In this document: positions 1 to 64,000 of the stretch, piece after piece
Layout of the letters: every line of letters begins with the position of its first letter
Position numbering within the stretch: position 1 is the stretch's first letter
DNA from: Methylomonas koyamae
GTDB taxonomy: Bacteria; Pseudomonadota; Gammaproteobacteria; Methylococcales; Methylomonadaceae
DNA: 64,000 nucleotides
Direction of reading: 5' to 3'
NCBI RefSeq assembly: GCF_006483455.1
Contig: NZ_PPPU01000018.1
Span: forward strand, 62,001-126,000
Notes under the pieces: generated by a model
The model's database searches: none
Told to the model about the DNA's origin: nothing
Seen by the model: only the letters and a program-made list of their open reading frames with translations
Position numbers and translations under genes: made by a program

Positions 1-170
1 ACAAAGGCAACGTCATCGTCGTCGGCCGCCAATCCGAAACCAACAGTTTGTTCGACGAAAACATCGCGACCTTCGAAGAAGACGGCGGCGCCTACAACCA
101 AAAAGACGCCGAAGGCTTTATTAAATTGAACGCCCTGCGGATGCGGATTGCGGCAAAAAAAGGCCGTTAA
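1..170 (+). CDS. argG: Argininosuccinate synthase, C-terminal end (partial)
   Basis: Only the last 55 codons are in the window, read in the frame ending with TAA at 168-170. The translation contains [19 protein letters not shown], the well-conserved C-terminal helix of argininosuccinate synthase, preceded by a KGNVIVVGR strand also typical of the family. The enzyme joins citrulline and aspartate using ATP in arginine synthesis. Three more arginine genes (argA, argF, argD) lie within the next 13 kb on the other strand. The identification rests on this tail alone but the motif is distinctive. Confidence 0.85.
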
Positions 171-298
171 GCCCGAAAGCAGAAAACAGGACATTTTTCC
201 GCAAGCTTGTATAATGCGCCGATAACTGTCCGTCGATCGTAGTACTTGGCTACGTCGGCGGGCAGAGACGCTTCCCGATTAGCAAGATTAAAACAATA

Positions 299-916
299 AT
301 GAGCGACATGCCTGAGATTAATCCGGATGAAGTCATAAGCGACACGCGCGAGATTGTCTATTTGCGGACCGCAAACCAGCATCAGGCATTGGTAAAAGCC
401 AACCGCGTGCTGCTGCTGTTGGTGATGGGGTTGATGGCGGTTGTGTTTGTGTTGGGGTTTGTATTGTTGCCCAGACAAAATTTGCTGACCGAAATCCAAA
501 AACATCAGACCTTGTCTGCGGTTTATGCGACTCAGAACCCGGCGCTATCTGCAGAAATTAGTGCTTTGAAAGGGCAGTTATTCGGTTTGTTGAGCGGTTC
601 AATCGAAAGCAAATTGCGGACATTGGAAGAGAATATTAAAAAAGGCAGCGTTGCCGATTCCTTGGATACCATTCGCGATTTGAAAGGGGATGTAAAAATC
701 CTGACGACCTATTCGATCGATTCGCCGGCCAGAGCCGATGGCGCGGCAGTGAATCAGGCCTTGATCAAGGAATTGAACGATGTAAAGGATTTGGTTTATC
801 TGACCTTTGTCTCTTGCGGTTTGATGATCGCGGCGATTGCCGGGGTCTGGCTGCGTGGTCGTTACCGTCTAACGCATCAGCGAAGTCGCCAAGCCTATCT
901 TGGCAGAGGCGATTAG
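299..916 (+). CDS. Hypothetical protein with two transmembrane segments
   Basis: This 205-residue protein is not recognised. It has a hydrophobic segment at about residues 38-58 and a second at about 166-184, separated by a hydrophilic, helix-rich stretch of about 105 residues with heptad-like spacing (around EIQKHQTL and SKLRTLEENIKKG). It therefore looks like a membrane protein with a periplasmic coiled-coil-like loop and short basic cytoplasmic tail. It stands alone between argG and a bidirectional terminator. Start at ATG 299; no strong ribosome-binding site is visible. No function can be assigned. Confidence 0.6.
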   Translation: MSDMPEINPDEVISDTREIVYLRTANQHQALVKANRVLLLLVMGLMAVVFVLGFVLLPRQNLLTEIQKHQTLSAVYATQNPALSAEISALKGQLFGLLSGSIESKLRTLEENIKKGSVADSLDTIRDLKGDVKILTTYSIDSPARADGAAVNQALIKELNDVKDLVYLTFVSCGLMIAAIAGVWLRGRYRLTHQRSRQAYLGRGD

Positions 917-939
917 CCCGCCATTTTATTTAGCGAATA

Positions 940-975
940 AAAAAGCCGCTATCCGTTACGGATAGCGGCTTTTTA
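940..975. terminator. Bidirectional intrinsic terminator
   Basis: A perfect 16-bp inverted repeat (AAAAAGCCGCTATCCG and its complement) around a short loop, with A-tract and T-tract on its two sides, lies between two convergent genes: the membrane protein ending at 916 and the cytochrome gene whose stop is at 995. It can terminate both. Confidence 0.9.
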
Positions 976-994
976 TTTGCCTGTCGAACTGCGA

Positions 995-1330
995 TTATTT
1001 TTTCAAATATTCGTAGACTGCGTCGATGGCTTGGTCTTCGGTATAACCAGCTTTTTTGACAGGACCCACTTCCATGATCGCTGCGGTGGCTTTAGGCATG
1101 CCGTTTTTGCCGTTTTTCAGGACGCTGGCGAACTGGTCTTTCGGCAGTTTACCCGCTTTGATCAGTTCTTTCAGTTGTGGGTTAGAAGAGATGTCATGGC
1201 AAGCGCCGCAACCACGGCCGAAAGCACGCTCGTAAATTTTTGCGCCGATTTCTTCCGCTTCGTTAGCTGCAACTTGGCCGCTGATCGCGATAAGAGCTGC
1301 GCCTACTAATAAACCGAATGATTTTTTCAT
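995..1330 (-). CDS. Class I cytochrome c, c5/c555-like, periplasmic
   Basis: A 111-residue secreted mono-haem cytochrome. Residues 1-22 form a signal peptide ending in GQVAA. The haem-binding motif CGACH is at residues 41-45, and the likely distal methionine ligand is in NGMPK near residue 78. Size and layout fit the small c5/c555 group of electron carriers. A purine-rich ribosome-binding region (GAGAGAAG) precedes the ATG. The partner oxidase or donor is not visible nearby. It is separated from cysG by about 210 bp in which I see no gene. Confidence 0.85.
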   Translation of the reverse strand: MKKSFGLLVGAALIAISGQVAANEAEEIGAKIYERAFGRGCGACHDISSNPQLKELIKAGKLPKDQFASVLKNGKNGMPKATAAIMEVGPVKKAGYTEDQAIDAVYEYLKK

Positions 1331-1540
1331 TTTCTTCTCTCGTTGTGTTTAAAAAAAGAACTGCGTATTGTTGTTTTGAATAAGCAGCTCACAGGGAAGT
1401 TAAGCGGGTAAAGGATAGGGAACTTTGGCAAAAAATTCAATCGATTTTCTGTTGCACCACTGCCGTTAGCCCGCTTGCGGCCTGATTTTTCCAACCAAAG
1501 CTTAAATTTGGCTGAAATCGGGAAATTGTCCCGCAATCGC

Positions 1541-2929
1541 CTAGCAGATGGGTAGAAACCACTCCAGTTGTTCGCGTAAACGTACAACGGTACCGACAAT
1601 AATTAAGGTCGGCGGCTTGATATCGGCATTCTCCACTTTTTTCGGCATATCGCTCAAAGTCCCGGTAATCACCCGTTGGTGGCGGGTGGTACCTTGCTGA
1701 ATCAGCGCAATGGGTTGGTCGGCCGGGCAGCCGTGTTCGATCAGGGATTGGCAAATCGTTTCCAGTCCAACCAAGCCCATATAGATCACGATGGTTTGAT
1801 TGGGAGCCGCCAGTTGGCTCCAGTTCAGATTGATATTGCCGTCTTTCAAGTGGCCGGTGACAAAGGTGCAGGATTGGGCGTGGTCGCGATGGGTCAACGG
1901 GATGCCGGCATAGCTGGCACAGCCGGCCGCGGCGGTAATGCCCGGTGCCACTTGAAACTGAATGCCCTGTTGCATCAGCGTTTCGATTTCCTCGCCGCCG
2001 CGGCCGAAAATAAACGGGTCGCCGCCTTTCAAGCGGGCTACACGTTTGCCGGATAGGGCCAGATTGGCGAGCAGTTCGTTGATTGATTCCTGTGGCAGGC
2101 TGTGGTTGCTGCGTTGCTTGCCGACGTAGATTTTTTCGGCGTCGCGGCGGGCCATTTCCAGAATCTCTTTCGATACCAGCCGGTCGTAGACGACCACATC
2201 CGCCTGCTGCATCAGCCTTAAGGCGCGAAAGGTTAGCAAGTCAGGATCGCCCGGTCCGGCACCGATCAGATACACTTCGCCGCGGCTTTGCGCTTGTTCG
2301 GCCGCATCCAGTTTGGCTTGCAGTTCGGCGGCGGCTTGGTCGCGGCGCCCGGAGAACACCAGCTCGGCAATATTGCCCTGTAATGCGTCTTCCCAGAATA
2401 CTCGGCGTCGAGCTGCATCCGGTAGGCGTTGTTTGACCAATGCCCGGAACTCCTCGGCAAATTGCCCTAGCAGGCCGAACGCGCCAGGAATAGCTGTTTC
2501 CACCTTGGATCGCAGCAAACGTGCCAACACCGGCGATACGCCGCCGGAAGAGACCGCGATCGTCAACGGCGAGCGGTCGACGATAGCGGGAAAGATGAAG
2601 CTGCATAAGTCCGGGTTATCGACTACATTGACCGGTATGTTACGCGCATTTGCCGCTTGGGCCACTGCTTCGTTGACGCTTCTGGTGTCGGTGGCCGAAA
2701 CCACTAGGCACATGCCGTCCAGGTCGCTATCGGCGAAAGGTTTTTGGGTCAGCATTACGAGGCCAGCGTTTGCCATGTCGGCGACGCTGTCGCTAACTTC
2801 CGGCGCGACTACGCTAATTTTGGCTCCGGCTTTTGCCAATAGCTCAATTTTTCGGCTGGCGATTTCGCCGGCACCAACAATCAGGCAGGATTGGCCCTTG
2901 AGTTTTAAAAATAGCGGAAAGTAATCCAT
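1541..2929 (-). CDS. cysG: Siroheme synthase (fused methyltransferase/dehydrogenase/ferrochelatase)
   Basis: A 462-residue trifunctional enzyme making siroheme from uroporphyrinogen III. The N-terminal half is the NAD-dependent precorrin-2 dehydrogenase/ferrochelatase module ([10 protein letters not shown] near residue 20). The C-terminal half is the SAM-dependent uroporphyrinogen methyltransferase ([12 protein letters not shown] near residue 220, then [10 protein letters not shown]). I place the start at ATG 2929, giving [12 protein letters not shown] as in other CysG proteins; an in-frame extension upstream to 2980 does not look like family sequence. It is divergent from the TusA-like gene, which fits a sulfur-metabolism theme. 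Confidence 0.95.
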
Positions 2930-3003
2930 GGTCCTTGATTTTCGGGGTCTGGGGGTTGATGTTATGATACGTGCCGTCAATTAGCGATTGAGCGAATACC
3001 GAT

Positions 3004-3234
3004 ATGATTGAATTTGATTTGGAAGTCGATGCCAGCGGTTTACAGTGTCCGCTGCCGCTGTTGCGCCTGAAAAAAGCCATTATGGAAATCAACAGCGGCT
3101 CGGTGGTCAAGGTCATAGCCACCGATCCGGCCGCCCATTTGGATTTCGGCGTGTATATCGATCAGGCAGGACACCAATTGGTTCACAATTTACGGGATGC
3201 CGACCGGCAGATCTTTTACATCCAAAAAAAATAA
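3004..3234 (+). CDS. TusA-family sulfurtransferase
   Basis: A 76-residue protein with the TusA/SirA fold signature: the catalytic cysteine C15 in LQCPLPLLRLKKA, followed by a DPAAHLDF segment where family members carry DPA-rich sequence. TusA proteins carry persulfide sulfur for tRNA thiolation, molybdenum-cofactor or sulfur-oxidation pathways. It is transcribed away from cysG with 74 bp between start codons. Several paralogues exist in such genomes, so I do not assign a precise gene name. Confidence 0.85.
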   Translation: MIEFDLEVDASGLQCPLPLLRLKKAIMEINSGSVVKVIATDPAAHLDFGVYIDQAGHQLVHNLRDADRQIFYIQKK

Positions 3235-3239
3235 TGGGC

Positions 3240-3893
3240 TTAGCGCAGGCTGATGATAGGCCAATTCGCTAACTCCGCAGCCTGCCTCAGTTTTTCGTCC
3301 GGATCGACGGCGACCGGACGGTCTACCAAGTTCAACAGCGGCAGATCGTTATGCGAATCGCTGTAAAAGCATGAACCCTCCAACGTTTCCGCCGATTCGG
3401 CCAACCAATCCCGCAACAGATCGACTTTGCCTTGTTGAAAGCAGGGCGTGCCCTGGAATTTGCCGGTGTAGCGGCCGTCTTTGAATTCGGGCGTCGTCGC
3501 CAGCAAGTTGTCGATGCCGTACAGTTTCACGATCGGTTCGGTCACGAAACGGTTGGTCGCGGTAATCACCAGCAGCGTGTCTCCGGCCTGGCGATGCCGG
3601 TCGATCAGCGCCCGCGCCGCATCCAACATGATCGGCTTGATCAGGCTGTCAACGAATTCTTCCCGCCAGCGGTAAAGCTGGTTGGCCTCGTGCTGCGCCA
3701 GCGGCGCCAACGAGAAATGCAGAAATTCGACGATGTCCAGCGTGCCTTGTTTGTAATCCTCGTAAAACTTTTTATTGGCTTGTTCGTAATGGTCTTTGTC
3801 GACGATGCCGCGATCGACCAAAAACTGGCCCCATAAAAAGTCGCTGTCGTCTGCGATCAGCGTGTTATCCAAATCGAAAATGGCTAAGCTCAC
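3240..3893 (-). CDS. HAD-superfamily subfamily IB hydrolase (SerB-like phosphatase)
   Basis: A 217-residue HAD phosphatase. Motif I is FDLDNTLIADD at residues 6-16 with both catalytic aspartates, motif II is the VITATN serine/threonine position, and motif III/IV is the SDSHNDLPLL stretch, characteristic of the IB branch that includes phosphoserine phosphatase and related proteins. The physiological substrate cannot be told from sequence. It converges on the TusA-like gene, with stop codons 5 bp apart. Confidence 0.85.
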   Translation of the reverse strand: MSLAIFDLDNTLIADDSDFLWGQFLVDRGIVDKDHYEQANKKFYEDYKQGTLDIVEFLHFSLAPLAQHEANQLYRWREEFVDSLIKPIMLDAARALIDRHRQAGDTLLVITATNRFVTEPIVKLYGIDNLLATTPEFKDGRYTGKFQGTPCFQQGKVDLLRDWLAESAETLEGSCFYSDSHNDLPLLNLVDRPVAVDPDEKLRQAAELANWPIISLR

Positions 3894-4046
3894 GGCAAAC
3901 CCGTCGTCGTAAAGAAAAAGATAAGGCCGGTAGCGTCGGCCAAGTATTTGTGGAACAATTGCGGCATTAACTTTAATGGCCGTACCGCTGCTAATTTTAA
4001 CATTCCGGCATTAGCAATCGGGCGGCAAATGATACAGGTTTTTTAC

Positions 4047-4574
4047 ATGATAGACTCGAAAGGATACCGGCCGAATGTCGGGATTATCCTTTGCAATGAC
4101 GAGGGTCGTGTGTTTTGGGCCAAGCGCAAGGGCGCGAATTCGTGGCAGTTTCCGCAAGGCGGAATTGATGGCGACGAGGACCCGGAAACCGCGATGTACC
4201 GGGAATTGTGGGAGGAGACCGGTTTGCGCGCCGAACACGTGCAACTGTTGGGTAGAACCCGATACTGGTTGCGTTATAAGTTACCGGACCGCTATATCCG
4301 TAAGAACTCCACGCCGCTATGTATAGGCCAAAAACAAATTTGGTTCATTTTGCGCTTAAACACGGACGAGTCGATGGTACGTTTCGATTGCGGCCATAAA
4401 CAGGAATTCGATAGCTGGAAATGGGTCGAGTACTGGTATCCGTTGAAGGACGTGGTTTACTTTAAACGCCGCGTTTATCGTAAGGCGATGGACGAGTTGG
4501 GCGCTTTGCTTATTACCAACGATGTCGGCGTCAATGCCGAAAGTTATCTGTCTGGCAGATTGGAAGCCGGCTAG
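4047..4574 (+). CDS. rppH: RNA pyrophosphohydrolase
   Basis: A 175-residue Nudix hydrolase that removes pyrophosphate from 5' triphosphorylated mRNA and so starts RNase E-dependent decay. It begins MIDSKGYRPNVGI like other RppH proteins, so I choose ATG 4047 rather than in-frame starts further upstream. The Nudix box runs from G38 to L60 and contains the REL..EETGL helix; SWQFPQGG precedes it as in the E. coli protein. Its stop overlaps the convergent cpdA end by 4 bp. Confidence 0.95.
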   Translation: MIDSKGYRPNVGIILCNDEGRVFWAKRKGANSWQFPQGGIDGDEDPETAMYRELWEETGLRAEHVQLLGRTRYWLRYKLPDRYIRKNSTPLCIGQKQIWFILRLNTDESMVRFDCGHKQEFDSWKWVEYWYPLKDVVYFKRRVYRKAMDELGALLITNDVGVNAESYLSGRLEAG

Positions 4575-5359
4575 TAGCTCTTCAAATCCAGCCGGAGTTC
4601 GGGCTGTTCGGCATCGATTCTATAGCAGACGGTCTTCAACGTGCCGTCGTCGTACAATTCGAACACCCGGTAGCCGGGTGGTTTAACATCCAATTCGAAT
4701 TCGGTGGCGCCGGGCTTGAACTGCACGCAAGTTGCCGGTGCGGACACTATTTGAATACCTCTATAGTGCTTTGCCATTTCCTGGTGCAAATGACCGCAGG
4801 TGATCGCTTTGACCTGCGGGAATCTTGCCGCAATCTGCAGCAATTCCTCACCGTTCTCGATCATCATGGTGTCCATCCACGGACTGCCGCTGGCAACGCA
4901 ATGATGGTGCACCGCCAGTACGGCCGGCAAATTGCAAGTTTCCAAGGTCGCGTTTAAAAACAGCAATTCGGCGTCAGCCAGATAACCTCCAGGATAACCG
5001 GGCTTTTGGCTGTTCAATCCGATAATTTGCCAATGCGGAAATAGCCGGTGTTTGCCGCAACTTAGTTGGTTCCGATTTAATTCGGTTTGCATTAACGGCC
5101 AATCGTCGTGATTGCCAGGCAGAAACAGACAGGGGCTGGCGTAGCGTTGCAAGCGGTCGGCGATACGCCGGTAACTGTCCGGGCCCGGATCTTGGCCCAG
5201 GTCGCCGGTCAATACGATCAGGTCGAAGCTGCCGTGTCTCGTATGAGCCGCGTCCAACACTTGGGCGAAGTAATATTCGGGGTCTACGCCCAGCAAAGTA
5301 GCGCCGGCATGCGGCAGAATGTGCAGGTCGGTCAGCTGTAGAATTTTCAGCGTCGACAT
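4571..5359 (-). CDS. cpdA: 3',5'-cyclic-AMP phosphodiesterase
   Basis: A 262-residue class III cyclic nucleotide phosphodiesterase of the calcineurin-like fold. Metal-binding motifs are visible in order: TDLHIL (D11, H13), LTGDLGQD near 50, PGNHDD near 80, then AVHHH and CGHLH in the C-terminal half. The overall spacing matches CpdA, which lowers cAMP. It lies 3 bp downstream of the GDP-mannose hydrolase gene on the same strand, so the two are probably co-transcribed. Confidence 0.9.
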   Translation of the reverse strand: MSTLKILQLTDLHILPHAGATLLGVDPEYYFAQVLDAAHTRHGSFDLIVLTGDLGQDPGPDSYRRIADRLQRYASPCLFLPGNHDDWPLMQTELNRNQLSCGKHRLFPHWQIIGLNSQKPGYPGGYLADAELLFLNATLETCNLPAVLAVHHHCVASGSPWMDTMMIENGEELLQIAARFPQVKAITCGHLHQEMAKHYRGIQIVSAPATCVQFKPGATEFELDVKPPGYRVFELYDDGTLKTVCYRIDAEQPELRLDLKSY

Positions 5360-5362
5360 CGC

Positions 5363-5815
5363 TTAGCGCAGATAAGGCAGATAAGCCTGGCTGTTCGGGT
5401 GGACTTGACTTAAATCGTCGTCGGCGCCGATCCAGCGATACGCGCTGTGTTGCTGCTGCGGCAGCTGCGCAGACTCGAGTCCCATATTCAGTTGGTAGCC
5501 CAGCACCACGTAATGGGTGCTGATTCCCGGTGCGTCGGCAAAATTGGTGTCGTATAAATGGGTAAAGGCGCCAACCAAGCGGCCGTCGCCAATTTCGTAA
5601 ATTTGGCCCAGTTCGGTTTCGGTGATCCGCCGGAACGCTTGTTCCAGCGTTTCCGATTTGTAAATTCTGCCGCCCGGCACGAACCAATAACCTTGGGCCG
5701 GCTGGTTGAGGCGTTGACCCATCAGAATCTTGCCGTCGGCGGAGCTGACGATCAAATCGATCGATACCAGCGGCGTTAAATCGACCACGTTGAGAAAGTC
5801 CTGTTTGGCGAGCAT
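5363..5815 (-). CDS. gmm: GDP-mannose mannosyl hydrolase (Nudix)
   Basis: A 150-residue protein with the family sequence around RLNQPAQGYWFVPGGRI and the C-terminal HSAYRW and HPNSQAYL segments of GDP-mannose mannosyl hydrolases (also called WcaH or NudD). These are atypical Nudix enzymes that release mannose from GDP-mannose. The modified Nudix box starts at G48-G49. Linking it to polysaccharide metabolism is reasonable but the immediate neighbours are cpdA and argA, not a capsule cluster. Confidence 0.88.
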   Translation of the reverse strand: MLAKQDFLNVVDLTPLVSIDLIVSSADGKILMGQRLNQPAQGYWFVPGGRIYKSETLEQAFRRITETELGQIYEIGDGRLVGAFTHLYDTNFADAPGISTHYVVLGYQLNMGLESAQLPQQQHSAYRWIGADDDLSQVHPNSQAYLPYLR

Positions 5816-5846
5816 GGCGAGTCCCTCGGTAGATGAGCGGATTGAA

Positions 5847-7163
5847 TTAAATTACGTCTTTATATAGCAGCTTGGAGTTGCGTTGGTAGTTGTAGGCGCT
5901 CTGCATCGGCGCCGGCAAATCTTCGATCGCACAGGCTACGAAGCCGCGTTCGACGAACCAATGCAAAGTCTGGGTGGTACGGACGAACAGGCGGCGAATG
6001 TTGCGGGCTCGAGCCTGACTGACCAGGTAATTCAGCAGGCTATCGCCACGCCCACCCTGGCGATAGTCGCCATGCACTGCCAGACAGGCCAGTTCGGCGC
6101 TGCCGGCATCGGTCATGACGTGGAATGCGGTGCAGCCGATAATCAGGCCGTCGCGCTCGATAACTATATAGTCGCCGATTTCCATCTCCAGTTTTTCCCG
6201 CGAACGTTTGACCAGAATGCCCTGGGCTTCCAACGGTTTGATCAGTTCCATGATGCCGCCGATATCGTCCAGCGTCGCCGAGCGGATGGTTTCGAAGGCG
6301 GTGGAACTGACCAGGGTGCCGACGCCGTCGCGGGTAAACAGTTCCAGCAGCAAGGCGCCGTCGACATGGCGGTTGATCAGATGGGCGCGCTGCACGCCAC
6401 GGCGGCAGCTTTGCATCGCCGCCGTCAACGGTCGGGCGACGGCGTCCGGCAGTGCCGGGGTTTTATTCAGCAATTCCGCGGCTTGGTCGGTAGTCAGTTG
6501 TAACAGTGCAGCGCCTGAGGCCGGATCGACGCAGGTTTGCTCGGTCAATAAAATCAGTTTCTCCGCCTGCAGCGCAATCGCCACCTCGGTGGCGACTTCT
6601 TCGGCGGATAGGTTGAACACCTCGCCGCTAGGCGAATAGCCGACCGGTGAAATCAGCACCACATTGTTTTGGTCCAGTTGCTGATGAATGGCCTGGGCGT
6701 CGATCTTGCGCACCGTGCCGGTGTAGCAGTAGTCGATGCCGTCCAGCACGCCGAGCGGTTTTGCGGTAACGAAGTTGCCGGAGGCGACCCGGATTTGGGC
6801 GCCGGCCATCGGCGAACCGGAAACGCCCATCGACAGCAAGGCTTCGATTTCGACCCGAACCAGGCCGGCCGCCTGTTTGACGTATTGCAAGGTGGTGGCG
6901 TCGGTGATGCGCAAGTGGTGGTGGAATTTCGGCGTATCGCCGTGTTCCGCCAATTGTTCGTCGATCTGGGCCCTGATACCGTAGACCAGCACCAGCCTGA
7001 CGCCCAGGCTTTTCAGCAACGCGAAATCGTGAATCAGATTGTCGAAATCGGTTTCGCCGACCGCATTGCCGCCGAAGAAAATCACAAAGGTGCGATTGCG
7101 GTGGGCATGGATATAAGGCGACGAATTTCTAAACCAGGTGACGAAGGTGGGCTGTTGTTCCAT
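5847..7163 (-). CDS. argA: Amino-acid N-acetyltransferase (N-acetylglutamate synthase)
   Basis: A 438-residue enzyme catalysing the first step of arginine synthesis, acetyl-CoA plus glutamate to N-acetylglutamate. Residues 1 to about 285 are the amino-acid-kinase-like domain that binds arginine for feedback inhibition (FVIFFGGNAV near 27, LVLVYGIRAQ near 58), and about 290-430 are the GNAT acetyltransferase domain. The length is close to the E. coli enzyme (443). The next gene upstream (8065/8119) is separated by about 75 bp. Confidence 0.95.
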   Translation of the reverse strand: MEQQPTFVTWFRNSSPYIHAHRNRTFVIFFGGNAVGETDFDNLIHDFALLKSLGVRLVLVYGIRAQIDEQLAEHGDTPKFHHHLRITDATTLQYVKQAAGLVRVEIEALLSMGVSGSPMAGAQIRVASGNFVTAKPLGVLDGIDYCYTGTVRKIDAQAIHQQLDQNNVVLISPVGYSPSGEVFNLSAEEVATEVAIALQAEKLILLTEQTCVDPASGAALLQLTTDQAAELLNKTPALPDAVARPLTAAMQSCRRGVQRAHLINRHVDGALLLELFTRDGVGTLVSSTAFETIRSATLDDIGGIMELIKPLEAQGILVKRSREKLEMEIGDYIVIERDGLIIGCTAFHVMTDAGSAELACLAVHGDYRQGGRGDSLLNYLVSQARARNIRRLFVRTTQTLHWFVERGFVACAIEDLPAPMQSAYNYQRNSKLLYKDVI

Positions 7164-7237
7164 TGGTAAGAGTGTTGATTCGTATTGGGCTAGTTTAACC
7201 GGCGGCCGATGATACCGCTACCGGCGCGGAATCCCCT

Positions 7238-8119
7238 TTACTTAAGAGATTTCCAGCGGCCGGCGACATATTCCAGCGCTTCCTGGATGTTCAGGTCGCG
7301 GGTGCCACCGCCGGTACGGACGAAAAACTTAGGTGTATTGCCGATGCTGAGGAACACCGGCCGCAAGGCCGGCGAGACGATGACCCGACACACGTCTTTG
7401 TGGTCGATCTTGTGAAACAAGATATGCACAAAGCGACACAGGTCCGCTCCCAAATTCTCGGCGATCGCAGTGATCAGGGTTTGTTCGAAACCGTCCTGAT
7501 CGCATTTTTTCAAAGTCTGAAAGTCCGGTTCCAGACCGACGATCTCGCCGTTATCGGCGACTCCGATCAGTAACGTGCCGCCGATGTGGCTGTTGAAAAA
7601 TCCGGCCAGCGTTTTCAATACGACGCCTTCCAGAGTCCGATTCACGCGCTGCTCCTGCAAATCCCAGCGCAACGTCGATTTGAACTCCAGCAACGGCCCT
7701 TCGCCCTGGCGGATGATGGTCGGCAGGTCTTTTTCCAGCTCGGCTTTCAAGGCATCCAGGTCGACCAGGCGTTTATGCAGCATCTGGTAAAAGCCGAGCG
7801 ACAGCAAACCCAGGAGCGCGCCGATTTCAGCGTAGAACAGGATCAAATTATTCTGGTTGATCTGCCCAGTCATCACCTCGGTAAACTGGCCGATGACGAA
7901 TTCTATCGACGAAATCGGGTCGGCATTGCGTTCGCGCGAACTGATGTAATCGTAACTGGGCGCCAACAGAAAAATCCCCATCCCGGCGCCGATCCAGGCG
8001 GCCAGAAAATAGATTTTCAGTTTTTGTTTCCAGATGTTCAGGAGTAGCAGTAAGAAACGTTTCACGTCGGAATGGCGATTTCGAATGGGGGGTATGTTAG
8101 GGAAACAATAGCCGGCCAT
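7238..8119 (-). CDS. Membrane-anchored AlbA_2 (Schlafen AAA-4-like) domain protein
   Basis: Two transmembrane segments (about residues 38-55 and 95-113) precede a C-terminal AlbA_2/divergent AAA domain at about 135-285, recognisable by EGPLLEFKSTLRWD, the TLEGVVLKTLAGFFNS helix and GGTLLIGVADNGEIVGLE. Such domains occur in putative nucleic-acid-binding proteins; no enzymatic role is proven from this sequence. The ATG at 8119 overlaps the preceding gene by 23 bp; a GTG at 8065, giving VKRFLLLLLN, is an equally plausible start because the first 18 residues look unlike coding sequence. Confidence 0.7.
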   Translation of the reverse strand: MAGYCFPNIPPIRNRHSDVKRFLLLLLNIWKQKLKIYFLAAWIGAGMGIFLLAPSYDYISSRERNADPISSIEFVIGQFTEVMTGQINQNNLILFYAEIGALLGLLSLGFYQMLHKRLVDLDALKAELEKDLPTIIRQGEGPLLEFKSTLRWDLQEQRVNRTLEGVVLKTLAGFFNSHIGGTLLIGVADNGEIVGLEPDFQTLKKCDQDGFEQTLITAIAENLGADLCRFVHILFHKIDHKDVCRVIVSPALRPVFLSIGNTPKFFVRTGGGTRDLNIQEALEYVAGRWKSLK

Positions 8120-8600
8120 CTTCAGGAAAGCTGCGTTTGCCTAATTGTTCTGTGGTCAACCTTGGCCCCTGCCAAACGTAGGCTTGGGATGCGCCGGCCA
8201 CGCTGACCAACTCTGCAAAAGCGCGAATTTCGATTTGAGTCAAGCCGCCTTCCAGCATGGCTAAGGGATGCAGCACTACAAGGGGTTTGGCGACGAAGAA
8301 GCGCTTCGGTAAGGCTTGTTTAATCAAATAACGCAGGGTGCGTTCGGCGACGGCGAAATCCGCCAGCAGGGTGCGGGGATGGGCGAAGCCGTTTTCGATG
8401 CGGACATTGGGCCTACCGGCTAGCTGTTTTGCCATTGATCCCACTGCAACAATTGTATCTCGGCCCCCCTTGATCTCTAATGCCAGTAAGGGCGGTTCGG
8501 CCAGTTTAAGTCCGGTTTCGGCATGGGTGATTTCGATTAACTCGGGCGTTATAGCGATATAAAGCGTGTTGCGAAAATAGGCGAGCATTGAATCGTCCAA
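8097..8600 (-). CDS. MreB-like single-subdomain protein
   Basis: This 167-residue protein resembles only the first part of the bacterial actin MreB. AVGSMAKQLAGRPN (residues 52-65) matches the family's VAVG..AK.M.GR segment, LLADFAVAERTLRYLIKQ (78-95) matches the next helix, and GGLTQIEIRAFAELVSVAGA (118-137) matches the segment after the nucleotide pocket. The glycine/asparagine-rich phosphate-1 loop is replaced by AITPELIEI, and subdomains IB, IIA and IIB are absent. It is therefore unlikely to bind ATP or polymerise like MreB. Function unknown; possibly a partner of filaments. Confidence 0.65.
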   Translation of the reverse strand: MDDSMLAYFRNTLYIAITPELIEITHAETGLKLAEPPLLALEIKGGRDTIVAVGSMAKQLAGRPNVRIENGFAHPRTLLADFAVAERTLRYLIKQALPKRFFVAKPLVVLHPLAMLEGGLTQIEIRAFAELVSVAGASQAYVWQGPRLTTEQLGKRSFPEDGRLLFP

Positions 8601-8714
8601 ACGTGGTTTGATCTGGTGTCGCTATCTGGAATCCTGTTGAAAGCCGACCGCGGGTTTGAAACTGTAAGCTGTCTCAAACCCGGCCATCGCCAGTACCGGT
8701 TCGGTCTGGCGAGC

Positions 8715-10565
8715 TCAATCTGCTGCGAGCTTCGACAAATCCCTGACCGCACCTTTATCGGCCGAGGTAGCGAAGGCTGCATAGGCTTTCAAGGCGACGG
8801 ATACTTTGCGCGGGCGCGGCTTGGCCGGTTTCCAACCCAGCTTGTCCTGTTCGGCCCGGCGTTGCGCCAGCTCCTCGTCGGACAGCAAGACGTTGATCGA
8901 GCGGTTGGGAATATCGATCCTGATGCGGTCGCCGTTTTTCAGCAAGCCGATCGCGCCGCCGGCCGCTGCCTCCGGCGAACAATGGCCGATCGACAGACCC
9001 GAAGTGCCGCCGGAGAAACGGCCGTCGGTCAGCAGCGCGCAAGCTTTGCCTAAGCCCTTGGATTTGATGTAGCTGGTCGGATACAACATTTCCTGCATAC
9101 CCGGGCCGCCGCGTGGACCTTCGTAGCGAACGACGACCACGTCGCCGGCTTTGACTTTATCGGCCAGGATGTTTTCCACGGCCTCGTCCTGCGACTCAAC
9201 CACATGGGCGCTGCCTTCGAATACCAAAAGGCTGTCGTCGACCCCGGCGGTTTTGACCACACAGCCGTCCAACGCGATGTTGCCGTGCAGCACTGCCAGA
9301 CCGCCTTCCTGGCTGAAGGCATGCTCGAACGAGCGAATGCAGCCCTCGGCACGGTCCAGGTCCAAGCTGGGCCAGCGCGCGTTTTGGCTGAAAGCAACTT
9401 GCGTTGGAATGCCGCCCGGGCCGGCCATGTAAAAGGCTTTTACCGCATCGCTGGGGTTGTTCATCACGTCCCATTCCGCCAAGGCTTCGCCCAAGGTTTT
9501 GGCATGTACGGTCGGTACGTCGGTATGCAGTTTGCCGGCCCGGTTCAGCTCGGCCAGAATCGCCATGATGCCACCGGCGCGATGGACGTCTTCGATGTGG
9601 TATTTGTTGGTATTCGGCGCGACTTTGCACAGCTGCGGCACCACGCGCGACATACGGTCGATGTCGGCCATCGTGAAATCGATACCGGCTTCCAGGGCAA
9701 TCGCCAGTAAGTGCAAAATGGTGTTGGTCGAACCGCCCATTGCAATATCCAGCGCGATGGCGTTTTCGAAGGCTTTGAAGCCGACCGCGCGCGGCAGCAC
9801 CGATTCGTCGTTTTGTTCGTAATATTGCTTAGCCAGTTCGACGATGCGGCGGCCGGCCTGTTTGAATAGTTGCTCGCGGTCGGCATGGGTGGCGACCACG
9901 GTGCCATTGCCCGGCAAGGACAGGCCCAGCGCTTCGGTCAGGCAGTTCATCGAGTTGGCGGTGAACATGCCGGAGCAGGAGCCGCAGGTCGGGCAGGCCG
10001 AGCGCTCGACCGCCGCTAGATCGCTATCGGAGACTTTGCTGTCGGCCGCCATCACCATCGCGTCGATCAAATCCAGTTTTTTGATGTCCGCGCCTTCGGC
10101 CAAGCGGACTTTGCCGGCTTCCATCGGGCCGCCGGAGACGAAGATTACCGGAATGTTCAGGCGCATCGCCGCCATCAACATGCCGGGGGTGATTTTGTCG
10201 CAGTTGGAAATGCAGACCAGTGCATCGGCGCAATGGGCGTTGACCATGTATTCGACGCTGTCGGCGATCAAATCCCGACTGGGCAGGCTGTAGAGCATGC
10301 CGTCGTGGCCCATCGCGATGCCGTCGTCAACGGCGATGGTATTGAATTCCTTGGCGACGCCGCCGGCTTGTTCGATCTCGCGGGCGACTAATTGGCCCAA
10401 GTCTTTCAAGTGTACGTGGCCGGGCACGAACTGGGTGAAGGAGTTGGCGACGGCAATGATCGGTTTGTTGAAGTCGCCTTCTTTCATGCCGGTGGCGCGC
10501 CACAATGCGCGGGCGCCTGCCATGTTGCGGCCTTGGGTAGTGGTGTATGAGCGGTATGCAGGCAT
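8715..10565 (-). CDS. ilvD: Dihydroxy-acid dehydratase
   Basis: A full-length 616-residue IlvD, the iron-sulfur enzyme that dehydrates dihydroxy acids to 2-keto acids in valine, isoleucine and leucine synthesis. The family signatures CDKITPGM (near 122) and [17 protein letters not shown] (near 195) supply cluster cysteines, and [14 protein letters not shown] is near residue 515. It stands alone on the minus strand with an 8-bp inverted repeat in its leader (10594-10614). The length matches the E. coli-type enzyme. Confidence 0.96.
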
Positions 10566-10593
10566 GGTGGGTGATTCCTACTTAAAGCGGAAA

Positions 10594-10614
10594 GCGGCCG
10601 TTGTATACGGCCGC
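10594..10614 (-). other. Inverted repeat in the ilvD leader
   Basis: An 8-bp perfect stem (GCGGCCGT and its complement) with a 5-base loop lies 29 bp upstream of the ilvD start. On the coding strand it is followed by only a weak T-rich stretch, so a terminator/attenuator or a protein-binding site are both possible. I see no leader peptide rich in branched-chain codons. Confidence 0.3.
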
Positions 10615-10665
10615 CGGGGAAGGTGTATCAGCCGCGAGTTTATCGCACGGCTAAGTAATAAAAAA

Positions 10666-11304
10666 CTAGAAGGTATCCCAACTGCTGGAGCGGCGGCGCC
10701 AGCTCAATTTGGGCAGGATGAAGCCGAGCAACACGCCGAACAGAGACAGGCCGCCGCCGTACAGAAACCAGTCCTGGTTGGTGTTGTCGGTCAAGGCCAG
10801 ATTTTCCCGTTTCAATTGCTGCAGTTCGCGTTCGACTGCGATGACGCGTTCCTGCAACTGGTCGCGTTGCTGCTTCAATTGGATCGCGTTAGCGGCGGTT
10901 TGCTGCAATTCGCTGAGTTCGGCACTGAGCTTGTCGCGTTCCTTGCCGATTTCCTGGCTGCCGGCCTGAGAAGCTTTCAGTTGCTTGTTTTCTTCAGACA
11001 AGGCTTCCAGTTTTTTGTTCACGGCTTCAAGTTGGTTGCGGGCGCTGGGTTCGCCGGTCAGATAGCGGCTGAGGATAAAGCCTTCGGCGCCACTACCAGT
11101 CTGGATATAGGTGTAACCGTTTTCGGTATTGTCGCCCAATACCGTAACCGGCGCGCCGTTTTCCAGCATCTTGACGATTTTGGTGCGCTCGCTTTCGCCG
11201 CTACGTAAAGGGACTTCGACTTTATCCGTGACATAGGCCGTTCTGGCTGCCGCGATATTGGTGAAAAACAGACAGGCAAAGAAGCAAATAAAGGACTTTT
11301 TCAC
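10666..11304 (-). CDS. TIGR04211/YgiM-type SH3 domain membrane protein
   Basis: A 212-residue protein starting at GTG 11304 (VKKSFICFFACLFF), which gives a clean signal peptide ending near AAARTAYV. A bacterial SH3-like domain spans about residues 22-88 (VEVPLRSGESERTKIV, then the GYTYIQT strand), followed by a long coiled coil (about 95-170) and a C-terminal transmembrane helix (about 182-200) with a basic tail. This order is that of E. coli YgiM and the TIGR04211 family, whose role is not well defined. It follows argF at 50 bp. Confidence 0.82.
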   Translation of the reverse strand: MKKSFICFFACLFFTNIAAARTAYVTDKVEVPLRSGESERTKIVKMLENGAPVTVLGDNTENGYTYIQTGSGAEGFILSRYLTGEPSARNQLEAVNKKLEALSEENKQLKASQAGSQEIGKERDKLSAELSELQQTAANAIQLKQQRDQLQERVIAVERELQQLKRENLALTDNTNQDWFLYGGGLSLFGVLLGFILPKLSWRRRSSSWDTF

Positions 11305-11353
11305 GGTATCACTCGTCGGTCGGCTTTTGAATAAAGCGTCGATTCTAGCGAAA

Positions 11354-12253
11354 TTATCGACAGATGAGAAATTCCAGCAACGCTTTCTGAGCGTGCAGAC
11401 GGTTCTCCGCTTCCGGAAAAACCACACTTTGCGGGCCGTCGATCACGTCGGCGGTGACTTCTTCGCCGCGGTGCGCCGGCAGGCAATGCATGAACAGTGC
11501 GTCGGGTTTGGCGGCAGCCATGGTGGCGGCGTTGACCTGGAAGTCTTTGAACACGAATTCGCGTTTCTTTTGCTCCTCTTCCTGGCCCATGCTGGCCCAG
11601 ACGTCGGTGACGACCAAGTCGGCCTGATGCGCGGCCTGTTCCGGTGTATTGAAGAACGCGACCCGCTCGCCGGCCGGATCGACGATGCTTTGCAGCGGGC
11701 GGTAATCGACCGGGCAGGCGATATTCAGTTTAAAGCCGAACTGGCGGGCGGCGTTGATGTAAGAGTGGCACATATTGTTGCCGTCGCCGATCCAGGCTAC
11801 CGTCTTGCCGGCGATGTCGCCGCGAAACTCGAAATAGGTCTGCATATCCGCCAGCAATTGGCAGGGGTGTTTCAAATCGGTGAGGCCGTTGATCACCGGA
11901 ACCCGCGAGTGCTGGGCGAAAGTAGTGACGGTCTCGTGTTTGTGGGTGCGCAGCATGATGCAGTCCACCATGCTGGAAATCACTTTCGCGCTGTCTTCCA
12001 GCGGTTCGCCGCGGCCGAGTTGGGTGTCGCGCGGCGACAAAAACAGCGCGGTGCCGCCGAACTGGGCCATACCGGCTTCGAACGAGATTCGGGTCCGGGT
12101 CGAGGATTTTTCGAAAATCATCGCCAGCACTTTGCCTTTCAGCGGTTGATAGTTGGGATCGCGATGGCGTTTCAGCTCCATGGCGCGAAGAATCAAGGCA
12201 TGGAGCTCGGCGCTGGTTAAGTCCAGCAGGCTGATGAAGTGTCTGGGTTGCAT
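11354..12253 (-). CDS. argF: Ornithine carbamoyltransferase
   Basis: A 299-residue enzyme forming citrulline from ornithine and carbamoyl phosphate. The carbamoyl-phosphate-binding SSTRTR motif is near residue 50 and the ornithine-loop [10 protein letters not shown] is near 256. [13 protein letters not shown] is a typical start. It lies 6 bp after argD on the same strand, so argD-argF form an operon; no ARG box could be identified with confidence upstream. Confidence 0.96.
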
Positions 12254-12259
12254 GGCGAT

Positions 12260-13432
12260 TTACCTGCTAAAGTCCTGAATGAGCGCCGCCAAAGTTTCGG
12301 TCAGCGTCGTAATTTGGGCGTCGTCGATAATCAACGGCGGCAATAAACGGATGGTGTTGTCAGCCGTGACGTTGATCAGCAGGCCGTGGGCCAAGGCAAT
12401 GCCGACCAGTTCACCGCAGGGCCGGTCCAGTTCGACGCCAATCATCAAGCCTTTGTTGCGGATCGAGACGATGTGCGGATTGCCGGCCAGGGCCAGTTTC
12501 AACGCCGCCTGGATTTTTTCGCCTTTCTCGGCCGCTTGTCCGATCAAGCCGGAGCCGGTCAAGGTTTCCAGTACTGCCAGGGCAGCGCTACACGCCAACG
12601 GGTTGCCGCCGAAGGTCGAGCCGTGGTTGCCGGCTGTCAGTACTTCGGCCGCTTGGCCGCGTGCCAGGCAGGCGCCGATCGGCACACCGTTGCCCAAGGC
12701 CTTCGCCATGGTGCAGACGTCGGGCAAAATAGCGTTGTGTTGATAAGCCAGAAATTTTCCGGTACGGCCGACGCCGGTCTGGATTTCATCCAATATCATC
12801 AGCAAGTTATGGCGGTCGCACAGCTCGCGAATCCGGTTCAGATAGTCGGCGGCCGGGATGTTGACACCGCCTTCGCCTTGTACCGGTTCCGCCATGATCG
12901 CCACGATGTTGCTGTCCGCTGCGATGGCGGCTTCCAGCGCCGGAATATCGTTGTAAGGTACATGGCTGAAGCCGGCCAATAACGGTGCAAAACCTTGTTT
13001 GATCTTGCTGTTGCCGGTCGCGCTCAAGGTGCCCATGGTACGGCCGTGGAAGCTCTTTTCCATGGTTATCACTACCGGATTGTCGATGCCGCGTTGATGA
13101 CCGTACTTGCGGGCAATCTTGATGGCGGCTTCGTTGGCCTCGGCGCCGGAGTTGGCGAAAAACACATTGTCCATACCGCTCAGTGCGATCAAACGGTCGG
13201 CCAATTGCGCCTGTAATTCCACGCCGTACAAATTGGACGTATGCAACAGGGTCTTGCTTTGCCGGCATACGGCTTCGTGGACTGCGGGATGGGCGTGGCC
13301 CAGGCTGCAAACGGCGATACCGGCCACTGCATCCAGATAGCGTCGCCCTTCGCTGTCCCACAACCACGCGCCTTCTCCGCGCGAAAAAGTGACCGACTGG
13401 CGGGCGTAAGTGGGCATGATATGGCTGGTCAT
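12260..13432 (-). CDS. argD: Acetylornithine aminotransferase
   Basis: A 390-residue class III PLP aminotransferase. The start at ATG 13432 gives MTSHIMPTYARQSVTFSRGEG, the expected family N-terminus. The PLP-binding aspartate is in ILDEIQTGVGRTG and the Schiff-base lysine is in TMAKALGNGVPIGA. The enzyme converts N-acetylglutamate semialdehyde to acetylornithine. It is the first gene of an argD-argF operon. Some family members also act on succinyl-diaminopimelate; context favours the arginine role. Confidence 0.93.
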   Translation of the reverse strand: MTSHIMPTYARQSVTFSRGEGAWLWDSEGRRYLDAVAGIAVCSLGHAHPAVHEAVCRQSKTLLHTSNLYGVELQAQLADRLIALSGMDNVFFANSGAEANEAAIKIARKYGHQRGIDNPVVITMEKSFHGRTMGTLSATGNSKIKQGFAPLLAGFSHVPYNDIPALEAAIAADSNIVAIMAEPVQGEGGVNIPAADYLNRIRELCDRHNLLMILDEIQTGVGRTGKFLAYQHNAILPDVCTMAKALGNGVPIGACLARGQAAEVLTAGNHGSTFGGNPLACSAALAVLETLTGSGLIGQAAEKGEKIQAALKLALAGNPHIVSIRNKGLMIGVELDRPCGELVGIALAHGLLINVTADNTIRLLPPLIIDDAQITTLTETLAALIQDFSR

Positions 13433-13693
13433 TAGCAAGGCTCTGAAGGTGTTTTGAAAAACGCAGTTCGCTTGAAAAAAGCGCGCGATTATATTTTTTA
13501 ATAGCTGTGGAAGCAAACAATAGTTTCGGTTGCCTGGGCATTGTTTGTGCCGGATTCGCGTCCGGCAGTTTTAAAACAAACTCTTGCCGGGCAAGCGGCC
13601 GGCATTGTTATAAATTTGTAATATTGATGCAGTAGAGTTCCGCCATTTACAGCCGTTTCGGCCGGCTTGGGGTTAACTTTCAAGGGATTTGCG

Positions 13694-14221
13694 TTGAGCG
13701 AGAACGAGCATCTGATAGACGATAAAAAACACATCGTTTCGATAAGGCTGAATAATTCCGACCGGATTGCAGTGCGTTCGACTGCCGCGAGACTATTGGT
13801 GCGCGAGTCGGAGTTGTACCGCTTTGCCGTTTATCATTTATTGAATCGCTTGCACAAGCTCCATGACGACGCTTGTGTTGGCAGCGATTTGTTGCCGCTG
13901 TTCATCGAGTTTAAAAACGAACTTAATACCCATTTGGGCTTAAAAAAACACCAGTTGTTTAAAATCTTCAACGGCCGCAATCCCGAGCCGGAAAAATTCG
14001 TATCGATGGCCGATATCGAACTGTTATTGTTGCCGCGGCATGCGGTGCGGCAACGGTTATTGCAGATGAACGAAGCTCTGCCGCAAAAACGGACCGATAC
14101 CGATGCTTGGTTGCACGATTATCTGCAGGAGAAATACCGATTCACTGTTCCGTTGGAGGAAAGCGAGTTGCTGTTGTCCTTAGATTCCGTAGATAACGAG
14201 GCGGGATCTGAAGAGAGCTGA
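13694..14221 (+). CDS. Hypothetical protein
   Basis: A 175-residue protein that I do not recognise. The start is probably TTG 13694, because an AAGGGA ribosome-binding site sits 7 bases upstream (13682-13687); there is no ATG nearby. The N-terminal part, VSIRLNNSDR followed by VRESELYRFAVYHLLNRL, has the strand-helix-helix look of a ribbon-helix-helix DNA-binding protein, but the match is weak. The rest is charged and helical with no membrane segment. It stands alone, upstream of dhaL. Confidence 0.6.
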   Translation: MSENEHLIDDKKHIVSIRLNNSDRIAVRSTAARLLVRESELYRFAVYHLLNRLHKLHDDACVGSDLLPLFIEFKNELNTHLGLKKHQLFKIFNGRNPEPEKFVSMADIELLLLPRHAVRQRLLQMNEALPQKRTDTDAWLHDYLQEKYRFTVPLEESELLLSLDSVDNEAGSEES

Positions 14222-14392
14222 TTGAAATCCTGGTTCGCTGTTGCTGCCTGAATCTATTCGGGGCTTAACCAAGACGTTATTCCTCGCTAATTGCTCCGCA
14301 CTGCAGAACAAGATAGGGCGGTTTCCAACTGCTGGACAGACTGGCGCTGCTTTGGCTATGCTCGAGCGCTTTATCAATATGCAGGAGGCGGT

Positions 14393-15031
14393 ATGCCGAT
14401 TACCCCCGTAATATTTCCGGAGCTGATCCGGGCCTTGATCGCCGCGATCGACGCCAATGCCGATGCGGTTACCGAATTGGATCAGGCGATAGGCGACGGC
14501 GACCATGTTTTCAATTTGCAGCGCGGTTTGCTGGCTTTACAGCAACATGCCGATGACATTGCAACCTTGGATTGGCCAGCGGCCTGGCAAAAGATAGGTA
14601 TGACGGTAATGTCCGCCGTTGGCGGCGCCTCCGGATCTTTGTACGCCACCTTGTTTATCGGTTTGGCGAAGAGCAGTCAGGGTAAATCCCTGGATCTCCG
14701 GGGATTCTCTGAAGCTTTGTTGCTGGCGGTGGAAGCGGTCAAACAGCGCGGCAAGGCGGATGTCGGCGAGAAAACCATGCTCGACGTATTGGTGCCGGCC
14801 GCTCAGGCTTTGCAGGCAGAGGCGGCGGCGAACAGTGCGCTGCCGACGATTTTGGCGCGTTTGCGTCAAGTCGCGACGGAAGGGGCTGAAGCGACGCGGG
14901 ATATGGTCGCAACCAAGGGCAGGGCGTCGTTTTTGGGCGAGCGCAGCAAAGGCCATGTCGACGCTGGTGCCAAGACCGCGCAGCTGATGATCTCTGCGAT
15001 CGCCGACGTGCTGGATTTTGTGGTCGCTTAA
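14393..15031 (+). CDS. dhaL: Dihydroxyacetone kinase ADP/ATP-binding subunit DhaL-like
   Basis: A 212-residue DhaL/DAK2-domain protein. The start at ATG 14393 has a strong ribosome-binding site (CAGGAGG). The three Mg-binding aspartates are D30, D35 and D37 in ELDQAIGDGDH, GGASGSLYATLF is the nucleotide-contacting loop, and KGRASFLGERSKGHVDAGA near the C-terminus is also conserved. DhaL transfers phosphate to dihydroxyacetone held by DhaK. Here dhaL and dhaK are convergent, with stop codons 17 bp apart, instead of forming the usual operon. Confidence 0.9.
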   Translation: MPITPVIFPELIRALIAAIDANADAVTELDQAIGDGDHVFNLQRGLLALQQHADDIATLDWPAAWQKIGMTVMSAVGGASGSLYATLFIGLAKSSQGKSLDLRGFSEALLLAVEAVKQRGKADVGEKTMLDVLVPAAQALQAEAAANSALPTILARLRQVATEGAEATRDMVATKGRASFLGERSKGHVDAGAKTAQLMISAIADVLDFVVA

Positions 15032-15048
15032 ATCCGGTCGCGGCCGCG

Positions 15049-16035
15049 CTAACAGCCCCAGCGCAACGCCGCGGTATTCACCGGTGCATCCCAGTAGCGC
15101 AGTAACTCGTCGTCAAGCAATGTCAGGGTCAGCGAACAGCCGGCCATATCCAGCGAAGTGGTGAAGTTGCCGACGAGTGAGCGTTGAATCCGTATCCCGC
15201 GCCGGTTGAATTGCTGCCAAGCCAGCTCGTAAATCGAATGTAGCTCTATCAATGGCGTTGCGCCGAAACCATTCACATGCAGTAAGGCGTTTTGACCGGG
15301 TGAGATCGGCAGTTCGTCTGCGATATGTTCGGACAATTGGGCAACGATTTCGCTAGCCCTGGCTAGTTTGACGGTTTCCCGGCCACGTTCGCCGTGGATG
15401 CCGACGCCGTATTCCATTTCGTCTTCATTGAGCGCGAAAGTCGGGTGGCCCAGTGCGGGCACGGTGCAGCTGGTCAGCGCTACCCCGAGCGATGCGGTCG
15501 TTTGATTGACGCGCTCGCCCAGTGCTTTGCAAGTAGCGAGGTCGGCACCGGCTTCGGCCGCGGCACCGACGATTTTTTCAATAATGGTGGTGCCGGCGAC
15601 GCCGCGCCGGCCGATGCTATGTGATTTCGGCAGCGAAATATCGTCGTTGACCAATACGCTGGCATTCGGCAAGGCCAGCATTTCGCCGGCCATTTCGAAG
15701 TTCATCACGTCGCCGGCGTAATTTTTGACGATAAACAATATGCCGGCTCCGCCGTCGACGGTCTCTGCCGCGGCGATCATTTGGTCGGGGGTTGGCGAGG
15801 TGAAGACTTGGCCCGGGCAAGCGGCGTCAAGCATGCCGAAGCCGACGAAGCCGCTGTGCAGCGGTTCGTGACCGGAGCCGCCGCCGGAGATTAGCGCCAC
15901 TTTGCCGGATTTTCGTTGCTTGCGGTAGACAAAGCGCGGTTCCGGATTCAATTCCAGGATGTCGGCGTGTGCTTTTGCAAACCCTTGCAGACTGGTGTCC
16001 AGCAAGCTATTCGGATCGTCGATGAATTTTTTCAT
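15049..16035 (-). CDS. dhaK: Dihydroxyacetone kinase substrate-binding subunit DhaK
   Basis: A 328-residue DAK1-domain protein. GGGSGHEPLH (51-60) is the substrate-loop signature and H214 in GVGIHGERG is the histidine that forms a hemiaminal with dihydroxyacetone. The subunit binds the sugar and needs DhaL and either ATP or a DhaM phosphoryl donor. No dhaM is visible in this window. It is followed upstream, 27 bp away on the same strand, by the NagD-like phosphatase, suggesting those two are co-transcribed. Confidence 0.93.
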   Translation of the reverse strand: MKKFIDDPNSLLDTSLQGFAKAHADILELNPEPRFVYRKQRKSGKVALISGGGSGHEPLHSGFVGFGMLDAACPGQVFTSPTPDQMIAAAETVDGGAGILFIVKNYAGDVMNFEMAGEMLALPNASVLVNDDISLPKSHSIGRRGVAGTTIIEKIVGAAAEAGADLATCKALGERVNQTTASLGVALTSCTVPALGHPTFALNEDEMEYGVGIHGERGRETVKLARASEIVAQLSEHIADELPISPGQNALLHVNGFGATPLIELHSIYELAWQQFNRRGIRIQRSLVGNFTTSLDMAGCSLTLTLLDDELLRYWDAPVNTAALRWGC

Positions 16036-16062
16036 GAAGTGTCCCCGCGAATGGAAAAAGGG

Positions 16063-16884
16063 TCAGGCCGGTAAGTCGAGTAACATTTGGGTGATGTCGC
16101 GAATGTCCGGTACGATCCAGGTCGGGCCGAAGTCGGAGGTGTCGACATCGGCCTGGCTGGAAACGCCGCTCAACACCATCAGGCTACGGATGCCGGTACG
16201 CACTGCGCCGAGAATGTCGGTGTCCAGGCGGTCGCCGATGGCGATGGTCTGTTCGGGGGGCGTGTTCAGCAAGCCAAGCGCCTGGCGGTAGATGATCGGT
16301 TCGGGTTTGCCGATGATCATCGGCTTGACGCCGGTCGTGGCGGTCAATGCGGCCAGAATCGCGCCGTTGCCGTGGGTTTCGCCGCGCTCGGTGGGTAGCG
16401 ACATGTCGCCGTTGGTGCCGATGAAGTGGGCGCCGGCACGTAGGTTCAAGGTCGCGGTGGCGAGTTTGTCCCAGCTCAGCTCGCGGTCCATGCCGCAAAC
16501 TACCAATTGAGCGCGCGTTTCCGGTTCGGTTTCGTAGAGTCCGGTTAGGGTAAAGCCCAAGTCCAATAGTGGCTGGCGGGCGCCGATGCCGCCGATCACG
16601 AATACGCGGGTCGCCTGCGGCGGGTAGCGCTGTGCCAGATACAGCGCGGTGGCCATGCCGGAGGTCAGAATTTCGTCCAATTCGACTTTGACGCTCATGC
16701 CGGCCAGTTTGGCGACGTACTGGTCGGCGGTCATGCTGGCGTTATTGGTGGCAAGTACGAACCGCAGGCGCCTGTCTCTCAGGGTCTGGAAAAATTCGAC
16801 AATCCCGGCCTGCGGGCGGTCGCCATGCCACAGTACGCCGTCCATGTCGATGATTAAGCCGCGGACGTCATTGAATTCTTGCAT
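16063..16884 (-). CDS. HAD-superfamily IIA hydrolase (NagD-like phosphatase)
   Basis: A 273-residue HAD phosphatase starting at ATG 16884. Motif I IDMDGVLWHGD is near residue 12, motif II FVLATNNAS near 46, and the C-terminal IGKPEPIIY and IAIGDRLDTDILGA motifs complete the active site. The layout with a C2b cap is that of NagD and phosphoglycolate/p-nitrophenyl phosphatases. Adjacent dhaK suggests a sugar-phosphate substrate, but that is inference. Confidence 0.85.
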   Translation of the reverse strand: MQEFNDVRGLIIDMDGVLWHGDRPQAGIVEFFQTLRDRRLRFVLATNNASMTADQYVAKLAGMSVKVELDEILTSGMATALYLAQRYPPQATRVFVIGGIGARQPLLDLGFTLTGLYETEPETRAQLVVCGMDRELSWDKLATATLNLRAGAHFIGTNGDMSLPTERGETHGNGAILAALTATTGVKPMIIGKPEPIIYRQALGLLNTPPEQTIAIGDRLDTDILGAVRTGIRSLMVLSGVSSQADVDTSDFGPTWIVPDIRDITQMLLDLPA

Positions 16885-17046
16885 AACTGGATTTGATGGT
16901 CGAAGTTGGCGAATGGGCAAATGCCTGTCGTAAAATCGGCTGAAACCGAGCGAAGCCGGACCTTTCAGCGGCCGGCCAACAGGCGGCGAAGAATTGCATA
17001 AAAAACCGCTTGCTGTCCAGTTCGTGGCGGTATCTGTGTTTTTTGC

Positions 17047-17075
17047 TTGACTAAATCCGGATAACCTAGTTTAAT
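17047..17075 (+). promoter_or_regulatory. Sigma-70 promoter for the tRNA-Phe pair
   Basis: TTGACT and TTTAAT hexamers are separated by exactly 17 bp and lie 18 bp upstream of the first tRNA. The GC-rich stretch after the -10 element is the kind of discriminator found at stable-RNA promoters. Confidence 0.75.
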
Positions 17076-17092
17076 GCACGGCTCTTAGCGCC

Positions 17093-17168
<76 letters not shown>

Positions 17169-17190
17169 CAGATTTTTTGGATAGGCCGTA

Positions 17191-17266
<76 letters not shown>

Positions 17267-17291
17267 TTCCTAAGCGTGGTTTGAGAAACCG

Positions 17292-17316
17292 AAAGCCCCT
17301 TTATGGGGTTTTTTGT
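17292..17316 (+). terminator. Terminator after the tRNA-Phe genes
   Basis: The stem AAAGCCCC/GGGGTTTT (one G-T pair) around TTTAT is followed directly by a run of T, a compact intrinsic terminator. Confidence 0.75.
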
Positions 17317-17366
17317 TTTGTGGGCTTTCGAAATTGGAATCCCATGGCAGTGTTTAACGTTTATGG

Positions 17367-17391
17367 AAGAGCCTGAGGCTCTTTTTTTTTG
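17367..17391 (+). terminator. Intrinsic terminator in the rimP-nusA leader
   Basis: AAGAGCC-TGA-GGCTCTT followed by seven T residues is a textbook terminator placed only 23 bp upstream of the rimP start codon. It either stops readthrough from the tRNA unit or serves as an attenuator of the nusA operon, as leader terminators do in E. coli. Confidence 0.85.
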
Positions 17392-17413
17392 GGTTTGAAA
17401 AGGCAAGACGGCA

Positions 17414-17899
17414 ATGAAACAGGCTCCGGAACACTTGGTGGATTTGATCGAGCCCATCGTAGAAGGACTGGGTTACGAATGCGTTGGCATCGAATATAAC
17501 CCGCATCCCTCGCATGGCATGCTGCGCGTTTATATCGACAACGAACAGGGTATTTTGTTGGACGACTGTACCAAAGTCAGTCACCAGTTGAGCGGGATGC
17601 TCGACGTCGAAGATCCGATTCCCGGCGAATACCAGTTGGAAGTGTCTTCGCCCGGTGCCGATCGGCCGTTTTTCAAGCTGAGCCAGTTTCAGCGTTTTAT
17701 CGGCAGCAAAGTCAATATCAGTTTGTTTAAACCCATCGATAAGCGCCGCAAGCTTACTGGCGAAATCAAAAGCGTCGATGGCGAGACGGTTGTGATTCAA
17801 GAAGGCGAAAAATTATTCAGCGTGCCGTTTCAGGCAATGAGCAAGGCGCGCTTGGCGCCGGATTACGATTTTAATAAAGGAGGTCGCAGTGGCGAATAA
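17414..17899 (+). CDS. rimP: Ribosome maturation factor RimP
   Basis: A 161-residue protein needed for 30S subunit maturation. The N-terminal alpha/beta domain contains VDLIEPIVEGLGYECVGIEY and RVYIDNEQGI; the LEVSSPGADRPFFK motif marks the domain boundary near residue 75-90, and the C-terminal SH3-like domain follows. It heads the rimP-nusA-infB-rbfA-truB unit and overlaps nusA by 11 bases, so translation of the two is probably coupled. Confidence 0.95.
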   Translation: MKQAPEHLVDLIEPIVEGLGYECVGIEYNPHPSHGMLRVYIDNEQGILLDDCTKVSHQLSGMLDVEDPIPGEYQLEVSSPGADRPFFKLSQFQRFIGSKVNISLFKPIDKRRKLTGEIKSVDGETVVIQEGEKLFSVPFQAMSKARLAPDYDFNKGGRSGE

Positions 17900-19400
17900 A
17901 GAAATTCTGTTGGTGGCGGATGTTTTTGCCAACGAAAAAGAAATCGATAAGGAAATTATCTTTCAGGCGATCGAATCGGCCTTGGAAGCGGCCACTGTCA
18001 AACGTTACGAAAATCCGGTCAAAGTTCGGGTGGCAGTTAACCGCCATACCGGGGACTATCTGACCTACCGCCGCTGGCAGGTTGTCGACGCCAATCCGGA
18101 AATCAACGGCGATGTCGAGCATCCCGGCTGGCAAATTCTGTTGGAAGCTGCACAGTTGGATAATCCCGAGGTGCAAGTCGGCGACTATGTCGAAGAAGAG
18201 ATCGAGTCAGTTGCATTTTGCCGGATTGCCGCGCAAACCGCCAAGCAGGTGATCATTCAGAAAGTGCGCGAAGCGGAACGCAAGAAAATCGTCGAGGCAT
18301 ACCAAGACCGAGTCGGCGAATTGGTGACCGGTGTCGTCAAAAGACTGGAAAAAGGCAGCGTTTACCTGGACCTTGGCGGTCACGTCGAGGCTTATATCGC
18401 CCGGGAAGATATGATTCCGAAGGAGCCGGTGCGGATGGGCGACCGGGTGCGCGGCTATTTGAAAGCGGTTCGCTCCGAGCCGCGCGGGCCGCAACTGTTT
18501 GTCAGTCGCACCGCGCCGGAGTTGCTGATTGCACTGTTCCGTCTGGAAGTGCCGGAAGTGGGTGAAGGTTTGATCGACATATTGGCTGCGGCCCGCGATC
18601 CGGGGTCGCGGGCAAAAATTGCGGTCAGAGCCAACGATCCGCGATTGGACCCGGTCGGTGCTTGTGTCGGTATGCGCGGTTCCCGGGTCCAGGCCATTTC
18701 CAATGAACTGGCGGGCGAACGGGTGGACATTATTTTGTGGAATGCCAACGACGCGCAGTTCGTGATTAACGCCATGTCGCCGGCTGAAATCCAATCGATC
18801 GTGGTCGACGAAGATAAACACAGCATGGATGTGGCGGTGGCGACCGACAGTCTGTCGCAGGCGATCGGCCGCGGCGGCCAAAACGTCAGGCTGGCTACCG
18901 AGCTGACCGGGTGGGAATTGAATATTCTCGACGCAGCCCAGGTCGGCAAGAGTCACGACGAAGCTGCGGCGAAAGCCAAACAACAGTTCATGGAGCTGTT
19001 GGATGTGGATGAAGAAATCGCCGACGTCCTGGTCGATGTCGGTTTGAATAATATCGAGGAAATTGCTTACATTCCGGTCGACGAAATGCTGGAAATCGAA
19101 GGCTTCGACGAAGAGTTGGTCGAAGCCTTGCGCAGCCGGGCCAAAGACGCGTTGTTAATCAGCGCGATTGTCTCGGAAGAAAAGATCGAAACCGCCGAAC
19201 CCAGTCCGGAGCTGCTGGCCATGGAAGGAATGAGCGCTGAGTTGGCCAGGGAAATGGCTGCCAAAGGTATCGTGACTTTGGACGATCTGGCGGAACAGGC
19301 CATCGATGATATTATCGAATTTACCGGAATGACCGAAGAGCGTGCTGGTAAACTAATCATGAAAGCCCGCGAGTCTTGGTTCGCAGAGGATAAGGGCTGA
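17889..19400 (+). CDS. nusA: Transcription termination/antitermination factor NusA
   Basis: A 503-residue NusA starting at GTG 17889, with the ribosome-binding site AGGAGGT inside the end of rimP. The N-terminal RNA-polymerase-binding domain is followed by S1 (about 135-200), two KH domains ([22 protein letters not shown] and [12 protein letters not shown]) and two C-terminal acidic repeats (about 360-490) that contact the polymerase alpha subunit or lambda N-type factors. It acts in pausing, termination and rRNA antitermination. Confidence 0.97.
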
Positions 19401-19414
19401 GGCCGGAGGAGATT

Positions 19415-22078
19415 ATGAGCGATAAAACAGTACAGGAATTAGCGGAAGTTGTAGGCATCCCTCTGGAACGTTTTTTGGAGCAGTTGAAGGAAGCCGGTTT
19501 GAGCGCCAGCGCGCCGGACGACGTCATTGACGACGACGAAAAAGTCAAACTGCTCGCCCATTTGCGAAAACGCCACGGTAAGACCGATGCCGATCAGGAA
19601 GCGGCAACGCCCAAGCGCATTACGCTGAAACGCAGCACCAAGACCGAATTGAAGCAATCGACTCCGCCCGGTGCCGCGGTGAAAACGGTTAGCGTCGAAG
19701 TGCGCAAGCAAAAGACATATATCAAGCGTAGCGATTTACCCGGTAGCGATGAGCAGCGGCAAGCGGAGCTGGCCAAACAAGCTCTGGAAGAACAACGCAA
19801 ACAGCAACTGCTGGAAGAGGAAAGACGCAAGCAGCAAATCGAGCTGAAACCCAAGGCCGTCGAGGAAGACGTGGTTGTGGCTGTCGAACCACCAGCGCCA
19901 GCTGCCGCCCAGGAGTTGGAGCAACCGGTCGCGGTTCAACAGGAACCCGTCGCGGAGGCTAAGTCGGAAGTTGCGGCCGCTGCAGTTCAGGTACCCGCCA
20001 AACCGGTGGAGTTGACCGAAGAGCAGCGTTTGGAGGAAGAAAAGAAGCAGCGCTTGGAAGCGGCGGTACAAAGAACGGCTGAGAAGGTCAAAAAGAAAGC
20101 CGAAGCCAAGCAACAGCAGACGCTGCATAAGAAAAAAGCCGAATTCAAGCCTTCACGCGGTCCTACTCCGGATGTCGAAGTCGATCGTGGCGGCGGCGGT
20201 GATGCGCGGCGCGGCAAGGCCAAGAAAGCGAAACCGGCCCCGCGTCGGGAAAAACCTGAATTCGAGATCGATCTGCATCAGGCTCGCCACAAATTCGAAA
20301 AACCGCAAGCGCCTACCGTTTACGAAGTCACCATTCCGGAGACTATCGTGGTCTCCGATCTGGCGCAGAAAATGAACATCAAGGCCGCCGAAGTGATCAA
20401 GCACTTGATGAAGTTGGGCATCATGACCACCATCAATCAGACCATCGATCAGGAAACTGCGGTGATTTTGGTTGAAGAGATGGGACACAAAGCCATCATG
20501 CAAAGCGAGGACGATTTCGAGCAGGAAATGCTGGCGGAAGTGATCGGCGAGGCCGGAGAGGTCAAGCTATCGGCTAGAGCTCCGATCGTGACCATCATGG
20601 GTCACGTCGACCACGGTAAGACCTCGTTACTGGATTACATCCGTAAAACCCGTGTCGCTGCCGGGGAGGCTGGCGGTATTACCCAGCATATCGGTGCCTA
20701 TCAGGTCAAAACCGACCACGGTTCGGTAACTTTCCTCGATACACCGGGTCACGCTGCATTTACCGCGATGCGGGCGCGTGGTGCGGAAGTCACCGACATC
20801 GTTATCGTCGTGGTTGCTGCCGACGACGGCGTGATGCCGCAAACCAAGGAGGCAATCGACCATGCTCGCGCCGCCAACGTGCCGATCATCGTCGCCCTGA
20901 ATAAAATCGACAAACCGGAAGCCAATCCGGACCGAGTCATGCAGGAATTGGCTACGTTGAACGTGGTGCCGGAAGAATGGGGCGGCGACGTGCAGTTCCT
21001 GAAAGTTTCCGCCAAAACCGGTGCCGGTATCGACGACTTGATCGAGGCGTTGATTGTGCTGGCCGAGGTATTGGAGCTGAAAGCGCCGAAAGACGGGGTG
21101 GCTTCCGGTGTCTGTATCGAGTCGCGTCTGGACAAAGGCCGCGGCGTGGTGGCTACGGTGCTGATTCAAAAGGGTACGCTGAGCAAAGGCGAGTTCGTCT
21201 TATGCGGACACGAATACGGCCGGATTCGGGCGATGTTCGACGAGAATTCGCATGCGATCAAGTCAGCTGGCCCCAGCGCGCCGGTCGAGATTTTGGGCTT
21301 GTCCGGTACGCCGGATGCCGGCGACGAGTTCCTGGTCGTGCAAAACGAGCGGGTGGCGCGGGAACTGGCTGCGCACCGTGAAGAGCGCAAACGCTCCAGC
21401 CGTCATGCCGCGCAGCATGCGTCGAAACTGGATGACGTCTTCTCCCGGATGTCTGCGGGCGAGACCTCGACTCTCAATGTCGTCATCAAAACCGACGTAC
21501 AGGGCAGTTTGGAAGCCTTGCGCGAATCACTGGTGGGCCTGTCGACCGAGGAAGTGCAAGTCAAGTGTATTTACGGCGGTGTCGGCGGTATCAACGAAGG
21601 CGACGCCAATCTGGCGCTCGCTTCCAATGCAATTTTGATCGGTTTCAACGTTCGTGCCGATGCGGTCGCGCGTAAGTTGATCGAAGAAAAAGATATCGAT
21701 CTGCATTACTACAGCATCATTTACGAGGCGATCGATGAAGTTAAGCGTGCGATCAGCGGCATGCTGGCGCCGGACATTCAGGAAAAGATCGTCGGTTTGG
21801 CCGAGGTGCGCGACGTATTCCGTTCGCCGAAGTTCGGCGCGATCGCCGGCTGTATGGTCGTCGACGGCTTCGTCAAGCGCAATTTGCCGATCCGGGTGCT
21901 GCGTAACAACGTGGTGATTTTCGAAGGCCAATTGGAGTCGTTGCGTCGCTTCAAAGACGACGTCAACGAAGTCAAAATGGGCATGGAGTGCGGTATCGGC
22001 GTCAAAAATTATAACGACGTCAAAGCCGGCGACCAGATCGAAGTTTACGAACGTATCGAAGTGAAGCGGGAAATCTAA
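19415..22078 (+). CDS. infB: Translation initiation factor IF-2
   Basis: An 887-residue IF-2. It opens with the IF2_N helix-turn-helix ([20 protein letters not shown]), then a highly charged, Glu/Lys/Ala-rich linker (about 70-290), a second IF2_N module, and the GTPase domain with G1 GHVDHGKT at 396-403, DTPGH, and NKID. Domains II to IV follow. It delivers initiator tRNA to the ribosome. It has a GGAGGAG ribosome-binding site and lies 14 bp after nusA. Confidence 0.98.
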
Positions 22079-22080
22079 GC

Positions 22081-22476
22081 ATGGGCAGAGAATTCGGCCG
22101 CAGCCAGCGGGTCGCTTCGGAGATGCAGAAGGAATTGGCCATCATCATGCAGCGCGACGTCAAGGATAGTCGGCTTGGTTTCGTGACGATCAACGAGGTC
22201 GAGCTGTCCAGGGATCTGGCGGTGGCGAAAATTTTCGTCACGGTATTGAACGCCGACGATGCCGGTAAGGCAGCCAATGTCAAAGTGTTGAACGAGATAT
22301 CGCCGTTCATTCGCCATGAGTTGGCGAAGCGGATGCGTTTGCGGCATATCTCCGAATTACATTTTTACTACGACAATTCGTTCGATACCGGTATGCGCGT
22401 CGCGGCGCTGTTGCACGATTTGGAAGGCGGTAAGCCCGTTGCGGCTAGCGACGATACTCCGGAACAGGACGTTTAA
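22081..22476 (+). CDS. rbfA: Ribosome-binding factor A
   Basis: A 131-residue KH-fold protein that binds the 30S subunit and helps 16S rRNA 5'-end processing. The N-terminus GREFGRSQRVASEMQKELA and the later AKRMRLRHISELHFYYDNS are diagnostic. It starts 2 bp after the infB stop codon and its own stop overlaps the truB start by one base (TAATG). Confidence 0.96.
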   Translation: MGREFGRSQRVASEMQKELAIIMQRDVKDSRLGFVTINEVELSRDLAVAKIFVTVLNADDAGKAANVKVLNEISPFIRHELAKRMRLRHISELHFYYDNSFDTGMRVAALLHDLEGGKPVAASDDTPEQDV

Positions 22477-23393
22477 TGGCGAAACGCAAGTCTGGGCGCG
22501 ATGTGCACGGCATCGTGCTGCTCGATAAACGGCTGGGGGTGTCTTCGAATCAGGCGCTGCAGGAAGTAAAAAGGTTGTTCAATGCCAACAAAGCGGGCCA
22601 TACCGGGGCGTTGGACCCGCTTGCCACCGGGCTTCTACCGCTTTGTTTCGGCGAAGCGACCAAAGTATCGGCGTTAATGCTGGACGACGACAAGCGTTAC
22701 TTGGTGACGATTCAGTTGGGGGTAATGACCGATACCGGCGACAGTGAAGGTAAAGTCATTGCCGAAATGCCGGTGCCGCCGTTGGATAAGCGTCGCCTGC
22801 TGGAGTGTCTGACTGAATTTCTCGGCGAGATCGAGCAAGTGCCGCCGATGTACTCCGCGCTCAAATATCAAGGCCAAAAACTGTATGAGTTGGCCAGGGC
22901 GGGCAAGACCGTCGAGCGGCAGGCTAGACGTATCAAAATATACCAGCTGCAGTTGGTGGCGGCCGATTTCGAGCGCGGCAGCTTGACGCTGGATGTCTCC
23001 TGTTCCAAAGGCACTTACATTCGTTCGCTTGCCGAAGATATCGGCCATCGCTTGGGCAGTTGCGCCAGTGTCAAGATGCTGCGCCGCACCGCTGCGGGCA
23101 TGTTTGACATCGGCCAAGCTCATACGTTGGAGGGGTTGCAGGCAATGGATTCTGAACAATTGCAGCAGGTTTTGATCGCATTGGACCAACCGTTGCTGGG
23201 CATGCCGGAAATTGCTTTGACTGCCGAACAAGCGGAGCGGGTTCGCCAGGGGCAGCGTATCCGAGTGGCGGAAGCCGCTGCCGAGCGGGTCAGAATCTAT
23301 TCGCCTGAGTGTTTTTTGGGGTTGGGGGAAATTTCAATGGATGGTAAACTAGCCCCGAAAAAACTGTTTCATCTGGATAGTCAAACTGTTTGA
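22476..23393 (+). CDS. truB: tRNA pseudouridine(55) synthase
   Basis: A 305-residue enzyme that makes pseudouridine 55 in the T loop of tRNAs. The catalytic aspartate is D47 in HTGALDPLATGLLPL; YLVTIQLGVMTDTGDSEG and SCSKGTYIRSLAEDIG are further family motifs, and a PUA-like C-terminal domain follows from about 240. It is translationally coupled to rbfA. Confidence 0.96.
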   Translation: MAKRKSGRDVHGIVLLDKRLGVSSNQALQEVKRLFNANKAGHTGALDPLATGLLPLCFGEATKVSALMLDDDKRYLVTIQLGVMTDTGDSEGKVIAEMPVPPLDKRRLLECLTEFLGEIEQVPPMYSALKYQGQKLYELARAGKTVERQARRIKIYQLQLVAADFERGSLTLDVSCSKGTYIRSLAEDIGHRLGSCASVKMLRRTAAGMFDIGQAHTLEGLQAMDSEQLQQVLIALDQPLLGMPEIALTAEQAERVRQGQRIRVAEAAAERVRIYSPECFLGLGEISMDGKLAPKKLFHLDSQTV

Positions 23394-23449
23394 TTATCCG
23401 GGTCTATGCATCGTCGCTGCACCCTATTGCGGAGACGGTGCCATCCTTG

Positions 23450-23469
23450 CCATCGTCAGATGGTTTTTT
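23450..23469 (+). terminator. Hairpin with T-run before rpsO
   Basis: CCATC-GTCA-GATGG followed by six T residues lies 30 bp upstream of rpsO. The 5-bp stem is short but the T-run is good. It may end the truB transcript or control entry into rpsO. Confidence 0.5.
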
Positions 23470-23499
23470 AAAATCAAAATTAATCGATAGGGATTAAGA

Positions 23500-23769
23500 A
23501 TGTCATTAACTGCAGAACAAAAAAAAGCCGTCGTTGAAGAATACCGTTTGTCGGAATCCGATACCGGCTCGACTGAAGTCCAGGTTGCCTTGTTGACCGC
23601 CAATATCAACCAACTGACTCCGCACTTCGCTACCCACAAGAAAGACAATCATTCGCGCCGCGGTCTGTTGCGCATGGTTAACCAACGCCGCAAACTGTTG
23701 GATTATTTGAAAAACACCGATGTGGCGCGTTACCGTTCCTTGATTGAACGCCTGGGTATCCGCAAGTAA
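23500..23769 (+). CDS. rpsO: 30S ribosomal protein S15
   Basis: An 89-residue S15 of standard length. Recognisable stretches include [41 protein letters not shown] and the [16 protein letters not shown] helix. It binds the central domain of 16S rRNA. As in other gammaproteobacteria it precedes pnp, with an RNA hairpin between them. Confidence 0.98.
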
Positions 23770-23779
23770 CACAATCTGG

Positions 23780-23802
23780 AAACGGCGCATGGGGCGCCGT
23801 TT
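23780..23802 (+). terminator. rpsO-pnp intergenic hairpin
   Basis: A perfect 9-bp GC-rich stem (AAACGGCGC and its complement) with loop ATGGG follows the rpsO stop by 10 bp. The following T-tract is weak. In E. coli the equivalent region is a terminator and an RNase III processing site that controls pnp; the same role is inferred here. Confidence 0.65.
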
Positions 23803-23853
23803 CTGCTTTAGGGCAAAATTTTCAGCATAACCTTTAATCGAAGGAACCTTATA

Positions 23854-25932
23854 GTGAATCCTATCAGGAAACAATTTCAGTACGGCGATCGTCTCGTCAC
23901 GTTAGAAACCGGCGAAATTGCCCGTCAAGCCAACGGCGCGGTGATTATCGATGTCGAAGGCACCACGCTGTTGGTGACCGTGGTCGGCAAAAAGGAAAGC
24001 AGCGGCGGTGATTTTTTTCCGTTGACTGTCGACTATCAAGAGAAAGCCTTTGCCGCAGGTAAAATTCCCGGCGGATTTTTCAAACGCGAAGGCCGTCCAA
24101 GCGAGAACGAGACGCTGATTTCTCGCCTGATCGATCGCCCGATTCGTCCACTGTTTCCCGAAGGTTTCACTAACGAAGTACAGATCATCGCTACCGTACT
24201 GTCGTTGAATCCTGAAATAGATACCGAAGCGCCGGCTATTCTGGGCGCTTCCGCCGCACTGGCCGTGTCCGGCCTGCCGTTCAACGGTCCGCTGGGCGCT
24301 GCGACCATCGGTTATATCGATGGCCAGTACGTGTTGAATCCGACCTTGCCGCAACTGAAAGAATCGCGTTTGCGCTTGATGGTTGCCGGCACTAACAAAG
24401 CGGTGTTGATGGTGGAATCGGAAGCCGATTTGTTGCCTGAAGACGTTATGCTGGGTGCAGTATTGTTCGGCCACGAGCAAATGCAGGTTGCAATCAACGC
24501 GATCAACGAATTTGCCGCCGAAGCCGCCACTCCGGCAATCGCTTGGACGGCTCCGGCCGATAACGAAGCCCTGAAAGCTGCCGTTGCCGCCGAAGCCGAA
24601 GCGCAAATCAAAGCCGCGTACCAAATTCCCGAGAAGTTGGCGAGACAGGATGCGCTGAGCGCAATCCGTAGCGACGTCGTGGAAAAATTGACTGCGGAAG
24701 GTCTTTACGACGAAAAAGCCATTCGCAATGTGATCGAAACTCTGGAATACAACATCGTCCGTGGTGCAATTCTGAACGATCGCAAACGTATCGACGGCCG
24801 TGATTTGACCACCGTGCGGCCGATTACGATTCGTACCGGCGTATTGCCCAGAACCCACGGTTCTGCGTTATTCACCCGCGGCGAAACTCAGGCCTTGGTC
24901 GTCGCGACTTTGGGTACCGAGCGCGATGCGCAGATCATTGACGCGTTGGCTGGCGAATACAAAGACACTTTCCTGTTCCACTACAACTTCCCGCCGTTCA
25001 GTGTGGGCGAAACCGGCCGTACCGGCTCGCCGAAACGCCGCGAGATCGGCCACGGTCGTCTGGCGAAGCGCGGCGTGCAATCGGTGTTGCCGAACATGGG
25101 CGAATTCCCTTACGTTTTGCGCGTGGTATCTGAAATCACCGAATCGAACGGTTCCAGCTCGATGGCCTCGGTTTGCGGTAGCAGTTTGGCGTTGATGGAT
25201 GCCGGCGTGCCGATCAAGGCTCCGGTGGCCGGTATCGCGATGGGTTTGATCAAAGAAGGCGACCAGTTTGCCGTGTTATCCGATATTCTGGGTGACGAAG
25301 ATCACTTGGGCGATATGGATTTCAAAGTGGCCGGTTCCGAGAACGGTGTCACTGCGCTGCAAATGGATATCAAGATCGACGGCATCACGCCGGAGATTAT
25401 GAAAGTCGCTCTCGACCAAGCCAAGCAAGGCCGTTTGCATATTTTGGGCGAAATGAACAAAGCCCTGTCCTGCTCTCGCGAGACTATGTCCGATTTCGCG
25501 CCGCGCATCATCAGTTTTAAAATCGATCCGTCCAAAATCCGCGAAGTCATCGGTAAAGGCGGCGTGACAATCCGGGCCATAACCGAACAAACCGGTGCCA
25601 GCATCGATTTGACCGATGACGGCGTCGTAAATATCGCCTCGGTCGATAAAGCGGCTGGTGAAGAAGCTAAACGCATGATCGAGGAAATTACCGCAGAAGT
25701 CGAAGTCGGCAAAACCTATGAAGGCAAAGTCGTGCGCTTGATGGATTTCGGGGCCTTTGTCACGATCTTGCCGGGCAAGGACGGTTTGGTACACATCTCG
25801 CAAATTTCCGACGAGCGGGTCGAGAAAGTCAGCGATAAGTTGTCGGAAGGCGACGTGGTCAAGGTCAAGGTGTTGGAAATCGATCGCCAAGGCCGGGTGC
25901 GCTTGAGTATGAAAGAAGTTGATAACAACTGA
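23854..25932 (+). CDS. pnp: Polyribonucleotide nucleotidyltransferase (PNPase)
   Basis: A 692-residue phosphorolytic 3' to 5' exoribonuclease. The start is GTG 23854 with AAGGAA upstream. Two RNase PH domains are separated by an alpha-helical domain (about 215-310); [15 protein letters not shown] and [18 protein letters not shown] are active-core motifs. KH ([16 protein letters not shown], about 560-575) and S1 (about 620-690) domains close the protein. A strong terminator follows. Confidence 0.98.
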
Positions 25933-25959
25933 TCGCTTAGCGCTTATCGCAGCGACAAG

Positions 25960-25984
25960 AAAGGGCCGTAAGGCCCTTTTTTAT
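25960..25984 (+). terminator. Intrinsic terminator after pnp
   Basis: AAAGGGCC-GTAA-GGCCCTTT followed by TTTTATT closes the rpsO-pnp unit, 27 bp after the pnp stop codon. Confidence 0.9.
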
Positions 25985-26103
25985 TGTGGGTTACCTGTGG
26001 TCCCCTGTGCCAAACGCTTAATTTAACGGCCGGATTTTGCCGTAGCCGCGGCAGGATTTTGTCGGGTCGGGTAAAATCAACGCAGTCTTACTTTGTCTGT
26101 GTC

Positions 26104-26751
26104 ATGTTGCCTTCTAATTTCTTTAATCAAGATTGCCGGGATTGTCCGCGTTTGGCGGGGTTTCTCGATGATGTCAAACGTAAATACCCCGATTACCATG
26201 CCTTGCCGGTTGCGCCATTCGGAGATCCGGAAGCGAGACTGCTGATTGTCGGTTTGGCGCCGGGAATGCACGGTGCCAATGCCAGCGGTCGGCCCTTTAC
26301 CGGGGACTATGCCGGCTTGCTGCTTTATCAAGCGTTATACGATCACGGTTTTAGCAATCAGGCGGAGTCTGCCGCGTTGAACGACGGACTGGTCTTGGCC
26401 GACTGCCGGATCACCAATGCCGTCAAGTGTCTGCCGCCGCAAAATAAACCCACCGGCGATGAAATAAAACGGTGCAATCACTATTTGGCAGCGGAAATCC
26501 AGGCCTTGCCTGAGCGCTCGGTGATTTTGGCTTTGGGTAATATCGCCCACCAAGCCGTACTGCGTGCTTATGGCTTGAAAAGCAACGCTGCCAAATTCGG
26601 CCATCACTCGTTGTTTCAATTGCCGGATGGCAACACCTTGGTCAGTTCCTATCATTGCAGCCGCTACAATGTGCAGACCAAGCGTTTAAGCCCGACAATG
26701 CTGGCCGAAGTGTTTTCGACCGTTCGTTCGTTGCTGATTGGCCGTGACTGA
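26104..26751 (+). CDS. Family 5 uracil-DNA glycosylase (UdgB-like)
   Basis: A 215-residue uracil-DNA glycosylase-fold protein from ATG 26104. Motif A is GLAPGMHGANASGRPF, the hydrophobic Ala in place of Asp or Asn being typical of family 5; NAVKCLPPQNKPT follows, and the C-terminal loop is YHCSRYNVQTKRL. Cysteines C11 and C14 (QDCRDCPRL) plus later ones fit an iron-sulfur cluster. It removes uracil and other damaged bases. The end overlaps uvrC by 14 bases, so two repair genes are co-expressed. Confidence 0.88.
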   Translation: MLPSNFFNQDCRDCPRLAGFLDDVKRKYPDYHALPVAPFGDPEARLLIVGLAPGMHGANASGRPFTGDYAGLLLYQALYDHGFSNQAESAALNDGLVLADCRITNAVKCLPPQNKPTGDEIKRCNHYLAAEIQALPERSVILALGNIAHQAVLRAYGLKSNAAKFGHHSLFQLPDGNTLVSSYHCSRYNVQTKRLSPTMLAEVFSTVRSLLIGRD

Positions 26752-28582
26752 TACCGACCCGGCCGGCTTTGATGCCAAGGCGTTCATCAAAACGCTGACC
26801 CAGCGTCCAGGCATATACAAAATGCTGGACGCGGCAGGCGAGATCATTTACATCGGCAAGGCCAAGAATCTGAAGAACCGGGTGTCGAGTTATTTCAGGA
26901 CCAACGCCGCTTCACCCAAGCAGCAGGCCATGGTGGCTAAAGTGGCCGGGATCGAGGTCACCGTTACTCATACCGAGGGCGAAGCTTTGCTGCTGGAAAG
27001 CCAGCAGATCAAGCGGTACAAACCGCGTTACAACATCAGTTTGCGCGACGACAAATCGTATCCCTACGTTTTTATCTCCAGTTTTCACGATTTTCCGCAA
27101 CTGACGTTTCATCGAGGCGCCAAGAAACGGCGCGGCCGATATTTCGGGCCTTATCCGAGCGCCAGCGCGGTTAAGGAAACCTTGAAGTTGCTGCAGAAAA
27201 TATTCCCGGTCCGGCAATGCGAGGATTCTTATTACAGCGCCCGCTCCCGGCCATGTTTGCAATACCAGATCGAACGTTGCACCGCGCCTTGCGTTGGCTT
27301 GGTCAGCACAGTGCAATATGCCGCCGACGTCGAAAACACGATATTGTTTTTGGAGGGGAAGGGCGGATTGTTGATCGATCGCTTGGTTGCCAAAATGGAG
27401 CTTGCCGCCGCAGAACTGGAGTTCGAGCAAGCAGCGATTTACCGGGATCAGATCGCCAGATTGCGAGCGGTGCTGGAGAAACAATGCGTGGAGGGCGAAC
27501 GCGGCGATGTCGATATTGTCGCCTGCGCCGCAAAAACCGGCATGGCCTGCGTGCAGGTATTTTACATTCGCAACGGCCAGCACTTGGGCAATCGCCAGTT
27601 TTTTCCGAAGATGTTGGAAGAAAGCCAGCCGGAGGAAATATTGCAGGCCTTTATCGCCCAATATTACTTGGAAAAAACCGTGCCGCAGGAGTTGATCGTA
27701 AGCCACGCCTTGCCGGAATCAGCTTTGGTCGCCGAGGTCTTGGCCGAGCAGGCCAAGCACGCGGTGGCCATCTCGAGCAATGTGCGCGGGGAACGTCTGA
27801 AATGGCTGCAGATGGCCGTTACCAATGCCGAAAATGCGTTGAGCGCCCGCTTGGCGGATAAACAAGGATTGTTTGGCCGATTCGCCAGTTTGCAACAGGA
27901 ATTGGGTTGCGATCTGATCCCGAGCCGGTTGGAGTGTTTCGATATTAGTCATACTCAAGGCGAGCAGACCGTTGCATCGTGCGTGGTGTTCGATCGGGAT
28001 GGGCCGGTGAAGAGCGATTACCGCCGCTTCAATATCGAAGGCATTGCGCCGGGCGACGATTATGCTGCGATCTATCAAGCCGTTTCCCGACGCTTCAAGC
28101 GCTTGAAGCAAGGTGAACATCGGGCACCGGATATTTTGTTTATCGACGGCGGTAAAGGCCAGGTCGCTGAAGCGGAAAAGGCTTTGGCCGAATTGGAGAT
28201 AAACGATGTTATGATAGTTGGGGTTGCCAAAGGGCCCGATCGCAAAGCCGGCATGGAAAAAATTATTCTGGTCGGTAATCAACAGCCATTGGACGTAACG
28301 CCGGGAGCGTCGGCTTTGCTGTTGATTCAGCAGATTCGCGATGAGGCGCATCGTTTTGCTATAACCGGCCATAGACAGCGGCGCGGTAAAGTCAATAAGC
28401 AATCGGTATTGGAGGATATCGCCGGACTGGGGCCGAAAAGAAGACAGGTTCTGCTGAAACAGTTCGGCGGTTTGCAGGGAGTGTCCAGTGCAGGCGTGGA
28501 CGCTTTGGCCAGTATAGATGGCATTAGCCGACAATTAGCACAGCGGATTTACGATACGTTTCACCACCAAGATGGCCATTAG
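26738..28582 (+). CDS. uvrC: Excinuclease ABC subunit C
   Basis: A 614-residue nucleotide-excision-repair nuclease. The GIY-YIG domain is at about 23-100 (RPGIYKMLDAAGEIIYIGKAKN), the UVR/UvrB-binding motif at about 203-238, the RNase H-like endonuclease at about 370-540 (ECFDISHTQGEQTVAS, LFIDGGKGQ), and a helix-hairpin-helix pair at the C-terminus. The start could be TTG 26738 or GTG 26744; both lie inside the end of the glycosylase gene. pgsA follows with an 11-base overlap. Confidence 0.96.
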   Translation: MAVTDTDPAGFDAKAFIKTLTQRPGIYKMLDAAGEIIYIGKAKNLKNRVSSYFRTNAASPKQQAMVAKVAGIEVTVTHTEGEALLLESQQIKRYKPRYNISLRDDKSYPYVFISSFHDFPQLTFHRGAKKRRGRYFGPYPSASAVKETLKLLQKIFPVRQCEDSYYSARSRPCLQYQIERCTAPCVGLVSTVQYAADVENTILFLEGKGGLLIDRLVAKMELAAAELEFEQAAIYRDQIARLRAVLEKQCVEGERGDVDIVACAAKTGMACVQVFYIRNGQHLGNRQFFPKMLEESQPEEILQAFIAQYYLEKTVPQELIVSHALPESALVAEVLAEQAKHAVAISSNVRGERLKWLQMAVTNAENALSARLADKQGLFGRFASLQQELGCDLIPSRLECFDISHTQGEQTVASCVVFDRDGPVKSDYRRFNIEGIAPGDDYAAIYQAVSRRFKRLKQGEHRAPDILFIDGGKGQVAEAEKALAELEINDVMIVGVAKGPDRKAGMEKIILVGNQQPLDVTPGASALLLIQQIRDEAHRFAITGHRQRRGKVNKQSVLEDIAGLGPKRRQVLLKQFGGLQGVSSAGVDALASIDGISRQLAQRIYDTFHHQDGH

Positions 28583-29132
28583 ATTCACAATTCCGACTTA
28601 CTTGACTTTGCTGAGGATTGCATTGATCCCGTTGCTGGCCATTGTGTTTTATTTACCTTGGCAGTATTCGAATATCGCCTGCACGCTGATTTTTTTGATA
28701 GCCGGCGTTACCGATTGGTTGGACGGTTACTTGGCCAGAAAAATGAATATGCAAACGGCTTTCGGCGCCTTTTTGGATCCGGTGGCCGATAAATTGATGG
28801 TGGCGATCGTTCTGGTGTTGATTGTGCAGGAGCAAGGTAATCCTTTCCTGGCGGTACCAGCAGCCGTTATCATCGGCCGGGAGATTGCCATAGCCTCGTT
28901 AAGAGAATGGATGGCGGAAATCGGTCAACGCGCCAAGGTTAAGGTGTCGTTATTGGGAAAATGGAAAACCACGGCACAAATGACCGCGGTCAGTTTGTTG
29001 TTGTACCGGGAAGACTTGTTCGGTCTGCCGATCAACTCGATAGGTTATTGGCTATTATACTTGTCGGCAATATTGACGTTGTGGTCGATGGTCAATTACC
29101 TGGTGGCGGCGTTTTCCACCATTAGCGAATAA
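28572..29132 (+). CDS. pgsA: CDP-diacylglycerol-glycerol-3-phosphate 3-phosphatidyltransferase
   Basis: A 186-residue inner-membrane enzyme making phosphatidylglycerol phosphate. The CDP-alcohol phosphotransferase signature with its Asp, Gly, Ala-Arg and terminal Asp residues is complete at residues 48-73 (TDWLDGYLARK, then GAFLDPVADK). About five hydrophobic helices are visible. It overlaps the end of uvrC, the same uvrC-pgsA order as in many gammaproteobacteria. Confidence 0.95.
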   Translation: MAIRFTIPTYLTLLRIALIPLLAIVFYLPWQYSNIACTLIFLIAGVTDWLDGYLARKMNMQTAFGAFLDPVADKLMVAIVLVLIVQEQGNPFLAVPAAVIIGREIAIASLREWMAEIGQRAKVKVSLLGKWKTTAQMTAVSLLLYREDLFGLPINSIGYWLLYLSAILTLWSMVNYLVAAFSTISE

Positions 29133-29199
29133 AATAATAAAGCGGTATTAATACTGCAATAACAGAGAGTAAACAGCAGGTAAAGCTGTATAAAAGAGC

Positions 29200-29811
29200 A
29201 TGGAACAAGAATTAGAATCGACATCAGAGATTGAGCTGAAAAAAACGGTCAGTCAGGACGAAGTATTGCAAGCGGCATTGAAACTATTTGCTGAAAAAGG
29301 CTATTTCAATACTTCGTTGACCGATATTAAGAATGCCCTGGGCATTAGAACCAATAGCGGTATCAACCAGTTTTTCAAAACCAAACAAGCGATCGCTCAG
29401 ACTTTACACGAGAATATTCTCGATAGTCTGAGCATATCGGTCGACGATATTCGCCGTCGTAACCGTAAAGCGGCGGAACAACTGCGGGAAATAGTAGACT
29501 TATTATTCCGTTTAACCGACGACGCGCCGGAAGTGGTGCAGTTCCTGTTGTTTGTAAACAGCGATGAGTTTCTGGCCGAACCGAAACCTTTATTGGATAC
29601 GGCGGCGTTTGTCAAAATCAAGCGCATTTTTCAGAACGGTGTCAAAGACGGCGAAATTAAGGCCATTGATCCGTTACTCGCCTACACTTACTTTTTTGGC
29701 ATCATCAATCATACTTTGGAAATGGTCTTGAAAGGGGGGCTGCCTAAAACGGCCGATAGTTACCTTTCTCAAGCCTGGTTGATGGCGTGGGGTTGTATCG
29801 CCAAGAAATAG
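29200..29811 (+). CDS. TetR-family transcriptional regulator
   Basis: A 203-residue regulator. The helix-turn-helix is at about residues 22-62 (VLQAALKLFAEKGYFNTSLTDIKNALGI), followed by a helical ligand-binding/dimer domain. It precedes a polysaccharide precursor gene by 42 bp on the same strand, so it may control surface polysaccharide, but its ligand and targets are not evident from the sequence. Confidence 0.85.
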   Translation: MEQELESTSEIELKKTVSQDEVLQAALKLFAEKGYFNTSLTDIKNALGIRTNSGINQFFKTKQAIAQTLHENILDSLSISVDDIRRRNRKAAEQLREIVDLLFRLTDDAPEVVQFLLFVNSDEFLAEPKPLLDTAAFVKIKRIFQNGVKDGEIKAIDPLLAYTYFFGIINHTLEMVLKGGLPKTADSYLSQAWLMAWGCIAKK

Positions 29812-29853
29812 CGAACTCAAAAAGTACCAGTGCGGTAGTGGAGGATTTAGTTG

Positions 29854-31125
29854 ATGTTGGACAACGTTAAGATTGGCATGATTGGTCTGGGCTATGTCGG
29901 ATTGCCGTTGGCAGTGGAGTTTGGTCGGAAGTATCCGACGGTCGGTTTCGATATCAATCGGCATCGTATCGAGGAGTTGCGCGCCGGCCGGGATCATACT
30001 CTTGAAGTCAGCGGAGAGGAACTGGCGGCAGCCACTAGACTGACTTACAGCGCGGATTTGCAGGATATCGCCGATTGTTCGGTTTACATTGTCACGGTTC
30101 CCACCCCGATCAACGAACATAAGCAACCCGATTTGACGCCTCTGCAGAAAGCTAGCGATTTGCTCGGCAAGGTCGTCAAACCAGGCGATATCGTCGTTTA
30201 CGAGTCGACGGTCTACCCGGGGGCGACTGAAGAAGTCTGCGTGCCGATATTGGAACGGGTTTCCGGATTGAAATTCAATCAGGATTTCTTCGTCGGCTAT
30301 AGCCCCGAGCGGATTAATCCTGGCGACAAACTGCATCGGGTGACAAATATTTTGAAGGTGACTTCCGGCTCGACCCCGGAAATTGCCGAAAAAGTCGACG
30401 CCCTCTATAAGAGTATTATCGCTGCGGGAACCCATAAAGCCAGCAGCATTAAAGTGGCCGAAGCCGCCAAAGTCATCGAAAACACCCAGCGCGACGTCAA
30501 CATTGCTTTAATTAACGAACTGGCCTTAATTTTCAATAAATTGGGTATCGATACCGAGGAAGTCTTGCTGGCAGCCGGTACCAAATGGAATTTTTTGCCG
30601 TTCAGACCCGGCTTGGTTGGCGGTCATTGCATTGGCGTGGATCCTTATTATCTGACCCACAAGGCCCAAGCGATCGGTTACAACCCGGAAGTCATCCTGT
30701 CCGGCCGGCGTATTAACGACGGTATGGGCGTATACGTGGTGTCGCAACTGGTCAAGTTGATGCTAAAAAAACGGATTCACGTTCAGGAAGCCAACGTACT
30801 GATCATGGGTTTGACGTTTAAGGAAAACTGCCCGGATATTCGCAATACCCGAGTAGTGGATATTGTGGCCGAATTGCAGACTTACGGCGTCAATGTCGAC
30901 ATTTACGACCCTTGGGTCGACGCTGATGAAGCTCGGCACGAATACGGTATTTCTCCAGTCCAGCAGCCCGATAAGGGCAAATACGATGCAATCATCCTGG
31001 CGGTAGCCCACGATCAGTTCCGGCAAATGCCGATCTCCGCGATCAGAGCTCTTGGTACGCCGCAGGCGATAGTCTACGATCTGAAATATTTATTTCCGGC
31101 CGATCAAACCGACGCAAGGTTGTAA
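29854..31125 (+). CDS. UDP-N-acetylglucosamine/UDP-sugar 6-dehydrogenase (TviB/WbpO-like)
   Basis: A 423-residue nucleotide-sugar dehydrogenase. ATG 29854 has TGGAGGA 8 bases upstream. The NAD-binding [15 protein letters not shown] is at about residues 8-22, [11 protein letters not shown] lies in the central part, and the catalytic cysteine is in [18 protein letters not shown]. It oxidises a UDP-sugar C6 alcohol to the uronic acid for capsule or O-antigen. Similarity to TviB/WbpO is by pattern; whether the substrate is UDP-GlcNAc or UDP-GalNAc cannot be told. The epimerase gene follows 2 bp later. Confidence 0.88.
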
Positions 31126-31127
31126 AC

Positions 31128-32138
31128 ATGAGAATTATGGTGACCGGCACAGCCGGTTTTATCGGTAACCATTTGGCTGTTAAGTTGTTGGAACGCGGTG
31201 ACGAAGTTATCGGCATCGATAACCTCAACGACTATTATGACGTGAATCTCAAACTCAGCCGTTTGGATAGAATCAAAAATCATTCCGGGTTTACCGATAT
31301 AAGGTTGGATATTGCCGACCGGGCCGGAATGGACGCGGTTTTCAAGAAGTACCAACCGCAAAAAGTCGTCAATTTAGCGGCTCAGGCGGGGGTACGCTAT
31401 TCGTTGGAAAATCCCCATGCCTATATTGATAGCAATATTGTCGGCTTTATCAATATCTTGGAAGGTTGTCGACACCATAAGGTCGAACATCTGGTTTATG
31501 CCTCGAGTAGTTCGGTTTACGGTGCTAACGAGTCGATGCCGTTTTCAGTGCATGACAATGTCGACCATCCATTAAGCCTGTATGCCGCCTCAAAAAAGGC
31601 AAATGAATTAATGGCGCATACCTACAGTAATCTGTATCAGCTTCCAACTACCGGATTGCGCTTCTTCACCGTTTACGGGCCTTGGGGGCGGCCAGACATG
31701 GCGTTGTTCCTATTCACCAAAGCCATTTTGGCGGGTGAAAAAATCAAGGTATTTAACTACGGTAAACATCGGCGAGACTTCACCTACATAGACGATATCG
31801 TCGAAGGCGTCATGCGCACCTTGGATCATAACGCGCAGGCCAATCTCAACTGGGACGGATCGAATCCGGATCCTGGTACAAGTAAAGCGCCGTGGCGCGT
31901 TTACAATATCGGCAACCAAAATCCGGTGGAGCTGATGGCCTACATCGAGACGCTGGAGCGGTTTTTGGGCAAAACGGCGGAGAAAGAGTTGTTGCCGTTG
32001 CAACCCGGCGATGTCCCCGACACTTACGCTGATGTCGAAGCCTTGGTGAGCGATGTCGGCTACAAACCCAATACCAGCATAGAGCAGGGCATACAGCGCT
32101 TTGTTGAATGGTATTTGGACTACTATCGTTCCCGCTGA
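31128..32138 (+). CDS. NAD-dependent epimerase, UDP-glucuronate 4-epimerase type
   Basis: A 336-residue short-chain-dehydrogenase-fold epimerase. [18 protein letters not shown] gives the Rossmann loop near residue 7, [15 protein letters not shown] is typical of UDP-glucuronate epimerases, the catalytic S and YxxxK appear in ASSSSVYG and YAASKKA, and [15 protein letters not shown] completes the family signature. It converts the 4-hydroxyl of a UDP-uronic acid. It pairs with the dehydrogenase just upstream in one operon. Confidence 0.92.
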
Positions 32139-32361
32139 GGCTTTTCAAACGTATAGCGGTAACTTGAGTTCCGGCATGCTTTATGGTCGGAACTACAAAT
32201 CTGGCGGCTCGGATGAATCCTTTGTCGGCAAACACTTCCAGTTCGGCAAAATTTGTGGATGCCGGTCGGTACTTAATATTTTCGATTATTGGCACTCGGC
32301 AAGTGAGTGTCGAGCCTCTATAAAGTCGCCCATTTTCGCAGAGTACTACGCTTGAGCGAGA

Positions 32362-34434
32362 TCAATGAGCAGCGATTAACGAATCGTTTGCAATGTGTGC
32401 ATCCAGCAGTAATTTCAACTCTGCAAATATCAGCGGGAATTGATCCGTAACATCGCGATAAGGATCGTTTTCTAAGTCATAAAGTTGGTAAACGGGGCCG
32501 TCGTAGGTTGGAATGTAAATCAGTTTCCACTTGTGATTTTGGATAGACCTGTTTTTGGCCTGGATGACGGTAGGATAAAGTTGCTCATTGATTACCAGCG
32601 TCCCGGTTTTTTTATTAGGGATATCCAATAACTCGACGATATTCGGATAAAAAATCTGCCGTGGATGTAATCCGGGAATTCGTCCCAGCCAGACTCCGGT
32701 TTCTTGGTATGCGAAAAGTTCCGGAGACGTCCGGGTTTCGAGATAGGGCACCAAACTGATACCGTCGATGTTGGCCGGCACCGGCAGGTCCAACAGTTCC
32801 AGTAAGGTCGGCATCACGTCAATAGAGCGCGTGACCGATGTAAAATCAATGCCGCTCGGAACGCCAGGGCCTTTGATTATCAAAGGAATCCGGCCGCTCG
32901 GGTCGTTGCCGACTAACGTATTTCCCTGTCCCCAGCACCCGGTTTCGAAGAAGTCGGCGCCATGGTCGCTGTAAATAATTATTATCGTATTGTCGGCCAA
33001 ACCCGAATGCTCGATATAATCCACTATCCTGCCAACTTCGTCGTCGAATTGTTTTACACAACTGTCGTATAAATTATTGATTTGTTGGATATCGAAAAAA
33101 TCGGCGTTTTTTTCTTGTTTTTCAATAATTTCTTCGGCGGATGCCAGTCTGGTCATAATAAACCGCGATTCGCCTTTGTAATCCGCCGGTGTAAATAAAT
33201 TGTAATAAGGATATTCCGAATTGAAGGGAACGTGGGTGGCCGACGTAAATAAGTTAATGAAAAAAGGTTGCGATTTTTGGCCGCAACGCTTTAGATAGTT
33301 TCTACACTCGCGTCCCATTTGGCGGGTTAAAGGCGAGCCGGCCAAGTAATAGAACTCCGGTAGAAAACGTTTTCCGAGCGGATTTTTGGTAAATAAAGAC
33401 AAAACGTTTCTAATCAAAGAAGAGCCTTGCCTTAGTAATAGTTTAATATTCCATTGGTCTTCGGCTACAGAGAGTTCCGAAAAATTAAAACTCAGTTTTG
33501 CAAAATCGGCACCACACCAATCGGATATGGCGGCTGTCAGGTAGCCGTGTTGATTGAGCAAATCAATTAATGAGGGTTGGGGCAATTTGCAATCCGATTC
33601 GGACGGATAGTTATCGCGTATGCGGTGATTTTGCGGCCAGAGGCCGGTGAGCAGCGAAGTCAGGCTGGGGGCGGTTCTGGCGAGAGGTGTAATACAAGTT
33701 TTTAGGCTGACGCCTTGAGAGCGTAATTTGTCTATGTTGGGTGTCAGATTCCGTGGATAACCGTTGCCGCCGATACGATCGCAACGTAACGTGTCGGCCC
33801 CTATCATGACAACGTTCATTTTATTTTGTTTGGTCGACTGAATTACGGCCGGTTCTTTTTCGCTAGCTGCACAGTGAATGTATGTATATAAAGCGGCTAA
33901 CCCCGCTATATAAATTAAAAATGACAGTTCGCCTTCAGCGGTTGAAAAATAAAACGCAGATATCCAACCTGAAACAAAAAACGCCAACAGAAAATTTTTG
34001 CAAAATTTAATTAAATTGGGAGATAAAAGCTTCCACAGAAAGAATAGTCGCGAAAATCGATATTGGAAAGACAGTTGAATGCTTCCCGGGTTATACAGTA
34101 GTTGGTGTAAAAAAAAATAAAGCGTGATGATTGTGCTGGAAAAGATGCAGCCCATCAGATTGCTAACAAAATTAAAGTCTATCAGAGTGGAGGTTCTCGA
34201 AAGAGTATAAACGGCTACGGTACCTGGTAGTGATGTTAGAAAGAATATGATAAATAGCCAAAAAATCAGTCTGGCAATGGCGTATAAAAGATAGTAGCCA
34301 AATCTTTTTTCTATTTCTCGCTGTATGCCCGGTCCGGTTCTTGAGTAATTACAGAGCGCGAGAATTATAACGGTAAGGGCAAAGCAGAAAGCAATAATGG
34401 AACTACTATAGAGCGATATTAGTGTTTTTTCCAT
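32362..34434 (-). CDS. Membrane-anchored sulfatase-fold protein with Thr at the nucleophile position
   Basis: A 690-residue protein. About five transmembrane helices fill residues 10-190, then a periplasmic alkaline-phosphatase-superfamily domain: IGADTLRCDR (metal ligand D214), ITPLARTAPSLTSLLTG with T254 where sulfatases carry the formylglycine Cys or Ser, and IIYSDHGADF near 495. The sulfatase arginine that follows the motif is leucine here. This points to a phosphoethanolamine- or phosphoglycerol-transferase-like enzyme modifying surface glycan more than a classical sulfatase. It is co-oriented with the O-ligase and GT2 genes, 2 bp away. Confidence 0.8.
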   Translation of the reverse strand: MEKTLISLYSSSIIAFCFALTVIILALCNYSRTGPGIQREIEKRFGYYLLYAIARLIFWLFIIFFLTSLPGTVAVYTLSRTSTLIDFNFVSNLMGCIFSSTIITLYFFLHQLLYNPGSIQLSFQYRFSRLFFLWKLLSPNLIKFCKNFLLAFFVSGWISAFYFSTAEGELSFLIYIAGLAALYTYIHCAASEKEPAVIQSTKQNKMNVVMIGADTLRCDRIGGNGYPRNLTPNIDKLRSQGVSLKTCITPLARTAPSLTSLLTGLWPQNHRIRDNYPSESDCKLPQPSLIDLLNQHGYLTAAISDWCGADFAKLSFNFSELSVAEDQWNIKLLLRQGSSLIRNVLSLFTKNPLGKRFLPEFYYLAGSPLTRQMGRECRNYLKRCGQKSQPFFINLFTSATHVPFNSEYPYYNLFTPADYKGESRFIMTRLASAEEIIEKQEKNADFFDIQQINNLYDSCVKQFDDEVGRIVDYIEHSGLADNTIIIIYSDHGADFFETGCWGQGNTLVGNDPSGRIPLIIKGPGVPSGIDFTSVTRSIDVMPTLLELLDLPVPANIDGISLVPYLETRTSPELFAYQETGVWLGRIPGLHPRQIFYPNIVELLDIPNKKTGTLVINEQLYPTVIQAKNRSIQNHKWKLIYIPTYDGPVYQLYDLENDPYRDVTDQFPLIFAELKLLLDAHIANDSLIAAH

Positions 34435-34436
34435 CT

Positions 34437-35726
34437 CTAATCAATGGTTGAGTTTAAGGCTCGGTCTATGGCTGGCTTTTTGTTCGTTCTAAGCTGTTCG
34501 GCAGCGAATTTTTCTTTCTCGGAAAAGTCTCGAAGCGCAAATTGTTTTATTAATACCGATATAAATATTAAATGATAGATCAAGTCCCAATACGATAGGC
34601 CAAGAAATGCAGTACCCACCATATAACAAATAATCGACGCTCTAACCATGGAGCTGTAATGGACAACCCAGTCCATCCCTTCAATCCGTTTTGCCTGCCG
34701 TATTAGACTCGTCAAGCTTATAACGCTACCCAGGACCATCGATAACCAGACTCCAAATGCGACAAAGCCGTGTTCGGCAAGCATCTCTATATAGGAGCTA
34801 TGCCAGTCCCGCATGGTGACATGGATCCAGCCGTCGAATCCGGCACCGGTGAATGGGTGGCTCAATGCGTAGTTCCAGCCGTCGGTCCAGGCTTCGATTC
34901 GAGACATCGCGGATAAGTCTTCTTCGTAGGTTTCCAAAGTATGCATGCGTCCGAACCATTCCTCGGGCATAGCCGGTATTACCGCTATGATTCCAACAAT
35001 CACGATGGGTATCGTCATGAATTTACGCTTACTATTTGAAATTAATATTAACGTCAAGGCGATCATGGTCAAAAGGGCGCCGCGCGACCAAGAAGATAAC
35101 GAAGCAGCATAAATAATCGGAACGGATAACAAGATGCCGGTTTTAAGCCATTTCTTGGTCAATTCCTTTTCCCAGACTAATAATAGCGGTATGGCCATCA
35201 GCATGGCTACCGCGAACAAATTGTTATCTTCGAATTGAGTATTGGGTGGGCCATAAACCCGGTGGCCGAATGCGGTAACGATGGCGAAAATACCGCCTTT
35301 AACGGCTACAACGCCAATTGATGCGCCTATGGTGGAAATCAAATAATAAAGTTTTTCTCTAGTATTAATTAATACCCAGGTAAAGTAAAAAGGTATAAAT
35401 ATTTTGCAAATAAACCAAAACTTGGTCCATGCAATATCTTGTAGCGGGGCCTGCGTGGTCGTGAAAATAAAATAAACCCAAAGAAATAGGAAGGCAGGAA
35501 TGCGCCAATCTTTCGGTATTGGCTGTTTATCTTTTGTCGCAATGGTACTGACAGTGACGACGAGAAACAGTACGTAATATACCGGTAGCGAACGGACAAA
35601 TCCCCAGGCGTAGGCATGCGGGTTCAAGTAGCTGAATATGGCTAAAGAAAGAGCGCCCCACCACGGCTTTTTTAGTGCAGCGATTATGCAGGCTGTTAAA
35701 AATATAAGAACAACAATGTCGCGCAC
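34437..35726 (-). CDS. O-glycosylation ligase, exosortase-A-system type (TIGR03097-like)
   Basis: A 429-residue polytopic membrane protein with about ten hydrophobic helices and the Wzy_C/O-ligase core (SSWSRGALLTM, then HPFTGAGFDGWIHVTMRDWHSSYIEMLAEHGF, split here only in description by the periplasmic loop). MRDIVVLIFLTACIIAALKKPWWG and YLNPHAYAWGF are typical of the putative O-ligases found in exosortase A gene clusters. It would polymerise or ligate a lipid-linked glycan in the periplasm. No exosortase gene lies in this window. Confidence 0.85.
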   Translation of the reverse strand: MRDIVVLIFLTACIIAALKKPWWGALSLAIFSYLNPHAYAWGFVRSLPVYYVLFLVVTVSTIATKDKQPIPKDWRIPAFLFLWVYFIFTTTQAPLQDIAWTKFWFICKIFIPFYFTWVLINTREKLYYLISTIGASIGVVAVKGGIFAIVTAFGHRVYGPPNTQFEDNNLFAVAMLMAIPLLLVWEKELTKKWLKTGILLSVPIIYAASLSSWSRGALLTMIALTLILISNSKRKFMTIPIVIVGIIAVIPAMPEEWFGRMHTLETYEEDLSAMSRIEAWTDGWNYALSHPFTGAGFDGWIHVTMRDWHSSYIEMLAEHGFVAFGVWLSMVLGSVISLTSLIRQAKRIEGMDWVVHYSSMVRASIICYMVGTAFLGLSYWDLIYHLIFISVLIKQFALRDFSEKEKFAAEQLRTNKKPAIDRALNSTID

Positions 35727-35733
35727 GATTTTC

Positions 35734-36705
35734 TCAAGACTGATTATCTGAATCTAATTTGGTTTGTTGCCATCGCTTGAAATAACCGAATATCAAACCG
35801 CTGGAGTGGGTGAAATTCATCAGTTTTCTAATGTTAATCTCCCGGCTTTTTAATGCGGACGTTAGCCAAATCGAAAATAACTTGATTGTTTTAAAAATTA
35901 AAAAAGGAGGTATGCCGAAATAACTGCGCGGGAATTCGGTTGTTTGGTTATACGCGTTCTTGTATCCCGATACAAAATGTAGTTTTAAAAAATATCGGCG
36001 TTTTAATCGCCACGCTTCCACTGAATGAAGTACGACCATATCCGGACGATATCGAATCCGGCAGTCTGCGGCTAGTAAAGCATCAAACATGATGACGTCT
36101 TCTCCGCCACCAACCGCCTTTCCGACCCGATCGTAGCGTTTGTCAAACCGCAGATGTGGATTGTCGCGAAAAAGGCGCATGTTGTAAGCGATATTTGCCG
36201 TCCAAAGCGGAGTTTGCTTGTCACTGATCCAAAACGGCTCATCCCCATAATCAGTCTCAGCCAGAAAGCCCAACAATTCGTCTCTTAGCCATTCAGGCCG
36301 GTTTAGGTCGGCGAAGTCGACAACGACTCTTCCGCCGGCGCAGTCTGCGCCCTCATTGACGATGGCATCGTAAGCGGCTTCGAGCAAACCGGGTTGTGGA
36401 ATCTCGTCGTCATCGATGAATACCAGTATATCCGAGTCGATCGCCTCATTCAGACAACGGTTCCTGGCTGCAACTATACCGGGTTCCGGTTCGGTCACCC
36501 AGCGTAACCGGATTCCGGGTAGCGCGGACAATTCCTCTAACACCTCAGTCGTTTGGTCGGAACTGTTATTGTTTACTACCAATATCTCGAATGGCGCCGG
36601 GCAGGTTTGCGAGCGGATTGCTGATAGCAATTTAGCTAACCTGCCCGCCCTGTTATACGTGCAAAATGCGTACGTGACTGTTTTGGCAGGTTGAAGATGG
36701 TTCAT
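35734..36705 (-). CDS. Family 2 glycosyltransferase
   Basis: A 323-residue GT-A-fold transferase. The N-terminal TYAFCTYNRAGRLAKLL and LVVNNNSSDQT bind the nucleotide sugar, and the metal-binding DxD is in VFIDDDEIPQPG near residue 97. RYDRVGKAVGGGEDVIMFDA is the acceptor-side ED motif. No membrane anchor is obvious. It is the first gene of the minus-strand trio with the O-ligase and the sulfatase-fold protein. Confidence 0.9.
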   Translation of the reverse strand: MNHLQPAKTVTYAFCTYNRAGRLAKLLSAIRSQTCPAPFEILVVNNNSSDQTTEVLEELSALPGIRLRWVTEPEPGIVAARNRCLNEAIDSDILVFIDDDEIPQPGLLEAAYDAIVNEGADCAGGRVVVDFADLNRPEWLRDELLGFLAETDYGDEPFWISDKQTPLWTANIAYNMRLFRDNPHLRFDKRYDRVGKAVGGGEDVIMFDALLAADCRIRYRPDMVVLHSVEAWRLKRRYFLKLHFVSGYKNAYNQTTEFPRSYFGIPPFLIFKTIKLFSIWLTSALKSREINIRKLMNFTHSSGLIFGYFKRWQQTKLDSDNQS

Positions 36706-36995
36706 GTTTCTGATGATGGATAGAGACCGATTCTGTTTAAAAACGGATTTGCGTTTCCGTCAATGTATTGAAAATAAATGGCAAAGTGTAGCGTCATGCT
36801 GGCGAGCGCTACGCTGAAGTCAAGCGTATGATCCGGCTGTAAGGTGCGCAGCCGCATAACATTGTAGACAAAACAAACGTTTCGATGGATTGGCGTTGGC
36901 TAATGTGCTGCTGCGTAGGCGTATTTAGATGCACAATGCGAGTTTGATGCGCGCAGCTTTACTGGATTCAGCCGGCTGATAGCGATGTCACAATA
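36706..36995. other. Intergenic region without a recognisable gene
   Basis: About 290 bp between the glycosyltransferase start and the tRNA-Ser terminator. I find no credible coding frame or RNA gene here. The region close to 36706 should hold the promoter of the glycosyltransferase unit, but no clear hexamer pair stands out. Confidence 0.5.
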
Positions 36996-37030
36996 AAAAA
37001 CCCGCGAAACCATGCGGTTTGCGGGTTTTT
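36996..37030 (-). terminator. Terminator of tRNA-Ser
   Basis: AAAAACCCGC and its perfect complement flank a loop that itself can form a small AAACC/GGTTT stem. On the minus strand the structure is followed by TTTTTTATT, directly downstream of the tRNA. Confidence 0.85.
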
Positions 37031-37061
37031 AAAGGGTCTGATCCGTGGTCGGATCAAAGTT

Positions 37062-37149
37062 TGGCGGAGAAAGAGGGATTCGAACCCTCGATACGTTTCC
37101 GTATACACACTTTCCAGGCGTGCGCCTTCGACCGCTCGGCCATCTCTCC
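37062..37149 (-). tRNA. tRNA-Ser (GGA)
   Basis: An 88-base class II tRNA with a long variable arm and encoded CCA. The acceptor stem GGAGAGA pairs with TTTCTCC (one G-T pair), the discriminator is G, and the anticodon loop carries GGA, reading UCC and UCU. The T arm contains GGTTCGAATCC. A terminator follows at 36996-37030. Confidence 0.96.
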
Positions 37150-37422
37150 AAAATCTCGGTCAGTCATGGCGTGCTAATGTAGTACGTTGGCATGCAGCTT
37201 GCTGACTTAAGCTCAATAGAATAATTCATACGGCGGGCAATTGCAATCGAGGAGTGTGTTCCTGTCACTGCCGGGTTGCCGGCGTTACGAGATTCGGTCT
37301 GGACTCAGCGTTGACGAGAGGCTCCCAATTGCGGTGCGGCGGAACATTGGCTAACCTTGTTTTGTAATTATGTCGCTTAAAGATCAGCGGTATATCGCTT
37401 CGCATTGACTTCCTTACTGCTC

Positions 37423-37839
37423 ATGATCGATACCAATCCCGATAAGCCCCGAATTTTGATTGTCGACGATGTTCACGAAAATCTGCACACGCTACTGAAT
37501 ATTCTGCGTGGAAAATATGCGATCCAAGCGGCGACCAGTGGCAGTAAAGCTCTGGAGATCGCCGGCCACGTGCCGCCGCCAGATTTGATATTGCTGGACA
37601 TCATGATGCCGGAAATGGACGGTTACGAAGTGTTGCGACGCCTGCGGAGCCAACCGGGTACCGCTGGCATTCCGGTGATTTTCGTGACGGCCGCCGCCGA
37701 AGCCCAGGAAGCAGGCCGCGGGTTCGCGCTCGGTGCCGTGGATTACGTGACTAAGCCGGTAGTGCCGGAAATCTTGATGGCCCGGGTTGAAGTACACTTG
37801 GAGCTGGCCGCCTATCGGAAACGTTATGGGCGACTATAA
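37423..37839 (+). CDS. Single-domain response regulator (CheY-like)
   Basis: A 138-residue receiver domain from ATG 37423. The acidic pocket is in ILIVDD, the phosphoacceptor is D59 in [11 protein letters not shown], and FVTAAAE and the DYVTKP lysine complete the active site. With no output domain it probably relays phosphate or acts by protein contact. It is the first gene of a five-gene operon that ends with a hybrid histidine kinase carrying an HPt domain, the likely phosphodonor. Confidence 0.88.
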
Positions 37840-37883
37840 TTAGGGAATTTTAGCCCACAACATCCCCCACGCCGATTACACCA

Positions 37884-39908
37884 ATGAGCAGAGACGACTG
37901 TGCAGTGCCTAGCGCTAGGCCCACCATTTTGGTTGTAGACGATTTACCCGAAAACATCCACGGTCTCCTCGAAGCGTTGAAAGACGACTACAGTATTCTG
38001 GTTGCGACCGACGGCCCCAAAGCGGTGGAGTTGGCACAAGGGCCGACGCCGCCGGATCTGGTACTACTGGACGTCAAAATGCCCGGAATGGACGGCTACG
38101 AAGTGTGCAAGTGGCTGAAAAGCAGTCCCAAGACCTGCAACATTCCGATCCTGTTCGTGACGATCGTCGACGCATCCGGCGAAAAAATTCGCGGTTTTTC
38201 GTTGGGTGCCGCCGATTTCATCACCAAGCCGTTCGATATCGACGAGGTCCGCGCCAGAGTCAAAACCCACCTCGAACTCGGCCGTCTGCGCAAGGTGTTG
38301 GAAGGCCGCGTCGAGCGGCTAAACGAATACAAGCACGCCGCTGACGTCTCCAATATCGTTTCCAGAACCGATCCGCAAGGCGTGATCACTTACGTCAATG
38401 ATGCCTTCGTCGAAACCTACGGCTACTCGCGCGAGGAGTTGATCGGCAAAACTCACCGGGTGATCGCCGACCCGAGTACGCCTCCCGGCTTGATTCGCGA
38501 GTTATGGAGCACCATCCTGTCCGGCGCCATATGGCGCGGTACTTTTTGCAATTTAAGCAAATCGGGTGAGGAGGTTTACGTCAACAACACCATCGTGCCG
38601 ATTCTGAATGCCGACGGCAGCATTCGCGAATTCATCTCGACCAGCGTTAATGTCACCTACCTGATCAAGCAGGAAGAGCTGATCCGGCAGCAGACCACCG
38701 ATGCGTTGACCGGCTTGCCGAACCGGGTCAAGCTCATGCAGGATTTGGGCAAGGCCTCCAGCCGGGCGATGCTCGGCATGATTAACATCGACCAGTTCAA
38801 AGCGATTAACGATTTCTACGGTTTGTGCAACGGCGACAAAGTCTTGCTCGAAATTGGCGCCCGCTTGCAAAAAATGACGGCGGGGCGTGCCTCGGCCTAC
38901 CGGATCGGCGGCGATTTATTCGCCCTGTTTTCCGAAAAGCAGGGCGACGCGGCCGGCTTCGAAAGCTTGATTGCCACCATACTTAATCAGTTGGAATCGG
39001 TGGCCGTCGATTGCGGCGACGACAAAATCAATATCCGCGTCACAGCCGGCATCTGTTTCGGTCGGGACAACACTTACACTCATGCCGCTTTGGCCTTGGA
39101 GCGGGCGCGGATAGAGCGGCGCGATTATTTGGTCTACACCGACCAGATGGAAATCAAATCGCATTACAAAGACAACATCCGCTGGAGCCAGAAGATCCGG
39201 CGCGCGTTGACCGACGGCCGCATCGTGCCGTTTTTTCAACCGATTGTCGATAATGTCAGCGGACAGGTCTGCAAGCACGAGGCCTTGATGCGGATGATAG
39301 ACGAGGACGGCGAGGTTATCGCGCCGACCTTTTTGCGGGCGGCCAAACTGTCCAGGCAATATGCGGCGTTGACCAAAGCAATCTTCGAACAGGCCGTAGC
39401 CATTTTGGACAAGTGCAGCGGCGAGGTCGCAATCAACTTGACGGTGGAAGACATTCTGGACAGTAACACCGTGGCCTTCATCGACCAAAAACTGTCGCAA
39501 CCCGGTGTCGGTCCGCGGATTGTATTGGAAATTACCGAAACCGAGGGTATCGAAAACTACGAAGAAATACGCCTGTTCGTCGACCGGATGAAAACCTACG
39601 GCTGTAAATTCGCAATCGACGACTTCGGCAGCGGCTACTCCAATTTCGTGCACTTGCTGCGCTTGAAAATCGACTATTTGAAAATAGATGGCTCGATCAT
39701 CATGAGTATCATCGACGATCCGGATTCGGAAACCATTGCTCAAGTTATCGTCGATGCGGCGCGCCGTTTAGGCATGCGTACCGTGGCCGAATACGTCGGC
39801 AGCGCCGACATTCAACTCAAGGCCAAGCAGCTCGGTTTCGATTTTTCCCAGGGCTATTACTTGGGCAAACCGCTGCCCAAGCCCCTATCGGCGCAAGATG
39901 CCGATTAA
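37884..39908 (+). CDS. Response regulator with PAS, degenerate GGDEF and EAL domains
   Basis: A 674-residue protein: receiver domain with D63 in LLDVKMPGMDG (residues about 12-130), PAS (about 145-260), GGDEF (about 275-420) and EAL (about 440-665). The GGDEF signature reads GGDLF at 342-346, losing the catalytic Glu, so cyclase activity is doubtful. The EAL motif is intact (E466-A467-L468), as are IDDFGSGYSNF and the KIDGS lysine, so c-di-GMP hydrolysis is expected. It follows the CheY-like gene by 44 bp. Confidence 0.9.
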   Translation: MSRDDCAVPSARPTILVVDDLPENIHGLLEALKDDYSILVATDGPKAVELAQGPTPPDLVLLDVKMPGMDGYEVCKWLKSSPKTCNIPILFVTIVDASGEKIRGFSLGAADFITKPFDIDEVRARVKTHLELGRLRKVLEGRVERLNEYKHAADVSNIVSRTDPQGVITYVNDAFVETYGYSREELIGKTHRVIADPSTPPGLIRELWSTILSGAIWRGTFCNLSKSGEEVYVNNTIVPILNADGSIREFISTSVNVTYLIKQEELIRQQTTDALTGLPNRVKLMQDLGKASSRAMLGMINIDQFKAINDFYGLCNGDKVLLEIGARLQKMTAGRASAYRIGGDLFALFSEKQGDAAGFESLIATILNQLESVAVDCGDDKINIRVTAGICFGRDNTYTHAALALERARIERRDYLVYTDQMEIKSHYKDNIRWSQKIRRALTDGRIVPFFQPIVDNVSGQVCKHEALMRMIDEDGEVIAPTFLRAAKLSRQYAALTKAIFEQAVAILDKCSGEVAINLTVEDILDSNTVAFIDQKLSQPGVGPRIVLEITETEGIENYEEIRLFVDRMKTYGCKFAIDDFGSGYSNFVHLLRLKIDYLKIDGSIIMSIIDDPDSETIAQVIVDAARRLGMRTVAEYVGSADIQLKAKQLGFDFSQGYYLGKPLPKPLSAQDAD

Positions 39909-39964
39909 ACCGCAAACTCTCGGGGCCTGAACGGCGGCTGCGGGCACTCAAACCGGAACAAGGA

Positions 39965-42898
39965 ATGCATCGAAAAACGCCCCGGTTAACCATCGCACTA
40001 GCCTGTTACGGGCTGATCGCTTCGACGGCCAGCCGTGCCGACGTCAGCGCGGCCATGATTCGCGGCCAAGTGCTGTCCGGCGCTGGCATTAGCCCGGCCG
40101 GCGCTCAAATCATCGTCACCAGCTTGCAACGCGGTTTCTCGACCCGCACCTTTTCCCGCGATGACGGCTCCTATGTGCTGATGGCGTTAAAACCCGGCCG
40201 TTACCGGCTTTCGGTGCAGGCACCGGATGGACGGCAGACCTCACAGGAGTTGACCTTACAGGTCGGCCAGACCGCCTTACTCGACATTTCGCTCGATCCG
40301 GAAAGCGCAGCTGCCGCCGGCAATCCGGCCGAACAGAATTCGTCGGAACTGGCGACTTATCTGACGCCGGAGCAAATGCAGCGTTTGCCGCAAGTCAACC
40401 GCAATTTCCTGAATTACGCCGACCTGGCCCCCGGCGTCAATGTCGTCAACGGCGAGGACGGCGCCACCCGGTTGCAGAGCGGCGGACAGCGGCCGGACAG
40501 CGTCAACCTGTTCATCGACGGCGTCAGCCAGAAAAACTACGTGGTGCGAGGCGGCGTGGCCGGCCAGGATTCCAGTAAGGGCAACGTGTTTCCGGAATCG
40601 GCCGTGGCCGAATACAAGGTAATCAGTCAGAACTATAAAGCCGAGTTCGACCAAGTCGCCGCCGCAGCGGTCTCGGTTCAAACCAAATCCGGCGGCAATA
40701 GGTTTCAGGGAGAGGCCTTTTACGACCATACCAACCAGGATTTACGGGCCGCCACCCCCAGCGAACAGCTTACCGGCAAGCGCGATACCGAACAGGCGCA
40801 GTATGGCGTGACCTTGAGCGGACCTATCGTCAAGGACGTGGCGCATTACTTCATGGCTTACGAGCGCAAGGTCAACGACGATTTCGCCAACGTTGCCGCA
40901 GGGGACGGCGGCCCGGTTCCGGCCGCCTATCAGCCCTTGTTGGGCGAATTCAACCGGCCGTTCGAACAAGATCTGTTTTTCGGGAAATTGGATTGGGCGA
41001 TCGGTACCCGGCATTTGATCGAAGCCACATTCAAATTCCGCGACGAGACCGAGTCGTTGGGAATCGGCGGCATCAATACGCAGCCTTATGCGCTGGAAAA
41101 AGGCAACAGCGAGAAACGCCTGGATTTCAAATACCAGTACCGGGCCGAACATTGGGTCAACGAAGCCCGTTTTACCTACGAAGACGCCAATTGGCAGCAA
41201 ACGCCGGCGGAAAACTCGCCGGGCATAGTGCTGCAACGCTTAGACGGCAGCCTGCTGGCAAATACCTTGTCCAGCCGCGCCGTGCTGAATGCCGGCGGCT
41301 CCACCAACTATCAGCAGAAGGGCCAGATCGGACCAGGCTTGCAAGACGATTTGACCTTTAGCAACTTACACTGGTACGGCGACCACGTCGCCAAACTCGG
41401 CGTCAAACTGAAACAGATCGAACTCAGCGCGCTGGAACGCGATCCGTATCACCCGCAGTTCAGTTTTAACCTGAACAACCCGGCCGGCAATCCTTACCGG
41501 GTGCGCTGGGCGTCGGCGCTGGCCGGCGCCGGCGACGGCAGTACTGCCAGCGACGTTACCCAGTTCGGGGTTTATTTGCAGGACGACTGGCAGGTCGACA
41601 AGCATTTGAGTTTGAATTTGGGCCTGCGCTGGGACTACGAGTACAACCCGGGTTATCTGAATTTCGTGACGCCGGCCGACGTCGCCGGTGCGTTGCGCAA
41701 CTGGAGCAACATTGCGAAAGCCAACGCCGGTTACGACATCGAAAATTTCATCAGCAGCGGCGACAACCGCAGCGCGGACAGCAACAATTTCGCGCCGCGC
41801 CTGGGTTTTGCCTACGACTTGCTGGCCGACCAGCGCCACATTGTGTTCGGCGGCTTTGCCAGGGCCTACGACCGCAATATTTACGACGTTTTGCAACTGG
41901 AACAGACCAAAGGCACTTATCCCGGCTACAGCGTCAATTTTCTGGGCGACCCGAACTACGATTGCGCGGCGGCGGCGGACTGCATTCCCTGGAACCCTGC
42001 GTATCTGAATTACTCGCCGGCACAGTTGACGGCGCTGACCGGCGCCGTTCCGGGGACCAGCCGCGAAATCAATTTAGTCCGCAACAACCTGAAAACCCCG
42101 TTCTCCGACCAATTCAGCCTGGGCATGCGTAACCGGATCGGCGACTGGTTCGCCGAAATCGCGTTCTCGCACGTGGTCAGCTACAACGGTCTGGTCGGGC
42201 TGTTGGGCGGTCGCAATGCCGACGGCAGCTTTTTCGCGCCGGGATCGGCTTTCGGCGGCACTTTTCAGGCATTGCCGGGCTTCGGCCAAGTGATATTGTT
42301 CGATAACGGGGTGCAGACCAAAACCAATTCGATCTTTCTGAAAGCCGAAAAGCCCTACCGCAAGGACAGCGGCTGGGGCATGACCTTTGCCTATACCTTT
42401 ACCGATTCGGAAGAGAATAAACCGCAGTCCTTTGTCGACAACAGCAGTTATCTGTTCGAGTATCCCAATACCCACGGCATCGGCTGGCTGGACACTGCCG
42501 GGGTGCGCAAACATAAAATCGTCGCCAGCGGCAGTGTGGATTTGCCGTGGGATTTGATATTCTCCACCAAGTTAACCTTGGCCACCCCCGAGACCCGTTC
42601 CGGCATCAATTGCACCGGCGGCGGTTGCCGATTCGATACTTTCACGCCGCGCGGCGAGGACTTTATTTTTCCGGGCAATTGGTGGGGCTACCGCCAGGTC
42701 GATGTGGCGTTGATCAAAAGTTTCGATACCCCGCGCGACACCCGGATGAAGTTGCGACTGGACGTTTTGAATCTGTTCGATTTCAAAAACTATGCGGCGT
42801 TTAACTCGGATTTCGCTTCGGCCAATTTCGGCTCGCCGCTGGGTACCTTGGCCGGCCCCGGCTTAACGCTGAAACTGACTGCGCGGTTGGAGTTTTGA
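39965..42898 (+). CDS. TonB-dependent receptor with N-terminal carboxypeptidase-like domain
   Basis: A 977-residue outer-membrane protein. Residues 1-26 are a signal peptide, about 30-118 a carboxypeptidase-regulatory-like beta sandwich (IRGQVLSGAGISPAGAQI, DGSYVLMALKPGRYRLSV), then a plug (about 140-250) and a beta barrel ending in the C-terminal aromatic TARLEF. The Oar-like layout suggests uptake of, or signalling by, a peptide or glycan; the ligand is unknown. It sits within the signalling operon and its stop TGA overlaps the ATG of the YfiR-like gene. Confidence 0.9.
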   Translation: MHRKTPRLTIALACYGLIASTASRADVSAAMIRGQVLSGAGISPAGAQIIVTSLQRGFSTRTFSRDDGSYVLMALKPGRYRLSVQAPDGRQTSQELTLQVGQTALLDISLDPESAAAAGNPAEQNSSELATYLTPEQMQRLPQVNRNFLNYADLAPGVNVVNGEDGATRLQSGGQRPDSVNLFIDGVSQKNYVVRGGVAGQDSSKGNVFPESAVAEYKVISQNYKAEFDQVAAAAVSVQTKSGGNRFQGEAFYDHTNQDLRAATPSEQLTGKRDTEQAQYGVTLSGPIVKDVAHYFMAYERKVNDDFANVAAGDGGPVPAAYQPLLGEFNRPFEQDLFFGKLDWAIGTRHLIEATFKFRDETESLGIGGINTQPYALEKGNSEKRLDFKYQYRAEHWVNEARFTYEDANWQQTPAENSPGIVLQRLDGSLLANTLSSRAVLNAGGSTNYQQKGQIGPGLQDDLTFSNLHWYGDHVAKLGVKLKQIELSALERDPYHPQFSFNLNNPAGNPYRVRWASALAGAGDGSTASDVTQFGVYLQDDWQVDKHLSLNLGLRWDYEYNPGYLNFVTPADVAGALRNWSNIAKANAGYDIENFISSGDNRSADSNNFAPRLGFAYDLLADQRHIVFGGFARAYDRNIYDVLQLEQTKGTYPGYSVNFLGDPNYDCAAAADCIPWNPAYLNYSPAQLTALTGAVPGTSREINLVRNNLKTPFSDQFSLGMRNRIGDWFAEIAFSHVVSYNGLVGLLGGRNADGSFFAPGSAFGGTFQALPGFGQVILFDNGVQTKTNSIFLKAEKPYRKDSGWGMTFAYTFTDSEENKPQSFVDNSSYLFEYPNTHGIGWLDTAGVRKHKIVASGSVDLPWDLIFSTKLTLATPETRSGINCTGGGCRFDTFTPRGEDFIFPGNWWGYRQVDVALIKSFDTPRDTRMKLRLDVLNLFDFKNYAAFNSDFASANFGSPLGTLAGPGLTLKLTARLEF

Positions 42899-43434
42899 TG
42901 TCCGGTTTCGCTTCGATAACTGCGCGATACGGCAGCCGGGCGGCGCGAGTGTTGGGTTTGGCACTCGGCTTCGCCACCCTGACCGGCTTTGCCGACGAAT
43001 TGGCCGAGGTCCGGACCAAGGCAAATTACCTGTATAACTTCACCAAGTTTGTCGAGTGGCCGGCATCGGCCGGCGATGCGTTGCATATTTGCGTGGTCGG
43101 TTCGGAAGCGGTCGTCAATGTCTTGAGCGATTTGGCCAGCCGCGATACCAAAGGCCGCCTGCTGCAAATCTGGTCGGGAGTCGACGATCCGCACGTGTGC
43201 CAGATCTTGTACGTCGAGCGCACGGTTGCGGAATTGCCGGCACTGATGCGCGAGGTTGGCGGCAATCCGGTGTTGACGGTCAGCGATGCCGACGGTTTTG
43301 CGGAGCGAGGCGGTGCCATCGGTTTTTACCATGAGAACGGGCAAGTCAAGCTCAGCGTCAATCCGGATGCTGCCCAAAAAGCCCAATTGAAAATCAACGC
43401 TATGCTGATGGAAATAGCCCGTATTGTCCGCTGA
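42898..43434 (+). CDS. YfiR-family periplasmic protein
   Basis: A 178-residue secreted protein. A signal peptide occupies about residues 1-32, followed by the YfiR-like core: VRTKANYLYNFTKFVEWP, ICVVGSE, then GNPVLTVSDADGFAERGGAIGFYHENGQVKL, which I quote here only by its ends. Cysteines in LHICVVG and HVCQILY could form a redox-sensitive disulfide as in YfiR. YfiR of Pseudomonas represses the CHASE8-containing cyclase YfiN; here the next gene, 19 bp away, is a CHASE8-like histidine kinase. Confidence 0.88.
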   Translation: MSGFASITARYGSRAARVLGLALGFATLTGFADELAEVRTKANYLYNFTKFVEWPASAGDALHICVVGSEAVVNVLSDLASRDTKGRLLQIWSGVDDPHVCQILYVERTVAELPALMREVGGNPVLTVSDADGFAERGGAIGFYHENGQVKLSVNPDAAQKAQLKINAMLMEIARIVR

Positions 43435-43453
43435 TGAGCGCGAGAATCTTGCC

Positions 43454-46400
43454 ATGACCGATATCAAACGCGATATGAACATCAAGACCAAATTGGTGCT
43501 AATCATGTTGGCTACCAGTTGCGTGGCGTTAGTGCTGGCCGGAGCCGGCTTCATCGCTTACGAACATATCCGCGTCAAATCCGATATGGACCGCGATATA
43601 CAATCCCTGGCACGGATTGTCGCCAACCGCAGCACGGTGGCGCTGACTTTCAACGACAGCGCTGTCGCCTCCGGCACCCTGGCCGCGCTCAGCGTAAAAA
43701 GCAGCATTGTCTCCGCCTGCATTTACGATCAGAGCGATCATTTGTTTGCCGAATACCGTCGCGACGAGGCGTGCCCGCCGCTGTATCCGGGGCTGCTGGG
43801 CGACGACGGCGTCGTGGTATACGACCGCTACAGCAATGTCGGCGAAGACATCGTCTGGGACGGCCGGACGCTCGGTAAAGTCTGGATCAAAGCCAGCCTG
43901 GACGAACTGATCGGCTTGTGGCGCAAGTTTCTATTGGCGGCTGCGGCGATCATCGCTTTGTCGGCGACCATCGCCCTGATACTGGCGTCCCGCTTGCAAC
44001 GGGTGGTTTCGGAACCGTTGATGCGACTGAAAAAAACGGTCGAAACCATCAACAGCGAAAAAAACTATACGCTGCGTGCGGCGGTGGACAGCGACGACGA
44101 ATTCGGTGCCTTGAACCGCGCATTCAACACCATGATCGCCACCATCGAGGCGCGCGACCGGGAGCTACTGGCCGCCAACCGCCAGTTGGCCGACAACGAA
44201 AAACAACTGGCCGGTATCAACGAAGCGCTGGAAGAACGGGTCGCGGCGCGCACCGCCGAACTGGCCGACACCAACGCCAAATTGGCGCACAACAGCGTGA
44301 TGCTGGCCACGGTCCTGGACAGCATGTCGCAGGGACTGATCGCGTTCGATGCCGATCTGAAATTACTGGTATGGAATAGCAAACTCAGCGAAGTGCGCGG
44401 TTATCCGGCGGCGATGTTGCAGGCCGGGCGGGACTACGCCGAGTTTGTCCGCTTCGATTCGGCGGACGCAGCCTTGCGCTTCGAAAATCCCGACGGCGCC
44501 TTGGGCGAGTTTTTCCATGAGGTCAGGCACTTCCGGCCGCACCGCTTCACCGGTACCCGGCTGGACGGCCGGGTGATCGAAATTGCCGGCGGTCCGATAG
44601 CGGACGGCGGCTTTGTCAGTACCTACGAAGACGTCACCTTGCGAATCCAGGCAGAGGCCGCGTTGAAGGAGGCCCGCGACGCCGCCGAATCGGCGACTCA
44701 AACCAAAAGCCAGTTTCTGGCCAACATGTCGCACGAGATCCGCACCCCGATGAATGGCGTCCTGGGCATGCTGCATTTGGCGCTACAAACCGATTTGAAT
44801 GCGTCGCAACGCAATTATTTAGCCAAGGCGCATAGCTCGGCTCGGGCGCTGTTGGGCATTTTGAACGACATTCTGGACTTCTCGAAGATCGAGGCCGGCA
44901 AGATGGTGCTGGAATGTATCGAATTCCGCTTCGATAGTGTGGTGGAGCAACTGGCCGACATGATCGGTTATCAAGCCGGCCTGAAAGGCATCGAGTTTTT
45001 GATTCGGCACGACCCGCAAATCCCGCCGGTGCTGGTTGGCGACCCGTTGCGCTTTGGTCAGATTTTGACCAACCTCTGCGGCAATGCCCTGAAATTCACC
45101 GACGCCGGCGAATTGGAATTGGCGTTTTACTGTACGGCCAAGACCGAAGAAACCCTAGACTTGCGGATTTCGGTGCGCGATACCGGCATCGGCATGTCTG
45201 CCGCCGACAAAGACAAACTATTCAAGGAGTTTACCCAAGCCGACCAAGGCACCAGCCGCCGTTTTGGCGGCACCGGCCTGGGTTTGGCTATTTGCAAAAC
45301 CCTGGTGGAAATGATGCACGGCCGGATTTGGATCGAACATTCGGAGCCGGGCCGAGGCACCACCTTCTGTTTTACCGTGCGAATGGGCGTGGCCGGCGAA
45401 ACGCTGGCCCGCCAGCAGGCAATGGAACGCAGCATCGGTGCATTGTTGGCGGACGTCCGGGTCTTGGTCGTCGACGACAATGCCGCCTCCCGCGAAATCA
45501 TCTCCGACATGCTGCGGCCGTTTCATTTGCGGATCGATTGCGCCGCCAGCGCCGCTGCCGCGCTGAATCGGATCCATCAAGCCGGCGCCGAACCTTACGA
45601 CGTGGTATTGATGGACTGGAAAATGCCCGGCATGAACGGCGACGAAGCCATCCGCCGGATTCGGTCGGATACCGATTTGGCTCAGCAACCGAAAGTGATC
45701 ATGGTCACAGCCTACGGCAGCGAAGACGTGATGCATGCCGCCGGCCGCGCCGGTATCGACGGCTTTTTGGTCAAGCCGGTATCGCCGTCATCGCTGCTGG
45801 ACGCGATTTTATCGGCATTGGGCCGCGGCCGGGTGCAAGCCATGGCCGACAAGTTCAAACAGCTTGGAACCGGGGCCGCCGGCGATGCCCGTCAGTTGCA
45901 GGGCATTCGCCTGCTGTTGGTCGAAGACAACGAAATCAACCGCGAATTCGCCTCGGAATTGTTGCGCAGCCACGCCATGCAAGTCGATGAAGCGGTGAAC
46001 GGGGAAGAGGCGGTGATCATGGTGCAGCAGCAGAACTACGATGCGGTATTGATGGACATTCAGATGCCGGTGCTGGACGGCTTGCAGGCCAGCCGCCGAA
46101 TTCGGGATCTGGCGGAATTGACCGGAGACCGGCGTTACGCCAAAGTCCCTATCATTGCAATGACAGCCCATGCGATGGCGCGCGATGTGGAAAAAAGCTT
46201 GGAGGCCGGAATGAACGACCACATAACCAAACCGATCGACCCGGAGCGGCTGCTGTCTGCGCTGGCAACCTGGGTGGAGTTGCCGCAACGCGTCGCCGTC
46301 GGCAGCGAAATTCCGGCAGCGGAACTCCCGGCCGATTTGGCGGCCTTGGCGGCAGTAGACGCTGCCCAGGGCATACGCCGCATCGGCGGTAACGCCGACG

Positions 46401-46936
46401 CCTATCGTAAACAACTACATCGTTTTGCCGCGCACTATTCCGGTACGGTAGCCGAAATTCGCGGCCTGATCGACGCCGACCAATTGAAAGCCGCCGAAGA
46501 ACGTTGTCACGCCCTGAAAGGCGTCAGCGGCAATCTGGCCGCAGCGGCCTTGTTCGACGCGGCCGCCGAAATCGACAAGCAATTGAAACAACACCAGCGC
46601 CCAGACTTGGCAGAACTGCAACGCATGGAAACCTTGCTGGCCGATTTGCTGGCGGAAATTGCCAAGCTCGCGGCAACCGGCACTGCCGGCCCGGTGGCGG
46701 ACAGCTGCGCAGCCACACCGCCGGCCGATGTTGCTGCGGTATTGGAAAAGCTGGCGCACGCCTTGGAACACGATCTGGGCGCAGCGGAAGATTTGATGGA
46801 ACAACTACGCCGCAGCCTGACCGACAACCGCTACCGCGATGCGGTCGCCGAAATCGGCAATAAACTGGACCGATTCGCAATCGACGACGCCCAAATCCAA
46901 TTGGCCGAATTGCGCCTGCTGATAGGGCAGGGCTAG
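43454..46936 (+). CDS. Hybrid sensor histidine kinase with CHASE8-like sensor, two receivers and HPt
   Basis: An 1160-residue kinase from ATG 43454. Transmembrane helices at about 12-35 and 155-176 flank a periplasmic CHASE8-like sensor (IVANRSTVALTFND). A HAMP domain, coiled coil and PAS domain lead to HisKA with H427 in MSHEIRTPMNG and a HATPase (GTGLGLAICKTLVE). Receivers carry D721 and D868, and an HPt domain has H1019 in CHALKGVSGN. The full phosphorelay is in one chain. It should signal to the receivers at the start of the same operon. Confidence 0.93.
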   Translation: MTDIKRDMNIKTKLVLIMLATSCVALVLAGAGFIAYEHIRVKSDMDRDIQSLARIVANRSTVALTFNDSAVASGTLAALSVKSSIVSACIYDQSDHLFAEYRRDEACPPLYPGLLGDDGVVVYDRYSNVGEDIVWDGRTLGKVWIKASLDELIGLWRKFLLAAAAIIALSATIALILASRLQRVVSEPLMRLKKTVETINSEKNYTLRAAVDSDDEFGALNRAFNTMIATIEARDRELLAANRQLADNEKQLAGINEALEERVAARTAELADTNAKLAHNSVMLATVLDSMSQGLIAFDADLKLLVWNSKLSEVRGYPAAMLQAGRDYAEFVRFDSADAALRFENPDGALGEFFHEVRHFRPHRFTGTRLDGRVIEIAGGPIADGGFVSTYEDVTLRIQAEAALKEARDAAESATQTKSQFLANMSHEIRTPMNGVLGMLHLALQTDLNASQRNYLAKAHSSARALLGILNDILDFSKIEAGKMVLECIEFRFDSVVEQLADMIGYQAGLKGIEFLIRHDPQIPPVLVGDPLRFGQILTNLCGNALKFTDAGELELAFYCTAKTEETLDLRISVRDTGIGMSAADKDKLFKEFTQADQGTSRRFGGTGLGLAICKTLVEMMHGRIWIEHSEPGRGTTFCFTVRMGVAGETLARQQAMERSIGALLADVRVLVVDDNAASREIISDMLRPFHLRIDCAASAAAALNRIHQAGAEPYDVVLMDWKMPGMNGDEAIRRIRSDTDLAQQPKVIMVTAYGSEDVMHAAGRAGIDGFLVKPVSPSSLLDAILSALGRGRVQAMADKFKQLGTGAAGDARQLQGIRLLLVEDNEINREFASELLRSHAMQVDEAVNGEEAVIMVQQQNYDAVLMDIQMPVLDGLQASRRIRDLAELTGDRRYAKVPIIAMTAHAMARDVEKSLEAGMNDHITKPIDPERLLSALATWVELPQRVAVGSEIPAAELPADLAALAAVDAAQGIRRIGGNADAYRKQLHRFAAHYSGTVAEIRGLIDADQLKAAEERCHALKGVSGNLAAAALFDAAAEIDKQLKQHQRPDLAELQRMETLLADLLAEIAKLAATGTAGPVADSCAATPPADVAAVLEKLAHALEHDLGAAEDLMEQLRRSLTDNRYRDAVAEIGNKLDRFAIDDAQIQLAELRLLIGQG

Positions 46937-47025
46937 CCGTCTATTCCGCTGGGGTAGGCAAGATGAAACCGTGTCGCCGAAATCGCTAGCCCGCTTGCAG
47001 GTTTGCATCCCCTTTAAATCGAAAT

Positions 47026-47061
47026 GTTTCAATGAGGCCCCGGCGGGAGGCCGGGGAATGC
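47026..47061 (-). CRISPR. Single surviving CRISPR repeat (type I-G/I-U)
   Basis: A 36-bp element that on the minus strand starts GCATTCCCCGG, has a 7-bp GC palindrome (CCCCGGC/GCCGGGG on the plus strand) and ends CCTCATTGAAAC, the canonical 3' end (ATTGAAAC) of many repeats. It lies directly at the broken end of a cas4-cas1 gene, where the array should be. No second copy is present in the window, so this is an array remnant. Length, palindrome and 3' end support the call; proof needs comparison with intact relatives. Confidence 0.72.
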
Positions 47062-47976
47062 TGCCTGCCAACTGACCGGGATTTCGCGCTTCATCAAGTC
47101 CTGCAAACACGGCGTGGTGATGTAGACGTTGCCCATCACTACGACTTGGGAAACATCCACCAGCCGCGCGGTCTGGACTTTCTCGTCGTCGATGCTGATC
47201 TCCAGTTCCTCGCCTTTTTTGCCGATCTTGGCTTTGTAGGCCTGCACGTAAACCGGCAGCGCTTCGTCGCGCATCACCGCCAGCGGCCGGGGCTCCAAGT
47301 CGGCGTGGCGCAGGTAATTGACTTCGTCCGGCAAACAAATACCTACCAGCGAGCAACCGGAGCATTTCGGGCTGTCCCGCAGCGGATCGGGAATGTGGCC
47401 ACCGGCGGCGATCAGGCGCAGGCCGTTGATGGCGTTGGCGGTGAGTTGCTGCAGTTCGTCGTCGAACACCACCCGCACCCGTTCCCGGCTTTGCACGTAA
47501 TACAGCGCGCCTTCCTCGCAGACGTAGCCGTGTTCGCGCAACACCATGGCCTGCACGCAGAGTTGCACCCGCTCCGGGTCGTAAGCGCCGCGCGCCACAT
47601 GCGGACGCTTGCCGCGTTTGTAATCGATCGGTGTGACCACGCCGTCCTCGGCTTCGATCAAGTCCAGTTTGGCGATCAAACCCAAACGATTGGACGACAG
47701 CGTGATCGAACGACCGTGCAGTTTTTCGGTGTCGTCCAGTTCGTCGGCTTCCGGAAAACTTTTGGACGGCTTGTCCACCCGGCGGTGGGCATGGTCGCCT
47801 TCCACGGTGTCCGCCGACGCCGCCCACTCGCCCTGCACCCACTCCAGATAGGCCAAACGCGGGCAGTACTGGTATTCGTTGATCATCCGCGCTGGCAGCA
47901 ACGGCATGTCGCCGGACAATTCCGGGAAGGGCAGCGGTAGTTCCAGTTGGACAGGCGGGCGTTCGTTGTCAGTCAT
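47029..47976 (-). CDS. cas4-cas1: Cas4-Cas1 fusion truncated inside Cas1 (type I-G/I-U)
   Basis: A 315-residue product from ATG 47976. The Cas4 part is complete: C38 in YCPRLAYLEW, RecB-type nuclease residues D105, D118 and K120 (KLDLIEA, PIDYKRGKRP), and C205, C208 and C214 for the iron-sulfur cluster. From about residue 228 the Cas1 N-terminal domain begins (LPVYVQAYKAKIGKKGEEL, then QVVVMGNVYITTPCLQDLMK and REIPVSW). After W303 Cas1 stops: residues 306-315 (AFPGLPPGPH) and the stop are encoded by the CRISPR repeat. The Cas1 active site is missing. Cas4 could still be active; spacer acquisition cannot. Confidence 0.88.
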   Translation of the reverse strand: MTDNERPPVQLELPLPFPELSGDMPLLPARMINEYQYCPRLAYLEWVQGEWAASADTVEGDHAHRRVDKPSKSFPEADELDDTEKLHGRSITLSSNRLGLIAKLDLIEAEDGVVTPIDYKRGKRPHVARGAYDPERVQLCVQAMVLREHGYVCEEGALYYVQSRERVRVVFDDELQQLTANAINGLRLIAAGGHIPDPLRDSPKCSGCSLVGICLPDEVNYLRHADLEPRPLAVMRDEALPVYVQAYKAKIGKKGEELEISIDDEKVQTARLVDVSQVVVMGNVYITTPCLQDLMKREIPVSWQAAFPGLPPGPH

Positions 47977-47979
47977 TTT

Positions 47980-48010
47980 GTAATACAATTCGTCATCATC
48001 AACGTATTAC
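47980..48010 (+). promoter_or_regulatory. Candidate operator of the RHH/PemK module
   Basis: GTAATAC (47980-47986) and its complement GTATTAC (48004-48010) form an inverted repeat between the divergent cas4 and antitoxin starts, 12 bp before the antitoxin ATG. Autoregulation at such a site is usual for ribbon-helix-helix antitoxins; binding here is inferred. Confidence 0.4.
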
Positions 48011-48022
48011 CTGGAGTCCGCC

Positions 48023-48331
48023 ATGCCGGCCATCAGCCTGCGTTTACCCGACGATGTCGAAGCCAATCTCAAAGCCGAAGCCCAACTGGAAGGCAAAAGC
48101 CAATCGGAAATCGCCCGCTTGGCGATCACCGAATACCTGGCCCGCCGCGAGCGCGAGCGGTTTATGGCGGAAATGGTGGAAGCGGCACGCGCCTTGGCCA
48201 ACGATCCGCAAGCCAGGGCGGAAGCGCTGCAAATTGCCGCAGATTTCGACGCGGCGGACGATGGCCTGGACCGTTTGATTGCCGAAGAGCGCGCCGCCGG
48301 TATCGACCCCGACGAAAAATGGTGGGAATGA
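48023..48331 (+). CDS. Ribbon-helix-helix antitoxin
   Basis: A 102-residue CopG-like antitoxin. ISLRLPDDVEANLKAEAQLEGKSQSEIARLAITEYL (given here as two halves: the strand ISLRLPDD and the helices up to TEYLARR) forms the ribbon-helix-helix at residues 4-42, followed by an acidic, helical toxin-binding tail ending DEKWWE. CTGGAG upstream is the ribosome-binding site. It overlaps the PemK-type toxin gene by 4 bases (ATGA). The pair sits on the plus strand between two minus-strand cas remnants. Confidence 0.85.
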   Translation: MPAISLRLPDDVEANLKAEAQLEGKSQSEIARLAITEYLARRERERFMAEMVEAARALANDPQARAEALQIAADFDAADDGLDRLIAEERAAGIDPDEKWWE

Positions 48332-48672
48332 TGAGGCGCGGCGAAGTGTGGACCGCCAATCTGAATCCCGACAAGGGCGCCGAAATCGGCAAGATCAGGC
48401 CGGTGCTGGTGTTGCAGGACAACGCGATGATTACCGGCGGCCTGCCCACGATTGTGGTGGTGCCGTTGACCAGCCAGTTTCGGCCAAGCTTGGCGCCGCT
48501 ACGGATACCGATTGCACCGCAAGGCCGGCTGAAAGCCGCCAGTTACGTCATGGCCGAACAACTTCGAGCCATCGACCGTTCCCGCTTCGGCGAAGGCCCG
48601 CTCGCCACCGTCACCCCCGAGGAACTGGCGGCGGTGGAGAAGAGTTTGCGGGGGCTTATGGGGTTGTGGTGA
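48328..48672 (+). CDS. MazF/PemK-family toxin
   Basis: A 114-residue growth-inhibiting ribonuclease of the PemK/MazF fold. MRRGEVWTANLNPDKGAEIGKIRPVLVLQ starts with the conserved RRGEVW..L.P..G.E..K.RPVLV pattern, and the PLTSQ and SYVMAEQLRAIDRSR segments follow. The start is ATG 48328 or 48331, in either case overlapping the antitoxin stop. The stop codon is only 4 bp from that of the convergent csb2 remnant, which brackets the module's right-hand boundary. Confidence 0.88.
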   Translation: MMRRGEVWTANLNPDKGAEIGKIRPVLVLQDNAMITGGLPTIVVVPLTSQFRPSLAPLRIPIAPQGRLKAASYVMAEQLRAIDRSRFGEGPLATVTPEELAAVEKSLRGLMGLW

Positions 48673-48676
48673 GCTT

Positions 48677-49300
48677 TTATCCATCTGTATCTACTGGAGC
48701 AAACAAGCCCAAACCAAAATGACAGCCAAAGCCCAATGCCAGCGGGCCGGTAAGTGGTTCGGCGAACGTCAGTTGCCAGAACGAGCCTCGGGTATCCGGC
48801 TGCACTAGGCCTCTTTTGCTTCTAAAGCGGTGAAAGTCGATCGGGCGTAGCTCGCGGCCGTGCGGCTTGATGGTCGGGATGGGCAGAATTTCTATCGGTT
48901 CCGGTAATTTGCGCTCCCGACATTCCCGCCGAATCTGTGCCGGTACGTCAAAGTCTTTTTTGCAATGCCACGGATGTAGATACGGCGTTTGCGACTGCCA
49001 AACACTGGCGGTCCGGACGATAGGCGAGACGTTTTCGAAGTCGTTGCGCTGGCCGATATGCTCCAACATCAAGCGCCATTCCTGGCCGTCAAAGCCTTTG
49101 ACCGTTTTTAACGTTCCCACGACCCGGCGTATGTCGTCGTCGATACCGGCCGGGACGTGAATCAGCACATGATCGAGCAATCCGTCCGGATTGGCTTGCG
49201 GCAAGTAAACTTCGCCCACAACGATACCGCCAAAATTATATGGATGAGGCTGGATAAATTTAAAGGGAGTTAATCTCGAAATCTGCCGTTCAAATTTCAA
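48677..49300 (-). pseudogene. csb2: C-terminal remnant of Csb2 (type I-G/I-U Cas5/Cas6 protein)
   Basis: A 207-codon open frame from a TTG, with an in-frame stop 7 bp upstream, matches only the C-terminal part of Csb2: RLTPFKFIQPHPY, VWQSQTPYLHPWH, DVPAQIRRECRERKLPEP, DFHRFRSKRGL and the RAMP glycine-rich loop GPLALGFGCHFGLGLF. Intact Csb2 proteins are roughly twice as long, so the N-terminal half is gone. Csb2 is the fused Cas5/Cas6 subunit that processes crRNA and caps the Cascade. The order csb2 then cas4-cas1 then repeat matches an intact type I-G operon. Confidence 0.78.
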
Positions 49301-49400
49301 AATTTTTTAGCAATTGACAGACAAGATCGGCCACTTTGCGACATTCAAAAATTGAATTGTATTGCGGCGATAGCACCTAAAGCGGTCTTTTAATTAATGA

Positions 49401-49418
49401 TTATCCCGACAGGGATAA
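49401..49418 (-). other. Inverted repeat downstream of the STAND ATPase gene
   Basis: TTATCCC-GACA-GGGATAA lies in the 213-bp AT-rich gap between the ATPase stop and the csb2 remnant. On the minus strand it is followed by a mixed AT stretch, not a clean T-run, so it is at best a weak terminator. The rest of the gap holds nothing I can recognise. Confidence 0.3.
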
Positions 49419-49513
49419 CACACTTTTCACATGATAAGCCTCGTCGCACCATTTTTTTACCATATAAATTAAACATCAAGAAAGTTATCCGGTGCGTTCC
49501 CTACCTGGAGCTT

Positions 49514-52066
49514 CTAAATGCCTGGAAAATCTCGTTCAATTACCCGCAAAAGTCCCCATTGCCCGATTTTTTTGATACGGTGTCTGGCTTTTTGCAGGTA
49601 ATAATCCGGCGTTTGAGAATATAGATTTGGGTTAGTGCTCCGATAAGCCTCGCCGCATTGTCTGCGCAGTTGCGCGGCAAATAAATCTAATTCCGCATCG
49701 CGCAGGTGATAGCCGGTTTCTTGAGTTATGTTTATGGCTTCTTCGTAGTGGTTTAAAGCGGTATCAACATCTTGTATGGCAAGGCTGTAACGTCCGTGTA
49801 TTAATAAATAATCTACTTGATATAGTTTCATGCCGCAGCGTTCTATGACTTCCCACGCGCTGTTTAAATCGGTCGCTGCGTTTTTGAGTTGGTTTTGGGT
49901 AAGATAGAAGTCGGCACGCGAGCAATAAAACTCAGGCATGAAAATAATCAATTTTGTTTTTTGTATAGTTTCTATAGCTAAATCGAATTCTGCACTAGAT
50001 TTTTGGGATTTTTGCAATGCTTGGTAAGTTTTGGCAAGAATAAGGTGAAAAATAGCAATATCATTTGAATCACTATTTTGTTTCGCAATTTTTAATCCAA
50101 ATATCCCTCTTTCCAATATTTTCTTTAGAGCGACTGGATCTGACGCTGTATCTAACAAATAGGAACAATAGTCTTTTCCGCCTAGTGAAGTTGTCCACGG
50201 ATAGTCATCAAATTCTTCTCGCCACAAACGCTCTGTTTTTTCAAAATAATGTTGTGCTTGATGCAAATTGCCTGAACGGTGCAACACTGTTGCTAAACGT
50301 CCGAAACTACCTAGTTTTCTAGCTGTATCGTTTGCGCGGTTAGAAAAATCTATGGCCAATCGTACCGAATTTTTAGCATCACTGAGCTTTCCTAAGGACA
50401 ATAATAGGTCTGTATAATTTTCAGAAGAATTAGCTGCCATTCCCCAATCTTCTAATTCGTTATGTAAGTTTATATCTAATTGTCGCAACTTAGCAGATTC
50501 TTCAAATCGCCCTAAACACATAAAACAAAACGAAGCAATTGAAAATAGTCCTGCTTGCACATTTTTAGGCATATCATTGTCATAGGGCTGTAACCAGTCT
50601 GGTGAAAAAAAGGCAGATAATCCTATTAAATCTTGGCTATATGCTCCTAGTTTTTTCGAGCTATAATATTCACCACCACGCCAAATACGTTCTAAAAAGA
50701 TTTTTTGTACGACGTTGCCATATTCTCCCGCCAAACATCCATGCACTACCGCCCGATATAAAGGCAACATTTCTTCCAGCGTATCAGGAAATTCTTTTTC
50801 AGGCAGTTTTTGATAAAAATCAAACAAAACAAAATGTGCCTGTTTAAAACTTTCAGGAGTGTCGCTTTTAAATTTCTCAATAAAATAGGCACGAATAATC
50901 GGATGCGTATCCCATTCCATATGCCCAAAACAGCCTTTTTTACCCAATAACACACCGTTGTTTTCCAATCGCTGTTCCAGCCTTTTCCATCCGGCATCGG
51001 TCAAAGCGCGTAACGGCGCGGCGTGGTCGGCTTTCGCAAGCAATTCCCTTTTTTCATCTGCATTCATCGGACGGTCGCATAAACCCAACAACTGCAAAAA
51101 ACAACGCGAGGCGGCGTCCTGCAAACTGTCGTAATAATCCAAGACCCGCAGCGCATGTCGGCTGTCTTTTTCCGCATCACTATATCCATGCGCCGAAGTC
51201 AACGGCGGCAATTCCTTAGCATAACGCGGGTCGCCTGCATGATGCTCCAACAACAAATGCCCCATTAACACCAAACTCAAGGCATGACCGTTTAACTCTT
51301 GGCTAATTGCCTGCCGTTCGGTTTCATTACCCTGAACGCCTAATTTGGCTAACAGTTTCGCGCCGTCGCAATGCGGCAACGTCGCTAACGGCAAACTCAA
51401 AAAATGTTCATCCTGCCACTTTTTCAATTCCACCAACGGCTGACGCGATGACAACAACACAAAACTCTGCCCCGCTGCCCGCCGAAATTGCAGAATAAAC
51501 TCCTTTAGCGCGCTGTCTTGCAATTCGCCATTCATGCTGGGTAGATTTTCGGCATATTGCAATGGCTCTAAACCATCGAGTATCAGCAAACACGGCTGTT
51601 TTTGACATTCCCGCGCCAACAACCGCGCCTTTTCAATATCATCTTTTGGAATCTCGTTAATGCCTAAAAACGGCAACACCGCACTAAAAAACGGCTGCGA
51701 GTTGGTAAAAGTATTATGCGAACCTTGCGAATAAAACGACCAGCCAAACACTCGGGTTTTGCCGTAATAATGGTGTTCAGCGATGTGTTGTAACCATTCA
51801 TCGGTTAAAGCGGATTTACCAATGCCGCCCGCCGCGACAATAATTGCCAAGCGGGTTTTGCCGTCTGTAAATCGTTTGGTTAGATCGGCGAGCTCTTTTG
51901 TGCGGCCGATTAAGGCTGTGGTGGGTTGAGGCAAATGATGGATATTGACTATAACTTCTATGTCTCTCTGCTCTTGTTCAGAATAATAAACAACAACTTG
52001 AGTATAGATATCACCGCCCGCCTGGACATTTTGCATTGAAACAGCCGCACCAAAAGATGCCTCCAT
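49514..52066 (-). CDS. STAND (NB-ARC/NACHT-like) ATPase with C-terminal TPR-like repeats
   Basis: An 850-residue signal-transduction ATPase. A short N-terminal segment (1-45, with NVQAGGDIYTQVVV) precedes the NTPase: Walker A AGGIGKSA at 79-86, Walker B LLILDG at 160-165, a VLLSSRQ sensor near 212 and a winged-helix-like region to about 400. Residues about 480-840 are helical repeats of TPR type (for example AIQDVDTALNHYEEAINIT). Such proteins sense phage or other invaders and oligomerise. No effector enzyme is fused, so the 151-residue protein encoded 11 bp upstream may supply it. Codon use is more AT-rich than its neighbours. Confidence 0.8.
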   Translation of the reverse strand: MEASFGAAVSMQNVQAGGDIYTQVVVYYSEQEQRDIEVIVNIHHLPQPTTALIGRTKELADLTKRFTDGKTRLAIIVAAGGIGKSALTDEWLQHIAEHHYYGKTRVFGWSFYSQGSHNTFTNSQPFFSAVLPFLGINEIPKDDIEKARLLARECQKQPCLLILDGLEPLQYAENLPSMNGELQDSALKEFILQFRRAAGQSFVLLSSRQPLVELKKWQDEHFLSLPLATLPHCDGAKLLAKLGVQGNETERQAISQELNGHALSLVLMGHLLLEHHAGDPRYAKELPPLTSAHGYSDAEKDSRHALRVLDYYDSLQDAASRCFLQLLGLCDRPMNADEKRELLAKADHAAPLRALTDAGWKRLEQRLENNGVLLGKKGCFGHMEWDTHPIIRAYFIEKFKSDTPESFKQAHFVLFDFYQKLPEKEFPDTLEEMLPLYRAVVHGCLAGEYGNVVQKIFLERIWRGGEYYSSKKLGAYSQDLIGLSAFFSPDWLQPYDNDMPKNVQAGLFSIASFCFMCLGRFEESAKLRQLDINLHNELEDWGMAANSSENYTDLLLSLGKLSDAKNSVRLAIDFSNRANDTARKLGSFGRLATVLHRSGNLHQAQHYFEKTERLWREEFDDYPWTTSLGGKDYCSYLLDTASDPVALKKILERGIFGLKIAKQNSDSNDIAIFHLILAKTYQALQKSQKSSAEFDLAIETIQKTKLIIFMPEFYCSRADFYLTQNQLKNAATDLNSAWEVIERCGMKLYQVDYLLIHGRYSLAIQDVDTALNHYEEAINITQETGYHLRDAELDLFAAQLRRQCGEAYRSTNPNLYSQTPDYYLQKARHRIKKIGQWGLLRVIERDFPGI

Positions 52067-52077
52067 CAGCGCGGCAT

Positions 52078-52533
52078 CTATTTTTTTCCCGAGGCTTCAA
52101 CTTTTACTCTGCTGATTTCAATATCGCCGCTGAACTCACTGCCTTTTGCATGAACTCCTGCGGCTTGCTTGCCACTGACTATAATCTCCTGCAAACGCAC
52201 ATTAGCGGCTTTTACATTTTCCAGCTTAATACCAATTGCTTGCGCCACTTGCGGTGGCTGTTCTGCAATTGCATTCAATAACGCTTGCGCTTGTTGCAAT
52301 AACTCATTATCTTCTGCCGCCTTCGCTTCTACCAGGTCCTCGCGCAAAGAGGCTTGTTTAGCTTCGGATTCGGGCTTTTTCTCCACCGCCTCCAGTGAGA
52401 CACCGCCGTATTTACGCTGAATAATCGTTTTGAGTCCATTGTAAAGATCGCCGATTACTTTTTCAGTCGTAGGCTTTGCCGAGGCAACGGCCCCGGAAAT
52501 AATTGCGGCCATAATTGCGCTTAAAGCATCCAT
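52078..52533 (-). CDS. Small protein paired with the STAND ATPase
   Basis: A 151-residue protein of unknown function. The N-terminal 25 residues (MDALSAIMAAIISGAVASA) are hydrophobic and small-residue-rich and could insert in a membrane; a helix KPTTEKVIGDLYNGLKTIIQ follows. The middle is charged and helical and the C-terminus (HAKGSEFSGDIEISRVKVEA) looks like short beta strands, resembling the NVQAGGDIYTQVVV segment at the start of the ATPase. This shared motif and the 11-bp spacing suggest the two proteins work together. I do not recognise the family. Confidence 0.65.
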   Translation of the reverse strand: MDALSAIMAAIISGAVASAKPTTEKVIGDLYNGLKTIIQRKYGGVSLEAVEKKPESEAKQASLREDLVEAKAAEDNELLQQAQALLNAIAEQPPQVAQAIGIKLENVKAANVRLQEIIVSGKQAAGVHAKGSEFSGDIEISRVKVEASGKK

Positions 52534-52959
52534 TGTTTGTACCTATTTGAGTCAATTTGATTCTATGTGTAATGTAATTGTTTATAGCCTGTCAATTAGC
52601 GTTGAAATTTTTCCACTTTTAGCGAAAAAAGTTCATTTTTTTTCATGTAAATCTCAAGCAACTGTTTTTTAAAATAATGTTATGAATTTACCAGTACGCT
52701 GAATACTGGAAAGTGCTAGACGCCGTTTCACACATAGTGATTTAAGATCTACGATGATTTACATCCACATAGAACAAATCAGATCGATTAAGGAAGCCCG
52801 AAGTCCTTTAGATTTTTAGTTAGTGAATTCGAATGATCGAAATACAACCTTCAACCGACACATAATGTTACGAATAAACTGACTGGTTTGGGTCGTTACC
52901 GACAGTTTTTTCATGAAGAATTTAAACATCTTGGATGTCGGCTTTCAAGATAGCCATGG
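52534..52959. other. AT-rich intergenic region
   Basis: This stretch of about 425 bp between the small STAND-partner gene and higA has no convincing coding frame. It is markedly AT-rich compared with the flanking backbone, consistent with acquired DNA. Apart from the candidate promoter at its left end I see no repeat, tRNA or integrase trace. Confidence 0.55.
52566..52595 (-). promoter_or_regulatory. Candidate promoter of the STAND operon
   Basis: A perfect TTGACA at 52595-52590 (minus strand) is followed after 18 bp by TACACA, about 33 bp before the small gene's ATG at 52533. The -35 is consensus, the -10 weak. Confidence 0.4.
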
Positions 52960-53202
52960 TTAAGTGCGCATGTCGTATTCGCTTTGCAGGTTTAGCCAGA
53001 ACCGTGGTTCCATGCCGAAAAACAAACCCAGCCTGAGGGCGGTATCGGCAGTGATCGGGCGTTTGCCATTGACCAATTCGCTGATTCGACTGGGGGGAAC
53101 GTCAATATCCGGGGCGAGCTGACGGGCGGAGATGCCCATCGGCTTCATAAAATCCTCCAGCAAGATTTCGCCAGGGTGTATTTCATCAAGTAGTTCAATC
53201 AT
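52960..53202 (-). CDS. higA: HigA-family antitoxin
   Basis: An 80-residue antitoxin beginning IHPGEILLEDFMKPMGIS with the HigA signature, followed by a helix-turn-helix (SARQLAPDIDVPPSRISELVNGKRPI) and the DTALRLGLFFGMEPRFWLNLQ tail. It neutralises the HigB-type toxin encoded just upstream on the same strand, the usual toxin-first order. The frame is intact. Confidence 0.92.
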   Translation of the reverse strand: MIELLDEIHPGEILLEDFMKPMGISARQLAPDIDVPPSRISELVNGKRPITADTALRLGLFFGMEPRFWLNLQSEYDMRT

Positions 53203-53233
53203 GTTTTACCTAGTGATAGTCCACAATTTCGAC

Positions 53234-53488
53234 CTAGTAGGCACCATCTTCTCGCCATGCAAAGCGAATCCGCCATTGTTCGTTGATACGGATGCTGTAT
53301 TGCCCACTGCGATCGCTTTTTAAAGATTCGAGCCGGTTTCCGGGTGGAATGCGTAAGCTGGCCAAGTCGGTAGCGGCATGCAGCTGCAAAAGCTTGCGCC
53401 GAGCGACGCGCTCAATGTTTTTAAATTGCAGTACCAACTCGCTATTGAAAAGCGCTTGGGTATCGGAGCAAGCAAACGAATGAATCAT
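53234..53488 (-). CDS. higB: HigB/RelE-family toxin shortened by an in-frame amber codon
   Basis: An 84-residue product from ATG 53488: MIHSFACSDTQALFN, RLESLKSDRSGQYSIRINEQW and RIRFAWREDGAY are HigB-type. The frame ends at TAG (53234-53236). Beyond it the same frame continues VEIVDYH and a second TAG at 53210-53212, exactly the conserved C-terminus of the family (normally D then VEIVDYH). Restored, the protein would be 92 residues, the usual length. The toxin is therefore probably weakened or dead unless the amber codon is read through. Its ATG overlaps the end of the truncated WYL regulator by 4 bases. Confidence 0.85.
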   Translation of the reverse strand: MIHSFACSDTQALFNSELVLQFKNIERVARRKLLQLHAATDLASLRIPPGNRLESLKSDRSGQYSIRINEQWRIRFAWREDGAY

Positions 53489-53961
53489 AGCCGTTGTTGT
53501 GCGAACAGGGCCTGGACCAAGGTCAGAAACAAGTCGTCGTTGCGGCTGCGGTAGGCCTGGCTGAGGATTTTGATGCGGCCCAGTTGCGGGGTTTTGATGC
53601 CCGGCGAGTGGTCCAGCAGTTTCTCCAGGTGGCTGCGGAGTTGGCCGATTTCGTTGCGGAGCAAGCCCGGCGCCAGATTGCCCAGCAGATGCTGGCAGGC
53701 GACCAGGGCTTGCAGTTCCTCGGCGCTGAGCCAGATGCCGGGCAATTCGAACGGGTGGCGCGGGTCGTCGCGGTCGTAGTAATAGCCGATGCCGCGTTCG
53801 CAGAGCAGCGGCGCGTTCAAGCGATCGCGCAGTTCGTCTACCAGGCGGTGGCGGGTGGCTTTCGAGCAAGCCAGTAGTCTTTCTATTTCCGGCCCCGAAA
53901 TCGGCGTGCGCCGGTTTTTCAGTAGGTTGTGGAGTTTGATGAGTTTGTCGAGGTGTTGCAT
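53485..53961 (-). pseudogene. WYL-family regulator lacking its WYL domain
   Basis: The 158-residue product matches the N-terminal half of WYL-domain transcriptional regulators: helix-turn-helix at about 1-60 (LDKLIKLHNLLKNRRTPIS, KATRHRLVDELRDRLNAP), then GYYYDRDDPRHPFELPGIWLSAEELQAL in pieces, and the PQLGRIKILSQAYR linker. It stops at ALFAQQRL, just where the ligand-binding WYL domain should begin, and the higB start codon overlaps that end. WYL regulators often accompany CRISPR-Cas loci, so this may be the old locus regulator, cut by the incoming HigBA module. Confidence 0.75.
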
Positions 53962-54195
53962 CTGAGCGTCTTCCCTGAGCGAGTGAAAGTTCTAGCGTCT
54001 TAACTGTCGGGGAAAATTAGCCGATTCCGGGTTGTTTTGCCAGTAGCGGACGCTTGGGCCGGCGGCGCCGGTCGATTTTCGCCTGGTCCGGTCCGCCGGC
54101 CCCGTTGCACTGTGGGAGGGATGCAATTTAATTTACCTGCCGCGCGGCAATATCTTACAATTCGCCAGCCCTTGGCTCTGACAATAACTATTTTT

Positions 54196-54201
54196 AGGAG
54201 G
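54196..54201 (+). promoter_or_regulatory. Strong ribosome-binding site of the peroxidase gene
   Basis: AGGAGG, 5 bases before ATG 54207, fixes the start codon of the cytochrome c peroxidase and predicts high translation. Confidence 0.8.
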
Positions 54202-54206
54202 ATGGT

Positions 54207-55208
54207 ATGTTCAAATTTCGCCTGCTGGTTTCCGCGCTTGCGCTGACCGGTTCTATGTCTGTAATGGCGGCCGAGCCGCTGCCGAGTGTGGCCCCGGCTC
54301 CCGCCGACAACCCGACCACGCTGGAAAAAGTCACGTTGGGAAAAATGCTATACCACGATCCGCGGTTGTCCTCCACCGGCACCGTATCCTGCGCCTCTTG
54401 CCATAACACGATGCTGGGCGGCGAAGACAACCGGCCGGTGGCAATGGGTGTCAACGGCCAAACCGGCGGCCGTAGCGCGCCGACCGTCTGGAACTCCGCC
54501 TTCAATAAAGTCCAGTTCTGGGACGGCCGCGCCGACAGTCTGGAGGCCCAAGCTGCCGGCCCGGTGACCAATCCGATCGAGATGGGGATGAAGAGCTGGG
54601 ACGACGTGGTCGCCCGTCTGAAAACCATCGAAGGTTATCAACATGCGTTCGAAAAGGCCTTCGGTAAGGATTCTATTTCCAAAGAAAACGCTACCAAAGC
54701 CATCGCGGCTTACGAAAGAACTTTGATTACGCCGAACAGCCCGTACGACAAGTATCTCGGCGGCGATAAAGACGCGATGACCAAGCAGCAAATCCGCGGT
54801 ATGGAAAAAGCCGTCGAAGTCGGTTGCACCAGCTGCCATAGCGGCCCGGCGTTCAACGGTCCCGGTATGTTCCAGAAATTCCCGGTCAACTCCAACGGCT
54901 ATTTCGAGGCGCAATACCACTTCCAAAAAGACAAAGGCTTGGCGGAAGTGACCAAAAAAGACAGCGACGAGCACCTGTGGAAAGTGCCGACCTTGCGCAA
55001 CGTGGCTCTGACCGCGCCGTATTTCCATAACGGTTCGGTGAAAACCCTGGATAGAGCGGTCTGGTTGATGGCTAAATTGCAATTGAACAAAGAGTTGTCC
55101 GACGGCGACGTCGCCGACATCGTTGCGTTCCTGAACGCGTTGACCGGCGAATTCCCGACTCAAACCATGCCGCAATTGCCGGGCACTCCGGGTTCTACCT
55201 TTAACTAA
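54207..55208 (+). CDS. ccpA: Di-haem cytochrome c peroxidase
   Basis: A 333-residue periplasmic enzyme that reduces hydrogen peroxide using cytochrome c. A signal peptide (1-21, ending SVMA) precedes two c-type haem sites: CASCHN near residue 62 and CTSCHSG near residue 210. NGQTGGRSAPTVWNSAFN and FWDGRADSLEAQAAGPVTNPIEMG are family motifs, and LRNVALTAPYFHNGSVKTL lies near the C-terminus. A good terminator follows. It is a single-gene unit at the edge of the accessory region. Confidence 0.94.
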   Translation: MFKFRLLVSALALTGSMSVMAAEPLPSVAPAPADNPTTLEKVTLGKMLYHDPRLSSTGTVSCASCHNTMLGGEDNRPVAMGVNGQTGGRSAPTVWNSAFNKVQFWDGRADSLEAQAAGPVTNPIEMGMKSWDDVVARLKTIEGYQHAFEKAFGKDSISKENATKAIAAYERTLITPNSPYDKYLGGDKDAMTKQQIRGMEKAVEVGCTSCHSGPAFNGPGMFQKFPVNSNGYFEAQYHFQKDKGLAEVTKKDSDEHLWKVPTLRNVALTAPYFHNGSVKTLDRAVWLMAKLQLNKELSDGDVADIVAFLNALTGEFPTQTMPQLPGTPGSTFN

Positions 55209-55234
55209 GCACCGGGCGTTTTCCGGTTCTAACG

Positions 55235-55258
55235 AAGGGGCCGTGAGGCCCCTTTTTC
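55235..55258 (+). terminator. Intrinsic terminator after the peroxidase gene
   Basis: AGGGGCC-GTGA-GGCCCCT followed by TTTT lies 27 bp after the stop codon. Confidence 0.9.
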
Positions 55259-55430
55259 GTGGCTGACGTATTGGCAACGAGTCGAAGATTGGTTTGGTAC
55301 TGCGCTGCGGAGCGTGTCTAAAAAGCGTTTGATATGTGTGGTATTAGTCCGGTTCTTCGGCCATACTTTAGGCCATGGCGGAAATCGATAAATCCGATAA
55401 AAACAATTAAATAAATTCGTATTTAAGTCC

Positions 55431-55763
55431 ATGTCAGTCAACAAGAAAATTCAATTATCGGCGCGGGTGGGGGAGTATGCGATTCCACCCTTGAAAGACA
55501 TGTTGGTTTTGGGGAACCAATCGCCGATCGGCTGCATCGCCATGCGGCGGGCCATCGAGCTGCTGGTTAAAACCCCTTTCGAACATATCGAGCTGCAAGA
55601 CGAGGTGATCTCCGATATTTTGGTGCGTCAGCACATTTTGCGGCGGGTGTCGCGGGAAGGCTTGATCGAATTTGTGCTCGGCCAATTAAAGCCCATGATG
55701 GGTCCGGACGAGGTCTTGCACGCCGAATTGGATGTCAGCATTTTCCTGTCGCAAGGCGACTGA
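55431..55763 (+). CDS. Hypothetical protein upstream of a c-di-GMP enzyme
   Basis: A 110-residue soluble protein that I do not recognise. Predicted structure is mostly helical, with no signal peptide, metal motif or repeats. Its stop is 7 bp before the start of the CBS-GAF-GGDEF-EAL gene, so the two are almost certainly co-transcribed and it may modulate that protein. Start at ATG 55431. Confidence 0.65.
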   Translation: MSVNKKIQLSARVGEYAIPPLKDMLVLGNQSPIGCIAMRRAIELLVKTPFEHIELQDEVISDILVRQHILRRVSREGLIEFVLGQLKPMMGPDEVLHAELDVSIFLSQGD

Positions 55764-55770
55764 AAGACCG

Positions 55771-58056
55771 ATGCAACGCTTACTGGTGCGCGATTGTTTG
55801 TGCGACCCGATCGTCCGGGTGTTGGAAGAGGGGCGGCCGGCCTATTCTCTGGCTAACCAGCCCCTGTATGCGGTATTTCGCGATTCCACCGCAACCGGTA
55901 TGTTTTGCGGTCTGGTGACGCCGCAAGATATCGTGCAACACCCGAGCTGGATTTTTGCCGACCTTACCGAGCACCGCGAGTGTTTTAGCGTCGCCCCGGA
56001 CGTCGAAGTGAGCAGTGCCCTGGAGCTTCTAAGTGAGCAGGGATTGGAAGCGTTGCCGGTGTTGGACGGCCCGCGCTTTATCGGCGCGGTCAGTCGGCAG
56101 AGCATTCTGGAAACCCTGTTGAAACGTGAGCGCTGGTTGTTAGCGCAATCGCGCCGATTGAACAAATCCCTGGAAACCGAGCGAAACCGGATTCGTTCCT
56201 GGTCTGCCAAACTGGCCCGGCTTCACGAAGCCTCGCGTAGTTTGTTAACCGTGTTGAAGCACACCTCGGTCCAAAACGAACTGTTCGAAACCGGAATCGA
56301 GGCGTTGACCAGACTGTTGGAAGCGCGTTATGGCGCGGTCGGCATCCTGGACGACGCCGGAAAACTCAGCCACTTCGTCTATACCGGTGTCGATGCCGAA
56401 CAGGCGCAGCGCATCGGCCAATTTCCGCAAGGCAATGGCCTGTTAGGCGTCGTGATTCAAGACAACGTGTCGTTGCGGCTGGCAGAGATGTCCACCCATG
56501 CTAGCAGCAGCGGTTTCCCCGAACATCATCCGCCGATGAAATCCCTACTGGCCGTGCCGATCTCGCACCAGGGACGTGTTTACGGCCGGATTTACCTGTG
56601 CGACAAAGAAAACGGCGAGCCGTTTACAGCCAGCGACGAGGAGCTGGCTTTGAGTTTTGCCTATTCGCTGTCGTTGATTCTGGACAACGCCCGCGAAATC
56701 GAGGAAGTCAAACAAGCCCGCAAAAGCTTGAATTACATGGCGCATTTCGACGCCTTGACCGGATTGCCGAACCGTACCCTGTTGAAAGACCGCTTCGAAC
56801 AGGCTATTTCTCACGCTCAACGCAGTGGAGACAAGGTCGGTGTCCTGTTTTTGGATCTGGACAATTTCAAAGTCATTAACGACACCATCGGCCACACGGC
56901 GGGGGACGGCTTGCTAAGGGTGGTGGCGTCGCGGATCAGCCAGTGTCTGCGCGACGGCGATACCGCTGCTCGCCTCGGCGGCGACGAGTTTATCGTCATG
57001 TTGCCGGATTTGTCGGATGTGCAGGATGCGGCCAAAGTGGCCGCGAAAATTCTGGAGTCGTTGCACGCATCGTTCGATATCGACCGCCACGAAGTCTTCG
57101 TCAGTTTCAGTATCGGGATTAGCGTGTATCCGGACGATTCCGACGAGATGGAAGGCCTGCTCGCCAACGCCGACAGTGCAATGTATTACGCCAAAAAGCT
57201 GGGTAAAAACAATTACCAGTTTTTCACCCCGGAAATGAACCGGACCGCGCAGAACTACATGAAATTGGAAAAGTATTTGCGGCGGGCCATGGAGCAGGGC
57301 GAGCTCGAGCTCTATTACCAGCCGCAGCTTGACGTCGCCAGCGGTAAAGTGATCTGTATGGAAGCGTTGATCCGCTGGTTCAGCGCCGAATTGGGGCCGG
57401 TGCCGCCGGGCGATTTCATTCCGTTCGCAGAGGAATCCGGCTTGATTGTGCCGATAGGTGCCTGGGTGCTGAAAACGGCTTGCGCCCAAGCCAAGGCCTG
57501 GGAGCGGGAGGGTTTGCCGGTTCGTGTCGCGGTCAATTTGTCCAGCCGCCAGTTCCATCAGGTGCAAACCGCGCAACACCCGCGACACCCCTTGCTCGAT
57601 GCCGTGCTGGACGCGTTGGATGCCAGCGGTTTGTCGCCGGCTTTGCTCGAACTGGAGATTACCGAGGGTATTTTGATGCGGCAACTCGATTCGACCATGC
57701 AAATCCTGAATATCCTGAAAGATATCGGGGTCAGGATTTCGATCGACGATTTCGGCACCGGTTATTCGTCGCTGAGTTACTTGAAGCGGTTTCCGATCGA
57801 TGTGTTGAAAATCGACAAATCCTTCGTCAACGATATTACCGAGGACCCCAACGACAAGGCGATCGTGTCGGCGATTACCGTGATGGCGCAACAGCTCAAG
57901 TTGGAGGTAGTCGCGGAGGGGGTGGAGAGCACCGCACAGATGAGTTATCTGCGCGAACTGCGTTGCAACTATGTGCAGGGCTACTTTTTCAGCAAACCGC
58001 TGGCAACCGGCAAGGTCTTGCCGTTCTTACGCCAGTGCGCCGCGGCCACGGATTAA
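55771..58056 (+). CDS. CBS-GAF-GGDEF-EAL dual c-di-GMP signalling protein
   Basis: A 761-residue protein from ATG 55771. Two CBS motifs (about 1-120) are followed by a coiled helix, a GAF domain (about 165-310), GGDEF (about 325-480) and EAL (about 505-755). The GGDEF site is intact (G403-G404-D405-E406-F407) and so is EAL (E531-A532-L533), with IDDFGTGYSSLSYLKRF and KIDKSFV. It may synthesise or degrade c-di-GMP depending on ligands bound by CBS (adenosyl compounds) and GAF. No membrane segment is visible. Confidence 0.92.
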   Translation: MQRLLVRDCLCDPIVRVLEEGRPAYSLANQPLYAVFRDSTATGMFCGLVTPQDIVQHPSWIFADLTEHRECFSVAPDVEVSSALELLSEQGLEALPVLDGPRFIGAVSRQSILETLLKRERWLLAQSRRLNKSLETERNRIRSWSAKLARLHEASRSLLTVLKHTSVQNELFETGIEALTRLLEARYGAVGILDDAGKLSHFVYTGVDAEQAQRIGQFPQGNGLLGVVIQDNVSLRLAEMSTHASSSGFPEHHPPMKSLLAVPISHQGRVYGRIYLCDKENGEPFTASDEELALSFAYSLSLILDNAREIEEVKQARKSLNYMAHFDALTGLPNRTLLKDRFEQAISHAQRSGDKVGVLFLDLDNFKVINDTIGHTAGDGLLRVVASRISQCLRDGDTAARLGGDEFIVMLPDLSDVQDAAKVAAKILESLHASFDIDRHEVFVSFSIGISVYPDDSDEMEGLLANADSAMYYAKKLGKNNYQFFTPEMNRTAQNYMKLEKYLRRAMEQGELELYYQPQLDVASGKVICMEALIRWFSAELGPVPPGDFIPFAEESGLIVPIGAWVLKTACAQAKAWEREGLPVRVAVNLSSRQFHQVQTAQHPRHPLLDAVLDALDASGLSPALLELEITEGILMRQLDSTMQILNILKDIGVRISIDDFGTGYSSLSYLKRFPIDVLKIDKSFVNDITEDPNDKAIVSAITVMAQQLKLEVVAEGVESTAQMSYLRELRCNYVQGYFFSKPLATGKVLPFLRQCAAATD

Positions 58057-58070
58057 GCCCGACGTTGCTC

Positions 58071-58397
58071 TCAGGCTTCGAACCCGGTTTCGAAGCAATT
58101 GCGGCCGGATTCGTCGCCGTAAATCAGCGATAAAGTCTCCGGATCGGGAGCCGGCGTCGACACCGCGGAATAGGCCACCAGCAGCGGCGCGATATGCCTG
58201 GCCGATTTCGGGCTGGTATAGACCCAATAGCACGAGCCGTCGGCCGCCCAATGGCCGAACATCGCCATCCCCTGGGGGCCGTTGCGGGCTACGTAGGCCG
58301 CGCGAAATGCGCCCATTAACACGGCCAATTCGCCGGATTGGTAGTCTGGGCCCGACAGTCTGATGCGGTGCCAACTCTGAATGATTGCCGATGCCAC
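58071..58397 (-). CDS. Hypothetical protein
   Basis: A 108-residue protein of unknown function. The start is probably GTG 58397, with GGGAG 7 bases upstream; a longer frame from TTG 58454 is less likely. The sequence (WHRIRLSGPDYQSGELAVLMGAF, HWAADGSCYWVYTSP) is mixed alpha/beta with no signal peptide or metal motif. It converges on the c-di-GMP gene with 14 bp between stops. Confidence 0.6.
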   Translation of the reverse strand: MASAIIQSWHRIRLSGPDYQSGELAVLMGAFRAAYVARNGPQGMAMFGHWAADGSCYWVYTSPKSARHIAPLLVAYSAVSTPAPDPETLSLIYGDESGRNCFETGFEA

Positions 58398-58482
58398 GAT
58401 TGTCTCCCGGTTGCTTTCAAGATTGGGCTGATTTTGTGCGGGTAGAGCCAACAAACGCCGGTTCGGGCGACGAGCCGACGCG

Positions 58483-60195
58483 TTAAGCTTCTGTGGTGAC
58501 CCGCAGCACCTCTTCCAGCGTGGTAATGCCCTGCAGGGCCTTGCCGACGCCGTCTTCGTACATGGTTTGCATGCCTTCCTCGATCGCGGTTTGCTGGATG
58601 ACGAAGGCTTCCTCGTGCTTCATGATTTGTTTGCGGATGGTGTCGGTCATCGTCAAAAATTCGATGATCGCCAGCCGGCCTTTGTAGCCGATGCCGTTGC
58701 AGGCCGGGCATCCCACCGGCTTGTAGAACAGGATCTCGCCGCTCGGTTGCCAGCGCCGCAACTGCATTTCCTCGATCACGGCATCCGCCGCGGGATGGGC
58801 TTGCTTGCAGTGCGGGCAAAGTCTTCTGACCAGGCGCTGGGCCAGAATACCGTTGATGGTCGAGCTGAGCAGATACTCTTCCAGGCCCATGTCCTGCAGC
58901 CGGGTAACGCCGGCTGCCGCGTCGTTGGTGTGCAGCGTGGACAATACCAAGTGGCCGGTCAGCGCCGATTGTACGGCGATCTTGGCGGTTTCCAGATCGC
59001 GCATCTCGCCGATCATGATCACGTCCGGGTCCTGACGGACGATGGAGCGCAACGCCGAGGCGAAGGTCAGGCCAATCTGCGGCTTGGCTTGAATCTGGTT
59101 GATGCCCTCCAGTTGGTACTCGACCGGGTCTTCGACCGTGATGATTTTGCGTTCCGGCGTGTTAAGGGTTTTCAGCGCGGCGTACAAGGAGGTGGATTTA
59201 CCGCTACCGGTCGGGCCGGTGATCAATAAAATGCCGTGCGGTTGCGCCAGCACCTCCATGAAACGCTCGGCCTGCCGGCCGACAAAACCCAGGGTTTCGA
59301 AGTCCAGTACTGCGTTTTCCTTGTCCAGCAAACGGATTACCACGCTTTCGCCGTGCAAGGTCGGAATCGTCGATACCCGCAGGTCCAACTCCTTGCCGAT
59401 CATCTGCAGTTTGATCCGGCCGTCCTGCGGTAGCCGGCGTTCGGCGATGTTGAGCTTGGCCATGATTTTGATCCGCGACAACACGGCGGCGGTGGAGGCG
59501 ACCGGCGGCGAATCGATGTCTTGCAATACGCCGTCGATGCGCAGCCGCACTTTCAGGCTTTGTTCGAACGGCTCGATATGTACGTCGGAAGCCCGGCTTT
59601 CCACGGCTTTTTGCAGAATATAGTTGACCATCTTGATGATAGGCGCTTCGGAGGCCAGGTCTTTCAGATGTTCCAAATCCTCGCTGCCCTCCTGCTCGAC
59701 GTCCAGGTTGTCGCGCAGTTTATCCATCTGCGATTTGCCTTCGCCGTATTGCAATTCCAGGGCGGCGTCGATTTCGGCGAGTTGGCCGATTTGCAAGGTC
59801 ACGGTTTTGCCGGTCGCCAATTGCAGGGCTTGCACCACATAGTCGTCCACCGGGTCCATCACCGCGATTTCGATTTGCTGCTCGTCCGCTGTCAGGCCAA
59901 CGGCATGGTGTTGCTTCAGAAATCGCTGGGAAATGTGGTCCGGCAGCGGCGACTGCGGCGGATAGTTTGCCGCCGCCGCGCGTTGGATGCCGGTGGCCGC
60001 CACAAAACTGTTGGCGATGTCGTTGTCCGAACACAAGCCGAGTTTGATCAGCAATTGCGGCAGCGAGTCGTCCGGTGCGGTTTTCTGCATGCGCCGGACT
60101 TTACCCAGATCGGTGTCCGACAGTTTGCCGTTACCCTTTAATTGGTTGATAAAGGTTGCATATTTTGCGGAGTTTTCCGCGGTGTCCATGTCCAT
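58483..60195 (-). CDS. gspE: Type II secretion/type IV pilus assembly ATPase (GspE/PilB family)
   Basis: A 570-residue secretion ATPase. The N-terminal domain (about 40-155) binds the inner-membrane platform; the ATPase has Walker A GPTGSGKST at 327-335, the Asp box ITVEDPVEYQLEGINQ, Walker B PDVIMIGEMRD and the His box LSTLHTNDA. A tetracysteine zinc site (CPHC, CPAC) follows, as in GspE and PilB. It powers assembly of a pilus or pseudopilus. No other secretion genes are beside it, so whether it serves secretion or pili cannot be decided here. Confidence 0.88.
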   Translation of the reverse strand: MDMDTAENSAKYATFINQLKGNGKLSDTDLGKVRRMQKTAPDDSLPQLLIKLGLCSDNDIANSFVAATGIQRAAAANYPPQSPLPDHISQRFLKQHHAVGLTADEQQIEIAVMDPVDDYVVQALQLATGKTVTLQIGQLAEIDAALELQYGEGKSQMDKLRDNLDVEQEGSEDLEHLKDLASEAPIIKMVNYILQKAVESRASDVHIEPFEQSLKVRLRIDGVLQDIDSPPVASTAAVLSRIKIMAKLNIAERRLPQDGRIKLQMIGKELDLRVSTIPTLHGESVVIRLLDKENAVLDFETLGFVGRQAERFMEVLAQPHGILLITGPTGSGKSTSLYAALKTLNTPERKIITVEDPVEYQLEGINQIQAKPQIGLTFASALRSIVRQDPDVIMIGEMRDLETAKIAVQSALTGHLVLSTLHTNDAAAGVTRLQDMGLEEYLLSSTINGILAQRLVRRLCPHCKQAHPAADAVIEEMQLRRWQPSGEILFYKPVGCPACNGIGYKGRLAIIEFLTMTDTIRKQIMKHEEAFVIQQTAIEEGMQTMYEDGVGKALQGITTLEEVLRVTTEA

Positions 60196-60306
60196 CGGAT
60201 GTACCGTCGAAAGTAGCTGAATTGGTCAAGCATTGTAGCGAGTTTCGCAGTATTCTGAAGGCCATTTCCAACAAGAGTCGGGCGCGAAGCCAACGGAGCG
60301 AAACGT

Positions 60307-60507
60307 ATGAACGGAATTCGGGTATTAAGTCTGACGGTTTGCATATCGGCCGGTACCGCTTGCAGCGCCGATTGGGCCCAGCGCTTTGCCTACCACGCCG
60401 TCGAGAATGCCGGCCAATTGCAATGCCAAAAAGCCATGGCCAACGATTGCGAACGCCGGCCCGGCTACGACCAGTACCAAAAGGAGCGGCGCGAGTTGGA
60501 CCGTTAG
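60307..60507 (+). CDS. Small secreted hypothetical protein
   Basis: A 66-residue protein with an N-terminal hydrophobic signal (MNGIRVLSLTVCISAGTA) and a short charged mature part containing several cysteines (LQCQKAMANDCERRP). It could be a small periplasmic protein or lipoprotein; the lipobox (GTAC) is imperfect. It faces the minus-strand DUF523 gene and has no evident partner. Confidence 0.5.
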   Translation: MNGIRVLSLTVCISAGTACSADWAQRFAYHAVENAGQLQCQKAMANDCERRPGYDQYQKERRELDR

Positions 60508-60519
60508 CGGCGGTGCCGA

Positions 60520-61461
60520 TCAAATCTCGTTCAACAAGGCCAATTCCGCCGGATGCGGTTGCATGTAAAACGAGTTGTCGATGAAACTGTCCGGCTGACG
60601 CCGGAAATGGTGGCGCAGCAGCGTCAACGGTACGATCAGCGGCACCTGGCCGATGCGGTAGTTTTCGATGGTGTCGGACAATTCCTGTTTGTCGTCGCTG
60701 TCCAGCGCCCGTTTCAAATAACCCTGAATGTGTTGCAGCACGTTGACGTGGTTGCCGCGACTGGCGACGATTTTCAGGCAGGCCATCAATTCGGTGATGT
60801 ATTCGGCGGCGATCGCCTCGATCCGGGCATCGGTGGCGCCGGCAACGATGCGGCCCAGATGGCGCGCCCGGTTCTGGTCGTGGCTCATCGCGATCAGTTT
60901 GTGCCGGCTGTGAAAGGTGATCAAGCCGTGGGCGCTGAGGCCTTCCTCGCAGAGCTGCCGCCAACGCTGATAAACAAAAACCCGTTGAATGAAGTTTTCC
61001 CGCAAACCCGGATCGCCGAGCCGGCCCTCTTCTTCGACCGGGAGGTTAGGGAAGGCGGATTGCAGATAGCCGGCAAAAATACCGGTGCCGTTGCGGGCCG
61101 GCACTTCGTGTTTGTAAACCTTGACCCGGGTCATGCCGCAACTGGGCGAATCTTTTTTCAGGATGTAACCGCACAGGCCGTCCAGCCAGTTGGCTTGGCG
61201 GGCGGCAGCGTCGCGCAAGCGGTCGGTGACATCGAAGCTGTGGTCCTTGACGCCGACGCAGCGAATCCCATCGGCTGTTTCCCGCAGTTGCACGCAGGGG
61301 CGGGGAATGCCGAGCCCGGCTTCCACCTCCGGACAAAACGGCTTGAACTCGAAATAGCGGCCCAGCGTGCGTTCGATATAGCTGTGGTATTTGTGGGCGC
61401 CGTCGTAACGGACTTCGTGGCCCAACAGGCAACTGCTGATGCCGACCGGAATATTGTGCAT
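60520..61461 (-). CDS. DUF523 and DUF1722 (YbgA-type) protein
   Basis: A 313-residue two-domain protein from ATG 61461. DUF523 (1 to about 150) has conserved cysteines in SSCLLGHEVRYDG, FCPEVEAGLGIPR and DSPSCGMTRVKVY, likely metal- or cluster-binding. DUF1722/YbgA (about 160-310) contains FHSRHKLIAMSHD and a helical C-terminus. It stands next to lipocalin and photolyase genes, as YbgA does in many gammaproteobacteria, suggesting a role in light or stress response; DUF523 homologues have been linked to thiouracil reduction. Confidence 0.85.
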   Translation of the reverse strand: MHNIPVGISSCLLGHEVRYDGAHKYHSYIERTLGRYFEFKPFCPEVEAGLGIPRPCVQLRETADGIRCVGVKDHSFDVTDRLRDAAARQANWLDGLCGYILKKDSPSCGMTRVKVYKHEVPARNGTGIFAGYLQSAFPNLPVEEEGRLGDPGLRENFIQRVFVYQRWRQLCEEGLSAHGLITFHSRHKLIAMSHDQNRARHLGRIVAGATDARIEAIAAEYITELMACLKIVASRGNHVNVLQHIQGYLKRALDSDDKQELSDTIENYRIGQVPLIVPLTLLRHHFRRQPDSFIDNSFYMQPHPAELALLNEI

Positions 61462-61475
61462 GGGAGTCCTTGGAA

Positions 61476-61997
61476 TCAATGCCGGGGCGCGGCGAAAATC
61501 AGTTGGTCGGTGGCGAAACCCTGGCTGCGAGCCTGATCCAGCAGGCTGTCCAGGATCGGCTGCGCCAGATCGGGCGTGCGCGCCAGAATCCATAAATAGT
61601 CGCGGTCGGGGCCGGCGATCATTGCATATTGGTAAGCCGTCTTGTCCAGCGCGATGATGTTGTAGGCGCCGTAAAACGGTCCGAAAAACGATACTTTCAG
61701 CCGGCCCCGGTCCGGGCCGTCGATAAAGTAGGCCTTGCCTTCGGCGCTGCGGCGCTGGTTGGTTTCCGCATCGAACCCGCTGTTCAGCACTCTGACGCCT
61801 CCGTCCTCGCGCAGGCCATATTCGGCGCGGATCTCGCTCAGACCGCGTTCGAAGCGGTGGTCCAACCGGGCGATCTCGTGCCAGGTGCCCAGGTAGCGCG
61901 GCAATTCGAAACCTTCGACCACGGTCAAGCCTTCCGGTATGCCGGTGCAGCCGGTCGACAGTAGCAAAGTTAGTAACAGTATCGGAATCAATTGCAT
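61476..61997 (-). CDS. blc: Outer-membrane lipocalin (Blc-like lipoprotein)
   Basis: A 173-residue lipocalin from ATG 61997. The signal peptide ends at lipobox LSTGC (Cys17), so it is a lipoprotein. The lipocalin motifs FELPRYLGTWHEIARLDHRFERGL, YNIIALD and YLWILARTP are present. Blc binds lysophospholipids and is made under envelope stress. It lies between photolyase and the YbgA-type gene, 4 bp after the photolyase stop. Confidence 0.92.
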   Translation of the reverse strand: MQLIPILLLTLLLSTGCTGIPEGLTVVEGFELPRYLGTWHEIARLDHRFERGLSEIRAEYGLREDGGVRVLNSGFDAETNQRRSAEGKAYFIDGPDRGRLKVSFFGPFYGAYNIIALDKTAYQYAMIAGPDRDYLWILARTPDLAQPILDSLLDQARSQGFATDQLIFAAPRH

Positions 61998-62001
61998 GGG
62001 C

Positions 62002-63387
62002 TCAGGCCTGTTGGTTGGAAAGTTGAGTTTGGTATTGGGCTTTGATGCGGCGGCTTTGCTCGGCATGATTTACCCGCGGCGGCGGATAATCGCCGGCCAG
62101 CGGCGCCTTTTCCCAGTTATGAATGGCTTTGGCCGAATAAGGTTGCAGTTCCGGCAGCCAGGTCTTGATGTAACGGCAGTCGGGATCGAACTTTTTCTGT
62201 TGCAGCCAGGGATTGAAAATCCGGAAATAGGGTTGGGCGTCGCAGCCGGTCGACGCCGCCCACTGCCAGTTGCCGTTGTTCACGCAAGGGTCGTAATCCA
62301 GCAAATGTTGGGCGAAGTAACGTTCGCCCCAGCGCCAGGACACATGCAGATCCTTGACCAGGAACGAGGCCACGACCATCCGTAGCCGGTTGTGCATCCA
62401 GCCGGTCTGGTTCAGCTCCCGCATCGCGGCGTCGACGATGGGAAATCCGGTTTGGCCGTTGGCCCAGGCCCAGAAATCGTCTTGGGCGTTGCGCCAGCGC
62501 AGGCCATCCAGGCGGAGGTCGAAGGCGTGGCCGAAGACGTGCGGAAAATGGTAGGCGATGTGGCTGAAAAAATCCCGCCAGTACAATTGGCGCAACAGCA
62601 CATGGTCCGGTCCAAGGTGAACCTGGATGGCTTGATAGGCTTCGCGTACCGAGCAGCAGCCGAACTTCAGATACGGCGACAAATGGCTGGTGGCGTCGAG
62701 TTCCGGAAAGTCGCGGGTCTCGCTGTAATCGCGCCGTGCAGTCAATGCCGATAACTGTTGCTGCGCCGCGCGCCGGCCGCCGGCAAAGGCATTCTGTTGC
62801 GGCCGGCTCAAGGTTTGCAGCAGCTCGGATCTTTCCGTAGCGAGCGGCTCGCTGACCAGTCGGCCATTCGCCAGTCCGCTTGGTGCCGCCACCGGATTCT
62901 GGATAGCCTTTTTATAAAAGGCGGTAAACACCTGATAGGGCAAGCCTTTGTCGGTCAGCACATATTCCGGCTCGTTCAGCAACAGATCCGCGTGGCTATG
63001 AAAGTCCAGCCCCAGTTTTTGGCAGCATTGCTGAATCTCCTGATCGCGCTCGCGGGCGAAAGGGGTGTAATCGCGGTTGACGAACACGGCTTCGATGCGC
63101 AACTGCTGTTGCAGTTGTTCGACGACCGCTTCCGGTCGATCGCCGAATAGATAGAGGCGGCCGCGGTTTGCCAGACAGTCCGCTTGCAAATCGCTTAACG
63201 ATTCCAGCATGAATTGCAGTGCCGGCCGGCTTTGGTAGGGATGGGCCTCGATCTGGCGCGGATCGAAAACGAAGCAGGTCAGCACCCGCTGCGAGCTTTT
63301 CAATGCCGCGTTCAAGGCGGTGTTGTCGGTCAGACGCAGGTCGCGGCGGAATATAAATAAGGAAGTTCGGTAACGCGGTGTGCTCAT
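62002..63387 (-). CDS. phrB: Deoxyribodipyrimidine photolyase (class I CPD)
   Basis: A 461-residue FAD enzyme that repairs cyclobutane pyrimidine dimers with blue light. The start ATG 63387 gives MSTPRYRTSLFIFRRDLRLTDN, the normal N-terminus. The antenna-chromophore domain spans about 1-180; the FAD domain includes LSPYLKFGCCSVREAY, QLYWRDFF, QTGWMHNRLRMVVASFLVKDL and DPCVNNGNWQWAASTG. It follows the membrane protein gene by 5 bp and precedes the lipocalin gene. Confidence 0.95.
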   Translation of the reverse strand: MSTPRYRTSLFIFRRDLRLTDNTALNAALKSSQRVLTCFVFDPRQIEAHPYQSRPALQFMLESLSDLQADCLANRGRLYLFGDRPEAVVEQLQQQLRIEAVFVNRDYTPFARERDQEIQQCCQKLGLDFHSHADLLLNEPEYVLTDKGLPYQVFTAFYKKAIQNPVAAPSGLANGRLVSEPLATERSELLQTLSRPQQNAFAGGRRAAQQQLSALTARRDYSETRDFPELDATSHLSPYLKFGCCSVREAYQAIQVHLGPDHVLLRQLYWRDFFSHIAYHFPHVFGHAFDLRLDGLRWRNAQDDFWAWANGQTGFPIVDAAMRELNQTGWMHNRLRMVVASFLVKDLHVSWRWGERYFAQHLLDYDPCVNNGNWQWAASTGCDAQPYFRIFNPWLQQKKFDPDCRYIKTWLPELQPYSAKAIHNWEKAPLAGDYPPPRVNHAEQSRRIKAQYQTQLSNQQA

Positions 63388-63392
63388 CGCGA

Positions 63393-63902
63393 TCAGCAGT
63401 CGCCCCAATGGTTGGTCATCTGCAGGCAATTGAAGAAAATGTTGGGGTAATACTGGTAAATCACCCAGCGCAGCATCAAATCCAGAACCGCCGCAACGGT
63501 CAGCAAGCGGGCCAGCACCGCCCAATGGCGGGCGCCGGTTTTATCGGAGCAGCGCCAGACCGCACCGATCCAGTAAATCAAGGGTAGGGCCATGATGATA
63601 TGCATCGTCACCCAGCTGGCGACGGTGAACTCGCCTTCCTGGATTCGATAATCGATCAGGAACAGCACGGCGTTGTACAAAACGAAAAACGGATAGAACG
63701 CGTCTTTCAAGCGCAGGTAACCCAACCAGCTCCATTGCAGGTAATAGTAAAGGCTGGGCGGTTCGCGCTCCTCCCATGCCTCTGCCGGTTCCGGCGTCAG
63801 GTAAAACACCAGCAGGCCGAGGCCGATCGCCACCAACAAGGCTTCGTACCATCTGATGAACGAGGTAAAGGCAAATAACGCGGACAGGCTGTCGATCAAC
63901 AT
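63393..63902 (-). CDS. Hypothetical integral membrane protein
   Basis: A 169-residue protein with four hydrophobic helices (about 20-36, 66-84, 97-116 and 128-146) and a hydrophilic loop EPAEAWEEREPPS near 37-50. No family name can be given with confidence. It lies in the tight photolyase cluster, so a role linked to that operon is likely but unproven. Confidence 0.7.
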   Translation of the reverse strand: MLIDSLSALFAFTSFIRWYEALLVAIGLGLLVFYLTPEPAEAWEEREPPSLYYYLQWSWLGYLRLKDAFYPFFVLYNAVLFLIDYRIQEGEFTVASWVTMHIIMALPLIYWIGAVWRCSDKTGARHWAVLARLLTVAAVLDLMLRWVIYQYYPNIFFNCLQMTNHWGDC

Positions 63903-63923
63903 GGGATTACCGATCTTTTCGGG

Positions 63924-64000
63924 TCAGGAGTTATGCAAAATCGCGTCTAGCGCGGGCCGCAGCCGACTATACTGAAACTCGAAGCCTTGTGCCAACAGGC
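63924..64000 (-). CDS. C-terminal end of a TIGR01777-type NAD-dependent epimerase (partial)
   Basis: Reading the minus strand to the stop at 63924-63926 gives LLAQGFEFQYSRLRPALDAILHNS, quoted here only to show its pattern in short: LLAQGFEFQY then LRPALDAIL. This matches the DUF1731 tail of TIGR01777/YfcH epimerase-like proteins (LL..GF.F.YP.L..AL..LL). The gene continues beyond the window. Photolyase clusters commonly include this gene. Confidence 0.6.
   Translation of the reverse strand, partial: LLAQGFEFQYSRLRPALDAILHNS

Follow-up and report, generated by a model that had tools for sequence, protein, structure and literature searches.

Known systems and the present locus

Degraded CRISPR-Cas loci have been described in Escherichia and Salmonella (PMC2886076). 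They belong to subtypes other than the one considered here, and the passages of that paper used here describe neither a cas frame fused into a terminal repeat nor a toxin-antitoxin centre. In the type I-G locus of Thioalkalivibrio sulfidiphilus, five genes lie between Csb2 and Cas4-1, and two toxin-antitoxin systems are among them (PMC9638904). This is the same slot as that of the pair described below; in the excerpts relevant here the genes are mentioned in passing for one intact locus, with no survey and no decayed loci. CreTA modules are RNA toxin-antitoxin pairs that guard CRISPR-Cas (PMC9458426, PMC10097628). As far as the accessible parts of these two papers go, the likeness is that a toxin-antitoxin is tied to CRISPR-Cas and that inactivation is costly, whereas the CreTA pair is RNA with an antitoxin acting through the CRISPR effector, and the present pair is a protein pair of type II whose tie to the effector is hypothetical. 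The hypothesis that immunity is coupled to toxin-driven dormancy predicts toxin-like genes in or near cas operons (PMC3506569). In the portions of the article bearing on this point, most such toxins are placed at type III loci, and MazF, PemK and type I-U are not mentioned; the locus studied here is of type I-G. A broader account of toxin-antitoxin pairs in the type I-G slot was not found in the literature searched, which covered few subscription papers.

The loss of CRISPR-Cas is common and its exact steps are seldom visible. The stretch of DNA analysed here, called the window, comprises 64,000 nucleotides of the Methylomonas koyamae contig NZ_PPPU01000018.1. It very probably (about 0.92) contains a dead type I-G CRISPR-Cas locus, in which a deletion brought codon 304 of cas1 up against the final array repeat and a second change took away the effector genes but for the end of csb2 (Table 1). 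The joint can be read base by base against an intact locus of the same species, and a second lineage has a like joint at a terminal-type repeat. The window is a clean case of CRISPR decay, and the wider interest is in the toxin-antitoxin pair at its centre: the recurrence of such a pair in dead loci makes the idea that toxins guard immunity testable for protein pairs, in a less studied CRISPR subtype. The bolder reading, which is unproven, is that the way in which type I-G loci decay is shaped by protein toxin-antitoxin pairs.

Table 1. Features of the decayed locus and its flanks (window coordinates).
Feature	Position	Strand	Evidence or remark
Histidine kinase flanking the array end	43424..46936	+	Collinear with G007 (99%)
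Former array trailer	46937..47025	.	Collinear with the flank past the last repeat of G007
Last CRISPR repeat of the array (leader-distal), which closes the cas4-cas1 frame at its 3' end (AFPGLPPGPH, stop, then AAC)	47026..47061	-	AAAC end, shared trailer
Junction insert, 4 bp, GGCA on the coding strand	47062..47065	-	From neither cas1 nor the repeat
cas4 and the beginning of cas1 (303 codons, then two bases of codon 304)	47066..47976	-	98% identity to G007 residues 1-305; Pfam Cas_Cas4, Cas_Cas1 N-terminus
Intergenic region of 46 bp from which cas4 and the antitoxin gene diverge	47977..48022	.	Inverted repeat GTAATAC-N17-GTATTAC; identical in G007
Ribbon-helix-helix (RHH) antitoxin, frame intact	48023..48331	+	Pfam RHH_1 2.3e-05; NCBIfam RelB-like below its cut-off
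PemK/MazF-like toxin, 114 aa, frame intact	48328..48672	+	Pfam PemK_toxin 1.7e-24
csb2 3' stump, about 172 codons, type I-G	48692..49209	-	TIGR02165 / Cas56g; 86% DNA identity to the G004 module, 7673-8190
AT-richer segment replacing 5' csb2, the remaining effector genes and half a regulator gene	49210..53478	.	43% GC against 58-59% in the flanks
AAA/TPR protein, 850 aa	49514..52066	-	Pfam; in the AT-richer segment
Protein without Pfam match, 151 aa	52078..52533	-	In the AT-richer segment
HTH protein	52960..53202	-	Pfam; in the AT-richer segment
Truncated HTH_11 regulator, residues 1-168 of 333	53479..53991	-	Pfam; the whole gene borders the G007 locus

The deletion between cas1 and the last repeat

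The intact locus is carried by G007, a genome of the same species. Its order is histidine kinase, trailer, 55 repeats (3,964 bp), leader, cas2 (98 aa), cas4-cas1 (574 aa) and an RHH-PemK pair, followed by csb2, csb1, two further cas frames (one of them helicase-like), a regulator and then another gene, which we take to be peroxidase-like. Window positions 41216-47061 align to G007 629001-634847 (97.9%), up to the last base of the final G007 repeat, and positions 47066-48673 align to G007 640101-641708, where the match resumes inside cas1. The 5,253 bp of G007 between the two aligned blocks hold the array, its leader, cas2 and the part of cas1 that the window lacks. Since the window is collinear with G007 on both sides of the joint, the deletion took out about 5.25 kb, in terms of G007, from codon 304 of cas1 to where the last spacer ends. 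A first-pass annotation of the sequence had proposed a deletion from cas1 to a downstream repeat with loss of the rest of cas1, cas2, leader and spacers, and the 5,253-bp gap bears this out; alignment to intact type I-G Cas4-Cas1, the check that it had suggested, puts the break at residue 303/304, where it had been placed.

The lost part of Cas1, csb1, cas2, the other lost DNA and further repeats were found nowhere else in the 99.97% complete assembly, which has a single Cas4-Cas1 match and no match to the C-terminal part of Cas1 or to the csb1 of G007. The whole-genome DNA searches with the G007-type and G004-type loci scored 8 of 75 and 8 of 67 first-look candidates in this genome, respectively, so a weak copy of the lost parts elsewhere in the assembly could have gone unseen.

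The 36-bp repeat that closes the frame, GCATTCCCCGGCCTCCCGCCGGGGCCTCATTGAAAC (minus strand), has a single copy in the window and a single match in the whole 4.54-Mb assembly when up to 3 mismatches are allowed; shuffled versions of the window gave none. The same repeat had been expected in related arrays, and the slightly degenerate pattern (up to 3 mismatches) indeed has 55 matches in G007, 116 in G002, 29 in G016, 6 in G004 and 36 in G036. It is absent from every genome outside the genus (201 genomes searched). The last of the 55 repeats of G007 ends in AAAC and the other 54 end in AAGC. The window repeat is the terminal one, because it shares the AAAC end with the last repeat of G007 only and because the trailer is common to both; it has the length of the array repeats, the trailer end and the array-end changes of a terminal repeat.

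The chimeric cas4-cas1 frame (47029-47976, minus strand) is open, and Cas1 homology stops after W303. In profile searches it matches the Cas4g/Cas1g model NF049935 over model positions 1-279 of 546, with 387.8 bits, a score for the N-terminal half only and under the curated whole-protein cut-off of 560. Pfam finds a complete Cas_Cas4 and the first 62 of the 283 columns of Cas_Cas1. These matches agree with the first-pass description of a normal Cas4 and Cas1 N-terminal domain upstream of W303, and also with the predicted new open frame in which a complete Cas4 domain is followed by a Cas1-derived and repeat-encoded tail. Two details of that description need a small correction. The last ten codons and the stop had been said to coincide exactly with the repeat, which does supply ten codons and the TGA (33 bp), but the final AAC of the repeat lies beyond the stop. 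The break had been placed at residue 303; two bases of codon 304 and the 4-bp insert lie between W303 and the repeat. The inserted GGCA duplicates the GGCA immediately before it and differs from the end of the last spacer in G007; it would stem either from the last spacer, otherwise lost, or from a filler copy made during repair.

A naturally short Cas4-Cas1 family is rejected, as the 11 intact homologues of the genus are open frames of 574-584 codons. Natural homologues ending at the break point, the outcome that would have spoken against a deletion, were looked for, and there was none among these 11 or among the best 80 of 210 named homologous stretches; all 80 of these loci match to query residue 571-574, and any short homologue with a lower score would fall below that cut. 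In G052 (L187:7240-9042), an otherwise intact Cas4-Cas1 of 600 aa has about 26 extra residues near 365-390.

The effector side

Of the two events, the deletion shown by the comparison with G007 put codon 304 of cas1 next to the 5' edge of the last repeat. The leader and all spacers went with it, as did the whole of cas2 and the greater part of cas1. The second change, shown by what now lies beyond the pair, left only the end of csb2 of the effector genes, with other DNA following it. The csb2 stump, still an open frame, is nearest to the G004-type module and not to that of the conspecific G007. The 4.3-kb segment next to it has no match to the G007, G016, G002 or G004 loci, and synteny with G007 returns in the middle of the regulator gene, which is presumably of the WYL type. 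Of a functional type I-G locus, only the partial cas4-cas1, the csb2 stump and one repeat were found. The 850-aa AAA/TPR protein, for which PADLOC gave no match at E 0.001, and the 151-aa protein (together 49514-52533, minus strand) occupy the former effector site and are possibly a replacement defence pair.

The toxin-antitoxin pair and the slot that it occupies

An intact RHH-PemK pair is located between the csb2 stump and cas4. Both Pfam matches are above their cut-offs and the two adjacent intact genes overlap, as predicted for a type II RHH-PemK system; the antitoxin is 98-99% identical in G002, G019 and G036. Both arms of the inverted repeat in the 46-bp region are also found in G002, and G003 is without exact arms. 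As a candidate operator, the inverted repeat might let the antitoxin regulate the genes on either side of it.

All 11 intact loci of the genus have RHH-PemK in the slot between the effector genes and cas4-cas1 (the alignment of intact proteins was made without G002). Effector modules of three broad kinds occur around the pair in shuffled combinations with two or more toxin alleles; modules of the third kind are as little as 29-43% identical to one another. At loci L040-L045 and L095-L101, three type I-G effector modules lie beside one toxin-antitoxin/cas4-cas1 border, with toxin alleles shuffled independently, and the regulator border is also common where the sequence extends that far. In G011 and G021 the pair is found without an adjoining cas gene, and more distant copies are present in G008, G033 and G035. 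Because it also occurs without adjacent cas genes, the pair is a module in its own right.

Of the best 80 of the 210 named loci, 14 have an RHH or PemK homologue upstream of cas4-cas1, which in one locus is a fragment. The other 66 have no RHH/PemK-type gene upstream (four of them have less than 1 kb of upstream DNA), and many are without a recognised pair. HepT-MntA pairs are present in the slot of L108, L138 and L180 and HipA-like genes in that of L167 and L170, as judged by eye and from pooled family counts. For a count of families, 147 ORFs were called in the slot; with 34 cas homologues removed, 102 of the 113 left were scanned. The 11 passed over were for the most part ORFs that overlap others or are very short, a locus present in duplicate, and toxin-antitoxin genes from Methylomonas. 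As the control, 102 length-matched ORFs were taken from 241 in the flanks. Toxin families account for 29/102 slot ORFs (PIN 13, PemK 9, HepT 3, HipA 2, ParE 2) and for 6/102 control ORFs (PIN 6, the others 0), counts which are lower bounds drawn from the 25 of 51 slot families and 25 of 89 control families listed. Toxin families are thus commoner in the slot by a Fisher test that treats the loci as independent of kinship (2.5e-5; p = 0.0024 with five more hidden control toxins). The control ORFs also hold antitoxin families (BrnA 2, FitA-like RHH 2, MazE 2).

Other decayed loci

Truncated cas4 genes were sought in four sets of genomes. In the 37 genomes of the genus, cas remnants in non-intact genomes were found only beside the pair (window, G001 and G013), in a DNA search that scored at most 8 candidates per genome. 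The queries were the G007-type locus, without the first part of cas3 and without the array, and the G004-type locus; they represent two of the three kinds of effector module, the third being the G002 type. Of the other matches in the genus, some came from an insertion sequence within the G004 query and the rest, all shorter than 120 bp, were to Cas1 genes of other types, to a dispersed repeat or to chance-like pieces. The 311 genomes of the order gave no further truncated gene of this kind among the matches listed, and at least 11 genomes besides G013 have weak matches (E about 1e-27 to 1e-20) at places outside those listed. Three more truncated genes (G350, G518 and G454) came from 369 genomes of the class and 398 of the phylum. 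L184 (G518, contig C262) and L186 (G632) were rejected as cases of decay, their short frames being open to the contig ends. The match G611:C338 is at a contig end by its coordinates, and that of G763 covers residues 77-303 only, in a 627-codon frame.

In G013, cas4 homology ends at about codon 52 and is followed by 7 bp and then a degenerate repeat, whose score was equalled by 1 of 2660 local windows (its own place) and by 0 of 2000 shuffles. This repeat also looks terminal, since its changed CCCCGTC block is shared with the degenerate repeat-like sequence past the last full repeats of G019, G024 and G025. The joint of cas4 to a repeat in G013 is a second case, independent of the window. About 0.3 kb of sequence interrupts the PemK gene of G013 (L093:10353-10677) some 14 codons from its start; the antitoxin frame is intact. 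A repeat at the end of the G001 cas4 was ruled out, as the sequence past its joint was equalled by 434 of 2660 local windows, and none was seen at the joints of G350 and G518 when the sequence was read by eye. A cas4 stump ending in a repeat is thus present at 2 of 5 decayed loci. G350 retains the last 50 residues of csb2 and residues 9-65 of cas4, together with an RHH-PIN pair; G518 retains a Phd-PIN pair (Phd 26.6 bits against a Pfam cut-off of 29.8) followed by cas4 past codon 122. A toxin-antitoxin pair therefore lies in the slot at five of the six truncated cas4 genes inspected (PemK in the window, G001 and G013). The sixth, in G454 (L185:5355-5804), has cas4 codon 126 fused in frame to cas2 codon 31, with all of cas1 deleted. 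It has no pair in the slot and retains csb2, csb1, csx17 and part of cas3 in the sequence covered, as well as repeats (a 24-mer in 24 copies).

Does the pair guard the locus?

If losing both genes of the pair poisoned the cell, surviving deletions would halt on either side of it, and the pair would be left at the centre of a shrinking locus. This would add to the deletion account and not replace it. The presence of RHH-PemK at every intact locus of the genus, the recurrence of a toxin-antitoxin pair at five of the six truncated genes (even though the toxin of G013 is interrupted), the confinement of genus remnants to the neighbourhood of RHH-PemK, short matches and the insertion sequence aside, and the excess of toxin families in the slot all point this way; if the three genus remnants were placed at random, all would include the pair with a product probability of 6e-4 (with approximate G004 coordinates). 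Against it, the remnants were located through the start of cas4, which adjoins the slot, so that proximity alone predicts much of the pattern. G454 lost cas1 with no pair in the slot and kept effectors and array, 66 of the 80 related loci have no RHH/PemK-type gene upstream, and L106 (Candidatus Methylobacter oryzae) keeps a whole cas4-cas1 beside an antitoxin match of just 21 residues. Antitoxin families occur among the control genes too, and in G011 and G021 the pair, found away from cas genes, may persist as a selfish or useful module. Protection of the locus by the pair is a tentative proposal, with the odds somewhat against it, because of the proximity bias, G454, the many loci without a recognised pair and the basis in sequence. 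The general form of the proposal is a shade more doubtful still. It would hold that exchangeable protein pairs (PemK, VapC, HepT, HipA and others) in a favoured slot of type I-G loci are addiction guards that put a cost on losing the entire locus, that dead loci therefore shrink around the pair from either end, and that the antitoxin may control cas4-cas1 through the shared operator.

Age and fate of the chimera

In codons 1-303, 12 synonymous changes and no amino-acid change fall on the window branch, against 10 and 3 on the branch of G007; the counts cover the 25 of 38 differing codons that could be polarised and not the other 13. An unconstrained tenth of the window branch gives P = 0.04 for the absence of amino-acid changes. 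Neutral drift over more than about 10% of the branch is therefore unlikely. The break would then be recent, or else constraint still acts on the Cas4 part; the substitution data would fit both.

The chimera might accordingly be a retained, working solo Cas4, a nuclease domain with a short tail that serves DNA repair or defence. Its Cas4 part is whole and retains cysteines 38, 205, 208 and 214 and the D-x12-D-x-K region, which we take to be Cas4 nuclease features; it has only silent changes on its branch, and the divergent promoter region is identical to that of G007. The csb2 stump is equally open, however, so an open frame only speaks for recent events. The form is absent from the 11 genus homologues and from the best 80 of 210, and the cas4 remnants of G001, G013 and G350 are much shorter than the nuclease domain and are broken by a frameshift or stop. 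A working solo Cas4 is thus improbable, and the chimera is most likely a young scar. Spacer acquisition by the remnant should be impossible, adaptation being lost with cas2 and most of Cas1.

Origin of the joint

The joint was most likely made by illegitimate end joining or by slippage at the palindromic repeat, as may be inferred from the lack of long homology between the deletion ends and the 4 extra bases between them. That the repeat supplies an in-frame stop would be incidental; the resulting frame encodes a Cas4 that carries 62 residues of Cas1 and, after them, 10 residues read from the repeat. The Cas1-Cas2 integrase acts at repeat edges, and a failed integration that joined the broken end of cas1 to a repeat boundary would also make such a deletion; at each of the two independent joints a terminal-type repeat has its 5' edge close by, 4 bp away in the window and 7 bp away in G013. 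The integrase works at the leader end of the array and not at its far end, whereas the window repeat is leader-distal, and exact integration leaves no extra bases. There are two cases only, and the joints of G001, G350 and G518 show no repeat, which makes a failed integration very unlikely. Least credible of all is a collapsed array wrongly joined to cas1 in assembly: arrays do assemble poorly and the joint was read in one draft assembly of 89 contigs, but the contig around the joint is 200 kb long, the sequences joined are not two repeats, and no other contig was found to carry the unique cas genes that are missing.

Elsewhere in the window, two adjacent tRNA matches with equal scores are found 25 bp apart (17093-17263, plus strand).
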